In this document: in pieces, positions 1 through 64,000 of the stretch
How positions within the stretch are numbered: the first letter of the stretch is position 1
Layout of the letters: every line of letters starts with the position of its first letter
From: Fluviicola sp.
Lineage (GTDB): Bacteria > Bacteroidota > Bacteroidia > Flavobacteriales_D > Crocinitomicaceae
Assembly (NCBI RefSeq): GCF_039596395.1
Contig: NZ_JBCNJT010000001.1
Span: 310,001-374,000, forward strand
Direction of reading: 5' to 3'
DNA length: 64,000 bases
Translations under genes and position numbers: made by a program
The notes under the pieces: generated by a model
The model's input: only the letters and a program-made list of their open reading frames with translations
Told to the model about the DNA's origin: nothing
Databases searched by the model: none

Positions 1-3000
1 AAAGAAGTACTCGTGCCTTACCCGGTCGGATTTCCCTTTTTGCGGCGGCACATAATCAATGTATTCGCTCGGACTGGAGATTCCACCCAGCTTCTCCAGG
101 TTTCCACCTGTTCCTGTTACGTTCAGTCCTTTTTTGAATTCAATGTCAATAAACGTATCCACCGGCACACGGAAATCATCCAGTTCAAGACTTTCTATCC
201 AGCCGCCGTCACCAGGATGTGGAAGTGGCGTCGCAGGAGCATTTCCCGGACCATCGTACAATATTCTTGCATCCAGGTTCAACGTTTCGCCCGTAACCAT
301 GTGATTGGACTTCGCAATTTTGTTCAGATCACTTGCTTCGGTTGAATTCGATCCTTCCGGAACATTTCCAAGCACGGGATTTCGCGAATTGTCCAGGTTG
401 CTGTCGTAATTCCAGGTAAACTCAAAGTGTGCACATCGTTTCTTTTTCAGTACCTGCACACAAACTTCAAATTCCCCGGTAATGATATGCGGTTTAGGAG
501 CTTCGGCTGCTAATGTGGCAGCACCGGAAACACTGAATCCGAGTCCGCAGCATTTCAGGGAAACCGTACCACCTAGCTGAATCGCACCACCGATCTGTTT
601 CGGTCGGAAAGCAATTCGTCCCTTGGTATCCAGGTAGGCGGAAAGTTCGGCTTTCAACGGTCCGAATGATTTCTTCAGGGCAAAACTCACACCTGCTCCC
701 GCGCGAATTCCGCTGTTCGAGATCATGAAGTAGAAGTACATGTTCAGGATGTCGAGTACACGCGCCTGAATGCGGTAAGAATCCGGTGATTCACGACCAA
801 TGTTGAAGTACCATGCTGCCGAGTTTCCAAAGAAGAAGCCAAGTTCTGTAACACCGTCAACAGTCACAACTTTCCCCGTTTTAGGACCGGTATCCGGCAT
901 TTTGTAATTGATTCCGAATCCGGCCTCGATGGAATGTTTGGTAATGGCAATAATGGCAAAGAATGGCGGATCGGGATTGGCGTCCAGCTTAATCCGGTCT
1001 TTCAGGAATTGTGCCTGGCCCTGGAACAGGAATACATCCGGCAAAGAAAGGAGGAAGAATAATTTCGAAGAAAAGGTTTTTCCGGCATCGCTTGATGTAG
1101 CCAATGAAACACCCGCTCCGAAACTAAATCCGTCCTTGATCAGGAACTTGGACGTTTGGATTCCTTCTTTGAAATCCGGGTCTATTTTGGCCTTGTAGTA
1201 TTGCCACCATTCTGCATCTGCAGGAAGATCGGCTGCAAACTTGTCGGCCACGTATTTCTTACCGAACAGTGCCCGGAAACCATAAATTCCAAGCCCGGTT
1301 GTTCCGAGCAGGATAGGGGTAGAGATCTCAATTCCCAGGTCGACAATAAATGCCGGTACTTTCGGGTTCATGCGCATGGATGCACTCGCTTCCAAACCTT
1401 TGAATTTCGGAATGGACACATAGACACCTCCGGCGTATTCCGTACTGTTTTTCAGTACTTCTACCAGGGCCGGGGATGCATTCGGTGGGATTTTAGGATC
1501 CTTCATGGACAAGAATCCTTTAATGATCACAGCGGCGTCTTCCGGTTTCGCACTTCCCGGAATGATGATATCAATGGCCAGGCTTTCCAACCGGATAAAC
1601 CATTCGAATTTATGATTGGAATTGAACGGGCCATCCACGGTGTAGTAATACTTAATCCCCTTTCCATTGGCATTGAAACCGCCCGGATTTGCACTCACGC
1701 CACCGTCGAACCCGAAGTATTTGTATTTTCTGTCGTCTTTTTCGAAGGACCCCAGGTGAATTGCAGTGATCGCAATTTTGGCCGGTCCCATTTTCAATTC
1801 GAATGCTTTCGGCAAATGGATGGAACCACCTTCGATCTCAAATTTACCATCATCGTAAATGATCAGCTTGTTGATATCGATCTTATCCGGCAAAAACTTC
1901 CCGATAGGCGGCTGCAGCAGGAAGTCGATATCGCCCGAACAACCCGCATAAAACCGCCCGTCTTCATGTTTTCCGAAGAAAAGGCTCTTCACATCAAACG
2001 CGAATACATTCGGAATAGTCAATACCGGAATGGCCTGGTTGACGGAAGCTGTGATGTCGAACTCGCCATTCTGCGCAATGTGGATATCGATAAAGATCTT
2101 CGCCGGATTCCCGGATGGATCTTTGAATCCCGGAATGGTCATGGCTCCTTTGATATCGGATTCCGTGATCGCATTCTGCTGGAAAGTCATGGAAAACGTA
2201 TCCAGTTCGACCTCAAATCCGCTACCGAATTTAAGCTGGATCAACGGAGCAGGATCACCGGCAGTTAAGGCTCTTAAACCAATCGTTCCCGAAATACCAC
2301 CGGTCCCAGCCAATAAATTGTCTACATACAATTCTCCCGTTGAAGGTGTAGTACCTGAATTATGCCCCCAGTCGGCAGGAAAACCGATAGTTCCATTCTT
2401 AATATACACCCCGATAAAATCATCCGGCCGGCCATCAGCTATTGCCTCCGGAATATTTTTGGTGCGGGAGAGGTCGAGTTTGAGGTCATCGAGTTCTAAG
2501 GTGAATTTCGTGCCTAGGATGAAGGATTTGGGGAAGTCGATGTTGGGATTAGGACTTAAATTGAATTCAAAGTTATTTTCAGTATCGTACACAATGCTTC
2601 CGACATCACAGGTTAAAATTGTTTTAGGTCCATGTGTTGCTGTATCTACCGGTTTAAAGATATTTTCGGGGAATTGTATTCCTAATGTTATATCTTCCAG
2701 TGAAAAGCCAAATTTGGGAAATAATAAACGATTCGCTAATTCAGATAAATCGAATTCCCCAAACCATTTTTGAAACAGCGCTTTAATTCGATCGATAATT
2801 TCTCCAATACCATTTATGGAGATGAAATCATTAAAAATGATTTCATACAGATCCAGGTTATTATTTGATAACTGTTCCAGGATATCATTGATCACTTGTC
2901 CAATATCGGAGTAATCAGAGATATTGAGTGTAGTTGTTGGATACCGGGTATTAAAATCAGAAACAAATGTTTGAAACGGGGTAATTGAATCCGAAAAAAT

Positions 3001-3429
3001 AGTCACTGCTTCGTTTAAGAAATCTTCTGCCGAAATATTTAAAACATCTAAAAAAAGTTCATAATAGGCGCTCGGATTGCTCGAAAAACTAGCTGTGTTA
3101 AAATCCTTAATATATTTTAAGACTTCCCAAGAGTAATTAAATTGAACTGGAAATTCTGTTGTTTGCCCTGTTGATGAAGGGTTTAAGATAAGAGCTAAAC
3201 CATTTGTACCTGGTATTTCAACTGAGATAGGGTTGAAGGTAACCAATTTCAAAGAGTAAAAAGCTAGATCACCATTTTGGTTTTTTTGTACTTGAAGATC
3301 CTTGTAAAAAATGTGATCTAAAAATCCAAATATATTTGAATCGAAGTCACCAAATTTTAAAGGTATTTGGTCAAGGGATACAAGATCGGTTATGGAAGGA
3401 TAAAAATTGCTTATGGGATTAGTTGGCAT
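1..3429 (-). CDS. giant protein of unknown family, 3' end outside window
   Basis: An open frame of 1143 codons runs without a stop from an ATG at 3427-3429 to the left edge, so the C-terminus is missing. I do not recognise the family. No signal peptide or membrane segment is visible at the N-terminus, which begins MPTNPISNFYPS. From about residue 290 on the sequence alternates short hydrophobic strands with Gly/Asp turns, as in beta-rich proteins; a Cys pair (KCCGLG) and a later Cys/Lys patch (CVQVLKKKRC) lie near the visible end. It follows the metalloprotease gene with a 66-bp gap and is probably co-transcribed with it. The first ~290 codons are AT-rich (about 28% GC at 2821-2880) whereas the rest is near 50% GC (1861-1920), which hints at a chimeric gene. 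Role unknown. Confidence 0.8.
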   Translation of the reverse strand, partial: MPTNPISNFYPSITDLVSLDQIPLKFGDFDSNIFGFLDHIFYKDLQVQKNQNGDLAFYSLKLVTFNPISVEIPGTNGLALILNPSSTGQTTEFPVQFNYSWEVLKYIKDFNTASFSSNPSAYYELFLDVLNISAEDFLNEAVTIFSDSITPFQTFVSDFNTRYPTTTLNISDYSDIGQVINDILEQLSNNNLDLYEIIFNDFISINGIGEIIDRIKALFQKWFGEFDLSELANRLLFPKFGFSLEDITLGIQFPENIFKPVDTATHGPKTILTCDVGSIVYDTENNFEFNLSPNPNIDFPKSFILGTKFTLELDDLKLDLSRTKNIPEAIADGRPDDFIGVYIKNGTIGFPADWGHNSGTTPSTGELYVDNLLAGTGGISGTIGLRALTAGDPAPLIQLKFGSGFEVELDTFSMTFQQNAITESDIKGAMTIPGFKDPSGNPAKIFIDIHIAQNGEFDITASVNQAIPVLTIPNVFAFDVKSLFFGKHEDGRFYAGCSGDIDFLLQPPIGKFLPDKIDINKLIIYDDGKFEIEGGSIHLPKAFELKMGPAKIAITAIHLGSFEKDDRKYKYFGFDGGVSANPGGFNANGKGIKYYYTVDGPFNSNHKFEWFIRLESLAIDIIIPGSAKPEDAAVIIKGFLSMKDPKIPPNASPALVEVLKNSTEYAGGVYVSIPKFKGLEASASMRMNPKVPAFIVDLGIEISTPILLGTTGLGIYGFRALFGKKYVADKFAADLPADAEWWQYYKAKIDPDFKEGIQTSKFLIKDGFSFGAGVSLATSSDAGKTFSSKLFFLLSLPDVFLFQGQAQFLKDRIKLDANPDPPFFAIIAITKHSIEAGFGINYKMPDTGPKTGKVVTVDGVTELGFFFGNSAAWYFNIGRESPDSYRIQARVLDILNMYFYFMISNSGIRAGAGVSFALKKSFGPLKAELSAYLDTKGRIAFRPKQIGGAIQLGGTVSLKCCGLGFSVSGAATLAAEAPKPHIITGEFEVCVQVLKKKRCAHFEFTWNYDSNLDNSRNPVLGNVPEGSNSTEASDLNKIAKSNHMVTGETLNLDARILYDGPGNAPATPLPHPGDGGWIESLELDDFRVPVDTFIDIEFKKGLNVTGTGGNLEKLGGISSPSEYIDYVPPQKGKSDRVRHEYFF

Positions 3430-3495
3430 AATATTCAGTTTAATTGAGAATTGTGATTTGAGTTATAAATTAGTTAGAAAAGGAGTGATTAATTT

Positions 3496-6400
3496 TTAAA
3501 GTGTACCACCTTGACCATACGCTTCCAAAATGACTTCACGGTTTTTAAATTCGGTGTATCTTAACTTAAAAGAGACCAATTTTATTCCACGAATATCATT
3601 TCCGTTACCTATTACTGGTGTGACGGCATTGGTATATATGTTATAGGTGATTTCAATGTCGTTAGCAAAACTACCTGTGTGTCCAGGTGCATTAGGAGCA
3701 GACCCTGGTCTGCGTTTTACAATGACGTTGGATAAGTTATTTGATGTCAGTGTCCCTTTTAATCGCCATTTGTATAAATCTTCAGCAGAATCAGCTGCGG
3801 TTTCATAATAACTTCCACGAACGTTCCAAGTACTTTGTGCCAAAACTTCAAGTTGATTGTTTGTATTTACTCTCAAGTCAAAAAATTCATCATTTTTGAC
3901 TGTTTTGTCTAATTCACGAAGGTCTGTTTTACCATTAAATAGTTCTGCGGCTTTTGCAATAAGGTTAGCATTTGCCCCATTTAGCTGTGTTAAAGTATCT
4001 ACAAGAGTATTACCGGAACCTCTTGGATTTGCGGTTAAGTCTGCTGTTGCTAGAGCAATCATTAATTGATGAATTTGTATAAGTTCTTCCCCATCAAGTT
4101 GCATTACTAGATTATTGATTTTTGATGGATAAGCTCCGCGTCTTCCTCCTATGCAAACATTGAATCTTTTAGCCGCGTTAGAGATATCACCGATTTTTTT
4201 TAAAAATTTAATTTGTTCCGGTAGCCATCCCATTCCTAAAATACTGGTGTTCGCACGTTCGAAAAGAGATGATTTATAGTTAATTGACGGGAAACTGGAA
4301 CCACTATTCGGCGGATGAACATAGGAGTCATTGCCATTAAATGTATCAACTCCCCAAGTTAGTTTGCTAGTTGGATATCCATCAGAATTATAATCGGTTT
4401 TCAAAGATTCCGACCCGTTATTGGCTACTTGAATACCTGCCCAATCAAACCTGAGTTGTGTGTAATTAATAAGTTCAGAGTTGTATTTAAAAATCAGGCT
4501 GTTGTTATCAGGAAAGTTTTGACGTTTATTAACTCCGGAATAGACCCCTTTATTTTTGTTTTCGTTGTGGCCTCCAGCTTGAGCGTTGTTATTAATGATT
4601 AACTTAAATTGCTGTTCTGTAATTAAGATGTTTAATTTACTATAATCAGGAGGTAATAATCCTAAAACATTCTCTATTGGTCTTTTAGATGAATATAGCC
4701 CCTTGTAACTATGCCCACCGGGTGGATCTGGTAATGGAGACTCAAAAAAATAAGTATAGTTATTCACGAATATTTCTGCCGGATCAACTAGGGGATCGAC
4801 AATAAGGGGGTTGTTTCTTTTTGCAGCTATATATCCATCAGGAAATACTCCAGTTTGTGTCGACATCAAATTATGTCTCCAGGCGTATTGAATAACGTAT
4901 TCAGGATCATATTCAGGATGTATGGCAAGTGAGGTTGAAGAACTTGAATTCCCCCCAGCAGTAAATTGATTGTGAAGATAATCATTCCCGTTCCTTAACA
5001 CCATTAATGCTGTGTATCTGTCAGATAATCCTAGAACGTGCCCCCATTCATGTGCAGGAACATTACCATTAGTTGAAAGATAAGGATCAGGATTCGTATG
5101 TTCAGGTTGTTTTTTATTGTCGAATACCATTCTACCCACTCTATCACCGTTATCATCATTTCTGATATATGATCTGCCACCAAGTTCTGCATCAACAACT
5201 ATAATGCACTCCCCATCTATCAATTTCAGATAGTTATTTGGGCTTGGATTTGTATCAATGATGATAGTAGCATTGGTAATTACATTTCCATTCGGATCTC
5301 TAACTGTGACTTTGTCGTTACGAAGTATTCCGCAAATCGTATTAATGACAATACCGTCATGATTTGTTACAACGGGATTTTCAATATCAGAAAGGTCAAA
5401 TGTACTATTCAAGTATCTTGGTAAGCCAAGATTAGTGTCTGAATTCCAAATTTGTTGGATATTTTCCGCAAAATGTTTTAAATAGATGGCGAAACTTGCG
5501 TCTGAAATATTGTTCTGGACGAAATAAATTTTAGAACAAATGGAATAAGTTGTTATACCTGAAGTAGGTGTGTCATTTTCTTTTAAAATCTTAAAACCAC
5601 GTTCACTGCTTTTAAATGATGGATTAAGAGCAGTCCTTGTACGAACAAGTATTGGTCCATCGTCCAAACGACTTGCTTTTATTTCGGCGCTATTCCCATC
5701 TGTTCTATCATACAATAAAACCCTTGAAAGAACGTCGTATTTTGTTAGAGTGGTTCCTGGGATTTGAGCATTCAAAACATCATATTCCGGAATTTGAACT
5801 TCTTTTACTTCAACGTTACCACTAGTGCTTAAATAATATCCTCTTAAGACCAATTCAAATTTGGCATAATAAATAGTAAATACATCTGAAGTATAAATGT
5901 CAGTGTACACCTGGCTGCCCATACTCAGTTTTTTGAAGCCCAGAGAAACTCTGAAACCGTTTAAAAAACCAGCATTTGAAGCGGTAGTCGTGATTCTTTC
6001 AAATTCTGATTTGCTTAAGTGTACTTGTTTGAAGTCGAGCGGGGTGCTATTAAAAAAATCTTCCAGTGCTGTGGAACTTTTAGCTGCAACAATCCTTAGT
6101 TTAGGATAGTCTCCGTGCGAATCTTGAGGCTCACCGGTTAACTCAATTTCTGTGTAATCAATATTATTTAGGTTCTTAATTAATTCGTCAATTCCTGGAG
6201 AATTATTGGAATGTCCGATTTTTGAAGCAAAAGAGAAGAAACTGTTCTTTTCTTTCTTGGAATTATAATTAGTTGTGGCATACGTAAACAATATTTTGTT
6301 CTGATTTGTATCCTCTGTAATTCCGATATTGGAAATGCTGGAGTCAAAATTATGTCTGAGATCATTGATGCACCTTTCTGTATAGTATACCTGTGTTCTG

Positions 6401-7902
6401 GATTTAGCAACTGTTCCGGTTGCTTGGGGTAGAATCATGTCAAGTGGCTGGAAAATATTATCCAGAGGTTCTCTTGACCTTAAGATTGTATTTAATCCGA
6501 GTGGTTCAGGAAGGGATTCTATAATTCTGAGGTATTTAATTTTAATATACGTTGAAATAGGTTCTGTAACATTATTAGCATTATAATTAGGGACTAAAAC
6601 CTCTAAAGCAGTTTGATTTTCCGATTTAATCGAGGTAAAATCCGCCAGTGGCTGCCCAATTTGATTGAAATAAAATAAATCAATGAATTTTTTACTTCGT
6701 TTTTTGCGTTCGAAGAATTTGGCTTTATCAGGGACTTCTCCGGATGCAATATATATGAAAGGACTATAGTTATCTCCCTTAGGGAAATTTATGAATAAGT
6801 GATTTTTTGAATCTGAATTATTGGGATTTCCGGAGATAAAATCTGACAAATAAAATTTCAGAAGAGGCCATGAATTGACGTAGTAATTTATTGGAACAGG
6901 AGAATTCGTATTGGCAGATGCATAGATAATTCTATTACCATTAGTAGCATAGTTACCGAAGTAATCTAACGAATAATCTAATTCATTTCTAATATCCAGA
7001 TAAACAGTGTTTTTATTAAAAAAGACAACTTTACTCCCAAGACCCTTAATTATGTTTTCATAAATTTCGTTTCCACTGCATTTTGTAGAAGAGGCATTTC
7101 CGGAAGAGTCTGTGGTATTAAATTTAAGAGAGGAATAATAGAAACATCCAAAAAATGCACAGGGATCGATATAATTCAAGATTATTTCCCGTTTGTTGTT
7201 ATTTTGAAAGACATCAGCCTGAGAAGAAGATGCAGGTTGAGGAACATGAATAATTGTTTCCAGTTTTGTAGCATCATTAACCGTAGGTTCGAACCCCATT
7301 ACTTCTAATATGATTTCAAACCCCAAACTTGCGTCGTCAAAAACACCAAGAGATTCTCCAGAATTGATATACTGATATTGAGAGCCGGAATCTTTAAAAA
7401 ACGTCTTATATAATGGAGTTGTACCACCGGAAATTTGGTTTGGCAAAAACTGAGAGAGCTCAGGAATAGCCGGTAATGTATTATTTGGCTGATTCAGTAA
7501 TTTTTGATAGTTGGAATTTATCCGTCGTAAGAGATCAATATTGTTTGCAGGTACTGACGAGTTAAAAGGTTTAATAGTGTTAGTCGAAGTATCAATAATG
7601 GAACTTTTTTTAATTCCTTTATATACATAGTACTTAATATACCCAATATCTATCTGTGGTTGATTTTTAGGTTTTAATACGATATTAACAAGGTTGGGTA
7701 AGGCATTTCCTGAGGTATCGACCACGTTGTCAATGATAATAATATCGCCTTCAGTTACAGCATAAGCATACGCGTTGTTTCCTGAGTGCATACTTGTTAC
7801 ACGGTACTTTTCGGTTGGAGTTGTCTGGTCAGGTCCGTATGCTTGAACAACCGTTTGATTATTTAATTTATCAGGGTCAGTGAAGAAAAAAAAGTGTGGC
7901 AT
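3496..7902 (-). CDS. giant metzincin-type metalloprotease-like protein
   Basis: This 1468-residue protein carries the zinc-binding pattern HExxHxxGxxD at H951-E952, H955, G958 and D961 (HEWGHVLGLSDRY), followed about 50 residues later by NLMST (M1013), a plausible Met-turn. That combination is typical of metzincin endopeptidases. No signal peptide is present: the N-terminus is MPHFFFFTDPDKL and the following region is polar and Asn/Ser-rich. The ~900 residues before the catalytic motif and the ~500 after it match nothing I recognise. The gene is AT-rich compared with neighbours and lies 66 bp upstream of the giant gene at the left edge, in the same direction, so the two look like one transcript. 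A cytoplasmic start with a protease core could suit a toxin or effector exported by a non-Sec route, but that is inference. The peptidase call is fairly safe; the biological role is open. Confidence 0.75.
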   Translation of the reverse strand: MPHFFFFTDPDKLNNQTVVQAYGPDQTTPTEKYRVTSMHSGNNAYAYAVTEGDIIIIDNVVDTSGNALPNLVNIVLKPKNQPQIDIGYIKYYVYKGIKKSSIIDTSTNTIKPFNSSVPANNIDLLRRINSNYQKLLNQPNNTLPAIPELSQFLPNQISGGTTPLYKTFFKDSGSQYQYINSGESLGVFDDASLGFEIILEVMGFEPTVNDATKLETIIHVPQPASSSQADVFQNNNKREIILNYIDPCAFFGCFYYSSLKFNTTDSSGNASSTKCSGNEIYENIIKGLGSKVVFFNKNTVYLDIRNELDYSLDYFGNYATNGNRIIYASANTNSPVPINYYVNSWPLLKFYLSDFISGNPNNSDSKNHLFINFPKGDNYSPFIYIASGEVPDKAKFFERKKRSKKFIDLFYFNQIGQPLADFTSIKSENQTALEVLVPNYNANNVTEPISTYIKIKYLRIIESLPEPLGLNTILRSREPLDNIFQPLDMILPQATGTVAKSRTQVYYTERCINDLRHNFDSSISNIGITEDTNQNKILFTYATTNYNSKKEKNSFFSFASKIGHSNNSPGIDELIKNLNNIDYTEIELTGEPQDSHGDYPKLRIVAAKSSTALEDFFNSTPLDFKQVHLSKSEFERITTTASNAGFLNGFRVSLGFKKLSMGSQVYTDIYTSDVFTIYYAKFELVLRGYYLSTSGNVEVKEVQIPEYDVLNAQIPGTTLTKYDVLSRVLLYDRTDGNSAEIKASRLDDGPILVRTRTALNPSFKSSERGFKILKENDTPTSGITTYSICSKIYFVQNNISDASFAIYLKHFAENIQQIWNSDTNLGLPRYLNSTFDLSDIENPVVTNHDGIVINTICGILRNDKVTVRDPNGNVITNATIIIDTNPSPNNYLKLIDGECIIVVDAELGGRSYIRNDDNGDRVGRMVFDNKKQPEHTNPDPYLSTNGNVPAHEWGHVLGLSDRYTALMVLRNGNDYLHNQFTAGGNSSSSTSLAIHPEYDPEYVIQYAWRHNLMSTQTGVFPDGYIAAKRNNPLIVDPLVDPAEIFVNNYTYFFESPLPDPPGGHSYKGLYSSKRPIENVLGLLPPDYSKLNILITEQQFKLIINNNAQAGGHNENKNKGVYSGVNKRQNFPDNNSLIFKYNSELINYTQLRFDWAGIQVANNGSESLKTDYNSDGYPTSKLTWGVDTFNGNDSYVHPPNSGSSFPSINYKSSLFERANTSILGMGWLPEQIKFLKKIGDISNAAKRFNVCIGGRRGAYPSKINNLVMQLDGEELIQIHQLMIALATADLTANPRGSGNTLVDTLTQLNGANANLIAKAAELFNGKTDLRELDKTVKNDEFFDLRVNTNNQLEVLAQSTWNVRGSYYETAADSAEDLYKWRLKGTLTSNNLSNVIVKRRPGSAPNAPGHTGSFANDIEITYNIYTNAVTPVIGNGNDIRGIKLVSFKLRYTEFKNREVILEAYGQGGTL

Positions 7903-7926
7903 ATTTATTTTTTTATAAAATGATTA

Positions 7927-8037
7927 TTAAAGATGATTAGGATGACTGTCAAAAAAATTCTGGGAAATAAAGAGGAGAATTGAATGTTCTGGATGCTTTA
8001 ATAAATCAACATCCGTAAAAAAGAAAAAATCAGCCAT
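7927..8037 (-). pseudogene. 36-codon fragment repeating the N-terminus of the downstream protease
   Basis: A short frame starts at ATG 8035-8037 and stops at TAA 7927-7929, 24 bp before the protease start. Its first residues, MADFFFFTDVDLL, align with the protease start MPHFFFFTDPDKL (9 of 13 identical); after that the two diverge. The simplest reading is the remnant of a tandem relative whose body was lost by deletion or recombination, leaving only the conserved N-terminal signature. A genuine small peptide or a translated leader for the protease are alternatives. The length was too short for ordinary gene prediction. Confidence 0.45.
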
Positions 8038-8388
8038 GGTTAGTGGTTTTAAATGTGGCGTTAGTTAATAAAAAATCAATCACAATAGGTATGAAACTGC
8101 ATACGTTTCCGCAGAGAAAATGAGGGACCCATAACGGATGCCAGATAATATCTTAAGAAGTAAACCCAGAAAGTAACTTGACCAGACTTAATGTAAGGAG
8201 AGGTTTTTCAATGAATAAGGTTAGAACTGTGTGGGTAGTGATCTAATAAAACTAAAAGTAAGGAATATTATTGTATCGGCAAGGAAAGAAATTGTTAATT
8301 AACGAATAAAAATTGCAGAAATGAGCAGTGACGCGGGTATCACGTCACTGCTAAATACGAATCGGTTATTTGGGAGAAATCGTGTTGT
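8038..8388. other. 350-bp intergenic region upstream of the giant protease block
   Basis: No convincing gene is visible on either strand. It must hold the promoter for the protease block, but no TAnnTTTG box on the minus strand could be found. The right end holds the terminator hairpin of the gene that stops at 8389. The sequence is AT-rich, in line with the accessory genes to the left. Confidence 0.5.
8324..8352 (-). terminator. terminator-like hairpin after the 8389-9777 gene
   Basis: A perfect 10-bp stem (AGCAGTGACG against CGTCACTGCT) closes a 9-nt loop, about 37 bp downstream of the stop codon at 8389. On the minus strand a broken T-rich stretch follows. A GC-rich stem at this place fits factor-independent termination, though the T-tract is weak. 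Confidence 0.55.
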
Positions 8389-9777
8389 TTAATTCCCTGT
8401 TTTGATACTTTTTATAGTCAGCGTCAGGAAGGTGCTCACTACCCGGAAACCAATTGTGGGCTTCGCTTCCGTAACTCCTTTGTAAGGATCTGGCGCGTAG
8501 ATTTTAATATCATCGCCGTAACTACGCCATGAGCCGCCTGCTGTTCCGGGTTCACTTCTGTCCATTCCTTCATAAACCATTTCGGCAGCATTTCCGGCCA
8601 TGTTGTATAAACCCAGTGCATTCGGCCAAAAGGATTTGGAAGGTGCAAGAATGTCTGCGTTGTCGTAGATTATCGTGTTTCGCCATCTTGAGGTATCAAT
8701 TTGATCTTTCACAATATCGTGGGTGAAATTTGCCTGGAATGAACCGCGAGAATTGCGGCGGTATTGCCCGTCCCAGGGATAAGGAAGCTGCTTGCCTTCA
8801 TTGCTGGCTGCTTTTACCCATTCCGCGCGGAGCGGTAAGCGCACATCATTGAACTGGGCTTCTTTATCCGTTCCAACGTATTTGCGAACCTCTTCTGAAA
8901 GCCACTTGCAATACAATTCGGCTCCTTCGCGGCTTATATTGACTACAGGGAAATCATTGAAAGCGGGATGTGAGAAATACTGTTCTTCCCAGGCTTTTCC
9001 ACCGTCTTTGAGTTCTTTGTTCCAGGCCGATTGATCCGGTTTTGCTTTCAGGAATTCGCTTTTTCGGTCCTGGATGAGCAAATCAAACAGGAATGTGCGG
9101 TACTCGAAGTTGGTGACTTCACCCGTTCCGATGTAAAACGCCTGCACGGAAATCAGCTTCCCGTTGTAATCGAAACTTCCGCTTGGAACGTAAACATAAG
9201 TGCTTTTGTCGTGCTTGGCCAATGCTTTCAGCATGGCTTTTTTCTTCTTTCTGGTAGTTGCGATTTCTTCTTCGGTCAGTTTCGGGAACTGGTAGGCAGG
9301 ATCGTCCAACGTTTTAATAGAAGCTGTTTTGCGGTCGTACCCATTTTCCCGGATTTCCACGCGGTCATTTTCAGGGTTTAGGGTTAACGGCAATTCCGTA
9401 ACCAGTTCCTGGATGGTTGCCAGGAAAGGCGCTTCTTTCGGTGTGTTGATCTGTTTGGAGGGTGGTTTTGGGGTTTGCTGAGCAGGAATGGAAGTGTTTG
9501 AAGATATACGGGATTCTGTTTTCGCCGGTTGGGTTTGCTGAGGTGTGTTATTCGTTTCTCCGCTGTTCCACAAAAGGAAGAGGGAGATGCTTAAGGTGCT
9601 TACAGTTGTTAACATGATGATCCATTTTTTGGTGAATACTTGTTTCGTTTGGGGTTTATTCACCGCAGGATTGTTCAAAGAAGCAAGGAATGTGTCTTTG
9701 GTCTGTTCAAACGACTGCATCACCGGATCCTGTTTCGCACCGGCGAAAAGCTGATCTAATTGTTGTTGCTTATCCAT
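8389..9777 (-). CDS. membrane-anchored SUMF1/FGE-domain protein, possible anti-sigma partner
   Basis: The 462-residue protein has a short cytosolic N-terminus (1-50), one membrane segment (about 51-70, WIIMLTTVSTLSISLFLLW), a Pro/Thr/Gln-rich linker, and a C-terminal sulfatase-modifying-factor/formylglycine-generating-like domain (about 194-455), seen in the motifs YVYVPSGSF, EVTNFEYRTFL, FPVVNISREGAELYCKWL, RLPLRAEWVKAA, GLYNMAGNAAEMV and TIGFRVV. The same fold is used by the gliding proteins GldJ and GldK. Catalytic cysteines of true formylglycine enzymes are not evident, so a structural or sensing role is more likely. Its start overlaps the end of the ECF sigma gene by 8 bp, and the topology (cytosolic tail, one helix, extracytoplasmic domain) mimics an anti-sigma factor; that role is inferred. 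Confidence 0.8.
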   Translation of the reverse strand: MDKQQQLDQLFAGAKQDPVMQSFEQTKDTFLASLNNPAVNKPQTKQVFTKKWIIMLTTVSTLSISLFLLWNSGETNNTPQQTQPAKTESRISSNTSIPAQQTPKPPSKQINTPKEAPFLATIQELVTELPLTLNPENDRVEIRENGYDRKTASIKTLDDPAYQFPKLTEEEIATTRKKKKAMLKALAKHDKSTYVYVPSGSFDYNGKLISVQAFYIGTGEVTNFEYRTFLFDLLIQDRKSEFLKAKPDQSAWNKELKDGGKAWEEQYFSHPAFNDFPVVNISREGAELYCKWLSEEVRKYVGTDKEAQFNDVRLPLRAEWVKAASNEGKQLPYPWDGQYRRNSRGSFQANFTHDIVKDQIDTSRWRNTIIYDNADILAPSKSFWPNALGLYNMAGNAAEMVYEGMDRSEPGTAGGSWRSYGDDIKIYAPDPYKGVTEAKPTIGFRVVSTFLTLTIKSIKTGN

Positions 9778-10291
9778 GACTTTGTACTGTTTTTAAAGAA
9801 GCTTCATACGTGAGGATTTTCATCAGTTTTTCACGTCCCCGCTTCAGGCGTTGTTTTACAGCTGATTCGGATGCGTTTTGAATGACAGTAATCTCCTGGA
9901 TGCTGAATCCCGATATTTCGAAAAGGATGATACTTTCCCGTTGCTCTGCCGACAATTGAGCCAATGCTTCATACAAATAATGAACGTCTGCATGAGATTG
10001 CGGATTGGCGTTCCTGTCGCGGATTTGCAGGTGCATATTTCCTTCCGGAATGCGGTTTTCGCGCTTCTTTTGGTGATAATTCCCTAAAACACGTACACAA
10101 ATGCTGAACAAAAAAGAAAGAAAGGCTTCCGTTGACCGCAGGGAATCAAATTTTTCATAAGCCACCAAAAGGGTGTCGTTCATCAAATCCCTGTAATCCA
10201 TTTCCGTATAAACCCGCGCCCTGCAGAAGCGTTCAAACCGTTCATGAACCGGTTCGTAGAGTTTTAGAAATGCGTCCTGTTTGTCCTTCAT
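9770..10291 (-). CDS. ECF-type RNA polymerase sigma factor
   Basis: A 173-residue sigma-70 family protein. Region 2 spans about residues 10-78 (YRDLMNDTLLVAYEKFDSL, then AFLSFLFSICVRVLGNY) and region 4 about 108-160 (LAQLSAEQRESIILFEISG, IQEITVIQNASESAVKQRL). A helix-turn-helix of the sigma4 type is clear in the second stretch. It is first in a two-gene unit with the membrane FGE-domain protein, overlapping it by 8 bp, which suggests that protein controls it. The regulon cannot be read from the sequence; the nearby VWA gene is a possible target. Confidence 0.9.
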   Translation of the reverse strand: MKDKQDAFLKLYEPVHERFERFCRARVYTEMDYRDLMNDTLLVAYEKFDSLRSTEAFLSFLFSICVRVLGNYHQKKRENRIPEGNMHLQIRDRNANPQSHADVHYLYEALAQLSAEQRESIILFEISGFSIQEITVIQNASESAVKQRLKRGREKLMKILTYEASLKTVQSHG

Positions 10292-10351
10292 GCTTGTTGA
10301 TCACGTATTGGTACAACTGTATGTTTGACAAAAATGGAAAAAGTTACATGA

Positions 10352-10399
10352 AAACACGTAATGACGTCCCGTATGTACGGGATTCGCCCTTACGTGTTT
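10352..10399 (-). terminator. nested hairpin terminator after the VWA gene
   Basis: Outer arms AAACACGTAA and TTACGTGTTT (10 bp, perfect) enclose an inner stem CCCGTA/TACGGG with a 2-nt gap at its centre. It lies 30 bp downstream of the stop at 10429 and on the minus strand ends in TTTT. It also sits 60 bp upstream of the sigma gene, so an operator role cannot be excluded. Confidence 0.6.
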
Positions 10400-10428
10400 A
10401 TTGGATCAATTATGGTGGTCTTTATGTT

Positions 10429-12402
10429 TTAACTCGTTCTCTGAAGCACCACTTTCCCGCTCAGCCAATGGTTGTTCTCGTCCAGGTAGCGGATGAGGTA
10501 AATACCCGTTGCGTAACCGGAAAGATCGACCTGGATGCGTTCGTCTTTTTTCAGTTTTGGAAGTATTTGAAGCACTTTCCCGCTCAAATCGGAAACATAC
10601 AATTCTTTGATATCCGTATTCGGCAGAATGGTAATGACCCCATTGGTCGGATTCGGATAGTAACTCCAGGTAATATTCAATGCTTTCGGGTCCGGTTTTA
10701 CGGCATTCGTGTCGGTTGAATCTACTTCCGGAACGGTTGAAACGATCGAATCTGGAATGTCTAAAGCCAGATCGGGGATGTTTTGCTGGCAATCCGGCAT
10801 GTAAGTATAGCTTTTCAGGATGCGCACCAAAATGGCATTCAGCGTTTCTACCTCATAATGGTCTGTAGAAGGCTTGATATGGCTGTTCCCGATTCCGCTG
10901 TGATCGGTCAGGAAAGTATACGTTCCGTTGGTGCCCAAAGCCAAAGCACGCATCAGGTATTCGGTGCTTTTGTCGATTCCGCTTGCCCCCACAGGAACAA
11001 TGCGGATTCCTTTTTCGGCTGCCTGGAGGATCAACCGCTGCAACCGCTCATTGATCTCTGAGCCCTGGTGCGGAGGTGCGTCTAAAATCAGGAACAGGAT
11101 GCGGGCACGTGCACTTTCACTCCAGCTCAGGTTGTTGATCGCGGAGTCCAGGCCCACGTCCATTGCTTCCGGGAAGTCACCGCCACCTCCCGCGGATTGC
11201 TCGTTGATAAAAGCATCCGATTCGGACAGGATGCGGTTAAAATTCATGCTTTTAGTAACATACGAATCGCCTGCGTCCCTGTAATAGACATTCGCGAACC
11301 GGAAATTCAGTTTGTTACTAATTTGTTTTGACTGGAAAATGACATCGCTCATTTCCGCTTGCAGGAAGCTGATCTCGTCGCCCATAGAACCCGTAGCATC
11401 GACTACAAAAGCCACGTCGACATTCTGAATTTCCTGGCAGGAGATATTTAATTTCTGGTGGTTTAACCCGTTTTCAAAAGCGCTTACTTTATGAATGATG
11501 GATACTTTTCCGTCGTAAGTGATTTGAATAGACAATTTCCCGTTTACTTCCGGGGTTTCGTTTTTGATGGTCAGCCAGCATTCCGCTTTTCCGGTGTTAT
11601 CGGTGCGGGTCGTAAATACGACTTTGCGGTTTAATAATAACTGCACAATGGCATCCACGATCGGAATTCCGTTTTCTGATTGCAGCATCACCGTATATCT
11701 TCCTGACGGAGCAATTTCCCAGGTTTTCTGGTAAGTTGCCAATTCACCTTTGTTCAAATCCTGCCACATTTTCCACTTCGAGAAATCGTTGATCTCTCCT
11801 GCGGTCAATAGCCTGGAACTTGCTGTTCCATTGTAGGTGCCGGATCCGGGATGGACCGCCATGACGGTTCCGTCTGTGGCAAGTGTTCCACCGGTTGCAC
11901 CCATGTAATCTCCTCTGCTGCGTGTCGGTGCGCGCCTGATGTCTTCACGTGTAATGGTTGCTGCCGTGGATTTGCTTTCCAGTTTATAGCTGGATACTGC
12001 AACTTCCTCAATAGAGCGCATTTCATCGAGCAGCTCACCATCGTCGCGTTTTGCGGCGCGTTTTGGTACAGTGGGGTCTTCTTTCATTTTAAAGTTAGCG
12101 ATCTCATCTCCGGTAACTTTGATTTCTTTCCGGATAGGAGAATAGCCGGCGTAATTCATCACACAAACATAAGTTCCGGTGTCGAGCGCAACGGCAAAAT
12201 TTCCCAGTTTGTCTGTCAGAACGGAAGCAACCAGTTTGTCACCTTTGTAAATGTCGACATTTCCGTAACGAAGGGCTTCGCTGTGCGCTTCGGAATTCAT
12301 ATTTCCGGAAATGGATTGGGAAAAGGCAGCGCCCGTTCCGAGTAAAAGGATGCATAGAAGGGTAACGAATCTCATAACATGCAGTTTAGAATTAGTACTC
12401 AT
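10429..12402 (-). CDS. secreted VWA-domain protein with T9SS sorting tail
   Basis: The 657-residue product starts with a signal peptide ending near AAFSQ (residues 1-29; an internal ATG at 12375 gives a shorter start with the same leader). A carboxypeptidase-regulatory-like beta-sandwich follows (about 30-108), then a stretch ATITREDIRRAPTRS that resembles the start of a TonB-receptor plug but leads into no barrel. A von Willebrand A domain covers about 328-520 with the metal-site motif DATGSM (D335, T337, S339). The C-terminus (about 575-657; YYPNPTNGVITI, then SGYATGIYLIRY) is a type A sorting domain of the type IX secretion system, so the protein should be exported and attached to the surface. 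It precedes the sigma/FGE pair in the same direction. Confidence 0.88.
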   Translation of the reverse strand: MSTNSKLHVMRFVTLLCILLLGTGAAFSQSISGNMNSEAHSEALRYGNVDIYKGDKLVASVLTDKLGNFAVALDTGTYVCVMNYAGYSPIRKEIKVTGDEIANFKMKEDPTVPKRAAKRDDGELLDEMRSIEEVAVSSYKLESKSTAATITREDIRRAPTRSRGDYMGATGGTLATDGTVMAVHPGSGTYNGTASSRLLTAGEINDFSKWKMWQDLNKGELATYQKTWEIAPSGRYTVMLQSENGIPIVDAIVQLLLNRKVVFTTRTDNTGKAECWLTIKNETPEVNGKLSIQITYDGKVSIIHKVSAFENGLNHQKLNISCQEIQNVDVAFVVDATGSMGDEISFLQAEMSDVIFQSKQISNKLNFRFANVYYRDAGDSYVTKSMNFNRILSESDAFINEQSAGGGGDFPEAMDVGLDSAINNLSWSESARARILFLILDAPPHQGSEINERLQRLILQAAEKGIRIVPVGASGIDKSTEYLMRALALGTNGTYTFLTDHSGIGNSHIKPSTDHYEVETLNAILVRILKSYTYMPDCQQNIPDLALDIPDSIVSTVPEVDSTDTNAVKPDPKALNITWSYYPNPTNGVITILPNTDIKELYVSDLSGKVLQILPKLKKDERIQVDLSGYATGIYLIRYLDENNHWLSGKVVLQRTS

Positions 12403-12435
12403 TACACCTAAGATGCATGTTGGTTCAAAAATCCA

Positions 12436-12481
12436 TAAAAAACTGTAGGCACGCGATTAATCGCGTGCCTACAGTTTTTTA
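12436..12481. terminator. 46-bp perfect palindrome, palindrome family copy 1
   Basis: The sequence is perfectly self-complementary over 46 bp, centred between 12458 and 12459, with an A-run on the left and a T-run on the right around a GC-rich stem (CTGTAGGCACGCGA). It can end transcription in either direction and lies just after the MarC gene start region, 11 bp downstream of that gene's stop at 12493. Three related copies occur at 23214, 25651 and 56232. Confidence 0.8.
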
Positions 12482-12492
12482 GAACATCGTAA

Positions 12493-13158
12493 TTAGATAA
12501 GCGCTTTAATCCCCGTAATCCCGATTTGCAGCCCGACGCAAAAGATCAGGAATGCCATGATGCGGTTGAGGATCTGTTCGCCTTCCTTGCCGATTACCCG
12601 GATGATTTTTTTCGTGTTCAGGTAGAAGAAATAGATCAGGGAACAGATAACAATGATTGCTAAAAGAATAGCGCCCGTATTGATCAGATACAAATTAATA
12701 TGTGCGTTGGCACTGTGGGCACTTAAGGTAAAAAGCACGGAAATGGAACCGGCTCCGGTTGTAATCGGGAAAGTAATGGGATAGAACAATTTATCCTGGA
12801 TAAGGGCATAATTGGAACTCACCGCATTGCCTCCTTCATCCGTAACGGGCTTTTCTTCTTTTTTATCCGAGGAAAGGAATTCCCAGCCGATCTTACAAAT
12901 CATCACGCCTCCGGCAAGTTGCACAACCGGAATCGTAATGCCGAAAATTTCCAGGATCCAATGTCCGGCGAAAAGCGCTATTGTGCACAAGATGAATGCA
13001 TACAAGGCAATTTTCTTGACCGCTTTTCTTTTTTCGTGGATTTCTAAATGGGATAAATACGGATTGACGATAAACGCAGAACCGATCGGGTTTACAACCG
13101 GGAAGAGCGTAATAACCCCGATAAAAAGCATGTCGATGAAAGATTGGATCAGACCCAT
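12493..13158 (-). CDS. MarC family integral membrane transporter
   Basis: A 221-residue protein with about six hydrophobic segments. The opening MGLIQSFIDMLFIGVITLFP and the motif VVNPIGSAFIVNPYLS are characteristic of the MarC (NAAT) family, as is PITTGAGSISVLFTL in the middle. The family sits in the inner membrane; a role in amino-acid or small-molecule movement has been proposed, but the substrate is uncertain. It is transcribed away from the AsmA gene with a repeat-filled gap of about 200 bp between them, and ends at the strong palindromic terminator. Confidence 0.9.
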   Translation of the reverse strand: MGLIQSFIDMLFIGVITLFPVVNPIGSAFIVNPYLSHLEIHEKRKAVKKIALYAFILCTIALFAGHWILEIFGITIPVVQLAGGVMICKIGWEFLSSDKKEEKPVTDEGGNAVSSNYALIQDKLFYPITFPITTGAGSISVLFTLSAHSANAHINLYLINTGAILLAIIVICSLIYFFYLNTKKIIRVIGKEGEQILNRIMAFLIFCVGLQIGITGIKALI

Positions 13159-13220
13159 TTAATTCCGTTTTGAATAAGTAATAATAGTAAACAGAATTGA
13201 AAAGAGAAAGGTTTTTTTAG

Positions 13221-13328
13221 TATCCCTCCTTGAGGAGGGGTTAGGGGAGGTGGTAACCCATTCTGGCCGGTGATAAAACGAAGCCAACCCTCTGATACTC
13301 GTCAGAGTCGTCAGACCCTCAAGGGGAG
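13221..13328. repeat. dispersed repeat, copy A
   Basis: The segment carries a hairpin CCCTCCT-tg-AGGAGGG at 13225-13240 and a 37-bp core at 13292-13328. The core, in reverse complement, matches 26520-26556 with two differences. It fills the gap between the AsmA and MarC genes. An open frame across it (13159-13344) is an artefact of the repeat. Confidence 0.65.
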
Positions 13329-13354
13329 AAGATAAAATCCCCATTAAGGATTAC

Positions 13355-16033
13355 TTATTCCACCGTAAATTCTTCTTTCTCGTCCGGTTTTCCTTTTTCT
13401 TTTAGTTTCTCACCGAATTTCTTCAAACCTTTCTTCTCCTTTTCAATCTTTTTCTTTTCCTCGTACGGGTTCACTTCTTCTTCCTTTCCGAATTCGATCT
13501 TCAATACTTCGTACTCTTTTTTCGGAGGCTGGTATTTTTTGATGGTGGTGTCTTTTTTAAACAGCCCCAATTCTGACTTCAGAATGGAAATAGCTTCTTT
13601 TTTCGCCTCTTCCCGGTTTTGTTTGGATTCTTCCTTGCGGGAAGTTTTGTCCCATTCGATCACCGGATCGCTCAGGTTTCCATACATGCGCACGAAGATC
13701 TTGAAACCTGTTCCGTCGTCTTCCACGATCCCGAATTCCGATTCGTCTTTTTGCTCTTTTAATTCCCGGAAACGGAAAGCAAAGCGGTAATCGATGTCGT
13801 TGTTGAACTTGTGTTTTCCTTCTACACTGATGTTGAGCGCACTGGATTTGATTTCCATTTTAGGAATCACGATCGTACTTTTCTTGATCAGGATGGTGTT
13901 TTCCAAAGTCTGGAAGCGGATGTCGTTTAACTTTTCTCCCAGTGCATCAATTTCCCGTCCTTTCAGGATCATTTTGGTTTTGGTCGTTTTCAGGTCTTTG
14001 GTAAGCGCGGTAAATGTGCTCACGTTTTTCAATTGTCCGCCGATGATTTTCAATTGGATCTGGGCTTCCAGTTCGTCTTTCAGGATCCCGTAAGTCAGGT
14101 CAAACGGTGCTTTCATGTCCAGGATCGCTTCTGCACGGCCGCTGATGTTGTCTTCTTTGATCACTTCCTGGTCAAAATTGTTCCATTCCCGGAAGATCGG
14201 TTTGAAGTAAATGTCTTTCGAGCTCAGACTGGTTGCCAGCTGGAAATACTGCGGTGACGATTCCACCACCGCCAGTGTTCCGCGAACGGTGGCATTTCCT
14301 GTGATTCCATGGAGTTTTTGAATGGAAATACTTCTGTTTCCCACGGTCATTTCTCCGTTGATTTGTGAAAAAGTGTGATGGTCCATATGGATCGCATCGA
14401 CATTCAATTTCACATTTCCATTGATCAGGGTCGGCATCATCCACTCGTGATTGGAAGCAGTCGTTTTCGGATCTCCCGCAATGGTATTGGTGAAATCTTT
14501 CAGGTTAATCTTTTTGCTTTCAGCAATTACTGCAATATCCAGTGTGTGCTTGTCCTGCAGGAACTGGTCGATGTAATTGAAACTTCCGTTCAGCTCCAGG
14601 TCGGATTCGCCCAGATGTACTTTCAGTGCTTCCAGCACGGCATCGCTTCTGTTCAGGATCAGGTTCCCGTAAATGTCATAGAATTTGCGCGAATCATTCT
14701 GAAGCCGGAAATCCACATTGTCCATGAGTGCCGTTCCGTTTCCATCCACGATTTCAACCACTGCTTCCTGGTTTTCGAATACGGTTTCGAGGTGGAAATT
14801 GGTATTGACTTTCACTCTTCCGGACAGTTCTTCGATCTTCGGTATGTGGAACAACGCGTGAATGACTTCCAGATCGACAGATCCTTTCGCGGCCCCGCGG
14901 TAACTGGGTTTGGAGAAACGGCGAATGGCCAGGTTCCCTGAAAAAGGCCCGCTGATCGTTTGAAATGCTACGTTTTTGATCGTCAGTTCTTCCTTGTCTT
15001 TTCCTTTCAGAGTCGAATAATATCCTTTCAGGTCAATATTGCGAAGCGTTAAGCCTTTTGTCGGTTCGGTCAGCCTTCCGTTATCAATGGAAAATTGGCA
15101 GTCGACTTTCGGATAAGAATCTTTTGCCAGCCCGTTTTGAAAATCCAGGTGAAATGTTCCGGTTCCCGAACCTTTAAGTTCCGAAACGGTTTTCACTTCC
15201 TTCATGGCCAGGTTGTTGGCCAGTTCGGCAAGCGGAATTTTGTCGGCGTCTATTTTCAGGCTGACTTCAGTCGTGTCGACTTTCACATCAAAATCAAACG
15301 GAATTCCGGCAAGCAATAGTTTTCCGCGGTCAATGGAGAAAGTTTCCGAGATTTGATCGATGTGAATGGCTACTTGTGTGGAAGCCTGCTGATTGATGAT
15401 GAATGGAACCAGTCCGTTCTGAATGCGCTGAATATAGAAATCGGCATTTGTAGCAATATCGAATTTGTCCTGCGTAAAATTCCCCACAAGCTGAATGTCC
15501 TGGACTTTCGTCTTGTAACTGTTCTCGTTGACCTTGTTCGAATAGGAAAAACGGATCCCGGTTGCGTGAATGGATTCCAGGGTCAGGTTGAAATTCGTTT
15601 TTTCATCGGATTTGGATTCCTTGAAGATGTCGTAATTGACTGCGCCTTTTTTGTTGACTTTCAGTTGAAGAGTTCCGGGTTTGATATCTACTTTCTTGAC
15701 ATTGTATTTTTCATTCCAGATATCCATCGGGTTGAACTTCAAACGGATTTGTTCGGTGTAAAGCAACGTGTCTCTGCGCGTAGCATCCGGAAATGCGTCC
15801 TGGATGAATACACCGTTGAAATCAAGGCTCAAATTGGGGAATGTGGCCCAGAAAGTTACGTCGATCTCGTCCACATGAACTTCTGTTTTCAGGGTTTTGT
15901 TGATCTCCGAAATCGCATAGTCGATAATGTCGTCCTTAAAGATGTAAAGCAGGAAACTAATGAGCAAAACAAGGGTAAGCAGGATTCCGAAGAACCATTT
16001 CACAGATCTCACCAGCCACTTCTTCCGCTTCAT
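13355..16033 (-). CDS. AsmA-family inner-membrane-anchored protein
   Basis: The 892-residue protein has one N-terminal membrane helix (about residues 14-33, FFGILLTLVLLISFLLYIF) followed by a long periplasmic region that begins like AsmA proteins (IIDYAISEINKTLKTEV, TFWATFPNLSLDFNGVFI). The repetitive beta-strand pattern continues to about residue 780. AsmA-like proteins act in envelope lipid traffic and outer-membrane assembly. The last ~90 residues are rich in Lys and Glu and look disordered. It is a single gene between an unexplained gap and the MarC gene. A TAAATTTG box lies 4 nt before the ATG. Confidence 0.88.
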   Translation of the reverse strand: MKRKKWLVRSVKWFFGILLTLVLLISFLLYIFKDDIIDYAISEINKTLKTEVHVDEIDVTFWATFPNLSLDFNGVFIQDAFPDATRRDTLLYTEQIRLKFNPMDIWNEKYNVKKVDIKPGTLQLKVNKKGAVNYDIFKESKSDEKTNFNLTLESIHATGIRFSYSNKVNENSYKTKVQDIQLVGNFTQDKFDIATNADFYIQRIQNGLVPFIINQQASTQVAIHIDQISETFSIDRGKLLLAGIPFDFDVKVDTTEVSLKIDADKIPLAELANNLAMKEVKTVSELKGSGTGTFHLDFQNGLAKDSYPKVDCQFSIDNGRLTEPTKGLTLRNIDLKGYYSTLKGKDKEELTIKNVAFQTISGPFSGNLAIRRFSKPSYRGAAKGSVDLEVIHALFHIPKIEELSGRVKVNTNFHLETVFENQEAVVEIVDGNGTALMDNVDFRLQNDSRKFYDIYGNLILNRSDAVLEALKVHLGESDLELNGSFNYIDQFLQDKHTLDIAVIAESKKINLKDFTNTIAGDPKTTASNHEWMMPTLINGNVKLNVDAIHMDHHTFSQINGEMTVGNRSISIQKLHGITGNATVRGTLAVVESSPQYFQLATSLSSKDIYFKPIFREWNNFDQEVIKEDNISGRAEAILDMKAPFDLTYGILKDELEAQIQLKIIGGQLKNVSTFTALTKDLKTTKTKMILKGREIDALGEKLNDIRFQTLENTILIKKSTIVIPKMEIKSSALNISVEGKHKFNNDIDYRFAFRFRELKEQKDESEFGIVEDDGTGFKIFVRMYGNLSDPVIEWDKTSRKEESKQNREEAKKEAISILKSELGLFKKDTTIKKYQPPKKEYEVLKIEFGKEEEVNPYEEKKKIEKEKKGLKKFGEKLKEKGKPDEKEEFTVE

Positions 16034-16037
16034 AAAT

Positions 16038-16045
16038 CAAATTTA
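16038..16045 (-). promoter_or_regulatory. -7 box TAAATTTG abutting the AsmA start
   Basis: The minus-strand octamer fits the Bacteroidota -7 consensus TAnnTTTG and ends 4 nt before the ATG at 16033. A TTTG at 16062-16065 could be a -33 element, though the 16-nt spacing is short. If real, the mRNA would start at or near the start codon. Confidence 0.35.
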
Positions 16046-16582
16046 CGCCGAAACCAGCGGTCAAATTCGCTGGCCCTCAAATAGTAATTAACGTTCGATT
16101 TTTAATTTGTTTCAGATTTCAGATGATTATTTTGACTACAAAGGTTTATTTCATGCAGATGAGCGTCGAAGGATATTCAATCAAAGGACCATAATAGAAC
16201 CATAGCTCATATGGTTTTTGGTTTTAATAAGCTAGGTTTGTAATTATAATTAATCCTTCCGGGAACTTGCAAATGATTGGTTTTGGAGAATCTCAACCCG
16301 GCGCATTGGTGAACAAGATAGGGCACCTGTGCAGTATATGACAGTAAATTTCTCATACTGTTTGAGGCGTACGCTGAGTTTATGAGAAATTCTGTCATGA
16401 TCTGCTAACAGGTCGATCGGTTTACCCGCGCCTAGACCTTTTTGGCTCCACCTTTTTACGGCAATGGTAAGAGCCAGCTGCAGCTGGTGAAGACGGAGGT
16501 TTTGCCTCACAAGGCAATAAACCGTAGGTAAGGTGGAAGTCGCTGGATATCGAAGCCGAATATGCTTTGATGAGTAAATGAA

Positions 16583-16606
16583 AAAGGAGCCTGTTAAGAC
16601 TCCTTT
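16583..16606 (-). terminator. terminator of the VWD gene
   Basis: A 7-bp stem AAAGGAG/CTCCTTT with a 10-nt loop, followed on the minus strand by TTTTT-C, lies 7 bp downstream of the stop at 16613. This is a standard factor-independent terminator. Confidence 0.75.
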
Positions 16607-16612
16607 CAGCAA

Positions 16613-18442
16613 TTAACCTCCTCTTCTTATCGGAGAAGTCGTTGGTTTTGATGGGGTTGAAGCCGGTGTCGAAACGGGCGTACTAGCCGGACGCTGCGTT
16701 GGTGTGGATACCGGGTTGCTCGGTGGCGGTGTATATCTTGGTTCTACTTTAATCGGTTGTGTTCTCACGGGCTCTGTTCTCACAGGTTCCGTTTTAACCG
16801 GTTCCGTATAAACGGGTTTGTTGTAAACCGGTCTTGTAACTTCCGGCTCTTTTACCGGTGGTGTTGAAGTGGATGAACCGGAGTTGTACACACGCGGATT
16901 CACCGTTTCCGAAGGTTTTGTTGTTGTTTCGGAAGGCGTATTGGAAGAGTTTTCTCGAACCGGTCTGGTCGAAGTGCCGTTGCTTCCTGTTGTTTCAGGG
17001 TCTTTGCTGTTTGCAGAACGGCTTGCGTCCTTATCTACAATCGTTCTCTCGGATCCTCCGGAAGTTTTTTCGTCTCTCGGAACACCGTTGTTTCCTGTAT
17101 TTCCGCCTGGAGTTCCACTTGTTCTTGGTTCCGGGTAACGCTCTCTGTAAGGTTTTTGACCCGGGTTTACGTTCGGAGAAGGTGTTCTCACCGGTTCCAA
17201 TTGTCTTCCGGCTGTGCGGTTCGGGATGTTTGGCTTGGGAATTGGTTCGATGCGCAGGAATCCGTTGTCGTAGATACAAGCGCTCAGGTCGCTTCCGGTA
17301 AATCCTCTGCGTTCGCATTCTCTCTGGGCTCTTCTGTAATCGTCTCCGTTCATATCGCCCAGTGTGCGATGTATGCGTGGGAAGGATTCATCTGTAAAAG
17401 CAAAGGTGCTTTGGTTAAATCCGTAGTCAAACAAAGACTCTTGCGGAGTAATGCGGTATTGGCGGGCGAAATCCTTTGCTAAAAATGCCAGGTATTCTTT
17501 TTCCAGTTGCTGGTCGCGGGAATTGGTGGAACCGAAAACTCCCATGTTCCAGTTGGAAGAAGCAATTCCTCCCATGCTGTTGCGTACATCGAAATCATCT
17601 GAAGTTCTTCCGTTCGCATTTCCAAGGATTCCGTCGTAAGTATCGGAGCAAGGATAAACCTCCACTGCGATGTTGTAGAATCCCATGCCGCCGCTGGATG
17701 AACCGTCCAGTTTTACTTTTTCTCCTGTCGGCCAGGTAATGGTATAATCGTTTCTTCCGGATTGTGTGATCGTTCCGCCGTGCTCCAGGTAATAATTGGT
17801 TCCTTCAATGTATACCGGTTCACCGTTGATTCGAAGCGGAGTAGTGGTATTACCGTCCGGTTTTTCATTGGCATAGAAACAAACACGGTCACCGCCCACA
17901 TTCATGGCTACGGCTGTGTTCAAAGAGAAATCATCGGACTGGTTGCGCTGGCGTACCTGCACATTCACGTTTCCGCTTCCGGATTTTGCCAAAGTAAACT
18001 CTCCGACTGTCTGGAAGGAATACGTTGCCCCGTCAAATGATTTCAAATGCGGATCACCGTAAGTTCTTCCCATTACAGGTTTGCAATCGGGTGTTCTGTT
18101 TGTAAAGCTGTTCAATCGCGACCATTGTGTGCGTGATACGCTGTCGCTGGTAGTACTCGATCGCTGGATTTGCGAACGGACTTTGTCTTGTGTTGCGCTT
18201 GGCATGGCGCCAAACATTTCTGCAGGGGTGTATTCTTCCGGGAAATTGCGGTCCGGAGTTGGTCTTTTATTCGCCATTGCTTCCATCGACTGAGCCAGCC
18301 ACTCACCACGAACGGCATCCCAGGCAACCATTTCTTTTCTGATTGATTGGAAATCGGTTCCGAAAGCTGTTTTTTCCTGAGCGTTTGCTGTTCCAAGCGC
18401 CAGAAGTGCGAATAATCCAAAGAATGTAACATGTTTTTTCAT
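16613..18442 (-). CDS. secreted VWD-domain protein with Pro/Thr-rich tail
   Basis: I start this gene at the ATG at 18440-18442 because it opens with a good signal peptide (MKKHVTFFGLFALLALGTANA); an ATG 11 codons upstream would bury it. The mature protein (609 residues in total) has a von Willebrand type D domain from about residue 120 to 280, with the hallmark GDPHLKSFDG (about 129-138) and GILGNANG near its end. From about residue 390 on it is low in complexity, rich in Pro, Thr, Ser and Arg, with a repeated unit of the type EPVRTEPVRTQPIK (about 535-560). No sorting domain is evident at the C-terminus. Likely exported; function unknown. Confidence 0.85.
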   Translation of the reverse strand: MKKHVTFFGLFALLALGTANAQEKTAFGTDFQSIRKEMVAWDAVRGEWLAQSMEAMANKRPTPDRNFPEEYTPAEMFGAMPSATQDKVRSQIQRSSTTSDSVSRTQWSRLNSFTNRTPDCKPVMGRTYGDPHLKSFDGATYSFQTVGEFTLAKSGSGNVNVQVRQRNQSDDFSLNTAVAMNVGGDRVCFYANEKPDGNTTTPLRINGEPVYIEGTNYYLEHGGTITQSGRNDYTITWPTGEKVKLDGSSSGGMGFYNIAVEVYPCSDTYDGILGNANGRTSDDFDVRNSMGGIASSNWNMGVFGSTNSRDQQLEKEYLAFLAKDFARQYRITPQESLFDYGFNQSTFAFTDESFPRIHRTLGDMNGDDYRRAQRECERRGFTGSDLSACIYDNGFLRIEPIPKPNIPNRTAGRQLEPVRTPSPNVNPGQKPYRERYPEPRTSGTPGGNTGNNGVPRDEKTSGGSERTIVDKDASRSANSKDPETTGSNGTSTRPVRENSSNTPSETTTKPSETVNPRVYNSGSSTSTPPVKEPEVTRPVYNKPVYTEPVKTEPVRTEPVRTQPIKVEPRYTPPPSNPVSTPTQRPASTPVSTPASTPSKPTTSPIRRGG

Positions 18443-18629
18443 AACAGTTGGTTTAATTCGAGAGCAACCAAACAATAAACGTACCGAAAACCGGATAGAT
18501 TAAAAATTGTTAAAATAAAAACGAATTTTAACTGATTGAATTAAAAAATTAAAACTGTTTTGGCTTCAAATGAGGAATTAACCACAAATATTGAACGATT
18601 TACGCGCCGGTTATACCTAAATATTTGCG

Positions 18630-18637
18630 TACATTTG
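18630..18637 (+). promoter_or_regulatory. -7 box TACATTTG for the PfkB gene
   Basis: The octamer matches TAnnTTTG and ends 18 nt before the ATG at 18656, the spacing expected for a short leader. No clear -33 TTTG is present at the usual distance. Confidence 0.45.
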
Positions 18638-18655
18638 CCCAAATAAATTAAGAAA

Positions 18656-19585
18656 ATGAGTCTATTGACAGTTGGTAGTGTGGCATTCGATGCTATTGAG
18701 ACACCATTCGGAAAAACAGATAAGATTGTAGGTGGTGCAGGAACTTTTATTGCATTGTCTGCTTCAAACTTTATAAAGGATCAACGTATTGTTTCGGTGG
18801 TCGGAGATGATTTCCCGCAGGAAACGTTGGATCTTTTGCGTTCTAAAGGTGTTGCTTTGGAAGGATTGCAGATCAAGCAAGGTGAAAAAACCTTCTTTTG
18901 GTCGGGCCGCTACCACAACGATATGAACTCAAGAGATACCCTGGTGACCGAATTGAATGTATTGGGTGATTTTGATCCGATTATTCCGGATTCTTACCAG
19001 GGAGTTGAATACCTGATGTTGGGGAACTTAAGCCCGCAGGTACAGCGCCAGGTGATCGAGCGTTTGACAAAAAGACCGAAGCTGATCGCAATGGATACGA
19101 TGAATTTCTGGATGGACATCGCGTTGGATGATTTGAAACAAACCTTGAAATTGATCGATGTATTGATCATTAACGATGAAGAAGCACGTCAATTGTCGGG
19201 AGAATATTCACTGGTAAAAGCAAGCCGTGTAATTCGTGCAATGGGTCCTAAGACTTTGATCATTAAAAAAGGAGAGCACGGAGCTTTGTTGTTCCAGGAC
19301 GACCAGGTATTCTTCGCACCGGCTTTACCATTGGAAGATGTTTTCGATCCGACAGGAGCAGGAGATACATTTGCAGGAGGATTTATCGGTTACATCGCTG
19401 CAACGGATGATGCTTCTTTTGAAAATATGAAACGCGCAATTATTGCCGGTTCTGCTTTGGCGTCTTTCTGTGTGGAAAAATTCGGAACAGAACGCTTACT
19501 GGAAATTAATCACGATGAGATTGAAGCGCGAATTGCACGCTTTATTTCATTGACAAATTTCGAAATGTCAACTGTAGTTGGTTAA
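18656..19585 (+). CDS. PfkB-family sugar/nucleoside kinase
   Basis: A 309-residue ribokinase-fold protein that phosphorylates a sugar or nucleoside with ATP. The N-terminus has the family substrate motif (VGSVAFDAIETPFG, then GGAGTFIALSAS), and the C-terminal signature DPTGAGDTFAGGF sits at D231-F243 with the catalytic base D237 and the anion hole GAGD. The specific substrate cannot be named. It heads a plus-strand series that continues with a DUF349 gene 37 bp later. Confidence 0.92.
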   Translation: MSLLTVGSVAFDAIETPFGKTDKIVGGAGTFIALSASNFIKDQRIVSVVGDDFPQETLDLLRSKGVALEGLQIKQGEKTFFWSGRYHNDMNSRDTLVTELNVLGDFDPIIPDSYQGVEYLMLGNLSPQVQRQVIERLTKRPKLIAMDTMNFWMDIALDDLKQTLKLIDVLIINDEEARQLSGEYSLVKASRVIRAMGPKTLIIKKGEHGALLFQDDQVFFAPALPLEDVFDPTGAGDTFAGGFIGYIAATDDASFENMKRAIIAGSALASFCVEKFGTERLLEINHDEIEARIARFISLTNFEMSTVVG

Positions 19586-19622
19586 ATAGTTGTAAATTGA
19601 ACTACCACTAAAAAGCTTTATC

Positions 19623-21320
19623 ATGGAAAAGGCAGGTTTATTAGAGTCGTTAAAAAATCTCGTGCAGCAGGAAGATGCGCTGGCTGTGGCGCGTGAAGTG
19701 AGTGAATTGCGGAATCAGTTTGAGGATGTGGTTCTGGAAGAGGATCGTCAATTCCAGGTGAAACAGCTGGAAGCCCAGGAAAAGGGTGAGCCGGTTGAAG
19801 AGCGTGTTGCTGATCCTGTGCGGGAAGAGTTTTATAACCTGTACAATGAATTCCGTGAGCGTAAAAACGGATTGCAAAAAGCAAAGAAAGAAGCGGAAGA
19901 ATCCAACTTACGTCGCAAAAAAGCACTTTTGGAAAGACTGAAGGATGTTGTCGAAAAAGAAGAGAACATCGGCGCAGCCATGACTGCATACAAAGAAATC
20001 CACGATGCATGGAAAGAAGTCGGAGATATTCCGCGTGAAAAACGCCAGGATATCCAATCCGAGTATTCCCGCTTGCTGGAAACGTTCTTTTACCACATTA
20101 AGATTTACCGCGAATTGCGCGAGCACGACCTACACCGCAATCACCAATTGAAACTGGATGTCATTCGCAGGATCCAGGATCTATCCAAGGTAGAGCATGT
20201 AAAAGATGTGGAGCAGGCTATCAAAACGCTTCAGAACGAATGGGACGAAACCGGACCTGTTGGAAATGATGCGTGGGAAGGCCTGAAGAATTCCTATTGG
20301 GATGCTGTTCGTGCAGTTTATGCGCGTATCCAGGCTTTCTACGATGAAAAACGGACGGAACTGGCCGGAAACCTGGAGCTTAAAAAAGAAATTGCCCGCA
20401 AAGCCGCTGAATTGGTAAAAGATTTCGCTTCTACAAGTACGAAAGAATGGGATCAGGCAACTGCTTCTTTACTGGCTTTACAGGAAGAGTGGAAGAAGAT
20501 CGGCTTTGGTCCGCGCAAGGAAAACGAAGAGGTCTGGAAAGAATTCCGTGCTTCCTGTGATGAATTCTTTGCTAAGAAGAAGGAGTTCTTTGACGGTGTC
20601 AGAGGAAAATTCGATGAAGTAGCTGCGAAAAAACAACAGTTGGTTGATAAACTGGAAGAATTGAAACATTCTACCGAATGGAAGAAAACAACCGACCAGA
20701 TCCTGGCTATTCAAAAAGACTGGAAAGAATTGGGAAGTGCAGGGCAACGATTCGAGCAAAAATTGTGGAAAGAGTTCCGTGCGGCTTGTGATCATTTCTT
20801 CGAAGCAAAACAGGCACATTTCAGTTCGAAAGACAAAGAATTTGAAGGGAATCTGGCCCTGAAGATGGAATTGATCGACCGTATCAAAGCGGCAACTATT
20901 CCGGAAGATAAAAAAGAAGCAATGGCCTTGCTGAAAGGTTTTGCAACGGAATTCAACGAGATCGGACACGTGCCGATGAAGGAGAAAGACCGGGTGTTCC
21001 ATGCTTACAAAGAAGCGTTGGATGCGCATTACAAGAAATTGAAACTGGAAGGCGAGGAGCAGGAAAAAATGCTGTTCCAGGCCCGATTGGATACTATGAA
21101 AGCAGATCCGAACTCGGAACGCGCTTTGGCAAGAGAGAAATACGACTTGCACGACAAGATAAACAAACTGAAATCGGATATTTTACAATTTGAGAACAAC
21201 CTTGGTTTCTTTGCGAAATCGAAAGGAGCAGACTTGTTGAAGAAAGAAGTGGAAGGTAAAATTGCAGCGGCTCAACGCAAAATTGAAGAGCTGAAAGCGA
21301 AGATTAAAATGATCCAGTAA
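19623..21320 (+). CDS. DUF349 repeat, coiled-coil protein
   Basis: The 565-residue, highly charged protein contains several DUF349 units of roughly 70 residues, recognisable by repeated W-K-E-[LIV]-G and LWKEFRAACDHFF-type motifs (for example EEWKKIGFGPRKENEEVW and KDWKELGSAGQRFEQKLW). The end (from about residue 500) is a long coiled coil (DKINKLKSDILQFENNL). Such proteins are common in Bacteroidota; the biochemical role is unknown to me. It is followed after 3 bp by a membrane-protein gene and so is probably in one transcript with it. Confidence 0.85.
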   Translation: MEKAGLLESLKNLVQQEDALAVAREVSELRNQFEDVVLEEDRQFQVKQLEAQEKGEPVEERVADPVREEFYNLYNEFRERKNGLQKAKKEAEESNLRRKKALLERLKDVVEKEENIGAAMTAYKEIHDAWKEVGDIPREKRQDIQSEYSRLLETFFYHIKIYRELREHDLHRNHQLKLDVIRRIQDLSKVEHVKDVEQAIKTLQNEWDETGPVGNDAWEGLKNSYWDAVRAVYARIQAFYDEKRTELAGNLELKKEIARKAAELVKDFASTSTKEWDQATASLLALQEEWKKIGFGPRKENEEVWKEFRASCDEFFAKKKEFFDGVRGKFDEVAAKKQQLVDKLEELKHSTEWKKTTDQILAIQKDWKELGSAGQRFEQKLWKEFRAACDHFFEAKQAHFSSKDKEFEGNLALKMELIDRIKAATIPEDKKEAMALLKGFATEFNEIGHVPMKEKDRVFHAYKEALDAHYKKLKLEGEEQEKMLFQARLDTMKADPNSERALAREKYDLHDKINKLKSDILQFENNLGFFAKSKGADLLKKEVEGKIAAAQRKIEELKAKIKMIQ

Positions 21321-21323
21321 TCG

Positions 21324-21989
21324 ATGAATCGTTCCATAAACATTTTACTGATTTTCTTCTCGTTTCCGGCATTTGCATTTATTATTTGCGTCGCATTCGA
21401 TATTCATTTTTTCAATATCCCGATTGCAGAACTACCGTTTAAATTTCACATTTTTATCGGAATTGCAACGCTTTTGCTGCTGCTGATCATTCGCAGGTCG
21501 GTGAGCCGCTGGGTTGGAGTTGGCATGACACGGAAGCCCGAACGATTCTTGTGGAGTACGCCAGTTTCAGAACCCCGTAAAAAGCAGGTTCGTTTATTCC
21601 TGATGATGGAAGCATTGCTCGCTCTTTTTGCGATGATTACCGTGTTTTTACTGACGATGGAAGCATGGCCGGTTGCAGTGGTTTATGGAATCATGTTTCT
21701 CGACCAAATCCTGTTTCTTGCTATTGCGCAAGGGTGGTTTCGTGTCGGAGTGACGCATAAAGCAGTAGTGGTTGCAGACCGCGAAGTACGCCTGTTGTTC
21801 TTTTCCGGTTTGCGCAGGATCGAAACACATCAGCAAACGCTTTATTTCGAATACATTGAGGATTTACAGTTGTTTTTCCCGGTGAATTGCATCCCGGAAG
21901 GAAAATACGACGAATTCAGAACTGCTTTGGAGGAGCGTGTGAACCGGGATCGCGTGTTTTTCTCGGAAGGATTTAAAGCGTTGAACTGA
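21324..21989 (+). CDS. membrane protein of unknown function
   Basis: A 221-residue protein with two N-terminal membrane segments (about 6-28 and 41-60) and two more in the middle (about 90-115 and 118-136), then a soluble C-terminal part of about 80 residues. I recognise no family. The start is 3 bp after the DUF349 stop, and the next gene begins 2 bp after its stop, so it is translationally coupled in the group. Confidence 0.7.
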   Translation: MNRSINILLIFFSFPAFAFIICVAFDIHFFNIPIAELPFKFHIFIGIATLLLLLIIRRSVSRWVGVGMTRKPERFLWSTPVSEPRKKQVRLFLMMEALLALFAMITVFLLTMEAWPVAVVYGIMFLDQILFLAIAQGWFRVGVTHKAVVVADREVRLLFFSGLRRIETHQQTLYFEYIEDLQLFFPVNCIPEGKYDEFRTALEERVNRDRVFFSEGFKALN

Positions 21990-21991
21990 TT

Positions 21992-22333
21992 ATGGGAGCA
22001 TTACTGAAAAGACCCATTTTATTCGGACTGTTGATCGGAGTCATGTTACTGGTGCTCTGCATCTTTGTTACAATCCCAATGTATGACGGGATTTTTCATT
22101 ACGATCACGAACTGGTTCACATTCAAACCGAAGGAAAAGTGGCATTGAGTTATTATTTCGGGAACGGCCTGGAACGGACAAGAGCCAACGGTATCCTGCC
22201 AACCAAAATCGAATTAAAACCGATTGGTTATGTCCTGTTTATCCTGATACACGCCGGGTTGCCTGCTTTGGTAGCCATTCGTTTCCGGATGAGCAATGCC
22301 CGAAAGAATATCGAAACACCGCCCAATGAGTAA
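21992..22333 (+). CDS. small membrane protein of unknown function
   Basis: A 113-residue protein with one hydrophobic segment near the N-terminus (about 9-30) and another near the end (about 77-95), separated by a polar loop. No family recognised. It overlaps the EamA gene by 8 bp and follows the previous gene by 2 bp, placing it firmly in the operon. Confidence 0.65.
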   Translation: MGALLKRPILFGLLIGVMLLVLCIFVTIPMYDGIFHYDHELVHIQTEGKVALSYYFGNGLERTRANGILPTKIELKPIGYVLFILIHAGLPALVAIRFRMSNARKNIETPPNE

Positions 22334-23225
22334 AGATCTGCGCAGCTGGCTTTCTCTTTTCATTTTAGCAGGTATTTGGGGTGCTTCATTCATTTTGATG
22401 AAGCGCGGAATGTTCGATGAAACCGGCGGACATATTTTCTCCGATTCACAGGTCGGAGCACTTCGCATGGCAATTGCCGGTTTGGTCATGTTGCCTTTCG
22501 GATTGATGAACCTCCGGAAGATTAAACACTGGAAACAAGTCGTTTATTTATTGATCGTAGGAAGCTGCGGAAATTTCTTCCCGGCATTCCTGTTCACCTT
22601 CGCAGAAACAAAACTCTCTTCCGGGCTGGCCGGAATGCTGAATAGTTTTACGCCGTTTTTTACCCTGATTTTGGGCTTTTTGTTCTTTAAGCAAAAGATC
22701 CGTTTGAAACAGGTGATCGGATTGTTGATCGCGTTTTTCGGAATCTGCATCCTGGTCGGAATCCTGAATAGTGCGCCCGTTGAAATTTCACTCATACATG
22801 TAGGCGCAATCCTTTTGGCTACCCTGATGTATGCAACGAGTTTAAATACGATCAAATTCAAACTGAGCGAATTCAAATCGCTCGAAATTGCTTCCCTGTC
22901 GTTTACGTTCCTGGCAATACCGGCATGGATTGTTACTTTGAGCCTGAATACTTCACACGTACTTCAAACCAACGAACATGCATTCGAAGCCTTGGGATAC
23001 ATCAGCATCCTGAGCATTTTCGGAACGTGTTTGGCTTTGCTCTTATTCAACCGGATCATTGCGCTGAAGTCACCTATGTTTGCCAGTTCCGTAACCTATA
23101 TGATCCCGATTGTTGCGGTGATCCTGGGAGTTTTGTTGAACAACGAGAAATTCTATACGTCCCAGTTTGTGGGAATGCTGGTAATAGTCGGCGGAGTTTA
23201 TCTGGTGAATTCGAAACAAAAGTAG
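22326..23225 (+). CDS. EamA/DMT-family transporter
   Basis: I use the ATG at 22326, which overlaps the preceding stop by 8 bp; an upstream in-frame ATG at 22296 would give 10 more residues lacking family character. The 299-residue protein has about ten hydrophobic helices arranged as two EamA repeats; GIWGASFILMKRG near the N-terminus and PVEISLIHVGAILLATLMYA at the start of the second half are family-typical. These proteins export metabolites across the inner membrane; the substrate is unknown. The stop codon lies inside the palindromic terminator at 23214-23257. Confidence 0.88.
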   Translation: MSKDLRSWLSLFILAGIWGASFILMKRGMFDETGGHIFSDSQVGALRMAIAGLVMLPFGLMNLRKIKHWKQVVYLLIVGSCGNFFPAFLFTFAETKLSSGLAGMLNSFTPFFTLILGFLFFKQKIRLKQVIGLLIAFFGICILVGILNSAPVEISLIHVGAILLATLMYATSLNTIKFKLSEFKSLEIASLSFTFLAIPAWIVTLSLNTSHVLQTNEHAFEALGYISILSIFGTCLALLLFNRIIALKSPMFASSVTYMIPIVAVILGVLLNNEKFYTSQFVGMLVIVGGVYLVNSKQK

Positions 23226-23257
23226 GCACGCGACGCGTCGCGTGCCTACTTTTGTTT
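23214..23257. terminator. 44-bp perfect palindrome, palindrome family copy 2
   Basis: Perfectly self-complementary over 44 bp around GACGCGTC, flanked by A- and T-runs. It contains the stop codon of the EamA gene and ends 6 bp before the stop of the convergent TonB-receptor gene, so it terminates both. The core GTAGGCACGCGA is shared with the copies at 12436, 25651 and 56232. Confidence 0.8.
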
Positions 23258-23262
23258 ACAGA

Positions 23263-25626
23263 TCAAAACTCCAATCGATAGCTCAACACCGGCAATAATG
23301 GCGTCTGATACCAATAATTGACCTGGCCGGTTTTTGCCTCAAAATATTGTCCTCCCACATTTTTGCGGTTTGTGGTGTTCTGAATGTCCAGTGCTACAGT
23401 GCTTGTCAGTCTTTTGTAGTTGCGTTTCAGGCTCAAGCGAACATCCAATCGGTAATAATCCGGCATTCTTTTGCTGTAGGTCTGCGTCGTTATAAATTTC
23501 GTTTCTCCTGCTGCTACGGAAGCATTCAGATCAATAGGCGTATAACGAAAACCACCGACATAAATGGACTTAATGTTGAAGCCAATGGTCCTGTTTTTCC
23601 CTTTTTTGTTCAGGTTCCATTCTTTTCCGATCGTCAGGGAAGTTGCGTAGTTGGTGTTGAAACGCGTATCGTACCAGTTCCCGTTGGCAGCTTTGTATTT
23701 AGACTCATAGAGCGAAGCTGAGAGCAGGTAATAGAGATTCCTGAACAGGAACCGCTCGTAAGTCAATTCGATGCCGTAATTCCGACCAAGCCCCGAATTT
23801 GTCAAAGCTTCGGAAGGGAAACCGTCCGTGGAATTTAAGATCGAATATGTGCTTGTGGGATCTTTACTGATCGGAACATGGAACAAATGCTGGTAATACA
23901 CTTCTGTTTTGATGTGTTCATGATCGTTGATCACGAAATCGTACCCGAAAACCACATGATGTGCTTTACTGAGTTTTAAATTCCGGTTTGGAAATGTGGT
24001 TGTTCCGTTTTCCGTGCGTTCCACAAAGTAAACGCCGATTGGCTGTAACTGGCTGTGTAACCCGTATCCAATGGTTAGATGATGTTTCGGATGGACATCA
24101 TAACGCAATGATGCTCTCGGTTCCAGTGAACTGCTGTTATTCAGGAATAACTGAAAGTGATGAATGCCGATATTTGCCGTTAACTTATCCGTGATATGCG
24201 TGTTCCATTGGAAAAATGTCTGCAACGTTTGAGTATTCCCTTTTTCGTTGATTTGTTCCAGTAAAACAGTCGAATCGCCCATGTCGCTTTGTTTTAAGCG
24301 ATAACCCAGTTGGTTCAGAATGAATCCTGCGCGGATATTGTTTTTCGGATTGATCTTTTGGGTGTAAGTGCTTGAAAGCGTTAACTTATTCTGCAGGAAC
24401 CGCTGTTCATATTCCCTGACCAGAGAACTGTAATCATTCTGCAAACGATCTTGTTTATAACCGTTTTCAGTCCCGGAAAATACCAGGGCCGTTTTTAAAT
24501 AGGATTTATTGCTGAAAAGTTTCGTATTGGTGATTCCAACTGCTCCCGTGTTGCTGTAAAAATTGGTGTTCAGCCGGAGAAAATCATCTTCCTGCCAGCG
24601 CAGGGAATCTTTTTCAGCGGTAGTTGTCTGATAGCTTAATCCGCCGAAACCAAAGACTGTAAATTTGCCTGTTTTTTTGGTCGGAAGGTAGAGATTGAAA
24701 GACAGGTCCTGGAAATTGGTATTTGCATCGCCGATCGGAATCCCGATTTTCCCGAGGATGTTCAGGGTCGAATAGCGGTAATTAATCAAATAGGATCCCT
24801 CGTATCCTTTTTTGAAAGGACCTTCGGTTGCGACGTCTAATCCCAATATTCCGAGCTGCACCGTGTATTCGCGTCGTTCATTATTTCCTTTTCTCAGGCG
24901 CAGATCGAACACTCCGGAAAGTGCATTTCCGTATTCCGCGGCAAAAGCCCCGGTGGAAAAGTCGGAATTACTCAGAAGTTGTGCGCTTAGAATGGAGATT
25001 CCACCACCGGCTGTTCCAACGTTTGAAAAATGATTCGGATTCGGAATTTCAACACCTTCCATACGCCACAGAAGACCGTTCGGTGAATTTCCACGGATCG
25101 AAATGTGATTGTTGCCGTCACCCGCTGTTACCACACCTGCAAAAGAAGTAGCCATTCTCGCCGGATCATTCACTGCTGCTGCAAACTTTTGGGTTTCTTC
25201 CACGGAAAATGTTCGTGTACTGACAGTTGACAGTTCGTTTAGTGGTTTGTTTTTATCCGTTTTGGCTGAAACCACCACTTCGTTTATTTTCTGAATGTCT
25301 TCTTCCAGGTTGATAGTCAATACCAATTCCTTTCCTGCGTTTACAGTAACGTTTTGCATCGTAAACGGTTTATAGTCGGTAGCTGAAATTTCAATGGACC
25401 TGCTCCCTACAGGAACGCGGGACAAGGTGAATTTACCGCTTTTGTCTGTCACTGCATGGATGACGGAATCCAAGCCGGTGATTTTGACAATCGCACCCGG
25501 GATAGAGGATTGGGAAATATTGTCGACAACTGTGCCGCGAACCGTTTGTGTTTGGGAAAAGCAGGTGTTGACAATAAAGCATAGCAATCCCGATACGAAG
25601 AATTTCGTTACTTTTTTTTGGAGCAT
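23263..25626 (-). CDS. TonB-dependent outer-membrane receptor
   Basis: The 787-residue protein has a signal peptide (ending CFSQ), a carboxypeptidase-regulatory-like domain (about 28-105; GTVVDNISQSSIPGAIVKI), a plug domain (about 120-230; ISIRGNSPNGLLWRMEGVEI) and a C-terminal beta-barrel ending in SYRLEF with a terminal Phe, as expected for assembly by the BAM complex. It imports an unknown substrate powered by TonB. It lies downstream of the GIN lipoprotein gene but is separated from it by a terminator hairpin. Confidence 0.9.
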   Translation of the reverse strand: MLQKKVTKFFVSGLLCFIVNTCFSQTQTVRGTVVDNISQSSIPGAIVKITGLDSVIHAVTDKSGKFTLSRVPVGSRSIEISATDYKPFTMQNVTVNAGKELVLTINLEEDIQKINEVVVSAKTDKNKPLNELSTVSTRTFSVEETQKFAAAVNDPARMATSFAGVVTAGDGNNHISIRGNSPNGLLWRMEGVEIPNPNHFSNVGTAGGGISILSAQLLSNSDFSTGAFAAEYGNALSGVFDLRLRKGNNERREYTVQLGILGLDVATEGPFKKGYEGSYLINYRYSTLNILGKIGIPIGDANTNFQDLSFNLYLPTKKTGKFTVFGFGGLSYQTTTAEKDSLRWQEDDFLRLNTNFYSNTGAVGITNTKLFSNKSYLKTALVFSGTENGYKQDRLQNDYSSLVREYEQRFLQNKLTLSSTYTQKINPKNNIRAGFILNQLGYRLKQSDMGDSTVLLEQINEKGNTQTLQTFFQWNTHITDKLTANIGIHHFQLFLNNSSSLEPRASLRYDVHPKHHLTIGYGLHSQLQPIGVYFVERTENGTTTFPNRNLKLSKAHHVVFGYDFVINDHEHIKTEVYYQHLFHVPISKDPTSTYSILNSTDGFPSEALTNSGLGRNYGIELTYERFLFRNLYYLLSASLYESKYKAANGNWYDTRFNTNYATSLTIGKEWNLNKKGKNRTIGFNIKSIYVGGFRYTPIDLNASVAAGETKFITTQTYSKRMPDYYRLDVRLSLKRNYKRLTSTVALDIQNTTNRKNVGGQYFEAKTGQVNYWYQTPLLPVLSYRLEF

Positions 25627-25650
25627 GATGTTGATTTTTATATGTTATGA

Positions 25651-25684
25651 TCTGTAGGTACGCGACGCCTCGCGTACCTACAGA
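25651..25684 (-). terminator. terminator hairpin, palindrome family copy 3
   Basis: A 15-bp stem (TCTGTAGGTACGCGA and its complement) with a 4-nt loop lies between the stop of the GIN gene (25722) and the start of the TonB receptor (25626). It shares the pattern GTAGG-ACGCGA with the other family copies but lacks flanking A/T runs on one side. Confidence 0.65.
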
Positions 25685-25721
25685 GTGGGCATATCATATA
25701 CCCACGTAATTTATGTTTTGA

Positions 25722-26447
25722 TCAAATATGAATAACTGATCCTGATCCGCTGATGGTGGTGTTAACGACCGGGTTTCCTCTGTAACGGATATCTCCGCTT
25801 CCCGAAATGGTAGCCTTCAATTGGTTTGAAGCCCAAACGGAAATATTCCCGGAACCGCTGATCTTAGCATCTGAATGGTTTGCCGTGAGGTTCTGCATGT
25901 CAATATTTCCCGACCCGCTGATCGTTGATTTTTGGTTTGTTGCCGTTCCTCCTGAAGCAGATATATTACCCGATCCGCTGATTTTTGCTTCCAGTTCTGC
26001 CGAATGAATCGACGACAAGGTGATGTTTCCGGAACCGCTGACGTTCAATTCCAGTGTGGAAGTTGAAATACCGGCTGCCGATTCGATGTTCCCGCTTCCG
26101 CTGATGTCCAGTGCATAAAGATCGGGAGAGTGAACAATGATGTTGATTCCATTGTGTTTGCGGATCCATTTGCGGGAATCTATTTCCAATTCTCCCGAAC
26201 TGATTTCGGTTGTAATAACATCCAACACATTTTGTTGTGCTGAAATCTCCACATAATAAACCGAATCCTGCGTGTAGAATACATGCGCATCGATATCCAG
26301 CGAAATTTTATTGAACCCGCTCAAATCCCGGATTTCTGTCACTGTTTGACCTTTTCCTTTAATGGAATTGAATACCTGTTTTTTACAGGAGGAGAATGGT
26401 ACAGCAAGTAGTAAAATCCCCGGAATGATCCATCTTAAACTTTTCAT
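25722..26447 (-). CDS. GIN-domain (DUF2807) lipoprotein
   Basis: A 241-residue lipoprotein: signal peptide with lipobox VPFSSC (Cys 21). The rest is a head GIN domain with about seven SGSGNI-like turns spaced roughly 20 residues apart, which suggests a beta-helix. Function of the family is not settled; it is common in Bacteroidota surface proteins. It follows the STN/surface-repeat gene, with a dispersed repeat between, and has its own terminator. Confidence 0.88.
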   Translation of the reverse strand: MKSLRWIIPGILLLAVPFSSCKKQVFNSIKGKGQTVTEIRDLSGFNKISLDIDAHVFYTQDSVYYVEISAQQNVLDVITTEISSGELEIDSRKWIRKHNGINIIVHSPDLYALDISGSGNIESAAGISTSTLELNVSGSGNITLSSIHSAELEAKISGSGNISASGGTATNQKSTISGSGNIDMQNLTANHSDAKISGSGNISVWASNQLKATISGSGDIRYRGNPVVNTTISGSGSVIHI

Positions 26448-26519
26448 AAAGACTTTTATTTGTTAGTTGGTTGTATGACAACTCAGGAATGGATTACCCC
26501 TATGAACAGAAATTTTTTT

Positions 26520-26615
26520 CTCCCCTCGAGGGTCTGACCACTCTGACGAGTATCAGGCTCCGTCAAGAGGAGATTAAGAGGGGTGGCACCCTCCTTGGTC
26601 CTCCCTCAAGGGAGG
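26520..26615. repeat. dispersed repeat, copy B
   Basis: The 37-bp core at 26520-26556 matches the reverse complement of 13292-13328 with two differences. A palindrome CCTCCCT-ca-AGGGAGG closes the element at 26600-26615, as a related hairpin does in copy A. It lies between the STN gene and the GIN gene. Confidence 0.65.
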
Positions 26616-26620
26616 AAACA

Positions 26621-28492
26621 TTAGAAGAACCGGATGGCTAGTTTCCCTCCAACCCACAAATGATTGGTAAAACTCCCATTCACGGAAGTGGAAAGCGCTT
26701 TTTGGTGCATTCTGCTCCAGATCGGATCGGTTGCTGCAGTATTTTCCGAGGAATACCAGTTGAGTGTCGGCCCCGCAGCAATACTGAAATTTTTTCCAAA
26801 ACGATACTCAATTCCAAGGAAACTTTTCGTCAGCATATTATAGCTGAAGTTAGCTTTGTCCAAATACAGTTGTTGAGCGGTAAGGTCGATATCCAGGTAC
26901 CATTTTCGTCCCAACTGAAAGACTGAGCCCAATCCATAGCCGAAAGTCCACAGGGAACGTCCGCCGGCTATCTGCATTCCACCGATAAGGATGTTGTGGA
27001 ATTTATCGACACCGGTCCGGAAACTGAGTGTTCCCAATAAATTTTCGTCACAGGCAATTTCAACTTTGTGGTAACCCTTTTTTACAAAGCTCAGGAATCC
27101 TATTGGAATTCCACCCATTGAATCGGCAATGTTCAGGAAACCAAGCTGCGAACCATGCACTTTCTCCGCTAAATTGACCAGGCCGGAAAGTTGGAATCCA
27201 TGAATGATGTGTGCTTTATTTACCAATCCGGCTAGTTGAATTCCGGATACGGTATCGCCCTTGTTTGCAATTCCGGCAATCTGACCGCCGTATACGTTTT
27301 TGGAATGGTTGTAAATTCCTGCCACCTGAATTCCTTTTGTATAGGAAGTATTCAAGTTAGCGATTCCACCGATCTGAACGGCTTTCACCGTATCTTTTAC
27401 GAGGTTGGCAATTCCGGCCACCTGAACATGTTTGACTTTTCCACCGTCTAAATTGATTAATCCCGCTACCTGGACACCGCTTACGTCTTTCGCAACCGTA
27501 TTCACCAGACCTGCCAGTTGAACTCCGGATGAGGTTCCGGAAACCAGGTTCGTCAAACCAGCAATCTGTACATATCTGACATTTCCGTAATCGAAATTGA
27601 CCAGGCCTCCAAGCTCAAAAACGTCAATTCCTTTGGATGAACCAACCAGGAGATTGAACGAAAATTTATTCACGGTATTCACGGATAGCAAGCGGTTGGT
27701 GCTGATTGGCGGAAACAACGAAAACGACACATTGGTAAACAAGGTGTCAGAGATATTTCGCAGGTTTGCACTGCGTTCTTTGAACCGTTTCCAAAACGGA
27801 TTGATGAAAGGGAGGGTGTCTGAAACCGGGAAGTGTGACGGTTTCACCGAATCGATAGAAACGGTGATGCGTACGGAATCCATTGATACGCTTACGGGCG
27901 CTGATTTGGGTTGGAGATAAATGACCAGTGTATTTTGCTGTTTGGAGAAAATAACCACTGTTGTGTCCCTGAAGTCTTCCTTTGCCACGGAAATGGAAAG
28001 TACATCCGTGGTTTTGGGAAACGACAGGTTGAAATAGCCGTATTCATTGGTTACAGCGGATTGTTTGCTTTGTTTGATATAAACACTGGATTCAACGACT
28101 TCGGAAGAATCTTCAGCGTTGAGGATATACCCGTTCAGAATCAGGTTGGAGTTGCTCGCAGAAGAATGTTCGGCCTTTGATTTCGCTGCGGACTTGTAAT
28201 TGACGATTACGTATTTTCCTTTCAATTTATACGAAAATCTTCCGTTGTTGAAAAGTGTATTCAACACGATGCGCAACGGCTGTTTGTCAAACCGGGCTGA
28301 TACGCGTTGTTGATCATCAAAACCTGTATAGGAGAAAACAACCCCGGTTTGATTGGAAATTTGCCGGAATAATTCTTCATAGGTATAATTTCCGGAGCGG
28401 ATCGTAACGTCTTTCTCCAGGTAGGGTGTTTGTGCATTCGAACGGAAAACCACCGTGCAGCAAAGGAATAGAATACCTAAAAAACGGATCAT
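26621..28492 (-). CDS. STN and surface-repeat outer-membrane protein
   Basis: I use the ATG at 28490-28492, which overlaps the FecR stop by 4 bp (ATGA); an ATG three codons upstream is possible. The protein (623 residues) has a signal peptide ending RSNAQ, an STN (secretin/TonB short N-terminal) domain (about 30-100), a carboxypeptidase-regulatory-like domain (about 115-195), and then a run of ten or so 15-16-residue repeats of the type [LIV]AG[LI]xN...GxQ (about 292-452), like the LA_2272 surface-repeat family. A beta-rich C-terminus ends in RFF. It replaces the usual TonB receptor behind a sigma/FecR pair, so it may be the outer-membrane sensor of that system. Confidence 0.82.
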   Translation of the reverse strand: MIRFLGILFLCCTVVFRSNAQTPYLEKDVTIRSGNYTYEELFRQISNQTGVVFSYTGFDDQQRVSARFDKQPLRIVLNTLFNNGRFSYKLKGKYVIVNYKSAAKSKAEHSSASNSNLILNGYILNAEDSSEVVESSVYIKQSKQSAVTNEYGYFNLSFPKTTDVLSISVAKEDFRDTTVVIFSKQQNTLVIYLQPKSAPVSVSMDSVRITVSIDSVKPSHFPVSDTLPFINPFWKRFKERSANLRNISDTLFTNVSFSLFPPISTNRLLSVNTVNKFSFNLLVGSSKGIDVFELGGLVNFDYGNVRYVQIAGLTNLVSGTSSGVQLAGLVNTVAKDVSGVQVAGLINLDGGKVKHVQVAGIANLVKDTVKAVQIGGIANLNTSYTKGIQVAGIYNHSKNVYGGQIAGIANKGDTVSGIQLAGLVNKAHIIHGFQLSGLVNLAEKVHGSQLGFLNIADSMGGIPIGFLSFVKKGYHKVEIACDENLLGTLSFRTGVDKFHNILIGGMQIAGGRSLWTFGYGLGSVFQLGRKWYLDIDLTAQQLYLDKANFSYNMLTKSFLGIEYRFGKNFSIAAGPTLNWYSSENTAATDPIWSRMHQKALSTSVNGSFTNHLWVGGKLAIRFF

Positions 28493-29439
28493 TGTATGCA
28501 TGCCAGTCCTTTAATCACATATTCGTTGTTCTTTTCTTTGAGAATGGTCACTTCGAGTGTTTGAGAAATCACCATGAGAACAGTATCCAGTTCTTCATTC
28601 AAAAACTCGGTGGTGATCCGGCAATTTTTTAGTGCAGGATTGTCAATACGGATGTTCACTTTGTAGGTCTTGTTGAGAAGAGTTACCACGTCCTCCAGGC
28701 GCTGATTGTCGAGCAGAATTGTTTTATACTGCTTTTTCAGGTTCTCTGCCAGTACGTCCAGTTTCAGATCGCCGCTCGAAATCACGTAGTGTGCACTTTC
28801 ATTGGCATGAAGGGTGAGTTGCATGCCCTTGTTGTCGTAGATCACTACAATTCCTTCGTCCACACGCACATAAATCGTATCGTCGGCAGTTTTGACATCG
28901 AATTTCGTCCCGAGATCTTTGATGTGAATTGGCCCTGCGTCAATAATAAATGGTAGTTTTTTGCTGTGTTTTACCGAGAAATAACCGGAACCTTTCAGCT
29001 TTAATGAACGGTTTTGTGTTCCATAGCCCGCGGATAATTCCACGCTTGAGTGTGTTGCCAAACGGATGTCAGTACCGTCCTCCAGGACGATGTTCTTTTT
29101 GGTTGTTCCGGCTGCGAAAACAGTATTTTCTCCGTTTGAATGCATGAAATAGAACACTGTACCAAAAGAAATGATGAGGATCGCAGCGACGGAGGAAATC
29201 CATGCGACCGAAAGTTTAAGCACCGGAGCCTGGTTCAGTTGGGGATGAATGATGTTCCAGGCATTATCTGTCGAAACAATTTTTTCCGTCAACCCGAAAG
29301 CCTTTGCGCTTCGATCAAAATAAATTTGATTTTCCGGCGCTTCGGAAATCCAGTCTTCCAGGAACATAGCTTCTTCCGGGCTTGCTTCTCCGCTGAGGAA
29401 TTTGCCGATCAGCGCATCCATGTCGTGTGATGTTTTCAT
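28489..29439 (-). CDS. FecR-family anti-sigma factor
   Basis: A 316-residue protein with an N-terminal cytosolic anti-sigma part (FLSGEASPEEAMFLEDWISE), one membrane helix near residues 77-97 (SVAWISSVAAILIISFGTVFYF), a FecR periplasmic domain with the motif VELSAGYGTQNRSLKLKGSG and FHV-like strands, and a DUF4974-type C-terminus (LEDVVTLLNKTYKVNI). It overlaps the sigma gene by 4 bp at its start and the STN gene by 4 bp at its end, so the three form a tight cell-surface signalling operon. Confidence 0.9.
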   Translation of the reverse strand: MKTSHDMDALIGKFLSGEASPEEAMFLEDWISEAPENQIYFDRSAKAFGLTEKIVSTDNAWNIIHPQLNQAPVLKLSVAWISSVAAILIISFGTVFYFMHSNGENTVFAAGTTKKNIVLEDGTDIRLATHSSVELSAGYGTQNRSLKLKGSGYFSVKHSKKLPFIIDAGPIHIKDLGTKFDVKTADDTIYVRVDEGIVVIYDNKGMQLTLHANESAHYVISSGDLKLDVLAENLKKQYKTILLDNQRLEDVVTLLNKTYKVNIRIDNPALKNCRITTEFLNEELDTVLMVISQTLEVTILKEKNNEYVIKGLACIQ

Positions 29440-30005
29440 AGTGTTTGAATGAAAAAAAGGATGAGTAACGGCAAATAGTCTTTCAACTCTTCACGCACAA
29501 TTTTGAGGGCTTTCCCCATTTGATTTTCAACGGTTTTCACAGATAAACCCAATTGATCTGCAATTTCCTGGTAACGAAGCTGTTCAAAACGGCTCATTTT
29601 GAAAATCCGCCCGCATTGTTCGGGCATCGTTTCGATTGCCATCCCGATCCGTTCATTGAGTTCATTCAACTGAACAGTATCGGAAGAATCTGCAAAAGCA
29701 GTGGTTGCTTTGAGTTCATCTGCATACGTATTCCGCACTTTCAAATGCTTGATCTTATTCAAACAGGCATTCTGAACCGACTTGTATAAAACCGCCCGGA
29801 TCGAAGTATGAATATCAAGTTGTACCCGTTTTTCCCACAAAGAAACAAATACTTGCTGTACAATGTCCTCTGCTTCGTCTGAATCTTTCAGAAACGTGTT
29901 GCCATAGCGGACCAGCGGTTTATAATAATCGCGAAATACCATTTCAAATGTGTTTAAATCTCCTGTCACAACTTGTGTTATCACTTGTTTTTCTTCCACC
30001 CGCAT
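29436..30005 (-). CDS. ECF sigma factor of the FecI-like Bacteroidota type
   Basis: A 189-residue sigma-70 protein. Region 2 is seen in FEMVFRDYYKPLVRYGNTFL and EAEDIVQQVFVSLWEK (about 18-58); region 4 in IETMPEQCGRIFKMSRFEQL and YQEIADQLGLSVKTVENQM (about 120-165). It is the first gene of the sigma-FecR-STN operon. It should be held by FecR and released on an outer-membrane signal passed by the STN protein; that flow follows from the FecIRA model. Confidence 0.92.
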   Translation of the reverse strand: MRVEEKQVITQVVTGDLNTFEMVFRDYYKPLVRYGNTFLKDSDEAEDIVQQVFVSLWEKRVQLDIHTSIRAVLYKSVQNACLNKIKHLKVRNTYADELKATTAFADSSDTVQLNELNERIGMAIETMPEQCGRIFKMSRFEQLRYQEIADQLGLSVKTVENQMGKALKIVREELKDYLPLLILFFIQTL

Positions 30006-30086
30006 GTGTATTTCACCGGGGTAAAGTTATCATCTTTTGGTTTATGACAACTGAGAATGATTTTACCCCTAAGTGGGGTGAAGATT

Positions 30087-32567
30087 TTAGGCTGTTTTCT
30101 TACGGAACCACTTTCCAGCGTCGATGTAGAACAAACCTTTCACGGAGAAAGAATTCAAATACGGGTTGTCGAACAGGTTGTTGAAGGTTTTGAAATACCC
30201 GTAGTCCAGTCCGTTTTTGGAAGCGTAGATGTTGTATTTCCAGACGAAGCGGATTTCACTTCCCGGATAAACGACCCAGCGCAGGTCAAAATCAACGGTA
30301 AACGCATTGAAACTGGTGTTGTGGTAACTGTGACCTGCCGAATCAACTCCGGAATAGGAAGAAGCCTGATAACTTCCGTCGTCCAGCAATTCCATGAAGG
30401 ATTTGTAGGAAACTTCCTGCCAGTAATGGTTGAAGCGCAGTTTTAAACTGAATGTTTTGGTGAAGTTGTAATCCAGTGCAATGGAGTTGGTGACAATCCA
30501 GCGTTCGCGGTTTCCTAAGGTAATCTGATCGGTGTAGTTGGTATCTGTAACGCGAACGAACCCAAAGTTGTTGAAATAGCGGTTGACAGTTGAGCTCAGA
30601 ACCGTAAATACTTTCGGCGCGATACGGATGCGCGGACTGATATTCAGATCAAGGTTCGACATACCTTTCCTGTCAAACACGCGGTGATAGGCATAATAAT
30701 CCAGCGCAAAGCGTTTGGAATAATCGCTGGAATAAAAACCTCCGTACTGGAAGGAAGCCGGGAAATGAACCGGGATTCCGAAGGTGCGCGATTCGAAAAA
30801 GTCGTGTTCACCCAAAGGATAAACATTCAGGGAGATTCCTGCTGAAAGGAATTTTTTGGTGGTAACGATGTATTCGCTATTGATGGACCAATAACCGAAT
30901 TTGGTTGGTTTGTATAAGTATTCAACCGTGTTTTCAGCCGAGAAATTCCTGCGCAAAAGCCGTTTGGTAGCTTCGTAACCTGTCCAGCGGTAACGCCCGT
31001 AAAACCCGAAGAAATTGTTCCGCGCCAAAAAGCCCAATTCTGTGGGATTGTAGTTGTCGTCGCAATCGTAGTAATCGATATTGAACTGGTTGACTCCTTT
31101 TACCTTTTGAAAGCTGATCGAAGAAGAACGGCCTGCAATCGCTTTATTTCCGGAAGAATTGATTGAAACCTGCGTATTAGCCGAAATACCGTAAACCCTG
31201 TTTTTGTTGAAAACCAGTCCCTGTAAGGTCGTTACATTGGAAAGGACATTGATTTCCGGCCGGATGACGTTGGTGTTCAGAAGTGAAATATTGGCGTTAT
31301 TTTTTAAGTTTTGAGATAGAACGAACACGTTGTAATTCGATACGGGATGTGCCAGGATTTTGTGATCGGTTCCTGTTGAGTCCCGGTAATTCAGGTAAGA
31401 CCGGTTTTCAATTGCATTAAACACACCGATTCCCAATCCGCCTTTGGTTCGACCGGAAATCTTCAGCGCATTGATTAATTGAGCTCTGTCGGGGATCGTG
31501 TTGATTGTATTGTTCGGGTCTTTCGCTGCGGAGTCAATGGCCTGTTGCTTCAGGTAAGTTTCCGCACCGATCCTGCGCGAGTAGAATAAATCACCGATTC
31601 CGAACAAATCCATTCCTTCCAGGAAAAAAGGCCGGTTTTCGGGATAGCGCACTTCAAAAGGAGAAAGGTTCAATACCAAACGGTCCGAAACGGTTTGCCC
31701 GAAATCCGGGACCAACGTAGCGTCGAGGGTGAAAGATTCGCTTAGTCCGACTTTCATATCCATCCCGAACCGCGGCCGGAATCCCCAGTTTTGTGATTGG
31801 GAGTTTTCATCGTAACTGTCTTCGAGATACATGGTAGAGTAGGGAGAAAAAGAAAGCCGCAGCGGAGTTCCCAGGTTTTCGATTCCCTTGATATAACCGC
31901 TCTGGGCAATTTCGCCGTATTGCTGCGGATCTACGAACGACCAATGCGAAGTTTCCCGGTTGCGGCGTATGTTTCGTACGTAATTGATGCGCCAGTTTTG
32001 GACAGTCTCTTTCGGGAAACGCAATTGTGTCAGCGGAATGCGAATCTCGATGCTCCATCCTTCGGCGATTCGCTTCACTTTACTTCTCCAAACGGCGTTC
32101 CAGGAGTAATCTTCATTCGTTTGATTGATAATGGCGTCCAATTCCGTTCCGGCGGCGGTAACGTAAAATCCAAAAGCATTTTGCCCGGCGCCATAAGGAT
32201 CAATTAACACGCCAAACCAATCGGCATTCCCGTAATCGTCCCGTTCCGACAAAAAAGCAATGATGGAATCCGGCCGGTGATCGGCCAATTTTGCCCCGAT
32301 GTAAATGTATTGATCGTCGTAAAGGAATTTGACTTCGCTTTTGTAGGCACTGGGTGCTCCCGGATTCGGGTAATTGTTGGTGAAATCCCCGGCAGTTTCC
32401 GCTTCATCCCAGGCCACTTCCAACAACATTCCGTCCAAAGTAATGGCCTTATTCGTACGCTTTCCCGAAACGGTTTTTTGTGCCGGAAGAACATAAGAAA
32501 TCAGAATAAAAGTTAGAAGTATACAGTAGCGCAATTTCACCCGGTAAAATTCGTTATTTTTGATCAT
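30087..32567 (-). CDS. CBM9-like domain protein with DUF5916 barrel
   Basis: An 826-residue secreted protein. After a hydrophobic leader ending VLPAQ comes a family-9 carbohydrate-binding-like domain (about 33-215; ITLDGMLLEVAWDEAET, YDDQYIYIGAKLAD, WRINYVRNIRR), then a DUF5916 beta-barrel-like region (about 230-826; LSPFEVRYPENRPFFLEGMD). Ligand unknown. The ATG at 32567 is only 14 nt from the divergent gene start; a GTG at 32540 (followed by KLRYCILLTF) would give a tidier signal peptide and leave room for the divergent promoter. Confidence 0.85.
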   Translation of the reverse strand: MIKNNEFYRVKLRYCILLTFILISYVLPAQKTVSGKRTNKAITLDGMLLEVAWDEAETAGDFTNNYPNPGAPSAYKSEVKFLYDDQYIYIGAKLADHRPDSIIAFLSERDDYGNADWFGVLIDPYGAGQNAFGFYVTAAGTELDAIINQTNEDYSWNAVWRSKVKRIAEGWSIEIRIPLTQLRFPKETVQNWRINYVRNIRRNRETSHWSFVDPQQYGEIAQSGYIKGIENLGTPLRLSFSPYSTMYLEDSYDENSQSQNWGFRPRFGMDMKVGLSESFTLDATLVPDFGQTVSDRLVLNLSPFEVRYPENRPFFLEGMDLFGIGDLFYSRRIGAETYLKQQAIDSAAKDPNNTINTIPDRAQLINALKISGRTKGGLGIGVFNAIENRSYLNYRDSTGTDHKILAHPVSNYNVFVLSQNLKNNANISLLNTNVIRPEINVLSNVTTLQGLVFNKNRVYGISANTQVSINSSGNKAIAGRSSSISFQKVKGVNQFNIDYYDCDDNYNPTELGFLARNNFFGFYGRYRWTGYEATKRLLRRNFSAENTVEYLYKPTKFGYWSINSEYIVTTKKFLSAGISLNVYPLGEHDFFESRTFGIPVHFPASFQYGGFYSSDYSKRFALDYYAYHRVFDRKGMSNLDLNISPRIRIAPKVFTVLSSTVNRYFNNFGFVRVTDTNYTDQITLGNRERWIVTNSIALDYNFTKTFSLKLRFNHYWQEVSYKSFMELLDDGSYQASSYSGVDSAGHSYHNTSFNAFTVDFDLRWVVYPGSEIRFVWKYNIYASKNGLDYGYFKTFNNLFDNPYLNSFSVKGLFYIDAGKWFRKKTA
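32555..32562 (+). promoter_or_regulatory. -7 box TATTTTTG for the 32582 lipoprotein gene
   Basis: The octamer fits TAnnTTTG and ends 19 nt before the ATG at 32582. It falls inside the first codons of the divergent gene if that gene starts at 32567, which favours the shorter start for the latter. No -33 element is clear. Confidence 0.45.
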
Positions 32568-32581
32568 ATAAACTCACAGAT

Positions 32582-33469
32582 ATGTCAGGAATAGTCTTTC
32601 TAAAACGTTTTACCCTGGTTTTACTTCTTGTAAGTGCCGTTTCTTCCTGTGGGTTGAAATATGTTCCCGGACCAAGTCTGGAGGATTTGGCAAGGAACCG
32701 GAAAGAAAGCCTGGAACAGCAATTGGCGCACGATTTTGGGGCTGTGAATAAAAGATATGTGAGTCTTACTTACGGTGAAACGGTCGTTGTGAAGCCACAG
32801 TCTTATCAGCGCCTGGATTCCCTGTTTGAAGAGAAATACCGCTTGAGCAAACTCGGGCTATCTTCCAAAGACATTGATCCGTTGATCGAAAACCAGAAAA
32901 TGGCTTTGCTGGCTGATACTACCGAGGTGTTGTATATGGAAACGCACTGGTTCGAACTGATTAAGGATACAACCTGTGAATTTATCGTTGCGCAATGCTT
33001 TTTGAACAATAAGAATGTACTGCGCAAAATGGAGTACGTGGATGAATTCCAAACGGGGAAATCAAACCAGGTTTGGGCGGAAAAATACATGAAAGAAGAT
33101 TGGCTGACGCGCAATATGGACGGATACACTACTAACGACGACCTGGCTTTTTATGCCATGATGAAAAACAGGGAATTCAATCTGCAGGGCGATGAGAAAA
33201 ACCGGTTCCTGGAGAATGTCTTCCTGGTAATGCGTTTCGCGAGTGAAAACCAAAGTACGGCAGCACAGGGAATTGCATTGAAACTGGCTGCACGCCAAAT
33301 GAAAAACGAAATTCCTGGTTTCAAATCAGGAGATTATGTGTTTTCCTTTAAAAAGGACGTTGATCCGGTTTCAAAAGAAACGGTTTACGTAGTGGAAGCT
33401 GCTTCCGAAGTGGATAAAAAGGTATTGGTAACGCGACGTTACGATCAGTATTATATGCCGTTGAATTAA
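32582..33469 (+). CDS. lipoprotein of unknown function
   Basis: A 295-residue protein with a signal peptide and lipobox VSSCG (Cys 23). The mature part is alpha-helical and charged, with no family I recognise. It stands alone, divergent from the DUF5916 gene and convergent with comEC; the gap after it (33470-33564) is AT-rich with weak inverted repeats only. Confidence 0.72.
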   Translation: MSGIVFLKRFTLVLLLVSAVSSCGLKYVPGPSLEDLARNRKESLEQQLAHDFGAVNKRYVSLTYGETVVVKPQSYQRLDSLFEEKYRLSKLGLSSKDIDPLIENQKMALLADTTEVLYMETHWFELIKDTTCEFIVAQCFLNNKNVLRKMEYVDEFQTGKSNQVWAEKYMKEDWLTRNMDGYTTNDDLAFYAMMKNREFNLQGDEKNRFLENVFLVMRFASENQSTAAQGIALKLAARQMKNEIPGFKSGDYVFSFKKDVDPVSKETVYVVEAASEVDKKVLVTRRYDQYYMPLN

Positions 33470-33564
33470 TGGATAATTGAAAATTGTAAAATTGAAAAGG
33501 GGAATTTTCCTGTTTTGAATGGATACGAGTTTATTAAAACTTTTTCCAGTTTCAATATCCATTT

Positions 33565-35511
33565 TCAAATAGTTAGCTGGACACAAAAAGGCTCAATTGG
33601 CTCGTCTTTGTATAAATAGCGCTGAAGCCTCTGGGATAAAAGCGCTTTGTGATGAGATTTCCCAGGAGTTCCTCTTGATTGATAAGTGTATTCCTGTTTA
33701 CCGATCCTGAATTTCCAGCCGTTCTCTTCCCGGATAAATGAGATTTCCTGTTTGTCCAATTGCACTTTATTCCCGGATTTCAAAACAAGCGATTTGCCCA
33801 GGTTCAGCCCTGAATCGCGGACCGCGTTTTTGAGTGTTTGGAGGATTTGCTTGTTTTTGGGAGTGTTTTCTGCAAAAGTGATCAGCATTCCTTTGTACTG
33901 GATCATTCCGCAAAACGCTTTCCCTGAAAAGACCTGAAGCTGGTTTTGTTCGAATTTCACTTCGCGTTTCCAGGAAATGAGCAGCAGACAAACAGCTAAT
34001 CCGGTTAGGGCAATTTTGGAAAAGAGTTGTTTGATCAGCAACTTGTGAAAGCAAAATCCGATCAATCCGCCAACAACCAGGAACTGGATGAAATTCAGTT
34101 CAAATCCGCCGGAAACGCCTCCCGGAATTTCGTCCACGTATTGGATGCCGATTACCAGGGCCTGAAGGGAAAGAACCGTCAGGAAAATAACGAGCGTATT
34201 CAAATAAGGAATCCACGCCGTAAAAATCAGGATGATCAAAAAGAGCAAAACGACGAACCCGAGCAGCATCACAACGATGTTGGAGAGCAGAAAGTAATTG
34301 GGGAACTGGTGGAACCAATACAACATGAAAGGAGTGGTTGCGATCGTAGCCGCGATACCCACAGCACTTCCTTTCCAAAGCCAGTCGAGCCATTTTTGGC
34401 GGATGTGGATGAGTTGATAAATCGAATTCTGGAACAAAAGAATGCCGATCAAAGCCACATACGACAACTGGAAACCGATGTCGAATAAGTAATACGGATC
34501 GTATAACAGCAAAACAATTGCCGAAAGGATGAGGTTGTTCATTCCGCTGTTTTTACGGCTCAAAAGCTGACCGAGTGCCAGAATGCTGAACATGACCACG
34601 GCGCGGATTACGGAAGGAGAAGCACCGCTTAATAATCCGAATCCCCAGATCAAAATGACGGAAAAGAGAATGGCCTGTTTCCGGGAAATCCATTTGCTGA
34701 AAAAGCCGAGTAGGTATTGAAAAATGATCAGTATGATCCCGACATGCAATCCTGAAACAGCCAGTACATGCATGGCCCCGGTATTCGAAAAAGAATCCAG
34801 GACTTCCTGCTCAATGTCTGTTTTATTCCCCAATAATAAGGCAACACCGATTCCGGAAACGGATGCAGGAAGCCAGGATTTCATTTTTTCGCCGATCTCG
34901 TCCTGCCAGTTGGAAAAGAAAATCGTCAGGTTTTCCCGTGTGCCGGTTTTTTGAATGCAATTCGAAGCGATGAAAGCCCGCCCGATGTAATGATGGGTTC
35001 CGTAATAGTACGCTGCATCAAAACTTCCCGGGTTTGTTTCGTTCCGGAATGGTTCCAGGATTGTTTTGAATGCTACGAAATCGCCCGTTCGATAGATTCC
35101 TTCCAGCGTGTCGAGTGTGAGGATGATATTGCCCTGGATGGGAACTTGTTTGTTCCGGTCCGTTGTTTTTTCAAGCGCCAGATGAATGGTTTGGTAGCCC
35201 GATTCAGAGATTTTGCTTTTAAAAACTGTTCCGTAGCTTACTTTTCCGGACATTTCTTCCAGGGAAGCAGTCGTTCTTTTTACGAGCTTCAGCTTCCCGA
35301 AACCGATCAGCATAAACAGCAAGCTAAAGGCAAGGACCGGCATAAACTTCGGGAATGATTTGGAAGGAAACAAATACTGGTAAATCAAGCTCAGAATACA
35401 GCCTGCAAAAACGCCTGTCAGAACTAATCCGGTAGTTCCTGTATTCCCTTCGGAAGCGTAGGAAAAAAGAATGCCGAGTATCAATCCCAGCGAAATTGGT
35501 AATAGTGGCAT
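33565..35511 (-). CDS. comEC: ComEC/Rec2-family competence membrane protein
   Basis: The 648-residue protein has a N-terminal set of membrane helices, a DUF4131-like soluble part (about 80-200), and the competence core with ALLLGNKTDIEQEVLDSF and the family signature HVLAVSGLHVGIILII (about residues 245-265), then about eight more helices. ComEC forms the inner-membrane channel for single-stranded DNA uptake. The C-terminal metallo-beta-lactamase domain found in many homologues is absent; only a short domain of about 120 residues follows the last helix. Short forms are common in Bacteroidota. A DNA-uptake role is inferred from family only. Confidence 0.9.
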   Translation of the reverse strand: MPLLPISLGLILGILFSYASEGNTGTTGLVLTGVFAGCILSLIYQYLFPSKSFPKFMPVLAFSLLFMLIGFGKLKLVKRTTASLEEMSGKVSYGTVFKSKISESGYQTIHLALEKTTDRNKQVPIQGNIILTLDTLEGIYRTGDFVAFKTILEPFRNETNPGSFDAAYYYGTHHYIGRAFIASNCIQKTGTRENLTIFFSNWQDEIGEKMKSWLPASVSGIGVALLLGNKTDIEQEVLDSFSNTGAMHVLAVSGLHVGIILIIFQYLLGFFSKWISRKQAILFSVILIWGFGLLSGASPSVIRAVVMFSILALGQLLSRKNSGMNNLILSAIVLLLYDPYYLFDIGFQLSYVALIGILLFQNSIYQLIHIRQKWLDWLWKGSAVGIAATIATTPFMLYWFHQFPNYFLLSNIVVMLLGFVVLLFLIILIFTAWIPYLNTLVIFLTVLSLQALVIGIQYVDEIPGGVSGGFELNFIQFLVVGGLIGFCFHKLLIKQLFSKIALTGLAVCLLLISWKREVKFEQNQLQVFSGKAFCGMIQYKGMLITFAENTPKNKQILQTLKNAVRDSGLNLGKSLVLKSGNKVQLDKQEISFIREENGWKFRIGKQEYTYQSRGTPGKSHHKALLSQRLQRYLYKDEPIEPFCVQLTI

Positions 35512-35623
35512 TTTGTGATAGCGGGTTAAATAATATAGACGAATCTAATAAAATCTTCGATAGATGATATCCCAAATTGAATTTTCTTTGTTTCTTTACA
35601 ATCAAAACTTTACAAATCCAATT

Positions 35624-36478
35624 ATGTTTAAACTGAATTATTTTGTACCTGCTTTTGCGTTAACCCTAAGCCTGGCGTCTTGTGGAGGTGGTGAGACTGA
35701 AAAGAACGCAGTTGCTACCGTAGAAACAACTGATGCATCAGATGATTCTTCCGAAGATGATTACGTATTACCTCCGCCGATCAGTATCGCAAATGCATTT
35801 AAAGATGCAGGTTTGCCATATGTGGCAGGTAAAACAAACCCTGCTGCGAATGCAGATAAATATTCCGTAAAAATCGACCAATTGATGAATTTGGGAATTT
35901 ACTCTACGGATATGGCTTATTGCGCCATCAACTCCAAAACACAGGAAGCACGCGAGTATTTGGTAGTGATTCAGAAAATGGGATCAAAAGTTGGTCTGGA
36001 AAGCGTTTTTTCCGATAAAGAACTGATCACGAAGTTTGATAAAGGATTGGGTGATGTGGAAGCATTGCAGGATATCATTTATGAAATCCAGGACAAATCG
36101 GATGAGTACATGGAAAACAACGACCTGAAGTATTTGGGAGCAATCCAGTTCTCCGGTTCATGGATCGAAGGAATGTATTTGGGAATCGACAATAAAAAAG
36201 ACAAGGAAGAGATCGGGAAATTGCTGGTTGAGCAAATGAGCTTGTTGAAAAACATCATCAAAGGATTCAAGAGCCATCCGGCACAGGAAGATGCACGTTT
36301 GAAAGAAGTGATCAAAATGTATGAAGGAATTCTGAATACTTACGAAGGAATGGCTTCCGTGAAGAAAGTGTCCAAAAATATCAACCGCGAAACACCTGAA
36401 TTAACCGATGCCGAGTACAAAACTTTGGCGGATGAAGTGAAAATGGTGCGTTCCAATATTGTTAAACCAGGGAAATAA
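35624..36478 (+). CDS. lipoprotein of unknown function
   Basis: I start at the ATG at 35624, which gives a clear lipoprotein signal (MFKLNYFVPAFALTLSLASC, Cys 20); an ATG 20 codons upstream lacks this. The mature 265 residues begin with an acidic Ser/Asp/Glu linker and continue as alpha-helical, charged sequence (YDKSDEYMENN, KMYEGILNTYEGM) with no family I recognise. The next gene starts 6 bp after the stop and is probably co-transcribed. Confidence 0.72.
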   Translation: MFKLNYFVPAFALTLSLASCGGGETEKNAVATVETTDASDDSSEDDYVLPPPISIANAFKDAGLPYVAGKTNPAANADKYSVKIDQLMNLGIYSTDMAYCAINSKTQEAREYLVVIQKMGSKVGLESVFSDKELITKFDKGLGDVEALQDIIYEIQDKSDEYMENNDLKYLGAIQFSGSWIEGMYLGIDNKKDKEEIGKLLVEQMSLLKNIIKGFKSHPAQEDARLKEVIKMYEGILNTYEGMASVKKVSKNINRETPELTDAEYKTLADEVKMVRSNIVKPGK

Positions 36479-36484
36479 TTTTTT

Positions 36485-36988
36485 ATGATAAAGCTATTCA
36501 AATTCACCCTTCCGCTTGCTGTTTGTTTATTGTGGATCGGATTGGTTTCAGGAGGGAATGATAACGTGCTGGAAGCGCAAATGAGCACCTTGAAACAGGA
36601 ATGCAAAGAAATGATCAAAGGAACGCGCTACGAAGGTTCCAAGATTACGTACTTCACAGCTGGTTCTTCCAAACAGGTCAAAAATATCGAAGTGTATACT
36701 TTCCTGCTGGATGAATACAAATTTGCGATCAGCGCGAAAAAATGTACGGCTGCACTGACGGTGAAAATCTACGATGCACCGGCTGATAATAAAGACCGCG
36801 TATTGATCAAGGAATTCAAAAAAGTACAGGGTAAAAACCTGAAATTCAGCACCACGGAATTAAACGATGCGTACGTTGCAAAGATTCCGGATGCTGATCG
36901 TTTGAGAAATATCCACATTGAATATTCCATCGGTTCCGGAAAGGGGACAAAAGAAGGGATTGTTTTAGTTTACGGTATTGAACCTTAA
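36485..36988 (+). CDS. secreted protein of unknown function
   Basis: A 167-residue product with a signal peptide (about 1-24, ending VSGGN) and a small beta-rich mature domain (TYFTAGSSKQVKNIEVYTFLL, LTVKIYDAP, NIHIEYSIGSGKG). No family recognised. It lies 6 bp after the lipoprotein gene, so the two may act together at the envelope; a terminator follows. Confidence 0.7.
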   Translation: MIKLFKFTLPLAVCLLWIGLVSGGNDNVLEAQMSTLKQECKEMIKGTRYEGSKITYFTAGSSKQVKNIEVYTFLLDEYKFAISAKKCTAALTVKIYDAPADNKDRVLIKEFKKVQGKNLKFSTTELNDAYVAKIPDADRLRNIHIEYSIGSGKGTKEGIVLVYGIEP

Positions 36989-37000
36989 ATCACAGAAATG

Positions 37001-37030
37001 AGGCTTATATCCGAGATAAAGCCTATTTTT
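37001..37030 (+). terminator. terminator between the secreted-protein gene and thrS
   Basis: Stem AGGCTT/AAGCCT extended by ATATC/GATA with one bulge, 3-nt loop, then ATTTTT. It lies 12 bp after the stop at 36988. Its T-tract overlaps the -7 box of thrS. Confidence 0.6.
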
Positions 37031-37031
37031 G
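37024..37031 (+). promoter_or_regulatory. -7 box TATTTTTG for thrS
   Basis: The octamer fits TAnnTTTG, ends 18 nt before the thrS ATG, and is formed partly from the T-tract of the preceding terminator. No clear -33 element. Confidence 0.4.
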
Positions 37032-37049
37032 TACTAAATTTTATAAGTG

Positions 37050-38993
37050 ATGATTAATGTAACTCTTCCTGACGGATCAGTTAGACAATACGAAGCAGGA
37101 GCAACAGCATTGGATGTTGCTCTTAGCATTTCTGAAGGATTGGCTCGTAACGTATTGGCAGCCAAAGTGGATAACGTGGTAATCGACGCGACTCGTCCGT
37201 TGACCGGTGACTGTACCTTGCAGTTGCTGACCTGGAACGATGCGGACGGAAAATCGACCATGTGGCACTCTTCAGCTCACTTAATGGCGGAAGCCCTGGA
37301 GTTTTATTATCCGGGAATCAAATTGGCTATCGGTCCTCCGATTGCCAACGGTTATTACTACGACGTCGATTTTATGGATTACACCTTCAAAGAAGAAGAT
37401 CTTCCGAAAATCGAAGAAAAAATGAAGGAACTTGCAAAGCTAAAGAACCCTTTTGTACGTAAAGAAGTTTCCAAAGCAGATGCATTGGCTTATTTCACCG
37501 AGAAAGAAGATCCGTACAAATTGGAGTTGATCCAGGATTTACCGGATGGTTCGATCACGTTCTATACGCAGGGGAATTTCACGGATCTTTGCCGTGGGCC
37601 GCACATTCCGGATACCGGGTTCATTAAAGCAGTGAAGTTGATGTCGATCGCCGGAGCATACTGGCGCGGAGACGAAAAAAATAAGCAGTTGACACGCGTT
37701 TACGGGATTACTTTCCCGAAACAAGCGGAGTTGACCGAATACCTGGAGAAAGTGGAAGAGGCAAAACGCCGTGACCACCGTAAATTGGGGAAAGAACTGG
37801 AATTGTTTACCTTCTCTCAGAAAGTAGGTTCAGGTTTACCGCTGTGGTTGCCGAAAGGAGCTGCATTGCGTGAGCGTTTGGAAAATTTCCTGAAGAGAGC
37901 ACAGCGTAAAGCCGGTTACGAGCAGGTAATCACTCCGCACATCGGGAACAAGGATTTGTATGTGACTTCCGGTCACTACGAGAAATACGGTGCGGATTCG
38001 TTCCAGCCGATCAAAACTCCGGACCCGAACGAGGAATTCCTGTTGAAGCCGATGAACTGTCCGCATCACTGTGAGATTTTCAAGAGCAGGCCGCGCTCCT
38101 ACAAAGATTTACCGGCTCGTTTTGCAGAGTTCGGAACCGTTTACCGGTACGAGCAAAGCGGTGAGCTTCACGGATTGACACGTGTACGCGGATTTACGCA
38201 GGATGATGCGCATATCTTCTGTATGCAGGACCAGGTGAAGGACGAATTCAAGAAGGTAATCGACTTGGTATTGTACATTTTCAAGACATTGGATTTCCAG
38301 AATTTCAAGGCACAGATCTCTTTGCGTGATCCTGAGAATCCGACGAAATACATCGGTTCCGATGAGAACTGGGCAAAGGCGGAAAGTGCGATCATTGAAG
38401 CGGCAGCAGAGAAAAACCTTCCGACAGTAGTGGAATTGGGTGAAGCGGCATTTTACGGCCCGAAACTCGATTTCATGGTGCAGGATGCTTTGGGAAGAGA
38501 GTGGCAGCTTGGAACAATCCAGGTAGATTACAATTTACCGGAGCGTTTTGAACTGGAATATACGGGAGCAGATAACCAAAAACACCGTCCGGTAATGATT
38601 CACCGTGCGCCTTTCGGGTCCATGGAACGTTTCGTTGCCGTGTTGTTGGAACACTGTGCGGGAGACTTCCCGTTGTGGTTAACAACCGAGCAAGTTGCAA
38701 TCCTACCGATCAGCGATAAATACAACGATTATGCGAAAGATGTATTGGAATTGCTAAATAATTCCGATATTCGCGGATTCGTTGACGACCGTAACGAAAA
38801 GATAGGCAAGAAAATACGTGAGGCGGAACTGAAAAAAATCCCGTTCATGCTGGTTGTCGGAGAGAAAGAAGCTGAGGAAAAGCAAGTATCTGTAAGACAG
38901 CGTGGAGAAGGAGATAAAGGTTCGATGGCAATAGATGCTTTCGCAACTTTAGTGGGCCAGGCTATAGAAAAAGAATTGTCGACAAATGTTTAA
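37050..38993 (+). CDS. thrS: threonyl-tRNA synthetase
   Basis: A class II aminoacyl-tRNA synthetase that charges tRNA-Thr. The 647 residues show the N-terminal TGS domain (about 1-60), the editing/zinc-handling domain ([12 protein letters not shown], with H-x3-H near residue 71), the catalytic core with motif 2 ([14 protein letters not shown]) and motif 3 ([14 protein letters not shown]), and the C-terminal anticodon-binding domain (about 545-647). I choose the ATG at 37050; a GTG at 37047 adds one residue. It leads the conserved thrS-infC-rpmI-rplT group. Confidence 0.97.
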
Positions 38994-39001
38994 TAAACTG
39001 A

Positions 39002-39547
39002 ATGAGAAAAGACAGTAGAAAACCAGTAAGAAAAGAAAATAACGACGAGCACAAAATAAACGGGAAGATCACCGCACGTGAAATCCGTTTGGTTGTGGAG
39101 GGAGAAGAACCGAAAGTTATGAGTTTGAGTGCTGCACTGCAATTGGCAGAAGAGCAGGAACTGGACTTGGTGGAAATCTCTCCGAACGCGGTGCCACCGG
39201 TTTGTAAGATTATGGATTACCGTAAATTCTTATACAACCAAAAAAGAAAGCAAAAAGAATTGAAAGCGAAACAAAGTAAAGTTGTTTTGAAAGAAATTCG
39301 TTTTGGTCCGAATACAGACGATCATGATTTTCAATTTAAATTGACCCATGCACGTAAGTTTTTGGAAGAAGGTTCCAAGGTAAAGGCATATGTATTTTTC
39401 CGCGGTAGAACGATTGTGTTCAAAGACAGAGGTGAAATCCTGTTGTTGAAATTCGTTCAGGAATTGGCTGATATCGGGACATTGGAGCAAATGCCGAAAT
39501 TGGAAGGGAAGAGAATGATCGTGATGATCAACCCTAAGAAGAAGTAA
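39002..39547 (+). CDS. infC: translation initiation factor IF-3
   Basis: A 181-residue two-domain IF-3 that keeps ribosomal subunits apart and checks initiator tRNA selection. N-domain about 15-85 ([33 protein letters not shown]), basic linker ([13 protein letters not shown]), C-domain 92-178 ([20 protein letters not shown]). Starts with an ATG 8 bp after thrS, not the rare AUU used in E. coli, so the classic IF-3 start-codon autocontrol is not apparent here. Confidence 0.97.
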
Positions 39548-39652
39548 TTATAAATGATCAATGGAGGAATTATCAGGACTTGATAATTGATAATTCAGAA
39601 ATTGATCATTGAAAGACTATGATAAAGTGTTCATTTTTTAAAAAAGAGAAAA

Positions 39653-39850
39653 ATGCCAAAAATGAAAACAAATTCCAGTGCAAAGAAACGTTTCACTGTA
39701 ACTGGATCAGGTAAAATCAAGAGAAAACACGCTTTCAAAAGCCACATTCTTACGAAAAAAACCAAGAAGCAAAAACGTAATTTAACTCACGCAGGTTTGG
39801 TTCACGAATCAGATTTGTCGAACGTTAAATTAATGTTGAACATGAAGTAA
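39653..39850 (+). CDS. rpmI: 50S ribosomal protein L35
   Basis: 65 residues, the normal length, with family features [14 protein letters not shown] at the N-terminus and [20 protein letters not shown] in the middle. Third gene of the thrS-infC-rpmI-rplT cluster. The 105-bp gap from infC is AT-rich and holds an inverted repeat (TGATCAAT near 39555 with ATTGATCA near 39601). Confidence 0.96.
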
Positions 39851-39975
39851 TCCCTCACTTCTTTCAAGAAGGGAAATTTTTGTCCCGGTTCAGCCGGGGC
39901 GGTAATTGTTTAACCAGGTAATGAGTACCAAAGATCCGCCGCGGCGGACACTCCTTATCAAAAAAACTAAAAGTT
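39851..39975 (+). promoter_or_regulatory. structured rpmI-rplT spacer, candidate leader
   Basis: The 125-nt spacer is unusually folded for an in-operon gap: a CTTC-rich hairpin with a T-tract (39851-39882), a CCCGG/CCGGG stem with 5-nt loop (39884-39898), and a perfect 14-bp palindrome TCCGCCGCGGCGGA (39935-39948). L20 is known to autoregulate this operon in other bacteria by binding leader RNA; this spacer is a candidate site, but the palindrome may instead be a dispersed repeat. Confidence 0.35.
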
Positions 39976-40323
39976 ATGCCAAGATCGGTAAATCACGTTG
40001 CTTCAAGAGCTCGCAGAAAGAACTTTATGAAGTTGGCCAAAGGATACTACGGCCGTAGAAAAAATGTTTGGACAGTAGCGAAAAACGCTATTGAAAAAGG
40101 ATTAAATTATGCTTACGAAGGTCGTAAGCAAAAGAAAAGAAATTTCCGCGCTTTGTGGATTCAGCGTATCAACGCTGGAGCTCGCCTGCACGGAATGAGC
40201 TATTCTCAATTCATGGGGGCTGTAAACAAAAGCGGTATCGAATTGAACCGTAAAGTTTTAGCTGACCTGGCAATGAACCACCCTGAGGCGTTCAAAGCTG
40301 TAGTTGACTCTGTGAAAAAATAA
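39976..40323 (+). CDS. rplT: 50S ribosomal protein L20
   Basis: 115 residues, the normal length, beginning [19 protein letters not shown] and with the family motifs [20 protein letters not shown] and RDLR-like [18 protein letters not shown]. It binds 23S rRNA early in 50S assembly. Last gene in the cluster, followed by a strong terminator. Confidence 0.97.
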
Positions 40324-40351
40324 AAATCGAAAATACACTTTATCAAATAAG

Positions 40352-40380
40352 AAAGGCGGTTCGAAAGAATCGCCTTTTTT
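40352..40380 (+). terminator. terminator of the rplT operon
   Basis: Stem AAAGGCG/CGCCTTT with a further inner TTC/GAA pairing around GAAA, followed by a run of T. Lies 28 bp after the rplT stop. Confidence 0.85.
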
Positions 40381-40442
40381 GTTATAAATCTTAATCAATA
40401 AAATGTAACTCCGGATTTACTTTGTAGATAGTACAGGTGTTT

Positions 40443-41243
40443 TCATTCGTCCAATAATCCGGGAATGATCCGCTGATAAGCTTCACTCTTAATAATTCCG
40501 TTATGTCCGACTCCTTTCAGTACAAATAAGCGGTCACCGGTTTTGAATTCTTTTTTCAGTTTCCGGGAAGAACCGACATAAATTCCATGATCTTTGTCTC
40601 CGTGAAAAATAACCACCGGCATGGTACAATCCTTCAGATACTCATTGGTTTTCAGTTGATACCTCAAAATGAAAGTGGGAAGGAAGGGATATTTATGGCG
40701 CATCAGATCCGTGAGGTTGTAATAGGGAGCGTGCAGAATCAATAATCTCGGGTGGTTGACCGAGGCAAGTCTGGAAGCAAACCCGGTTCCGATCGAGTAA
40801 CCTAAAACACATATCTTATTTTCAGGATAGGATTTCTTCATTTCATTGTAAGCTGTCTGCACATCCCGGTGCAATTGTTCTTCGTTGTCAATACTTCCTT
40901 CACTCTTTCCATAACCCCTGTAATCCAACATGAAAACGTCGTAATGCAGTTTTGTAAAGGTTTCGGCAACAATTCCGCAGGAATTCACAGATCCTCCGTT
41001 TCCATGTAAATAAAAGATAAGCCCCCTGGATTCCGGCACTTTAAACAGCAGGCCATTCAGGATTTTGCCATCTGTTGTGCGAATGCTTCTTTCTACGAAT
41101 TTCTGATCGAATTCAAAAGTGAAATCTCCCGGATGTTTGGTCGGGAGGAAAATAATCCCTTCCTGCTTATAATAGAGCAGGATACATCCTGAGACATACA
41201 ATATGCCGATAAGCAAAAGTGTTCTCAGGAGAAATTTTCTCAT
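40443..41243 (-). CDS. alpha/beta hydrolase
   Basis: A 266-residue serine hydrolase with an N-terminal membrane anchor or signal (about 5-25). Motifs: oxyanion loop HGNGGS (80-85), DYRGYGKSEG (107-116), nucleophile elbow GYSIG with Ser150, acid within FHGDKD (about 215-220) and His in GVGHNG (about 246). The closest style is the BEM46/ABHD13-like family, but the substrate is unknown. The gene follows the small secreted protein at 41278-41685 by 34 bp and may share its transcript. Confidence 0.87.
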   Translation of the reverse strand: MRKFLLRTLLLIGILYVSGCILLYYKQEGIIFLPTKHPGDFTFEFDQKFVERSIRTTDGKILNGLLFKVPESRGLIFYLHGNGGSVNSCGIVAETFTKLHYDVFMLDYRGYGKSEGSIDNEEQLHRDVQTAYNEMKKSYPENKICVLGYSIGTGFASRLASVNHPRLLILHAPYYNLTDLMRHKYPFLPTFILRYQLKTNEYLKDCTMPVVIFHGDKDHGIYVGSSRKLKKEFKTGDRLFVLKGVGHNGIIKSEAYQRIIPGLLDE

Positions 41244-41277
41244 TTTAGGTGATTTAAACTTTGTTATAAAGATAGAA

Positions 41278-41685
41278 TTAATCCGGTCGCTGCTTCAAAA
41301 TAATTCGTGCAAATTTCCAGGTCCGGTTTACCGAGGGACTGAAATTAAATACATATTGCATTTCGCTGCCTATAAGCTTTGGAGTGATGATCTGCTGAAA
41401 ACTGGCTTCGTATTTTTGGTTGGGGATTTGTGCCAGTTCATCTACTTTTTCACTGCTTTGATATTCGAAAACACTGATGGAAGAATTTTCCATTCCGCCC
41501 CAATCGGTCCAAATTTCGAATTTTAAAGTATCTCCTAGAGAAACTTCAAGCTCCAGGATTTGGGAAGCTCCTTCATAACTGGTTGCAACCAGTTTTTGAT
41601 TGACATAAATCCGCATTTCATCCAACCCGTCCGCATAAGCGAATCTTCCTGCCAGCAGAACAATCAAAAAAAGGAAGAGCTTCAT
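41278..41685 (-). CDS. small secreted protein of unknown function
   Basis: I choose the ATG at 41685 (MKLFLFLIVLLAGRFAYA, signal peptide); an ATG three codons upstream is possible. The ~117-residue mature part is beta-rich (MRIYVNQKLVATSYEGASQ, LKFEIWTDWGGMENSSISV) and could be a single beta-sandwich. No family recognised. Confidence 0.68.
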   Translation of the reverse strand: MKLFLFLIVLLAGRFAYADGLDEMRIYVNQKLVATSYEGASQILELEVSLGDTLKFEIWTDWGGMENSSISVFEYQSSEKVDELAQIPNQKYEASFQQIITPKLIGSEMQYVFNFSPSVNRTWKFARIILKQRPD

Positions 41686-41860
41686 AATCGTCAATTTAAT
41701 GAAAGGTACGAAAAACAGCTTACAATTCCGTATTTATCTGCTGTAGCGGATTGTTTTTTCAAAAGCTTTCGTTTTTTTCTTGTTCGTAAATCCTTTACGT
41801 GGTTGATAACTAATTTTGCCTTGTTGATTAATTATTAATCAAATTTAGATTTTAAAATAA

Positions 41861-41878
41861 TCAAAAGTGTACTTTTGA
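41861..41878. promoter_or_regulatory. inverted repeat upstream of dinB, candidate operator
   Basis: Arms TCAAAAGT and ACTTTTGA are perfect inverted repeats separated by 2 bp, 73 bp before the dinB start. The dyad has the size of a repressor site, and the gene behind it is of the DNA-damage type. It does not match a LexA box I can name. Confidence 0.35.
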
Positions 41879-41950
41879 AACCGGAACGAATCTACGGATT
41901 ATTCCCTGTTCGGAAACGTTATGCAGCCGTAATTTTTAAAACTACGAGAC

Positions 41951-43171
41951 ATGAACGAACAACAACGAAGCATTGTCCACATGGACCTGGATACCTTTTT
42001 TGTCTCCTGTGAACGCCTGGAAGACAGCCGCCTGAACGGAAAGCCCATCTTAATCGGTGGAGCATCTGACCGTGGAGTCGTAGCCAGTTGTAGTTACGAA
42101 GCCCGCAAATACGGAATTCATTCGGCAATGCCCATGAAAATGGCCAAAGAGCGTTGCCCGGAAGCGATTATTATCAGTGGAAATTCGGCCAATTACACGA
42201 AATATTCGCGACTGGTAACGGATATCATCCAGGATGCAGTACCGGTGGTGGAAAAATCTTCAATTGATGAGTTCTACATAGACCTTTCGGGAATGGACCG
42301 CTTTTTTGGATGCTACAAGTATGCCGGTGAACTGCGGCAAAAGATCATGAAAGAAACCGGATTACCCATTTCCTTTGGAATGTCGGTTAACAAAACCGTT
42401 TCCAAGATCGCAACGGGAGAGGCGAAACCGAATAACCAGATGAATGTCATCGACGGGCAAGAAAAGGGATTCTTAAATCCGTTATCTGTGCAGAAAATTC
42501 CGATGGTGGGAATGAAAACCTACCAGACGCTTTGCAGCCTGGGAGTGAAACGCATCGGGACCATTCAGCAAATGCCGGTAGAAATGCTGGAAAGTGTACT
42601 CGGACAAAACGGCATTGCCATCTGGAAAAAAGCACAGGGAATTGATAACAGCCCGGTGATCCAGTACAGCGAGCGGAAATCGATTTCCAGTGAACGCACT
42701 TTTGAGAAAGATACGATCGATGTGGTACGTTTGAGAGCCATTGTTTTTGCCCTGGCAGAGAACCTGGTTTTCCAGTTGCGTAAACAGAAAAAAGTATGCG
42801 CCTGCATTTTGGTAAAGATCCGGTATTCCGATTTTCAAACCACGACCCTGCAGCAGCGGATTCCTTATTCGGCGGCGGATCATGAAATCATTCCGGTTGT
42901 AATGAACCTCTTTGAAAAATTGCATAACCGCAGGTTGCTGGTGCGTTTGGTTGGAGTTCGCATGAGCGAATTGGTACACGGGAATTACCAGATGCGCCTG
43001 TTCGACGAAGGTTCCAGATTGGCCACTTTGTACCATTCAATGGATGATATCCGGGAGCGTTTCGGAGAACGGGCAATCCAGCGTGCGATTGGCATGCAGG
43101 TGAAACGGATCGGACATTTTAATCCTTTTAGGGGAGAAACCCCGGTGATAGTTGCAAACCGTATTGTCTAA
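41951..43171 (+). CDS. dinB: Y-family DNA polymerase (Pol IV type)
   Basis: A 406-residue translesion polymerase. Catalytic acids are visible in HMDLDTFFVSCE (D12) and SSIDEFYIDLS (D106, E107); ISFGMSVNKTVSKIATGEAKPN and the helix-hairpin-helix stretch VQKIPMVGMKTYQTLCSLGV follow, then the little-finger domain (about 240-370). It copies damaged DNA at low fidelity. The second DnaE-type polymerase downstream recalls the dinB/imuB-dnaE2 mutagenesis cassettes, but no ImuA-like gene is seen. The last ~25 residues show no clear beta-clamp motif. Confidence 0.93.
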   Translation: MNEQQRSIVHMDLDTFFVSCERLEDSRLNGKPILIGGASDRGVVASCSYEARKYGIHSAMPMKMAKERCPEAIIISGNSANYTKYSRLVTDIIQDAVPVVEKSSIDEFYIDLSGMDRFFGCYKYAGELRQKIMKETGLPISFGMSVNKTVSKIATGEAKPNNQMNVIDGQEKGFLNPLSVQKIPMVGMKTYQTLCSLGVKRIGTIQQMPVEMLESVLGQNGIAIWKKAQGIDNSPVIQYSERKSISSERTFEKDTIDVVRLRAIVFALAENLVFQLRKQKKVCACILVKIRYSDFQTTTLQQRIPYSAADHEIIPVVMNLFEKLHNRRLLVRLVGVRMSELVHGNYQMRLFDEGSRLATLYHSMDDIRERFGERAIQRAIGMQVKRIGHFNPFRGETPVIVANRIV

Positions 43172-43254
43172 CATTTTCTGCAAAGGGAGAAAATGGGAGC
43201 GGAATTATCGAATATCCGAAGCAAACAGGTTTGAACTACGCAGGCACACTTGTC

Positions 43255-43611
43255 TTGTAAACCATTTAGGTAATTGGTTTACAAACAATAAACCCGGAGG
43301 TGGTCCGTAATGGCGGATCGCCTCCACATCCAATGACGAAATGAAAAAGAAACGAATAGTCAGCCCGAACTGACATTAAATGAACAACCCGACCACCTGA
43401 AATCGCACCTGTTGTTGCCCTCTGTTCACTAATAACCACCACCACCGCCACAACCTAAGGCTAACCACAACGAACAGAGGGAAACGATTGGAACCAGGCT
43501 CCTGGATGTCACGCATGCTGCCGGATTAAGAGAGAAGGTATAAGCACCGTGACACCAGGAATTTGGTTGTTTAAAAAAAAAGAAGCTTCGACTCCGCTCA
43601 GCTTCCTTTTT
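43255..43611 (+). ncRNA. candidate structured RNA or leader between dinB and dnaE
   Basis: Five strong inverted repeats follow each other: H1 TTGTAAACCA/TGGTTTACAA (43255-43284, 10 bp perfect); H2 GGAGG..TCCG/CGGA..CCTCC (43296-43325); H3 AATCG outside CCCTCTGTTC/GAACAGAGGG (43401-43489; 10-bp perfect inner arms, 44-nt loop); H4 AACCA, CCTGG, GTCACG against CGTGAC, CCAGG, TGGTT (43492-43568); and a terminator hairpin with T-run (43582-43611). The right arm of H1 can alternatively pair with 43290-43294 (GGTTT/AAACC), a possible switch. No credible protein frame covers the region. It could be an independent RNA or a 5' leader that attenuates dnaE, which starts 54 nt after the T-run. Family not recognised. 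Confidence 0.4.
43582..43611 (+). terminator. terminator or attenuator before dnaE
   Basis: Stem GAAGCT/AGCTTC, 12-nt loop, then C and five T. It ends 54 nt before the dnaE ATG, so unless dnaE has its own promoter in that short interval, transcripts must read through it. The stem-loop sequence GCTTCGACTCCGCTCAGC looks like a type often repeated in Bacteroidota genomes. Confidence 0.65.
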
Positions 43612-43665
43612 CAAGAATCTTCGGTGACTTAGCGAAATCTAAGCCATCGCAAATTGGCAATTACT

Positions 43666-46611
43666 ATGATAAATGTTCATTCGTGTTACAGTTTAAAATA
43701 CGGGATGGTGGATCCGGAAGAATTGGTGCAATGGGGCGCAGGTTCCGGTTATGAACGCATTGCATTGACTGATATCAATAACACTTCGGGAATATTGAAT
43801 TTTGTCCGTTACAGCCAGGAAAATGGCCGCATTCCTGTTGTGGGTGTCGATTTCCGGAATGGAATAGCATGTTGTTATGTGGTTTTGGCCAGAAACAATG
43901 AAGGCTTCATGGAAATAAATACGTTCCTGAGTAAGCATACACATGAAGAAACGCCTTTTCCGGCGAAAGCTCCGGCATTTCAGAACTGCGTGGTTATTTA
44001 TCCCTGGGGAAAAGAACCGGAAATCCTTGAATCGTATGAGTTTATTGGTGTAGCAGCACACCAGCTGAACCGCTTTCGAATGAATCCGGATAAAGACGGA
44101 GCGAAATACCTGGCGCTTGCCGGTATGACTTTTCGTTCCAAACGTGATTTCAACACGCACCGCCTGCTTCGGGCAATTGATCAAAACGTGTTACTTTCCA
44201 AATTACCGCCTGAAGAGCAAACCAGGGAAGATGAAGTGTTTTTGCAAAGAGAAAGCTTGCTCGAACGCTATGAAGAATTCGGTGAATTGGTGCTCCGGGC
44301 AGAAAAAATCCTCGAAAGCTGTTCCATTGAATTTGAGTTTGCACCCCGGGCAGCTTCCCAGAATCTGGCGCTTTACACCAACTCCAGGGAAGAAGACCTC
44401 CAATTGATCCGTTCACTTTGTGAAGAAGGACTGAAAAATCGTTACGATATCACGACAACGGAAATCAAGGAGCGGATAGAAAAAGAAATCAAGGTGATTG
44501 ATGAAAAAAACTACATCACCTATTTTTTGATCGCCTGGGATATTATTTCCTACGCGAAATCCAAAGGATATTATTATGTAGGAAGGGGAAGCGGGGCAAA
44601 CAGTTTGGTGGCCTATTTACTGGGAATCACAGATGTGGATCCGCTGGAACTGGATCTGTATTTCGAACGCTTCATCAACCTCTACCGGCAGAACCCTCCG
44701 GATTTTGATATGGACTTTTCATGGCGAGACCGCGATGATGTGATCCGGTACGTTTTCGAACGCTTCGAGAATACGGCTTTGATCTGTACTTACAATACAT
44801 TCCAGTACAAAGCTACCGTGCGGGAATTGGGGAAAGTATTCGGCTTACCCAAAACGGATATCGACATGCTTTCGGGCGATAAGAAAAGAGAACTCAAAGC
44901 CGATCCGATCCAGGAACTGGTCTTGAAATACAGTGAATTGATAGCCGGACTTCCTTCTCACCTGAGTGTGCACGCAGGAGGAATGATCATCAGCGAAAAA
45001 CCGATCAATTATTTCACAGCCACTTTTTTGACTTCGAAAGGCTACAAAACAACCCAGTTTTCCATGATCGAATCGGAAGATGTGGGTTTGTATAAATTCG
45101 ACATCCTTTCACAAAGAGGTTTGGGGAAAATCCGGGATACGCTGGATATTATTGCGTATAACCAACCGGATCGCCCGCCTCACGACATTCACGATGTGCG
45201 CCGCTTTATTGTGGATGATAACATCAATAAACTGTTGCGTGAAGCGACTGCAATCGGCTGCTTTTATGTGGAATCTCCCGGAATGCGTATGCTGATGATC
45301 AAGCTGCGAACCAATACCTACCTGGAATTGGTTGCTGCAAGTTCCATTATCCGGCCGGGAGTTGCCTCTTCGGGGATGATGCGGGAATATATTTTAAGGC
45401 ATCGCAACCCGGAACGTGTCAGGGAAGCGCATCCTGTTTTGCTGGACATTATGCCGGATACTTATGGCGTAATGGTTTACCAGGAAGATGTGATCAAAGT
45501 GGCCAATCAGTTCGGAGGATTGGATCTGGCCGAATCAGACGTATTGAGAAGAGGAATGTCGGGAAAATTCCGCTCGCGGGATGAATTTTTGCTCGTCCAG
45601 GGTAAATTCTTTGAAAACTCCAGGCAAAGAGGCCATTCCGAAAGAGATATCAGCGAGATCTGGCGGCAGATCGAAAGTTTTGCCGGATATGCTTTTTCCA
45701 AAGGGCACTCGGCTTCATATGCGGTAGAAAGTTACCAGTGTTTGTACCTGAAAGCGTATTATCCGCTGGAATACATGGTGGCCACGATCAATAATTTCGG
45801 GGGATTCTACCGCACGGAAGTGTATGTGCTGGAAGCCAAAAAATTGGGAGCAACCATCGAAGCACCGTGCATAAACAGGAGCAAGGCAGAAACAATTATT
45901 CGCGGAACGGTTATCTGGCTGGGATTTCAGCACATTTCGGGAATCGAATTAAAACACATGCAGCGATTGGTACTGGAACGGGAAACAGGAGGGGAATTTA
46001 CCGGTTTCAACGACCTGATGCAGCGCATAGAAATTCCTTTGGAACAATTGTTATTACTGATCCGGATAGGAGCGTTGCGTTCCTTTGGAATCCCGAAAAA
46101 AGAATTGATGTGGAACGCTCATTTGAACGTTCACAAAGTCGTGTTGAAGTCGGAAAGCCAGCCCGAACTATTTTTACAGGAACGCCGGGAATTTGTGTTC
46201 CCGGAACTTACGGAAACAGATTTTGAGGAAGTTTTTGAGCAGATGGAATTACTGGACTTCCCCTTGTGCAATCCGTTCGAAGTACTAAAAGAAAAACCGC
46301 TGGATGGAGTTCTGGCGAAAGACCTGTTGAACTATGTAAACCGCAAAGTCCGTGTTTACGGATATTTGATCGCGGTGAAAAAAATTGTGAGCGCCAAAAA
46401 CCAGATCGTGCATTTCGGGACGCTTTTCGATGCCGAAGGTGAACAATTAGATACCGTTCATTTTCAGGATGTTGCTTTGAAACAACCGTTCCGGGGAAAA
46501 GGAATTTATGCGATTGATGGAAAAGTTGCCGAAGAATTCGGGCATTTTACCATAGAAGTGGAAAGTATGGAAAAAGTTCCTTACCGCGAAGACGTGCGGT
46601 ATAGCGAATAA
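43666..46611 (+). CDS. second DNA polymerase III alpha-type polymerase (error-prone DnaE-like)
   Basis: Start set at the ATG at 43666; a TTG four codons upstream is less likely. The 981-residue protein is shorter than replicative DnaE (about 1160). It has a PHP domain (1-~200), the C-family catalytic core with YVGRGSGANSLVAYLLGI, the metal acids PPDFDMDFS (D346, D348, D350), the fingers and tandem HhH region (about 740-820) and a C-terminal OB fold (about 900-960). The PHP metal site looks lost: INVHS in place of HxH, and LTDIN where active forms have TDH. It lies after dinB, so a translesion role is likely by analogy with dinB-dnaE2 cassettes. Confidence 0.88.
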   Translation: MINVHSCYSLKYGMVDPEELVQWGAGSGYERIALTDINNTSGILNFVRYSQENGRIPVVGVDFRNGIACCYVVLARNNEGFMEINTFLSKHTHEETPFPAKAPAFQNCVVIYPWGKEPEILESYEFIGVAAHQLNRFRMNPDKDGAKYLALAGMTFRSKRDFNTHRLLRAIDQNVLLSKLPPEEQTREDEVFLQRESLLERYEEFGELVLRAEKILESCSIEFEFAPRAASQNLALYTNSREEDLQLIRSLCEEGLKNRYDITTTEIKERIEKEIKVIDEKNYITYFLIAWDIISYAKSKGYYYVGRGSGANSLVAYLLGITDVDPLELDLYFERFINLYRQNPPDFDMDFSWRDRDDVIRYVFERFENTALICTYNTFQYKATVRELGKVFGLPKTDIDMLSGDKKRELKADPIQELVLKYSELIAGLPSHLSVHAGGMIISEKPINYFTATFLTSKGYKTTQFSMIESEDVGLYKFDILSQRGLGKIRDTLDIIAYNQPDRPPHDIHDVRRFIVDDNINKLLREATAIGCFYVESPGMRMLMIKLRTNTYLELVAASSIIRPGVASSGMMREYILRHRNPERVREAHPVLLDIMPDTYGVMVYQEDVIKVANQFGGLDLAESDVLRRGMSGKFRSRDEFLLVQGKFFENSRQRGHSERDISEIWRQIESFAGYAFSKGHSASYAVESYQCLYLKAYYPLEYMVATINNFGGFYRTEVYVLEAKKLGATIEAPCINRSKAETIIRGTVIWLGFQHISGIELKHMQRLVLERETGGEFTGFNDLMQRIEIPLEQLLLLIRIGALRSFGIPKKELMWNAHLNVHKVVLKSESQPELFLQERREFVFPELTETDFEEVFEQMELLDFPLCNPFEVLKEKPLDGVLAKDLLNYVNRKVRVYGYLIAVKKIVSAKNQIVHFGTLFDAEGEQLDTVHFQDVALKQPFRGKGIYAIDGKVAEEFGHFTIEVESMEKVPYREDVRYSE

Positions 46612-46693
46612 CTCATACAATTGTGTTATATTTGCAGTGAGAAAATAAATTCACACAAATAATTTTTGACAACAGTGCTAATTAAAAAAGTTG

Positions 46694-46701
46694 TATTTTT
46701 G
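46694..46701 (+). promoter_or_regulatory. -7 box TATTTTTG upstream of the 46743 gene
   Basis: The octamer fits TAnnTTTG; TTTG at 46665-46668 is a possible -33 element but 25 nt away, longer than usual. A second TAnnTTTG (TATATTTG) lies at 46627-46634. Leader would be about 35 nt. Confidence 0.35.
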
Positions 46702-46742
46702 CGACATCAAAACTACGCTACACATCTAATCAATAATGTTAC

Positions 46743-47270
46743 ATGAAATTGTTTGATTTTTTCAAGTACAAAAAGACGCAAGTCAAAGACAAAGAGCCTC
46801 CTATTACATTAGAACCGGGTGTAGATGTCTTTGATAAAATTCAACAGGAATTTATTAGTAAGGCAACCACAAACGCTGAGAAAATCGTACGTGCATTCAA
46901 TACTAAATACGACGGAGCTTTTGATTATTCGATCCGCAGTTTAAACGTGCTGGATAGTTTAATCGAGGATTTTTCAGATTTTGCAGATCTTTCCGACGAA
47001 GAAATGATTGATGATTTTTGCGCACAAGCCGGGTCATACATCCTGGAAGTTGCACGAAGAACTTATGGCGGAGTTTATTTTTGGGAAGACGCTTTGAAGC
47101 AGCCCATGCTAAAAACAGGCCTTCCGGAATTTGAAATATCCATTTTGACCTTCGAAAAGGTGAAAAACCGGATCGTTAACGGAGATGAAGACAACATTCC
47201 TTATTTTTTCAAAGGATATTCGGAATGCGTTCGCAGGGCAGAAAAAGGCAATGTGGTAATATTTGTATAG
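46743..47270 (+). CDS. hypothetical protein
   Basis: A 175-residue cytosolic, acidic protein (FDKIQQEFISKATTNAEKIV, LNVLDSLIEDFSDFADLSDE, AQAGSYILEVARRTYGGVYF). The last fragment suggests an alpha/beta fold of the kind seen in small DUF proteins and toxin-immunity proteins, but I cannot assign a family. It stands alone after dnaE with its own likely promoter. Confidence 0.65.
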   Translation: MKLFDFFKYKKTQVKDKEPPITLEPGVDVFDKIQQEFISKATTNAEKIVRAFNTKYDGAFDYSIRSLNVLDSLIEDFSDFADLSDEEMIDDFCAQAGSYILEVARRTYGGVYFWEDALKQPMLKTGLPEFEISILTFEKVKNRIVNGDEDNIPYFFKGYSECVRRAEKGNVVIFV

Positions 47271-47399
47271 TTCAAATGTTTCAGCCGGGGCTGATTCAAA
47301 TGAGATTTACTTCAAAACGTTGAACTCTTTAAACTTTTTGAACCTTCTAAGCTTGGGACGAAGAAGATTTGAACTCTTTTTGAACCCCCTTTTAACCAA

Positions 47400-48641
47400 T
47401 CAGTTATTCACCGGTTTTTTCTTCTTCCCGTAAAACTTTCTCTTATTGCGGTTTTTGTTTTTCCCGTTTCCGTTAGAAGGACCGTTTGAAGCCTTCCACT
47501 CCGGAACAGGCCCGAATGCTTCCGGAAGTGTTACCCGTTGGATTTCCATTTCGATCAACCGTTCGATGCGCGATAATTTCGGCATGTCTTTCTGATTGAT
47601 TAGGGTAAATGCTTCTCCTTTGGTATTGGCGCGTGCCGTTCTCCCGATACGGTGTACATAATCCTCAGCGTCTCTCGGAGCATCGTAATTGATTACCAGG
47701 TTGATTTCCTTGATATCGATTCCACGGCTCATCACATCTGTTGCAACTAAAATACGCGTACGCTTGGAACGGAAACCTCTCAAAACTTCTTCACGCTCTT
47801 CCTGTTCCAGGTTCGAAGAAACACCCTGCGTATTTTTATACCCGGCTTTTCGAAGTGCATAAACGATTTCGTGAACCTTGCTTTTGGCAGAAGTAAAGAT
47901 GATGATACTGTCGTAATTGGCCCGTTCTTTCAGGATAAAATCAAGCACCGCATTTTTTTGTTCGTCAAAACAAAGAATCACATGTTGTGTTACTCCCGCC
48001 GCAGGTTTTGAAATAGAAAGGGCAATTTCCTTCGGATGGATCAGGATTTTGGACGCCAGGTTCTTGATCTTTGCCGGCATTGTAGCACTGAAAAGCAGCG
48101 TTTGACGCTTTTTGGGAAGATGGGAAATGATGCGCTCAATGTCATCGGAGAATCCCATATCCAGCATTTTATCCGCTTCATCCAGGATCAGGTGTTCCAA
48201 TTGCGAAAAATCAACATATCCCTGCATCATGTGGGATAACAATTTTCCGGGAGTGGCAACAATAATATCTGTTCCTTCAACCAGGGCACTTTTTTGTTCC
48301 TCCCAGCGTGCACCGTCACCACCACCGTAAATGGCAGTTGATCCCACTGAAACAAAATAAGACAATCCTTGAATTTCCTGTTCTATCTGTATGGCAAGTT
48401 CCCGTGTAGGGACCAATATTAACGTATTGATGGATGCGTCTTCCTTCCCGGTCAGCTTGTGCAGGATCGGCAGAATGAAAGCAGCAGTTTTTCCCGTTCC
48501 CGTTTGGGCACAAGCCAATAGGTCGTGATTAGCAAGTACTTCAGGGATGGAAAATTGTTGGATTGGAGTTGCATTTTCGAAGCCCATGTGATGGATGGCT
48601 TCAAGGACCAAATCATTTAATCCTAATTCATTGAATTTCAT
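47400..48641 (-). CDS. DEAD-box ATP-dependent RNA helicase
   Basis: A 413-residue RhlE-like helicase that unwinds RNA with ATP. All family motifs are present: Q motif (GFENATPIQQFSIPEVL), motif I AQTGTGKT, Ia PTRELA, II DEAD (VL-DEADKML), III SAT, V and VI (TDVMSRGIDI, YVHRIGRTAR). The tail from about residue 385 is Asn/Lys/Arg-rich (KNKNRNKRKFYGKKKK) and should bind RNA. A TAACTTTG box lies 5 nt before the ATG. The 47271-47399 gap holds AT-rich GAACTTTTT-type repeats. Confidence 0.94.
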   Translation of the reverse strand: MKFNELGLNDLVLEAIHHMGFENATPIQQFSIPEVLANHDLLACAQTGTGKTAAFILPILHKLTGKEDASINTLILVPTRELAIQIEQEIQGLSYFVSVGSTAIYGGGDGARWEEQKSALVEGTDIIVATPGKLLSHMMQGYVDFSQLEHLILDEADKMLDMGFSDDIERIISHLPKKRQTLLFSATMPAKIKNLASKILIHPKEIALSISKPAAGVTQHVILCFDEQKNAVLDFILKERANYDSIIIFTSAKSKVHEIVYALRKAGYKNTQGVSSNLEQEEREEVLRGFRSKRTRILVATDVMSRGIDIKEINLVINYDAPRDAEDYVHRIGRTARANTKGEAFTLINQKDMPKLSRIERLIEMEIQRVTLPEAFGPVPEWKASNGPSNGNGKNKNRNKRKFYGKKKKPVNN

Positions 48642-48646
48642 AAAGA

Positions 48647-48654
48647 CAAAGTTA
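48647..48654 (-). promoter_or_regulatory. -7 box TAACTTTG abutting the helicase start
   Basis: Minus-strand octamer fitting TAnnTTTG, ending 5 nt before the ATG at 48641. Suggests a leaderless or almost leaderless mRNA. Confidence 0.4.
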
Positions 48655-48765
48655 GTTATTCTTATTGAAGAAGAAATGCTTTTAGATAATAAGATGGTTT
48701 CTTAATAAAATGTTAAAAAAGATTCTTCAAGCAACTAAATAGTTACTATATCCGTTTAGTCTTCA

Positions 48766-48773
48766 TAGATTTG
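48766..48773 (+). promoter_or_regulatory. -7 box TAGATTTG before the T9SS cargo gene
   Basis: The octamer fits TAnnTTTG and ends 4 nt before an ATG at 48778 and 91 nt before the ATG at 48865. Transcription would begin near 48780, which disfavours the first ATG unless the message is leaderless. Confidence 0.4.
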
Positions 48774-48864
48774 CGTTATGAAGAAAAAAAATGCGGGTGC
48801 AAAGTTTTCCCTGAGCCTAACAGGTGTTTTTGCATCAATTGATAGTACATCCAGATTCATTTGT

Positions 48865-51186
48865 ATGAAAGCTCTGCCTTTAATCCTCTTGCTGATTAGT
48901 TTTACGAATAGTTCCGACGCCCAGATCGCTTCGGATAATCTGAGCTGGGTTCCCACAAGTTCGGTTACTTCCGCAACAAGCCCGTCTTTTAATACCTGTA
49001 ATGGTCCGGTTAGCTACACCATTACTTCGACGCTTGGTTTCAGGAATATTTCCGCAGCGGGTGATCCGAATTATACTACAGGAATGGTAACTCCGGCAGC
49101 AATTTTTGATCCGTCTACAACGATTCCTATGACGATTACCTTCTCGCAAACAGTGTGCAATATACGTATCCGGTTTGTTGATCTGGATGGTGCTCAAAAT
49201 GAGTATCTCAATGCAATTTCTCCGGCATACAGCGGTCTGATCGATGAGGTTGGGAACTTTTCTGACCCGGGAGGTTCTACACAGGTAAATACGAATATCG
49301 ATAATTCAAGTGGCTGGGTTGAATGGAACGGGCCAATTTCCAGTATTTCCTTCAATTACAATCGTCCCGGACCGGGTTGCGGTTTGATTATTGATTCCAT
49401 GATCTTTGAATGTTGTTCAACTTCACCGTGCAGTCAGTTTCCTCCATTGAATCTTGGGAATGACACCACGCTTTGTCAGGGTGCATCCATCACGTACACG
49501 GTTCCTGCCGGATATGATACCTACAACTGGAATATCGCACCGGGGAACCAGTCTAGTGTTACGATTACTTCACCGACCACTTTGGTACTGAATGTTGCAA
49601 ATTATACACAAAACCTGGTAGTGAACGGAGACTTTGAAGCCGGAAATACCGGATTCACAACCGGATATGGTCCGGGGACCGGCGGAAGTTTCGGATTATT
49701 GACGAATCCGAGTACCTATGCCATCACTACGAATCCCAACAGTGTTCACAATAATTTCGTGAATTGTGCGGATGTGACAACAACAGGGCCCGGAAACATG
49801 ATGGTGGTAAACGGTTCCACTGTGCCGAATACAACTGTTTGGTCGCAATCAATTACGGTAGATCCGAATACGAATTATTCCTTTTCTGCCTGGGTAACCA
49901 GTGTGGAAAACATTACTCAGCCAAACGTGGCAATTTTGCAGTTCTTCATTGATGGAGTTCAGATCGGGCCAGTATTCAGTCCGACGTTAAACGGGTGTGA
50001 CTGGCAGCAGTTTATTCAAACCTGGAATTCCGGAGCGAATACTTCCGCTACCATCAGTATCGTGGCGCAGGTATCCAGCGGAAACAATGACTTTGCACTC
50101 GATAACATTACTTTTAATACGGTTTGCCCGCAAACGGACACGATTGTGATTTCGTACGATTCGTCAAGCATCAGTGCCGGGCCGAACATTACTTTCTGTG
50201 CGAACGAGCCTCAAACGGTTACTGCAACTGCTAATTTTGCCAACCCGAATTTTACCTGGGTTTCCGGACAAACGGGAGCAACAATTGCTCCGATCGTTTC
50301 AGGAAGTTATGTGGTACAAGCTGTATCTCCTAACGGATGTAACCTGAAAGATACCGTAGCAGTAACTGTTAAAGCGATGCCATGGGATTTTGATACGGTT
50401 GCTCAGATCCCTTCCGATTGCGGAACAAACAACGGGGCGGTTTACGTCTTGATGAACGGAACGTTTAACGGGAACCAACCGATTTATACCTGGAGTGGTC
50501 CGGGAGCGAATAATCCGAACCAGATCAATGCTTCCGTATGGCAGAATTTATCTCCGGGATGGTATTACATTGATGTGGAAAGTAATGGTTGCCACAGAAA
50601 CGATTCCATATTGGTAGTTCCGTTGAATCCACCTGTGGCTAACGTTTCTGCCAATCCAACTTCCGGTTACGGGCCATTGTCTGTCACCTTTACAAACGGA
50701 AGTACCAACTCGAATACTTTTGACTGGTATTTTGGAAATGGAAACAGTACCACGACAACGGATCTTTCCTCTCAGAACCAGGTATACGATTCAGTGGGAA
50801 CTTATTTGGTAACACTGGTAGCAATCAACGGAAGCTGTACGGACACTGCTTTTGTAAATGTCACCGTACTTCCTCCTCCGGTTCCGCCGGTTATTCCTCC
50901 GGTAGTGCCGGTAGATCTGAAAACTCCGAACATCTTCACACCGAACGGGGATAACGTAAATGACTTCTTCACATTCGAATTGCTGAACATCAAATCACTG
51001 GATGTAACGATTGTGAACCGCTGGGGGAACCCGGTTTATACTTCCAGTGCGATTCCATTTATCTGGAACGGAAAAGATGCAGCCGGCAATATGATGGACG
51101 ACGGAGTGTACTTCTACAAATACACTGCAAAAGGAGCTCAGGACGAACCGTTCGAAGGACAAGGGTTTGTGCAGCTGATCAGATAA
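48865..51186 (+). CDS. secreted T9SS type B (gliding-associated) surface protein
   Basis: The ATG at 48865 gives a clean signal peptide (MKALPLILLLISFTNSSDAQ); an in-frame ATG at 48778 would add 29 residues before it. The ~773-residue product is rich in Thr, Asn and Ser beta-sandwich repeats, with a carbohydrate-binding-like module (about 250-420; VVNGDFEAGNTGFTTGYGPG), a PKD-like domain (about 615-700; GYGPLSVTFTNGS, FDWYFGNGNS) and a C-terminal gliding-associated/type B sorting domain (about 715-773; PNIFTPNGDNVNDFFTFE, VNRWGNPVY, DGVYFYKYTAKG). It should be exported by the type IX system and retained on the surface or released. Confidence 0.9.
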   Translation: MKALPLILLLISFTNSSDAQIASDNLSWVPTSSVTSATSPSFNTCNGPVSYTITSTLGFRNISAAGDPNYTTGMVTPAAIFDPSTTIPMTITFSQTVCNIRIRFVDLDGAQNEYLNAISPAYSGLIDEVGNFSDPGGSTQVNTNIDNSSGWVEWNGPISSISFNYNRPGPGCGLIIDSMIFECCSTSPCSQFPPLNLGNDTTLCQGASITYTVPAGYDTYNWNIAPGNQSSVTITSPTTLVLNVANYTQNLVVNGDFEAGNTGFTTGYGPGTGGSFGLLTNPSTYAITTNPNSVHNNFVNCADVTTTGPGNMMVVNGSTVPNTTVWSQSITVDPNTNYSFSAWVTSVENITQPNVAILQFFIDGVQIGPVFSPTLNGCDWQQFIQTWNSGANTSATISIVAQVSSGNNDFALDNITFNTVCPQTDTIVISYDSSSISAGPNITFCANEPQTVTATANFANPNFTWVSGQTGATIAPIVSGSYVVQAVSPNGCNLKDTVAVTVKAMPWDFDTVAQIPSDCGTNNGAVYVLMNGTFNGNQPIYTWSGPGANNPNQINASVWQNLSPGWYYIDVESNGCHRNDSILVVPLNPPVANVSANPTSGYGPLSVTFTNGSTNSNTFDWYFGNGNSTTTTDLSSQNQVYDSVGTYLVTLVAINGSCTDTAFVNVTVLPPPVPPVIPPVVPVDLKTPNIFTPNGDNVNDFFTFELLNIKSLDVTIVNRWGNPVYTSSAIPFIWNGKDAAGNMMDDGVYFYKYTAKGAQDEPFEGQGFVQLIR

Positions 51187-51209
51187 AAAACAAATGTAAA
51201 AGATATACG

Positions 51210-51242
51210 ATGGCGGGCTTGGATTATTTCCGGGCCCGCCAT
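51210..51242. terminator. shared terminator hairpin of convergent genes
   Basis: A 9-bp stem ATGGCGGGC/GCCCGCCAT with a 15-nt loop lies between the stop at 51186 and, on the other strand, the end of the lipoprotein gene, whose last codons it overlaps. Confidence 0.6.
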
Positions 51243-51694
51243 TCTTTTAAGGTCAATTCTTCATCTTCTGCCACATCGTAATAATAGATGCTGTTGTCGG
51301 GATAAATGCGGAATTCAAAATAAGTTGCCAAAGCCTCACCGTTGTCCTCCGAAATGGAAATGCCGTAGTATTCCTGGTCATCAGACGGTTCGGAAGAGAT
51401 ACGGCCTACCAGGTGGCGTTTTCCCTTCGATTCACGTTCTACTTTATCGGATAAAGCCTGCACTTCCGGAAGTTTCCAGATTTCGTCAATGAGCTTGTCT
51501 TCCGTTTTGGTTATTTTAACATGGGTATCTTTTTTCGGCTTGGGAGCTTCGGCTTCTGTTTCCACCTTCGTTCCGTCAACGCTTTTCTCTGTCTCAACAG
51601 GAGCTACAGGAACTTCGGTTTCTTCCGGCGTGTCGCCACATGAAAACAGAAGGGTCGTAAAAAGAATTGCTGCTATCGGTTTGTAATTTTTCAT
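51224..51694 (-). CDS. lipoprotein of unknown function
   Basis: A 156-residue protein with signal and lipobox LLFSCG (Cys 19), then an acidic Pro/Glu/Thr-rich linker (about 20-62) and a compact C-terminal domain (about 63-156) with YYGISISEDNGEALATYFEF and YPDNSIYYYDVAEDEE. Beta strands here recall small PepSY- or NTF2-like folds but I cannot assign a family. Convergent with the surface-protein gene. Confidence 0.72.
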   Translation of the reverse strand: MKNYKPIAAILFTTLLFSCGDTPEETEVPVAPVETEKSVDGTKVETEAEAPKPKKDTHVKITKTEDKLIDEIWKLPEVQALSDKVERESKGKRHLVGRISSEPSDDQEYYGISISEDNGEALATYFEFRIYPDNSIYYYDVAEDEELTLKEWRARK

Positions 51695-51749
51695 GAAAAC
51701 AAGTTAATTATAATTCCGTATATTTAGTAATAATTTTAACACCTGTTAT

Positions 51750-52370
51750 ATGAAAATAGTAGTCGGATTATTAGCATGTTTTATCAGTTCATTCAGTTTC
51801 GGACAAGTTGCATTGGCGATGCCGGAATACAACGTTGTGTACCGTGGATACGACAATAAGTTTGAAATCGGAGCAGGAGCGGATACCCGTTTTATCGTTT
51901 TGGAAAGTACACAGGCTGAAGTTTTCAGAGGAGATTCCTGTTTTTATGTCAGACCGAACGGGCCTGAGAAAACCATTACGGTGACGATGAAAAACCTGAA
52001 GGAAAATAAGGTGTTGAAAACGTACGAATTCCGCGTGTTGAATATGCCCGTTCCTTCTGTTTATGTGGGAAGTGCTCTGGAAGGAACAACAGTTGTTACC
52101 CTGGATAATGCAGATGTTCGTGTAGGCTACGAAGAAACTGCCGTGCTGCAGAGCGCCGGATTTGACGTGATCAGTTATGAAGTGACTTCCGTTTCCATTG
52201 CAAACCCGCTTCCTTCCATTACAGGATCGAAAATTACCCCGGAAGTCATCGAAGCGCTGCGAAAAGCAAAAGAAGCAAGCAAAGGAAAACCGATTACGTT
52301 CAACCTGGTCGTTCAGGCGAAAGGAAAAGATGGACTGATCCGTAAAAGAACCGCGGCGTTTATTTATTAA
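51750..52370 (+). CDS. secreted GldM C-terminal-domain-like protein
   Basis: A 206-residue protein with a signal peptide (1-18, ending SFG). The mature part resembles the C-terminal beta domain of the gliding/type IX motor protein GldM: NVVYRGYDNKFEIGAGADTR matches the NVLYRGxDNP pattern, and FRVLNMPVPSVYVGSALEGT and SAGFDVISYEVTSVSI match later blocks. Full GldM is about 500 residues with an N-terminal membrane helix and long coiled region, which are missing. It may therefore be a soluble competitor or accessory of the motor; inference only. Confidence 0.65.
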   Translation: MKIVVGLLACFISSFSFGQVALAMPEYNVVYRGYDNKFEIGAGADTRFIVLESTQAEVFRGDSCFYVRPNGPEKTITVTMKNLKENKVLKTYEFRVLNMPVPSVYVGSALEGTTVVTLDNADVRVGYEETAVLQSAGFDVISYEVTSVSIANPLPSITGSKITPEVIEALRKAKEASKGKPITFNLVVQAKGKDGLIRKRTAAFIY

Positions 52371-52468
52371 AGGTTAAAAGTTCCAGGAGTTCAAAAGTTC
52401 CAATACTGTTAAACTTTTGAACCCTTTGAACTTGTTTTGAACTTTATGAGGTTTCGGTGAAGTTTTGT

Positions 52469-52476
52469 TAACTTTG
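52469..52476 (+). promoter_or_regulatory. -7 box TAACTTTG abutting the serine-hydrolase start
   Basis: Fits TAnnTTTG and ends 4 nt before the ATG at 52481. Upstream (52371-52446) is AT-rich sequence of the GAACTTTTGAAC type. Confidence 0.4.
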
Positions 52477-52480
52477 CGGC

Positions 52481-53725
52481 ATGATTCCCGGATTTACTCG
52501 CTTTACAGCCCTTTTTGTATTCCTTTTTTTGCTTTTTAGCTGTCAGACAGAAACCATGTCAACTAAAAAAGCAGGCTCTCAAAAGGCGTCCGGTGAGTTT
52601 CGGTTTCCGAAGTTCAATCCGGTTCCGAAATCTTTTGTTCCGCATTATTACGATAGTATCAGTCAGTTTTACCGCGATCGCATTGCACCCGATTTCAACG
52701 GAATGTTCCTGGTGGCAAAAAACGGTGAAATTGTCTATGAACGCTACAAAGGAATGGCGAATCATCAGTTCAATCGACGGGTGGACAAACACACACCGCT
52801 GCATGTTGCCTCTATTTCCAAAGTCGTTACAGCGATGGTGATCTGCAAATTGGCGGATTCAAACCTCGTGGTGCTCGATAAGGACATTCGTTCGTATTTG
52901 CCGGAAATCATGTATGAAGGAATTACAGTAAGGATGTTGCTGAATCACCGCAGCGGAATTCCTTATTACGGTTATTTTCCGTATTCCATCTGGCCGGCAA
53001 ACAAAAACCTGACCAACCAAAAGATTGTCCAGTTGCTGAATGCGTATAAAATGCCTTTGTATTTCCCTCCGAATTCACAGTTTTCCTATTGCAATACAAA
53101 TTATGCGCTATTGGCATTGATAGCAGAACGAATTACACATAAAAAGTTTCCCGCGTTGGCGAAGAAAATGATCTTCGATCCCTTGAAAATGACCGACTCG
53201 TTTATCAATGACGGATCGCAGAATTCAGATTCGCTCGCAAGATCCTACGATTCGCGAAACAGATTGGAGCCGTTTACAAACCTGGACGGCGTTTATGGAG
53301 ATAAGAATTTATACACCACCGCAAGGGATTTGCTGAAACTGGATAAAGCGACTTATTCCAACGCTTTTTTAAGTGATTCGATCAAGAAACAGATTTTCAG
53401 AGGTTACAGCTACGAACACAAAGGAAAAAGCAATTACGGCCTGGGATACCGCATGCGAGAAGACAAGGGAAAATCAACCTTGTTCTTTCACACCGGATGG
53501 TGGCATGGAAATACCGGATGTTATGCTTCACTCAGACAGGACACCATTTGCATGGTCATCATATCAAACCATTATACTAAAAAGGTTTTCAGTATCAATC
53601 ATTTGTCCGTTTTGTTCGGGAATTATCCTTACGAGCCATTGATCGACACGAAAGAAAATTTCATCAAACCGAATGCAGCTATCCGGCAAATGGATGAAGC
53701 TGTGCGGAAAAAGAAGAAACCATGA
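52481..53725 (+). CDS. serine hydrolase of the beta-lactamase/PBP fold
   Basis: A 414-residue lipoprotein-type exported enzyme (lipobox LLFSC, Cys 21). The class C beta-lactamase/D-Ala-D-Ala peptidase motifs are present: SxxK at S111-K114 (ASISKVV), YxN in FSYCNTNYALLAL (about 205), and HTG in FFHTGWWHGN (about 332). The substrate could be a peptidoglycan peptide or an ester. It overlaps the YchJ-like gene by 4 bp and so is likely in one transcript with it. Confidence 0.88.
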   Translation: MIPGFTRFTALFVFLFLLFSCQTETMSTKKAGSQKASGEFRFPKFNPVPKSFVPHYYDSISQFYRDRIAPDFNGMFLVAKNGEIVYERYKGMANHQFNRRVDKHTPLHVASISKVVTAMVICKLADSNLVVLDKDIRSYLPEIMYEGITVRMLLNHRSGIPYYGYFPYSIWPANKNLTNQKIVQLLNAYKMPLYFPPNSQFSYCNTNYALLALIAERITHKKFPALAKKMIFDPLKMTDSFINDGSQNSDSLARSYDSRNRLEPFTNLDGVYGDKNLYTTARDLLKLDKATYSNAFLSDSIKKQIFRGYSYEHKGKSNYGLGYRMREDKGKSTLFFHTGWWHGNTGCYASLRQDTICMVIISNHYTKKVFSINHLSVLFGNYPYEPLIDTKENFIKPNAAIRQMDEAVRKKKKP

Positions 53726-54105
53726 GTTCGGAATCGGGTCAAATGTGTTATTGCTGCAGTCAAAAAAGCTTCGAGGCATGCTGCGAACCTTTTCTGCTGG
53801 GAACTGCTTTTCCTGCAACTGCTGAAGAATTGATGCGTTCCCGTTATTCGGCCTACGTGACGAAAAATGTTCCGTACATCATGGAAACGACTTCCCCGAA
53901 ATTCCGGAAATATTACAGTGCAAAATCCATCCTGGAATGGGCAGCTTCCAGTACATGGATCAGTTTGGAAATACTTTCTGCTTCCGAAAAACGCGTCAAA
54001 TTTGTGGCAACTTACCTGGATGGGAATGGGGAATTAACACGTCATACCGAAGATTCCAGGTTTGAGAAAATAGGAGACCGCTGGTATTTCAGGGACGGAA
54101 ATTAA
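53722..54105 (+). CDS. YchJ-family metal-binding protein
   Basis: 127 residues with an N-terminal SEC-C zinc-binding motif (CYCCSQKSFEACCEPFL) and the YchJ core (PATAEELMRSRYSAYVTKNV, WISLEILSASEKRVKFVATY). Role unknown. The gene starts inside the last codons of the serine hydrolase. Confidence 0.85.
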   Translation: MSSESGQMCYCCSQKSFEACCEPFLLGTAFPATAEELMRSRYSAYVTKNVPYIMETTSPKFRKYYSAKSILEWAASSTWISLEILSASEKRVKFVATYLDGNGELTRHTEDSRFEKIGDRWYFRDGN

Positions 54106-54195
54106 TTCAAAATTCAAAAAATTGTGATTAGCAAAATTAGATATGTTGATCTGCTCGAATCCGATAATTCGTAATCCGGCATTCGCAATTGGGAA

Positions 54196-55152
54196 TTATT
54201 TAAACAATTCTTTCAAAACCCGGCCTTTCCCGGTTGGTACGGAGAAATGCAGGATTTCGGAGATCGTTTTGCTGATATCCAATTGCTCTGCGCACTCTTT
54301 GGATTCTACGTTCTTCTTGAAATCGGGGCCCATGGCCAGTAAACTGATGTGTCTGCATCCTTCACAGTTATCGCCGTGGCTGATGTATCCATCCTTGTGT
54401 CCGTCCAAATGACGGCCGTGATCGTTGGTAATGATCAAAGCAGTTTTGTCTTTCAATTTCTCATTCGACTGGATCATGTTCCACAACTGGAAAGCATAAT
54501 CGTCGCATTTTTGGATGGATTTCAGGTACATGTCCCATTGCTTCGAATGCGCGTAGGCATCGGCTGCCAATAAGTTGATCAGCATCAGATGCGGCGGGTT
54601 ATTCCCTGAAAGCAATTCGGTCACTTTATCAAATGTTTCCTGGTCTGAAGTGTAATCGGCCCCGTTTCCGTGCAATCCGCAGTACGTTTCCGGTTTGTAC
54701 ACATTCCACCATTTCTTGTAGTTCGTATTTCCAAGCACTTCCAGTTTTCCCTTGCTGGAAACCACCCATGCGTCCGATTTAGGAACTCCTTTTTCCCGCA
54801 GGTAGTATTGGAACATGGTTGGATACTTGGGCAATTGTTTTCCGGCATTTGAAAGACGCTGGTATCTTCCTGTAATAATCGCCGAATGCCCGGAAATGGT
54901 GTAAGTAGGTCCGTTATTCCGGAAATTGCTCAGCAATACGCCTTCTTTTTTGAGTTCATTTCCAAGATGCGGGATGTATTGATAAGTCGTGTCGCCAAAT
55001 GTTTCCGTATAGCGGGGCCCGTCAATAATCAGCACAAAAACGTATTCCGTATGGTATTTTACGGGTTGCTCCTCAGGCAGTCTGTTGAAATCGAAAGAGG
55101 AGGTAAGGATTACTCCAACTGCGATTACCACTGAAAGTAACAATTTAGCCAT
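54196..55152 (-). CDS. alkaline phosphatase-superfamily hydrolase
   Basis: A 318-residue exported phosphatase/phosphodiesterase or sulfatase-type enzyme. Metal ligands and nucleophile are seen in VFVLIIDGPRYTETFGDTT, GPTYTISGHS (Thr nucleophile, near residue 87), DAYAHSKQWD (about 195), NDHGRHLDGHKDGYISHG and CEGCRHISLLA (about 240-270). An N-terminal signal (1-19) is present. No sulfatase Cys motif, so phosphatase or nucleotide pyrophosphatase activity is more likely. The 54106-54195 gap is AT-rich with AATTCG-type repeats. Confidence 0.86.
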   Translation of the reverse strand: MAKLLLSVVIAVGVILTSSFDFNRLPEEQPVKYHTEYVFVLIIDGPRYTETFGDTTYQYIPHLGNELKKEGVLLSNFRNNGPTYTISGHSAIITGRYQRLSNAGKQLPKYPTMFQYYLREKGVPKSDAWVVSSKGKLEVLGNTNYKKWWNVYKPETYCGLHGNGADYTSDQETFDKVTELLSGNNPPHLMLINLLAADAYAHSKQWDMYLKSIQKCDDYAFQLWNMIQSNEKLKDKTALIITNDHGRHLDGHKDGYISHGDNCEGCRHISLLAMGPDFKKNVESKECAEQLDISKTISEILHFSVPTGKGRVLKELFK

Positions 55153-55475
55153 GTTTCACTTTGAAGCCATAAAGTTACTTTTTTAAATGAAATAGAACGA
55201 TTGTGAAATATTAGCATTCTAAAATAAACCCAATTTTGTAACGTTTCTTAATTTTAGAATTCTAAACTGAGAGACTTCTGCTTATGGTAAGCTTTTTCGG
55301 GATTAAATTTTTAATTCATTGCGTAAGATTTCTATTTTCAAATAGGGAAAAAGATCATTCCTTTTTTGTATCTTACTATTCATTAATTTCAAATCCGGTT
55401 CAAAAGATTCCTTTCAAATTTACTCTACAATTTTTGCCGCAATTTTAACTAAGGAGATTACAACTATTTATTTCG
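55153..55475. other. 323-bp divergent intergenic region
   Basis: The region lies between the phosphatase and the LytTR regulator and must hold both promoters. No exact TAnnTTTG box was found close to either start; TACAATTTTTG near 55423 is a loose match for the plus strand. AAGGAGA at 55451-55457 is a Shine-Dalgarno-like stretch, but 18 nt from the start. No gene visible. Confidence 0.4.
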
Positions 55476-56234
55476 ATGACTATGAAGAACAAGAGAGTAT
55501 TAATAATTGATGACGAAGTCGATGCTAGGCGTGTTATCTCTAAATACTTGGAGCGCTATTTTCCAAATTTCCAGGTTCTCGGAGAAGCAGATTCATTTAA
55601 ATCTGCTGTACAACTAATCAATGAAACAGAAGCTGACCTGATATTCATCGATATCAATTTGGGTGATGGTACGGGGTTCGATGTACTGGATGAAAGCGAT
55701 GCTTTTGCTGCCCAGATTATTTTTACGACTGCTTTTGATCAATATGCCGTGAAAGCTTTCAGGTACCAGGCTTTGGATTATCTGATGAAACCGATCGATT
55801 CGGAATTATTTGTGGAAGCGGTCAACCAGGCATTGGATAAAGTGCGTGAAAGACGTTCCATGAGTGCCGACCAAATTATGATTTCATACGGGAACGGAGA
55901 GCGTAAAATTTCCATTCCCACAGCAGACGGAATGTGTTTCGTGCGCCTGGATTCTATTGTGTCGTTTGAAGCAGACAGTTCTTATTGCAAAGTTTTCCTC
56001 GATGACGGAAAGGAAATCCTGGTTTCCAAACCTCTTAAATTCTTCGATGATAAATTAAAAGTGAATGTCAACTTTATTCGTCCGCATAAATCATTTATTG
56101 TCAACATGAAATTTGTGGAAGAATACCTCAAAGAAGAAGGCGGTTACATCAAGATGAAAAACGGCTTGAAAATCCCGATCTCACGCCAGAAGAAAGAAGA
56201 TGTGATCCGCGATCTGCAAACGCATTTTTTGTAA
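55476..56234 (+). CDS. LytTR-family response regulator
   Basis: A 252-residue two-component regulator. The receiver domain (about 5-122) has the acidic pair D12-D13, the phospho-acceptor D59 (LIFIDINLGDGTG) and the K in DYLMKPID. The C-terminal LytTR DNA-binding domain (about 145-250) has EADSSYCKVFLDDGK and FIRPHKSFIVNMKFVEEYL. No kinase is adjacent; the propeller-type sensor that starts at 62312 is a candidate partner, and in Bacteroidota such sensors often end in a LytS-type kinase. Its stop codon lies in the arm of the shared terminator. Confidence 0.93.
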   Translation: MTMKNKRVLIIDDEVDARRVISKYLERYFPNFQVLGEADSFKSAVQLINETEADLIFIDINLGDGTGFDVLDESDAFAAQIIFTTAFDQYAVKAFRYQALDYLMKPIDSELFVEAVNQALDKVRERRSMSADQIMISYGNGERKISIPTADGMCFVRLDSIVSFEADSSYCKVFLDDGKEILVSKPLKFFDDKLKVNVNFIRPHKSFIVNMKFVEEYLKEEGGYIKMKNGLKIPISRQKKEDVIRDLQTHFL

Positions 56235-56297
56235 AATATTTTTGGCATTCTGGTAGGGACGCGACGCATCGCGTCCCCACTGGCCAAAAATATTTTA
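56232..56297. terminator. bidirectional terminator, palindrome family copy 4
   Basis: Outer arms AAAATATTTTTGGC and GCCAAAAATATTTT (14 bp perfect, extended by 1 bp) enclose an inner stem of the GTAGGGACGCGA family. Both stop codons of the convergent LytTR and TolC genes lie in the arms, so one structure ends both transcripts. Confidence 0.8.
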
Positions 56298-57602
56298 AGG
56301 GATCAATTTCTTATAATCTCCGGTAAATAAGGATACATTCAATACTGCGGTTCTGAGGTTGAACTCCGAAGTCAGTTGCCTGTTCTTTGCCTGGATGATA
56401 GAGAACTGGATTTCGCGCAATTCAAATTGTGTCAATGAACCGTTTTCAAAGGATTTTTGAGCGATCTCAAACATTTCAGTGGTATTCACTATTGAACTGT
56501 TCTCCAAACGGTACATTCTTTCTGAAAAAGTGTAATCCTGCCAAGCTTTGTCCACTTCCGTCTTAATGGTTTGTTCCTGTTTTTCAACGGCATATTCGGC
56601 ATTTTCTTTCTGAAGTTTGTTATTCTTCACGTTAGTCACGTTGGATAGACCGTCGAGAATGGTCCAACTCAACGTGAGCCCGATTCCCGGACCTAAACTG
56701 CGGTTGGAAGAGAGCACGCCAACTTCGCTTTTGGAAATTGTAGCTGCATATTGGGTATAGAACGACAATTGCGGATAGTAACGGCTTTGCAGTTCTTTTC
56801 GCTGCTGATCAATAATAGCGATCTGGCTTTTCTGAACCAGCAAACTGGTGTTTTGAGCGAGTGCGTTTTCCAAAATAGTGGTTTTGTCCAGCGCCTGAAT
56901 GACCGGAATATTATCGTCTACATCGAAGGATGTTTCGCCGGCTTCTCCCATCACCATAGCCAAATCCACTTTCATTTTACTGATGAGGTTTAAATGGCCC
57001 AGGTAATTCGAACTGTCGGTATTGAGATCCAATTTTGCCTGGAGTAACTCCAGATCACTGGCAGCGCCGTTTTTGGATCGCAGCAGGATGAGTTCGTAAC
57101 GCTCTTTGGATAATTGAATGGCTTCCTCATAGACGACCTGCATGCGTTTGTAATATTGTAAACTGTAGTACAAAACGGAAGCCTGGTAGATCGACATTTC
57201 CATCTGTGCGGTAAGATTCACGGTTGCCAGGTCTTCCTGCAATTGCAGGCGTTTATCCCGTGCAAACATTGCAAAACCATCAAAGAAAGTCCAGTTCAGG
57301 CGGGCAGAAGCTACCAATGAGTTGTTGTTTGCTCCTTTCTTTTCATTCACCTGTCCGGAATAAAATTCCTGACGCGTATTGGTGGTTGTCCAGTTCTGAT
57401 CGGCATTTATAGCAATTGTCGGGAGATACCCTGCCGCACCGACATTGTTCGAATTATCGGCCATTTGGACATTGTTGCGCTGGATCAATACATCGAAATT
57501 CTTTTCCAGCGTGCGTTTGATAACCTCCTCCAGGGAGAGTACCTGCTGGGAAAAAGCGTTGGTGCTGAAAAAAATAAGGAAGACAAGAATGCTGTTTTTC
57601 AT
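56295..57602 (-). CDS. TolC-family outer-membrane efflux channel
   Basis: A 435-residue protein with a signal peptide (ending AFSQ), two TolC repeats with long helical hairpins (about 20-215 and 216-430; LNWTFFDGFAMFARDKRLQ and LSWTILDGLSNVTNVKNNK are matching repeat positions). It forms the outer-membrane exit duct of the tripartite pump and is last in the marR-adaptor-permease-tolC operon; its start overlaps the permease stop by 4 bp. Confidence 0.92.
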   Translation of the reverse strand: MKNSILVFLIFFSTNAFSQQVLSLEEVIKRTLEKNFDVLIQRNNVQMADNSNNVGAAGYLPTIAINADQNWTTTNTRQEFYSGQVNEKKGANNNSLVASARLNWTFFDGFAMFARDKRLQLQEDLATVNLTAQMEMSIYQASVLYYSLQYYKRMQVVYEEAIQLSKERYELILLRSKNGAASDLELLQAKLDLNTDSSNYLGHLNLISKMKVDLAMVMGEAGETSFDVDDNIPVIQALDKTTILENALAQNTSLLVQKSQIAIIDQQRKELQSRYYPQLSFYTQYAATISKSEVGVLSSNRSLGPGIGLTLSWTILDGLSNVTNVKNNKLQKENAEYAVEKQEQTIKTEVDKAWQDYTFSERMYRLENSSIVNTTEMFEIAQKSFENGSLTQFELREIQFSIIQAKNRQLTSEFNLRTAVLNVSLFTGDYKKLIP

Positions 57603-60600
57603 GGCTTTACTTTCAATTTTTTGGATGTCAGGTAGACGTATAATCCCGGTATCACGAACAGTGTAAGAATCAGGGAGAATGCCAAACCACCTACAATGGT
57701 AATACCCATGGAAACCCGGCTGGTTGCCGCATCACCCAGTGCCAGTGCAATCGGAAGTGCTCCCAGGATAGTTGCCAGGGTGGTCATCAAAATAGGCCGG
57801 AAACGCTGAGCCGCGGCTTCTATGATCGCATCACGGATGTTAAATCCTTCCTCACGTTTTTGGTTTGCAAACTCCACGATCAGGATTCCATTCTTAACGA
57901 CCAAACCAACCAATACAATGACACCGATCTGGGAAAAGATATTGAGTGTTTGATCGGTAATCCACAAGGAAAGGAATGCTCCTGCCAGAGCCAGGAAAAT
58001 AGTGATCATGATAATGACCGGATCACTGAAACTTTCAAATTGTGCTGCCAGAATGAGGTAAATGAGTACCAGGGCCAGTATAAAAGCGAAAATGATGCTG
58101 TTACCGCTTTCTGCGAATTCCTTGGATGTTCCTGCCAAACTGTGGGAGAAACTTTCCGGAAGTACTTCTGCAGCAACTTTATCCATTGCCCGTATTCCGT
58201 CGCCAATCGTAAATCCATCATTGGGCTGTGCAGAAACAGTTGCTGAAATGTAGCGGTTATACCGGTAAAGCTGTGGCGGGCTCGATTCATTGGAAAGCTT
58301 AACCACGTTGTCTATCGGAATCAGATTTCCCTGGTCGGTACGAACCTGCACAGTACTTAAGTCGGCCGGATCATTTCTTTTATCCCGGTTTGCCTGGCCG
58401 ATTACCTGGTATTGTTTACCATTCAAAACGAAATAACCGTAACGTTGCCCCGAAAAATAAAGTTGCAGGGTGGAAGCAATCTCTTTTACATCTACGCCCA
58501 GGCTGGAGGCTTTGTCGCGGTCGATCTCGACCTGCAATTCAGGTTTGTTGAATTTTAAATCCACATCAACCATTTTAAAAGCAGGATCTGCACTTGCCTT
58601 TTCTAAAAACTTCGGAAGGATCTCTTTCATCTGATCGAAGTTCGGGGCCTGGATAACATATTGGACCGGAAATCCTGCCTGGCGTCCACCACCGATCGTT
58701 TGCTCCTGGATGATCATGTTCTTCGCAAAGTTGTAGGATCCCAAAACCGGAGTGAGCGCATTGACAATTTCTTCCTGCGTGCGTTTCCGTTCTTTTCCCG
58801 GTACGAGGTTTACCCGGATAAAAGAGGTATTTACGGCATTGGAAGAGAAATTCGGAGAAGTTACAGCGATGATATTGTCTTTTTCCGGCATCGTATCGAT
58901 TAAACTGATCAATTGCTGCTGGTGTGCGTCCATGCGTTCGAAAGAAGTTCCTTCGGGGGCAGTGGAGCGGATTTGAAACCGCCCCTTGTCTTCCATAGGA
59001 GCAAGTTCGGACTGTAAGCTCAGGAACGTCCAGATGATGATCCCGATACACGTTAGTGTCAGGATGAATGCGATCCACGCCCGTTTCATAAAACGGGTAA
59101 GGCCGTTTCGGTAACCTGACATCAATTTATCCAGCCATACTTCCGTCATTTTGTAAAAACGTGAATGCCGTTCCTTCTTTTTCAATAAACGGGAACTCAT
59201 CATTGGCGTCAGTGTCAATGAAATAAAAGCGGAAATGATCACCGATCCCGCAACCACGATCCCGAATTCACGGAATAAACGACCCGTTAATCCCTGCAGG
59301 AAAATAACCGGTAAAAACACTACGGAAAGTGTGATGGTTGTGGAAATAATGGCGAAGAAAATTTCAGCGGAACCTTTGTGCGCGGCTTCTTTCGGATCTT
59401 CTCCTTTCTCCACGCGCGAGTAAATGTTTTCCATCACTACAATTGCATCATCAACAACTAATCCGGTAGCAAGAACAATTCCCAGGAGTGTCAGTAAGTT
59501 GATGGAGAAGTTGGAAATGTACATGATGAAAAACGTCCCGATCAAAGAAATGGGAATCGCAATAATGGGAATGAGCGTTGTGCGCCAGTCACGCAGGAAC
59601 AGGAAAATAATGACAACTACCAAACCGAAGGCTATCAAAATAGTCTCTTCTACTTCTGAAATGGATTTACGGATGTTTTGTGTGGCATCCAAAGCTACTC
59701 CTAAACGCACATCAGCCGGAAGTTCTTTTTTGATCTGATCGATCTTCTTGTAAATTTCATCAACTATTTCAATGTAATTTGCCCCGGGTTGCGGATTCAC
59801 AGCAATACCGATCATCGGAGTTCCGTGATTTCCGCGAAGCAATGTACGCTCGTTTTCGGGAGAAAGAACAGCCTGGCCGATGTCTTTTAAACGAATGATC
59901 TGCGTTCCTTTCCTGGCAATAATCATGTTGTTGAATTCTTCCTCCGTGGAAAGCCTTCCGAATGTGCGAATCGTAAGTTCGACAGAGTTTCCTTCAATAC
60001 GTCCGGATGGTAATTCGACATTTTGATTTGTCAGGGCATTCTGAACTTCGAAAGGAGTGATATTCATACCTGCCATTTTCTCCGGGTCGAGGTTGAGTTT
60101 CATGGAAAACTTCTTTTCTCCCCAGATGCGGATTTCGGAAATTCCTTTGACCGTCTGAAGGCGCTCTTTAAAGACGTTATTCCCCAAATCAGACAGTTCC
60201 AGCAAGGATTTTTTATCGGACTGAACAGTCAGCGAGAAAATGGTTTCGGCATTGGCATCTGATTTTACGACCACAGGCGGATCAGCGTCCTGGGGAAGGT
60301 TTCGGATTGCTCCGGATACTTTGTCGCGAACGTCGTTTGCCGCCGCATCGAGGTCTACACTCAAATCAAATTCCACCGTAATGGAACTTCTTCCGTCTGA
60401 ACTGGTGGAACTTACGGTCCGGATCCCGGAAATACCGTTAATGGCTTCTTCCAGTGGTTCGGTAATCTGTGACTCGATCACATCCGGGTTTGCTCCGGTG
60501 TAATTGGTTGTAACGGTAATGATTGGCGGATCAACGGAAGGAAACTCGCGAACTCCCAGGAACAGGAACCCGATCACCCCGAAAAGAACCACGATGATCG

Positions 60601-60652
60601 AAAGTACAGAGGCCAGTACCGGCCTGTTGATACTTAGGGACGCGATATTCAT
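57599..60652 (-). CDS. RND efflux permease (AcrB/MexB-like)
   Basis: A 1017-residue inner-membrane proton-driven pump, close to the usual size. It begins MNIASLSINRPVLASVLSII and shows the RND motifs: GLVVDDAIVVMENIYSRVEKG in helix 4 (proton-relay Asp pair), SGxT-type loops, and FPSVDPPIITVTTNYTGANP near the N-terminus. Two large periplasmic loops lie at about 40-335 and 560-860. It overlaps the adaptor and tolC genes by 4 bp on each side. The substrate spectrum is unknown; drug or solvent export is typical. Confidence 0.94.
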   Translation of the reverse strand: MNIASLSINRPVLASVLSIIVVLFGVIGFLFLGVREFPSVDPPIITVTTNYTGANPDVIESQITEPLEEAINGISGIRTVSSTSSDGRSSITVEFDLSVDLDAAANDVRDKVSGAIRNLPQDADPPVVVKSDANAETIFSLTVQSDKKSLLELSDLGNNVFKERLQTVKGISEIRIWGEKKFSMKLNLDPEKMAGMNITPFEVQNALTNQNVELPSGRIEGNSVELTIRTFGRLSTEEEFNNMIIARKGTQIIRLKDIGQAVLSPENERTLLRGNHGTPMIGIAVNPQPGANYIEIVDEIYKKIDQIKKELPADVRLGVALDATQNIRKSISEVEETILIAFGLVVVIIFLFLRDWRTTLIPIIAIPISLIGTFFIMYISNFSINLLTLLGIVLATGLVVDDAIVVMENIYSRVEKGEDPKEAAHKGSAEIFFAIISTTITLSVVFLPVIFLQGLTGRLFREFGIVVAGSVIISAFISLTLTPMMSSRLLKKKERHSRFYKMTEVWLDKLMSGYRNGLTRFMKRAWIAFILTLTCIGIIIWTFLSLQSELAPMEDKGRFQIRSTAPEGTSFERMDAHQQQLISLIDTMPEKDNIIAVTSPNFSSNAVNTSFIRVNLVPGKERKRTQEEIVNALTPVLGSYNFAKNMIIQEQTIGGGRQAGFPVQYVIQAPNFDQMKEILPKFLEKASADPAFKMVDVDLKFNKPELQVEIDRDKASSLGVDVKEIASTLQLYFSGQRYGYFVLNGKQYQVIGQANRDKRNDPADLSTVQVRTDQGNLIPIDNVVKLSNESSPPQLYRYNRYISATVSAQPNDGFTIGDGIRAMDKVAAEVLPESFSHSLAGTSKEFAESGNSIIFAFILALVLIYLILAAQFESFSDPVIIMITIFLALAGAFLSLWITDQTLNIFSQIGVIVLVGLVVKNGILIVEFANQKREEGFNIRDAIIEAAAQRFRPILMTTLATILGALPIALALGDAATSRVSMGITIVGGLAFSLILTLFVIPGLYVYLTSKKLKVKP

Positions 60653-61680
60653 TGGCCGGCGATTTTAGTTTTCACAGCTGATCCTGCTTTCACAGCCAGC
60701 AATCCGGAAATCAGCACCTGGTCGCCTTCTTTCAAATTCCCGATTACCTGTACTTTATCCGGCGTTCTGATGCCTATTTCAACAGGGATTTCTTCTACCA
60801 ATCCGTTCCGTACAACGAATACCTTTTGGCCTTTCAAGATCGGAACAACGCTTTCTGTCGGAACCATGAATGCATTTTCTTCTTTGCCCATGTCGTAATT
60901 GATCGAAACAAAAGATCCTGCAATAAGCCCACCGGGGTTGGGAAGAGAAGCACGAACAGTCATCATTCGTGTTCCTTCGTCTATGCGCGGTTCGAAAGCA
61001 TACACTTTCCCGGAATACGACTTGGAATCACCGTCTGTTTTGAATTTGATGATCTGCCCGATCCGGACATTCCGTGCATACTTTTCAGGTACGGAGAATT
61101 CGATCTTGACAGGATTTTCCTGTACAATAGAAGTAATCAGGGTGCTGGAAGAAATAAAAGCTCCTTCACTCACATGCCTCAAGCCGATTTTCCCTGAAAA
61201 AGGAGCGCGGATCGTTGCTTTGGAGATCTGAACGTTTAACAGATCCAATTTCGCTTGGGCATCTGCAAGTGCCGATTGGGAAACTTCGTAATCCTGCAAA
61301 CTGATTCCTTTTGACTGGTATAAACTTCGTTTTCGTGCTTCGTCTTTTTCCGCCAGGTCCTGTTCTACCAGCAATTGTGCTTTTTGCGCCTTCAGGATGT
61401 CGGAATCGACCTGCACAAGAACGGTTCCTTTTGCAACGGTTTGCCCTTCTCTGAATGAAATACGCTGGATTCTTCCGGAAACTTCCGAATAAATATCTAC
61501 TTGCTCGTTCGGTATCACAGAACCGGGAATGGCTATGGACCGGACAACTTCACCGGCTTTGATCTGAACAACATCCACGGTAATGGTGGGCGCTTTTTGC
61601 GCTTTTAAATCCTCTTTTTTCTCTCCGCAGGCGCTCAGGAGAAGGATAAATGCCAGAATCGGTGAAATCTTTGTTGTCAT
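60649..61680 (-). CDS. RND efflux periplasmic adaptor (membrane-fusion protein)
   Basis: A 343-residue lipoprotein (lipobox LLLSAC, Cys 18) with a biotinyl-lipoyl-like half (VDIYSEVSGRIQRISFREGQ), a helical hairpin (about 95-150) and the matching lipoyl half (IRAPFSGKIGLRHVSEGAFI), then beta-barrel and membrane-proximal domains. It bridges the permease and TolC. It lies 39 bp downstream of marR and 4 bp overlaps the permease gene. Confidence 0.92.
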   Translation of the reverse strand: MTTKISPILAFILLLSACGEKKEDLKAQKAPTITVDVVQIKAGEVVRSIAIPGSVIPNEQVDIYSEVSGRIQRISFREGQTVAKGTVLVQVDSDILKAQKAQLLVEQDLAEKDEARKRSLYQSKGISLQDYEVSQSALADAQAKLDLLNVQISKATIRAPFSGKIGLRHVSEGAFISSSTLITSIVQENPVKIEFSVPEKYARNVRIGQIIKFKTDGDSKSYSGKVYAFEPRIDEGTRMMTVRASLPNPGGLIAGSFVSINYDMGKEENAFMVPTESVVPILKGQKVFVVRNGLVEEIPVEIGIRTPDKVQVIGNLKEGDQVLISGLLAVKAGSAVKTKIAGQ

Positions 61681-61719
61681 GGGTTTTATTTTCGTTGGAT
61701 GAAAAAAATTCCGGCAGGT

Positions 61720-62184
61720 TTATTTCTGCGGGTAAAAAAATTCAAACTGGTCTGCCGGGATATCTTGTGTTTTGGTAACCAGTTCCGACAGAATTAACTG
61801 AAAGTTAGCATGTAAAGATGGATCAAGCAAGCTGAAAAAGTATTCATTGGCCTCTTTAATCCCTTTTTCGATTTCCAAAATCCATGGTTCCGCCTTGGCA
61901 GTAATGTGAAGCGTGCGTTCCCTGCGGTCTTTGGGGTTGGTTTTCCGCTCGATAAAACCGTCTTTTTGCAAAGCATCAATAATACGCACCATGGAAACTT
62001 TATCCATTAAAAGCTGATCTGCCAGTTCCTGCTGATTAATATTTCCGCTGTTCTTGCCGATGAGGTACAAAGGGAAATAATACCGGTCAACAGGAGTGTG
62101 TTCCAGGAGCATTGCTACTTTCCCGATATATTGTTTTGTTAGAATGCTGAAAAATCGGCCTAACGGCCATTCTTGTGTATTCAT
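61720..62184 (-). CDS. MarR-family transcriptional regulator
   Basis: 154 residues with the winged-helix core: recognition helix region INQQELADQLLMDKVSMVRI (about 48-68) and wing DALQKDGFIERKTNPKDRRERTLHI (about 70-93), flanked by dimerisation helices. First gene of the RND operon, so it very likely represses it and responds to a pump substrate. A dyad 15 bp before the ATG is the probable operator. Confidence 0.92.
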   Translation of the reverse strand: MNTQEWPLGRFFSILTKQYIGKVAMLLEHTPVDRYYFPLYLIGKNSGNINQQELADQLLMDKVSMVRIIDALQKDGFIERKTNPKDRRERTLHITAKAEPWILEIEKGIKEANEYFFSLLDPSLHANFQLILSELVTKTQDIPADQFEFFYPQK

Positions 62185-62198
62185 AATCTTTTTTTGGA

Positions 62199-62217
62199 TA
62201 GTTAGTAAAGCTAACTA
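62199..62217. promoter_or_regulatory. candidate MarR operator
   Basis: Inverted repeat TAGTTAG-taaag-CTAACTA, 15 bp before the marR start. Size and place fit an autoregulatory MarR dimer site that would also block the whole efflux operon and perhaps the divergent sensor gene. Confidence 0.5.
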
Positions 62218-62311
62218 ATTACGGGGTAAGTAGTTTTTGATTTAACGAAAAATTGACGAAAATTAGCAGATTCATGTACATTTACATTCCTGTATCAACA
62301 AGTTCATCATT

Positions 62312-64000
62312 TTGATCAAGTATATCCTATATAGCCTTTTTCTGGTTTTCACTGCTGCAAAAGCTCTTTCGCAACAAACAAAAGAGATTTCCTGGGAATA
62401 CAACTACAAGCATTTTGGGATTAAAAATGGGTTGCCGAGTTCGGAAACTTACCAGGTTTACCAGGACAAATCAGGGTTGTTGTGGGTTTTGACTGACAGG
62501 GGAATAGTGCGTTATGACGGATATGAGTTCCATACTTATACGATGGAAAGCGGATTGGCTGACAATGTCAATTTCCGGGTCGTGGAAGATTCGCAGGGAG
62601 GTGTCTGGTTTGTCGGGTACAACGGATTGTTGAGTGTTTTCAGGGATGGAAAAATGCAACCCTATCCATACAATCACCTGATTAGGAAGAAGCTCGATAC
62701 CGCCCAGAATCCAATCATTTCCATGCACGTTAATGAGGATCTTTCCATTGTTTACAGTTCTTTCAAATCGGGAATTTTTACAATCAGTAAAAATGGCCGG
62801 TTAAAAGAGTTGCCCTTTCGATCACTAAACGGAGCGTCATTCTGGCAGTTCGGGAATGATTTTCTGCCCCATAGTGCTTTGCACAGAGTCAATGGTCCGG
62901 TAAATACCTATTTGATAAGGAATAACCGGAAAATAGTCATCGGTAAGCTTTTTTTTACGATTACAGTCAGGGCTAAGGAACACAAGAAACAGTATTTCGC
63001 CCTAGCCAATCACAAAGCTTACATGAATGGTGGGAAACAATTCGAATTGATTCCCGGTACAACTGCTGCAATTGGATTGGATACAGATGAGGAATTCGTA
63101 TATATCGGATATTACAAGGGAGGAGTGAAAAAATTCCGTTTTGATCGCAGAACCAGAAAGCTGATCCTGGCAGGGCATTACTTAAAAGGTTTTTCAGTGA
63201 CATCGGCTTGCCGGGATCTGAATGGCACGTTGTGGTTTACCACGCTGGAAAAAGGAATGTTTGCTATTCATGATGAAGCTATCCGGCAGTTATCAATCAA
63301 TGGCAAACGATTCAACGGTGAAGTCCGGTTCATCAATGGGAATAAAGACAAAGTGGTATTGACTCATTATGTGGGAAAATGGCAGCAGCTTTACCCGCCT
63401 TATTTGTGTAAAGATGCAGGAAAAATGCTTGAGAAGTATAATTTACTGCCTTTTGGAAATGGATTTGCCTTTAAAAAAGGGATTGTGGATTGGAGTGACT
63501 GGCCTGAAGTGGACGATAGCTATCCGGTAAATCCGGTCTATCAAACTGGAAAGTCACTTGTTGGAAACACGAAGGAAGATACTACCAGGGTTATGGAAAT
63601 AAGACCTGTGAATACTATTTTGAGGGTTTTGGCGCATACCGGTGGAGACGACAAGCTTAGCAGCGCGTTTCATTGGTATTACATCACTGCGAATAATCAG
63701 CTTTTTGAAGTGTATAACCAGGGAGTGTTTGTTTTGGAAATACAGCATAAAAAATTTGGCGACAAACCACGTCCTGTTTTAAAGAAAAGGATCCATTTGA
63801 TGAAATATAATCCCGTGTGGGGATTGATTGCCTGCTCAAATTCGGAAGGAATATTTACCATAGATACGCATACCGGAAAAGCGAGAGAATTTGCTTCTGA
63901 TCTGGGATTAGGGAAACAAATTTTAACCTTCTTTTTCGATGAAAAAGACCAATTATGGGTTTCAACACGGAAAGGAATTTTCCTGCTTGTCAGGAAGCAT
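62312..64000 (+). CDS. two-component-type propeller sensor, 3' end outside window
   Basis: An open frame of 563 codons runs to the right edge; no ATG opens it, and a TTG at 62312 gives a signal-peptide-like start (IKYILYSLFLVFTAAKALS). The protein shows regulator-propeller blades of the type GLLWVLTDRGIVRYDGYEF, GGVWFVGYNGLLSVFRDGK, GTLWFTTLEKGMFAI and DQLWVSTRKGIF, with a spacing of about 45-60 residues at the start and further blades later. Such periplasmic propellers usually precede a Y_Y_Y domain, a membrane helix and a histidine kinase. That part is beyond the window. It is divergent from marR. Confidence 0.8.
   Translation, partial: MIKYILYSLFLVFTAAKALSQQTKEISWEYNYKHFGIKNGLPSSETYQVYQDKSGLLWVLTDRGIVRYDGYEFHTYTMESGLADNVNFRVVEDSQGGVWFVGYNGLLSVFRDGKMQPYPYNHLIRKKLDTAQNPIISMHVNEDLSIVYSSFKSGIFTISKNGRLKELPFRSLNGASFWQFGNDFLPHSALHRVNGPVNTYLIRNNRKIVIGKLFFTITVRAKEHKKQYFALANHKAYMNGGKQFELIPGTTAAIGLDTDEEFVYIGYYKGGVKKFRFDRRTRKLILAGHYLKGFSVTSACRDLNGTLWFTTLEKGMFAIHDEAIRQLSINGKRFNGEVRFINGNKDKVVLTHYVGKWQQLYPPYLCKDAGKMLEKYNLLPFGNGFAFKKGIVDWSDWPEVDDSYPVNPVYQTGKSLVGNTKEDTTRVMEIRPVNTILRVLAHTGGDDKLSSAFHWYYITANNQLFEVYNQGVFVLEIQHKKFGDKPRPVLKKRIHLMKYNPVWGLIACSNSEGIFTIDTHTGKAREFASDLGLGKQILTFFFDEKDQLWVSTRKGIFLLVRKH

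Follow-up and report, generated by a model that had tools for sequence, protein, structure and literature searches.

What lies in the long gap between two adjacent polymerase genes of Fluviicola, and what could it do there? In the 64-kb stretch of DNA analysed here (the window; taken from genome G000, 4.6 Mb in 5 contigs), a gene for a DinB/Pol IV-type polymerase is followed in the same direction by a gene for a DnaE-type polymerase, and 494 nt (43172–43665) separate the two. The gap folds strongly on the plus strand (−149.1 kcal/mol against −114.9 ± 5.4 kcal/mol for 100 shuffles, z −6.3) and shows a weaker excess over its shuffles on the minus strand (z −3.0). Four inverted repeats were listed in it, namely 43255–43268/43271–43284 (93% of 14 nt), 43414–43427/43472–43485 (93% of 14 nt), 43492–43505/43555–43568 (79% of 14 nt) and 43576–43587/43600–43611 (92% of 12 nt), two of them containing perfect 10-bp stretches, and folding adds hairpins at approximately 43295–43325 and 43359–43374. 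A preliminary description of this DNA had proposed that five such hairpins form one structured RNA unit. The presence of the repeats, including the two with perfect stretches, was confirmed, and the distance of 54 nt that it gave between the end of the last hairpin (43611) and dnaE agrees with an ATG at 43666, which is most likely the start of that gene. The features discussed below are collected in Table 1.

Table 1. Features of the dinB–dnaE locus (positions in the window)
Feature	Position	Strand	Remarks
Probable dinB promoter region	41785–41842	+	Aligned in 7 species
Palindrome CGTAAATCCTTTACG	41785–41799	+	Part of the probable dinB promoter region
−7-like box TAATTTTGC	41811–41819	+	TAnnTTTG type
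Palindrome TTGATTAATTATTAATCAA	41824–41842	+	Part of the probable dinB promoter region
Second TAnnTTTG	41870	+	Upstream of dinB
dinB-type Y-family polymerase gene	41951–43171	+	Upstream of dnaE, same direction
Invariant block GGAATTATCGAATATCCG	43201–43218	+	18/18 bases identical in 7/7 species
Variable linker	43250–43386	+	Hairpins 43255–43284, ~43295–43325 and 43359–43374, none conserved
80-nt stretch rich in C and poor in G; candidate site for Rho loading	43387–43466	+	Top plus-strand C minus G of the window
Hairpin P1	43409–43490	+	Inner stem 43418–43427 with 43472–43481; C-rich 44-nt loop 43428–43471
Long hairpin P2	43492–43568	+	Conserved apical part GCCGGAU ... GAAGGUAUAAGYAC
Terminator-like hairpin, then T5	43576–43611	+	Not conserved; Fluviicola genomes have similar copies at other places
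dnaE-type polymerase III alpha gene	43666–46611	+	ATG 43666; ORF open from TTG 43654

Alignment of the gap with those of six relatives divided it into three parts, a 5′ block, a variable linker and a two-hairpin core (P1–P2), and the sequence diverges again 3′ of P2. In the six relatives, the linker (approximately 43250–43386) either has other sequence in its place or cannot be aligned, and the distance from the block to P1 ranges from 85 to 282 nt, with both length and hairpins varying among species. Inspection by eye revealed a clear terminator hairpin in just two of the seven species, that of the window and G002, and the remaining five have none or a different one; a terminator scan with loops of 3–8 nt did not list 43576–43611. 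The idea that the five hairpins form one unit is thus not supported: the first hairpins (~43255–43374) and the terminator are not conserved, and only P1 and P2 are kept. Conservation and covariation of the hairpin arms, which the preliminary description had named as the test for an RNA, are found in P1 and P2.

The P1–P2 core is a conserved secondary structure that fits an RNA of the plus strand. Across the seven sequences, 322 of the 333 cells of its 48 pairs are standard pairs (96.7%), and six of the 48 pairs have changed on both sides; the sample consists of seven species, two of which are close to each other (G002 and G008, the nearest pair by dinB). None or one of 500 shuffles scored as high on four of five measures, whereas the observed value for the remaining measure, further pair types, did not exceed the shuffles (237/500). 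When the structure was slid along the alignment, only 35–49% of cells were paired, a control in which the real structure is favoured by having been derived from the same alignment on which it is counted. For each of the seven cores, moreover, none of 200 shuffles folded as well as the real sequence (z −3.8 to −7.4). With these compensatory changes in P1 and P2, the earlier suggestion of a structured RNA is supported.

Further material on P1 came from G003 and G001, where this hairpin is duplicated upstream of the core (L032:1887–1940, L033:1905–1959) and changes on both sides of the stem keep the pairing. With the duplicates included (nine rows, eight distinct), 91.9% of the cells of the P1 helix are paired, and four pairs show both-side changes. 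The shuffle test for P1 alone is weaker, with 17 to 80 of 500 shuffles reaching the observed value depending on the measure (17/500 for the covariation score, 56/500 for paired cells), and P1 slid by +1 gave three pairs with both-side changes versus four for the real structure.

Regarding the strand, each direction was given its own consensus fold, which reached −56.2 kcal/mol on the plus strand (322 of 333 cells paired) and −36.4 kcal/mol on the minus strand (264 of 285 cells). Imposing the plus-strand structure on both strands, a setup that favours plus, gave 322 versus 279 of 333 cells, and single-sequence folds were better on the plus strand in six of the seven species, the reverse being found in G012, which carries an insert. 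Coding was considered for the core and rejected, as the spacing of its landmarks breaks the reading frame.

The two halves of P2 are identical between species at 28–37 of 32–37 positions per pair (76–100%, or 0–9 differences). At the four-fold sites of dinB, pairwise identity is 41–58% (86% for the nearest pair, G002 and G008) and 15 of 138 sites are invariant in all seven, and these sites are therefore far diverged. Judged from these comparisons, the core is under strong sequence constraint and is kept by natural selection. The sequence of the P1 loop is less conserved (20–34 of 41–44 positions identical between the window and the six others), and its composition is kept, with 17–19 C and 2–5 G per 43–49 nt in all seven species. 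At the tip of P2 (GCCGGAU/GAAGGUAUAAGYAC), the unpaired positions hardly vary, and this points to a partner that binds there.

Searches against Rfam 15 yielded no match above the curated threshold in the 64 kb. The best and only sub-threshold match to the gap, up to E 5, was mir-1289 (RF04121; 19.3 bits against a cut-off of 66, E 0.49), an animal microRNA model whose likeness to a long hairpin we regard as chance. Within Rfam, the earlier statement that no described RNA matches is therefore upheld, and among the open-access papers listed by our literature search, no title or beginning of an abstract named this RNA.

A DNA search with the whole gap in 199 genomes, including the window's own, matched eight genomes, seven of which have the core; G077 matched through the terminator only. 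The core is present in 7 of the 14 Fluviicola genomes (the window's own and six others), always between dinB and dnaE. The core model R1, run under strict filters that lose weak matches, matched seven genomes in a sample of 399 from the order, each of them a Fluviicola with a single match apart from the adjoining P1 duplicates, and only the window's own in a sample of 395 from the phylum. The whole gap had no BLAST match in phages and plasmids, two patterns had none in the viral contigs searched, and a search of genome contigs returned five loci (those of G001, G002, G007, G008 and G012) and no added species. In a search for P1 elsewhere, with the locus and its antisense set aside, two matches were below E 0.01 (7e-5 and 1.4e-4) and seven fell between E 0.1 and 1; of the former two, one is placed where a gene begins and one is a small intergenic hairpin without the loop, and both were taken as chance.

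According to a protein search, 9 of the 14 Fluviicola genomes carry this dinB at a minimum of 70% identity, and the RNA is present in the seven of them whose DinB is at least 90% identical to that of the window. In G009 and G011, the nearest relatives without the RNA (DinB 70–71%), dnaE follows dinB after 7 and 3 nt. In a dinB tree of 16 rows, comprising nine from Fluviicola and seven chosen by hand from 23 loci outside the genus, the seven RNA carriers form one clade (support 100/99). The RNA is thus restricted to one clade, with one copy per genome at a fixed position, and we infer that it was gained once.

Of 150 genomes searched from the family, 97 carry this dinB, and dnaE is present at 22 of the 23 loci outside the genus that were returned and inspected. 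Nine of these 22 gaps measure −9 to 13 nt, five measure 78–283 nt without a known insert motif, and eight (L114, L117, L119, L121, L122, L123, L124 and L127) measure 467–673 nt and contain an ORF with the motif of PF05635, the 23S rRNA intervening-sequence protein; one of these proteins was confirmed by hmmscan (E 9.8e-37). The core motifs are in none of the 22 gaps. From these gap sizes and inserts, adjacency of dinB and dnaE is likely the ancestral state, and the junction, which has received inserts more than once, looks like an insertion hot spot. Inspection by eye also revealed repeat-rich inverted ends flanking the PF05635 ORF in five gaps (L114, L117, L121, L122 and L124).

The 5′ block lies upstream of the region with which the preliminary description began and does not appear in it. 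It starts 26–31 positions past the dinB stop codon and is surrounded by weaker conservation across approximately 43190–43240. In all seven species it opens a short ORF (MGxELSNIR..., by eye); however, the length of this ORF varies among species (approximately 13–38 codons) and amino-acid-changing positions are hit more than silent ones (by eye), and coding was therefore rejected. The 38-residue version from G012 had no Pfam match up to E 1. The block was also considered as a genomic operator. Copies with two or three mismatches number 57 outside the locus itself in four genomes versus one for the reversed pattern, and all 26 of the 57 that were examined lie inside stop-to-stop frames of at least 135 codons. 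They therefore look like common codons rather than operators.

How the gap is transcribed can be approached through the −7 box consensus of Bacteroidetes, TAnnTTTG (PMC7366714). At least one such box is present upstream of dinB in all seven species and two in six of them, 13 in total versus 1.0 expected, a comparison of homologous and hence not independent regions; TTG or TTTG at the −33 distance is found in only two of the seven. No TAnnTTTG was detected in the seven gaps, a weak result because chance alone would put only approximately 1.5 boxes in the seven gaps together. With boxes upstream of dinB and none in the gaps, the gap is most simply part of the dinB–dnaE message, and its RNA probably shares the dinB promoter and is transcribed with dinB, although the invariant block could itself be a promoter of another type. 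An element acting at the junction is therefore our first choice.

Both palindromes of the probable dinB promoter are conserved in the seven species, the first differing by one base in G001. The first (41786–41798) can be read as GTAA-N5-TTAC, resembling a diverged Bacteroidetes LexA dyad, and the 15-mer has an exact second copy at G000:C2:1396586, beside unrelated genes. An SOS operator was considered and is kept as no more than a lead: CGTAAA-N3-TTTACG has three exact sites in the genome, of which the other two adjoin genes that do not look SOS-related (by eye), and at one mismatch the reversed control has more sites than the motif (46 versus 26). In other Bacteroidetes, dinB–dnaE operons have been predicted in LexA-like SOS networks, and GGA-N5-TCC or CTAA-N5-TTAG operators have been described upstream of dinB-type genes (PMC8565304). 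The gene pair is the same as in Fluviicola; however, the palindromes differ from these operators, and that account is not known to describe an RNA element.

The explanation that we favour, with about as much belief as doubt, is that the gap encodes a clade-specific intercistronic RNA, made from the dinB promoter on the dinB–dnaE message, which would act in cis at the junction and set the expression of dnaE apart from that of dinB. Its elements follow one another in the order 5′ block, C-rich stretch with P1, and P2, and it would probably adjust the amount of the second polymerase. Loading of Rho at the C-rich stretch is the leading candidate mechanism. Once the ancestral coupling of dinB and dnaE was lost, the C-rich stretch would be free of ribosomes and could load Rho, P2 might pause the polymerase or shield the 3′ end so formed, and some of the transcripts would terminate before dnaE. 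Their share may then be tuned through the conserved P2 tip and the 5′ block, by a protein, by a ligand or by a second segment of RNA.

Rho sites have been described as stretches of 70–80 nt, free of ribosomes and with C exceeding G, after which a pause hairpin comes within 150 nt (PMC6407284). The C-rich stretch starts 24–27 nt before P1 in all seven species, its best 78-nt C/G ratio is 3.4 in the window copy and 3.4–5.4 over the seven species, and P2 follows. Part of this ratio is due to the C-rich arm of P1, which pairing would hide. Among 78-nt plus-strand segments, C/G exceeds 1 in 41% and 3 in 0.3%; by this ratio, other places in the window exceed the stretch at 43387, and by C minus G over 80 nt its value of 23, the largest on the plus strand, compares with up to 27 on the minus strand of the window. 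The only plus-strand place with a 78-nt C/G of at least 5 is at 13383–13489. A rho gene was matched in all 14 Fluviicola genomes, 13 of them over the cut-off, and in Escherichia coli Rho-dependent termination with a hairpin occurs at the galE–galT cistron junction (PMC9239205). It is on the C-rich stretch with P2, the rho gene and this precedent that we propose partial Rho-dependent termination before dnaE. The composition is in itself a weak sign of Rho and could equally serve an RNA-binding protein.

The same hairpins might instead belong to a trans-acting small RNA, processed from the 3′ region of dinB by cleavage around P1–P2, which would target mRNAs or titrate an RNA-binding protein through CUAACCAC-rich single strands. 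The two hairpins, stable and conserved and with a loop rich in C and A, would suit this role, intra-operonic small RNAs have been reported in Bacteroides thetaiotaomicron (PMC7366714), the duplication of P1 in G001 and G003 is what a multi-site protein sponge might show, and a single copy at a fixed place is compatible with it. However, the terminator is not conserved, the gaps are without a TAnnTTTG box (a weak point, as noted above), and the complement of the invariant 5′ arm of P1 (TGAACAGAGGG) has one non-self exact site in the seven genomes, which argues, for that arm only, against a conserved extended target. We regard such an RNA as a tentative and rather unlikely alternative. The preliminary description had also suggested a terminator/antiterminator attenuator or ligand switch acting on dnaE. 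The terminator-like hairpin with its T5, the highly conserved apical region of P2 and a short pairing, noted by eye, that the invariant AUAUCCG of the block could form with GGAUGU of P2 are in line with this proposal, which is nevertheless improbable: a clear terminator is restricted to two of the seven species (by eye), the hairpin thought to bear the switch and its partner at 43290–43294 both lie in the non-conserved part, and no competing helix appears in the consensus folds.

It is very unlikely that the gap holds what is left of a mobile insertion, still structured but disused, at a junction that tolerates such events. This reading would agree with the PF05635-motif ORFs at the same junction in 8 of the 23 other loci of the family, but the core motifs are missing from the 22 gaps of those loci, a decaying remnant would not be expected to show P2 and the 18-nt block under such strong constraint, and the core model matches once per genome; nor was a PF05635 ORF seen by eye among the ORFs listed in the gap of the window. 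Long hairpins adjoining DNA polymerase genes could also point to a retron-like non-coding RNA or to a DNA-level element, either a folded single strand or an operator, as which the 18-nt block could serve. We give this hardly any credence. The reverse transcriptase family PF00078, detected in 7 of the 14 Fluviicola genomes, was not found in the RNA carriers G001, G002 (84% complete) and G003, and the consensus fold favours a plus-strand RNA over a DNA element. Returning to an intercistronic RNA acting in cis, it is doubtful that it represents a new cis-regulatory class. In such a class, P2 tip and block together would sense a polymerase protein, a damage-linked molecule or a processing factor and would gate transcription or translation from dinB into dnaE, and the RNA would so set the ratio of the two error-prone polymerases. 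The family is small and confined to one clade, and its kind, the intercistronic structured RNA, is known; it lies beside two error-prone polymerases.

Two systems offer comparisons. At galE–galT (PMC9239205), as proposed for Fluviicola, transcription can stop at a gene junction without reaching the following gene, and the mRNA 3′ end bears a hairpin (a role that we propose here for the Fluviicola hairpin); termination was shown there by experiment, whereas for Fluviicola it is deduced from composition. The inter-CDS small RNAs of B. thetaiotaomicron (PMC7366714) likewise lie between two genes of an operon in the same phylum; they were found by RNA-seq, whereas the Fluviicola RNA is predicted from sequence, and the two are likened by position only. 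If the favoured explanation is right, one bacterial lineage would tune the balance of two mutagenic polymerases with an RNA acquired when their genes were already neighbours, at a junction where different inserts settle repeatedly, and the close relatives without the RNA (G009 and G011) would provide natural controls for polymerase ratio and mutation rate.

Two of the non-conserved hairpins of the gap have relatives elsewhere. The terminator-like hairpin GAAGCTTCGACTCCGCTCAGCTTC (43577–43611) recurs in several Fluviicola genomes and in one genome of another genus, as a dispersed intergenic hairpin. The first hairpin of the linker (43255–43284; TTGTAAACCA...) also has near copies at other places, three of which are spaced at 124–125 nt in G012:C1:168152–168427.
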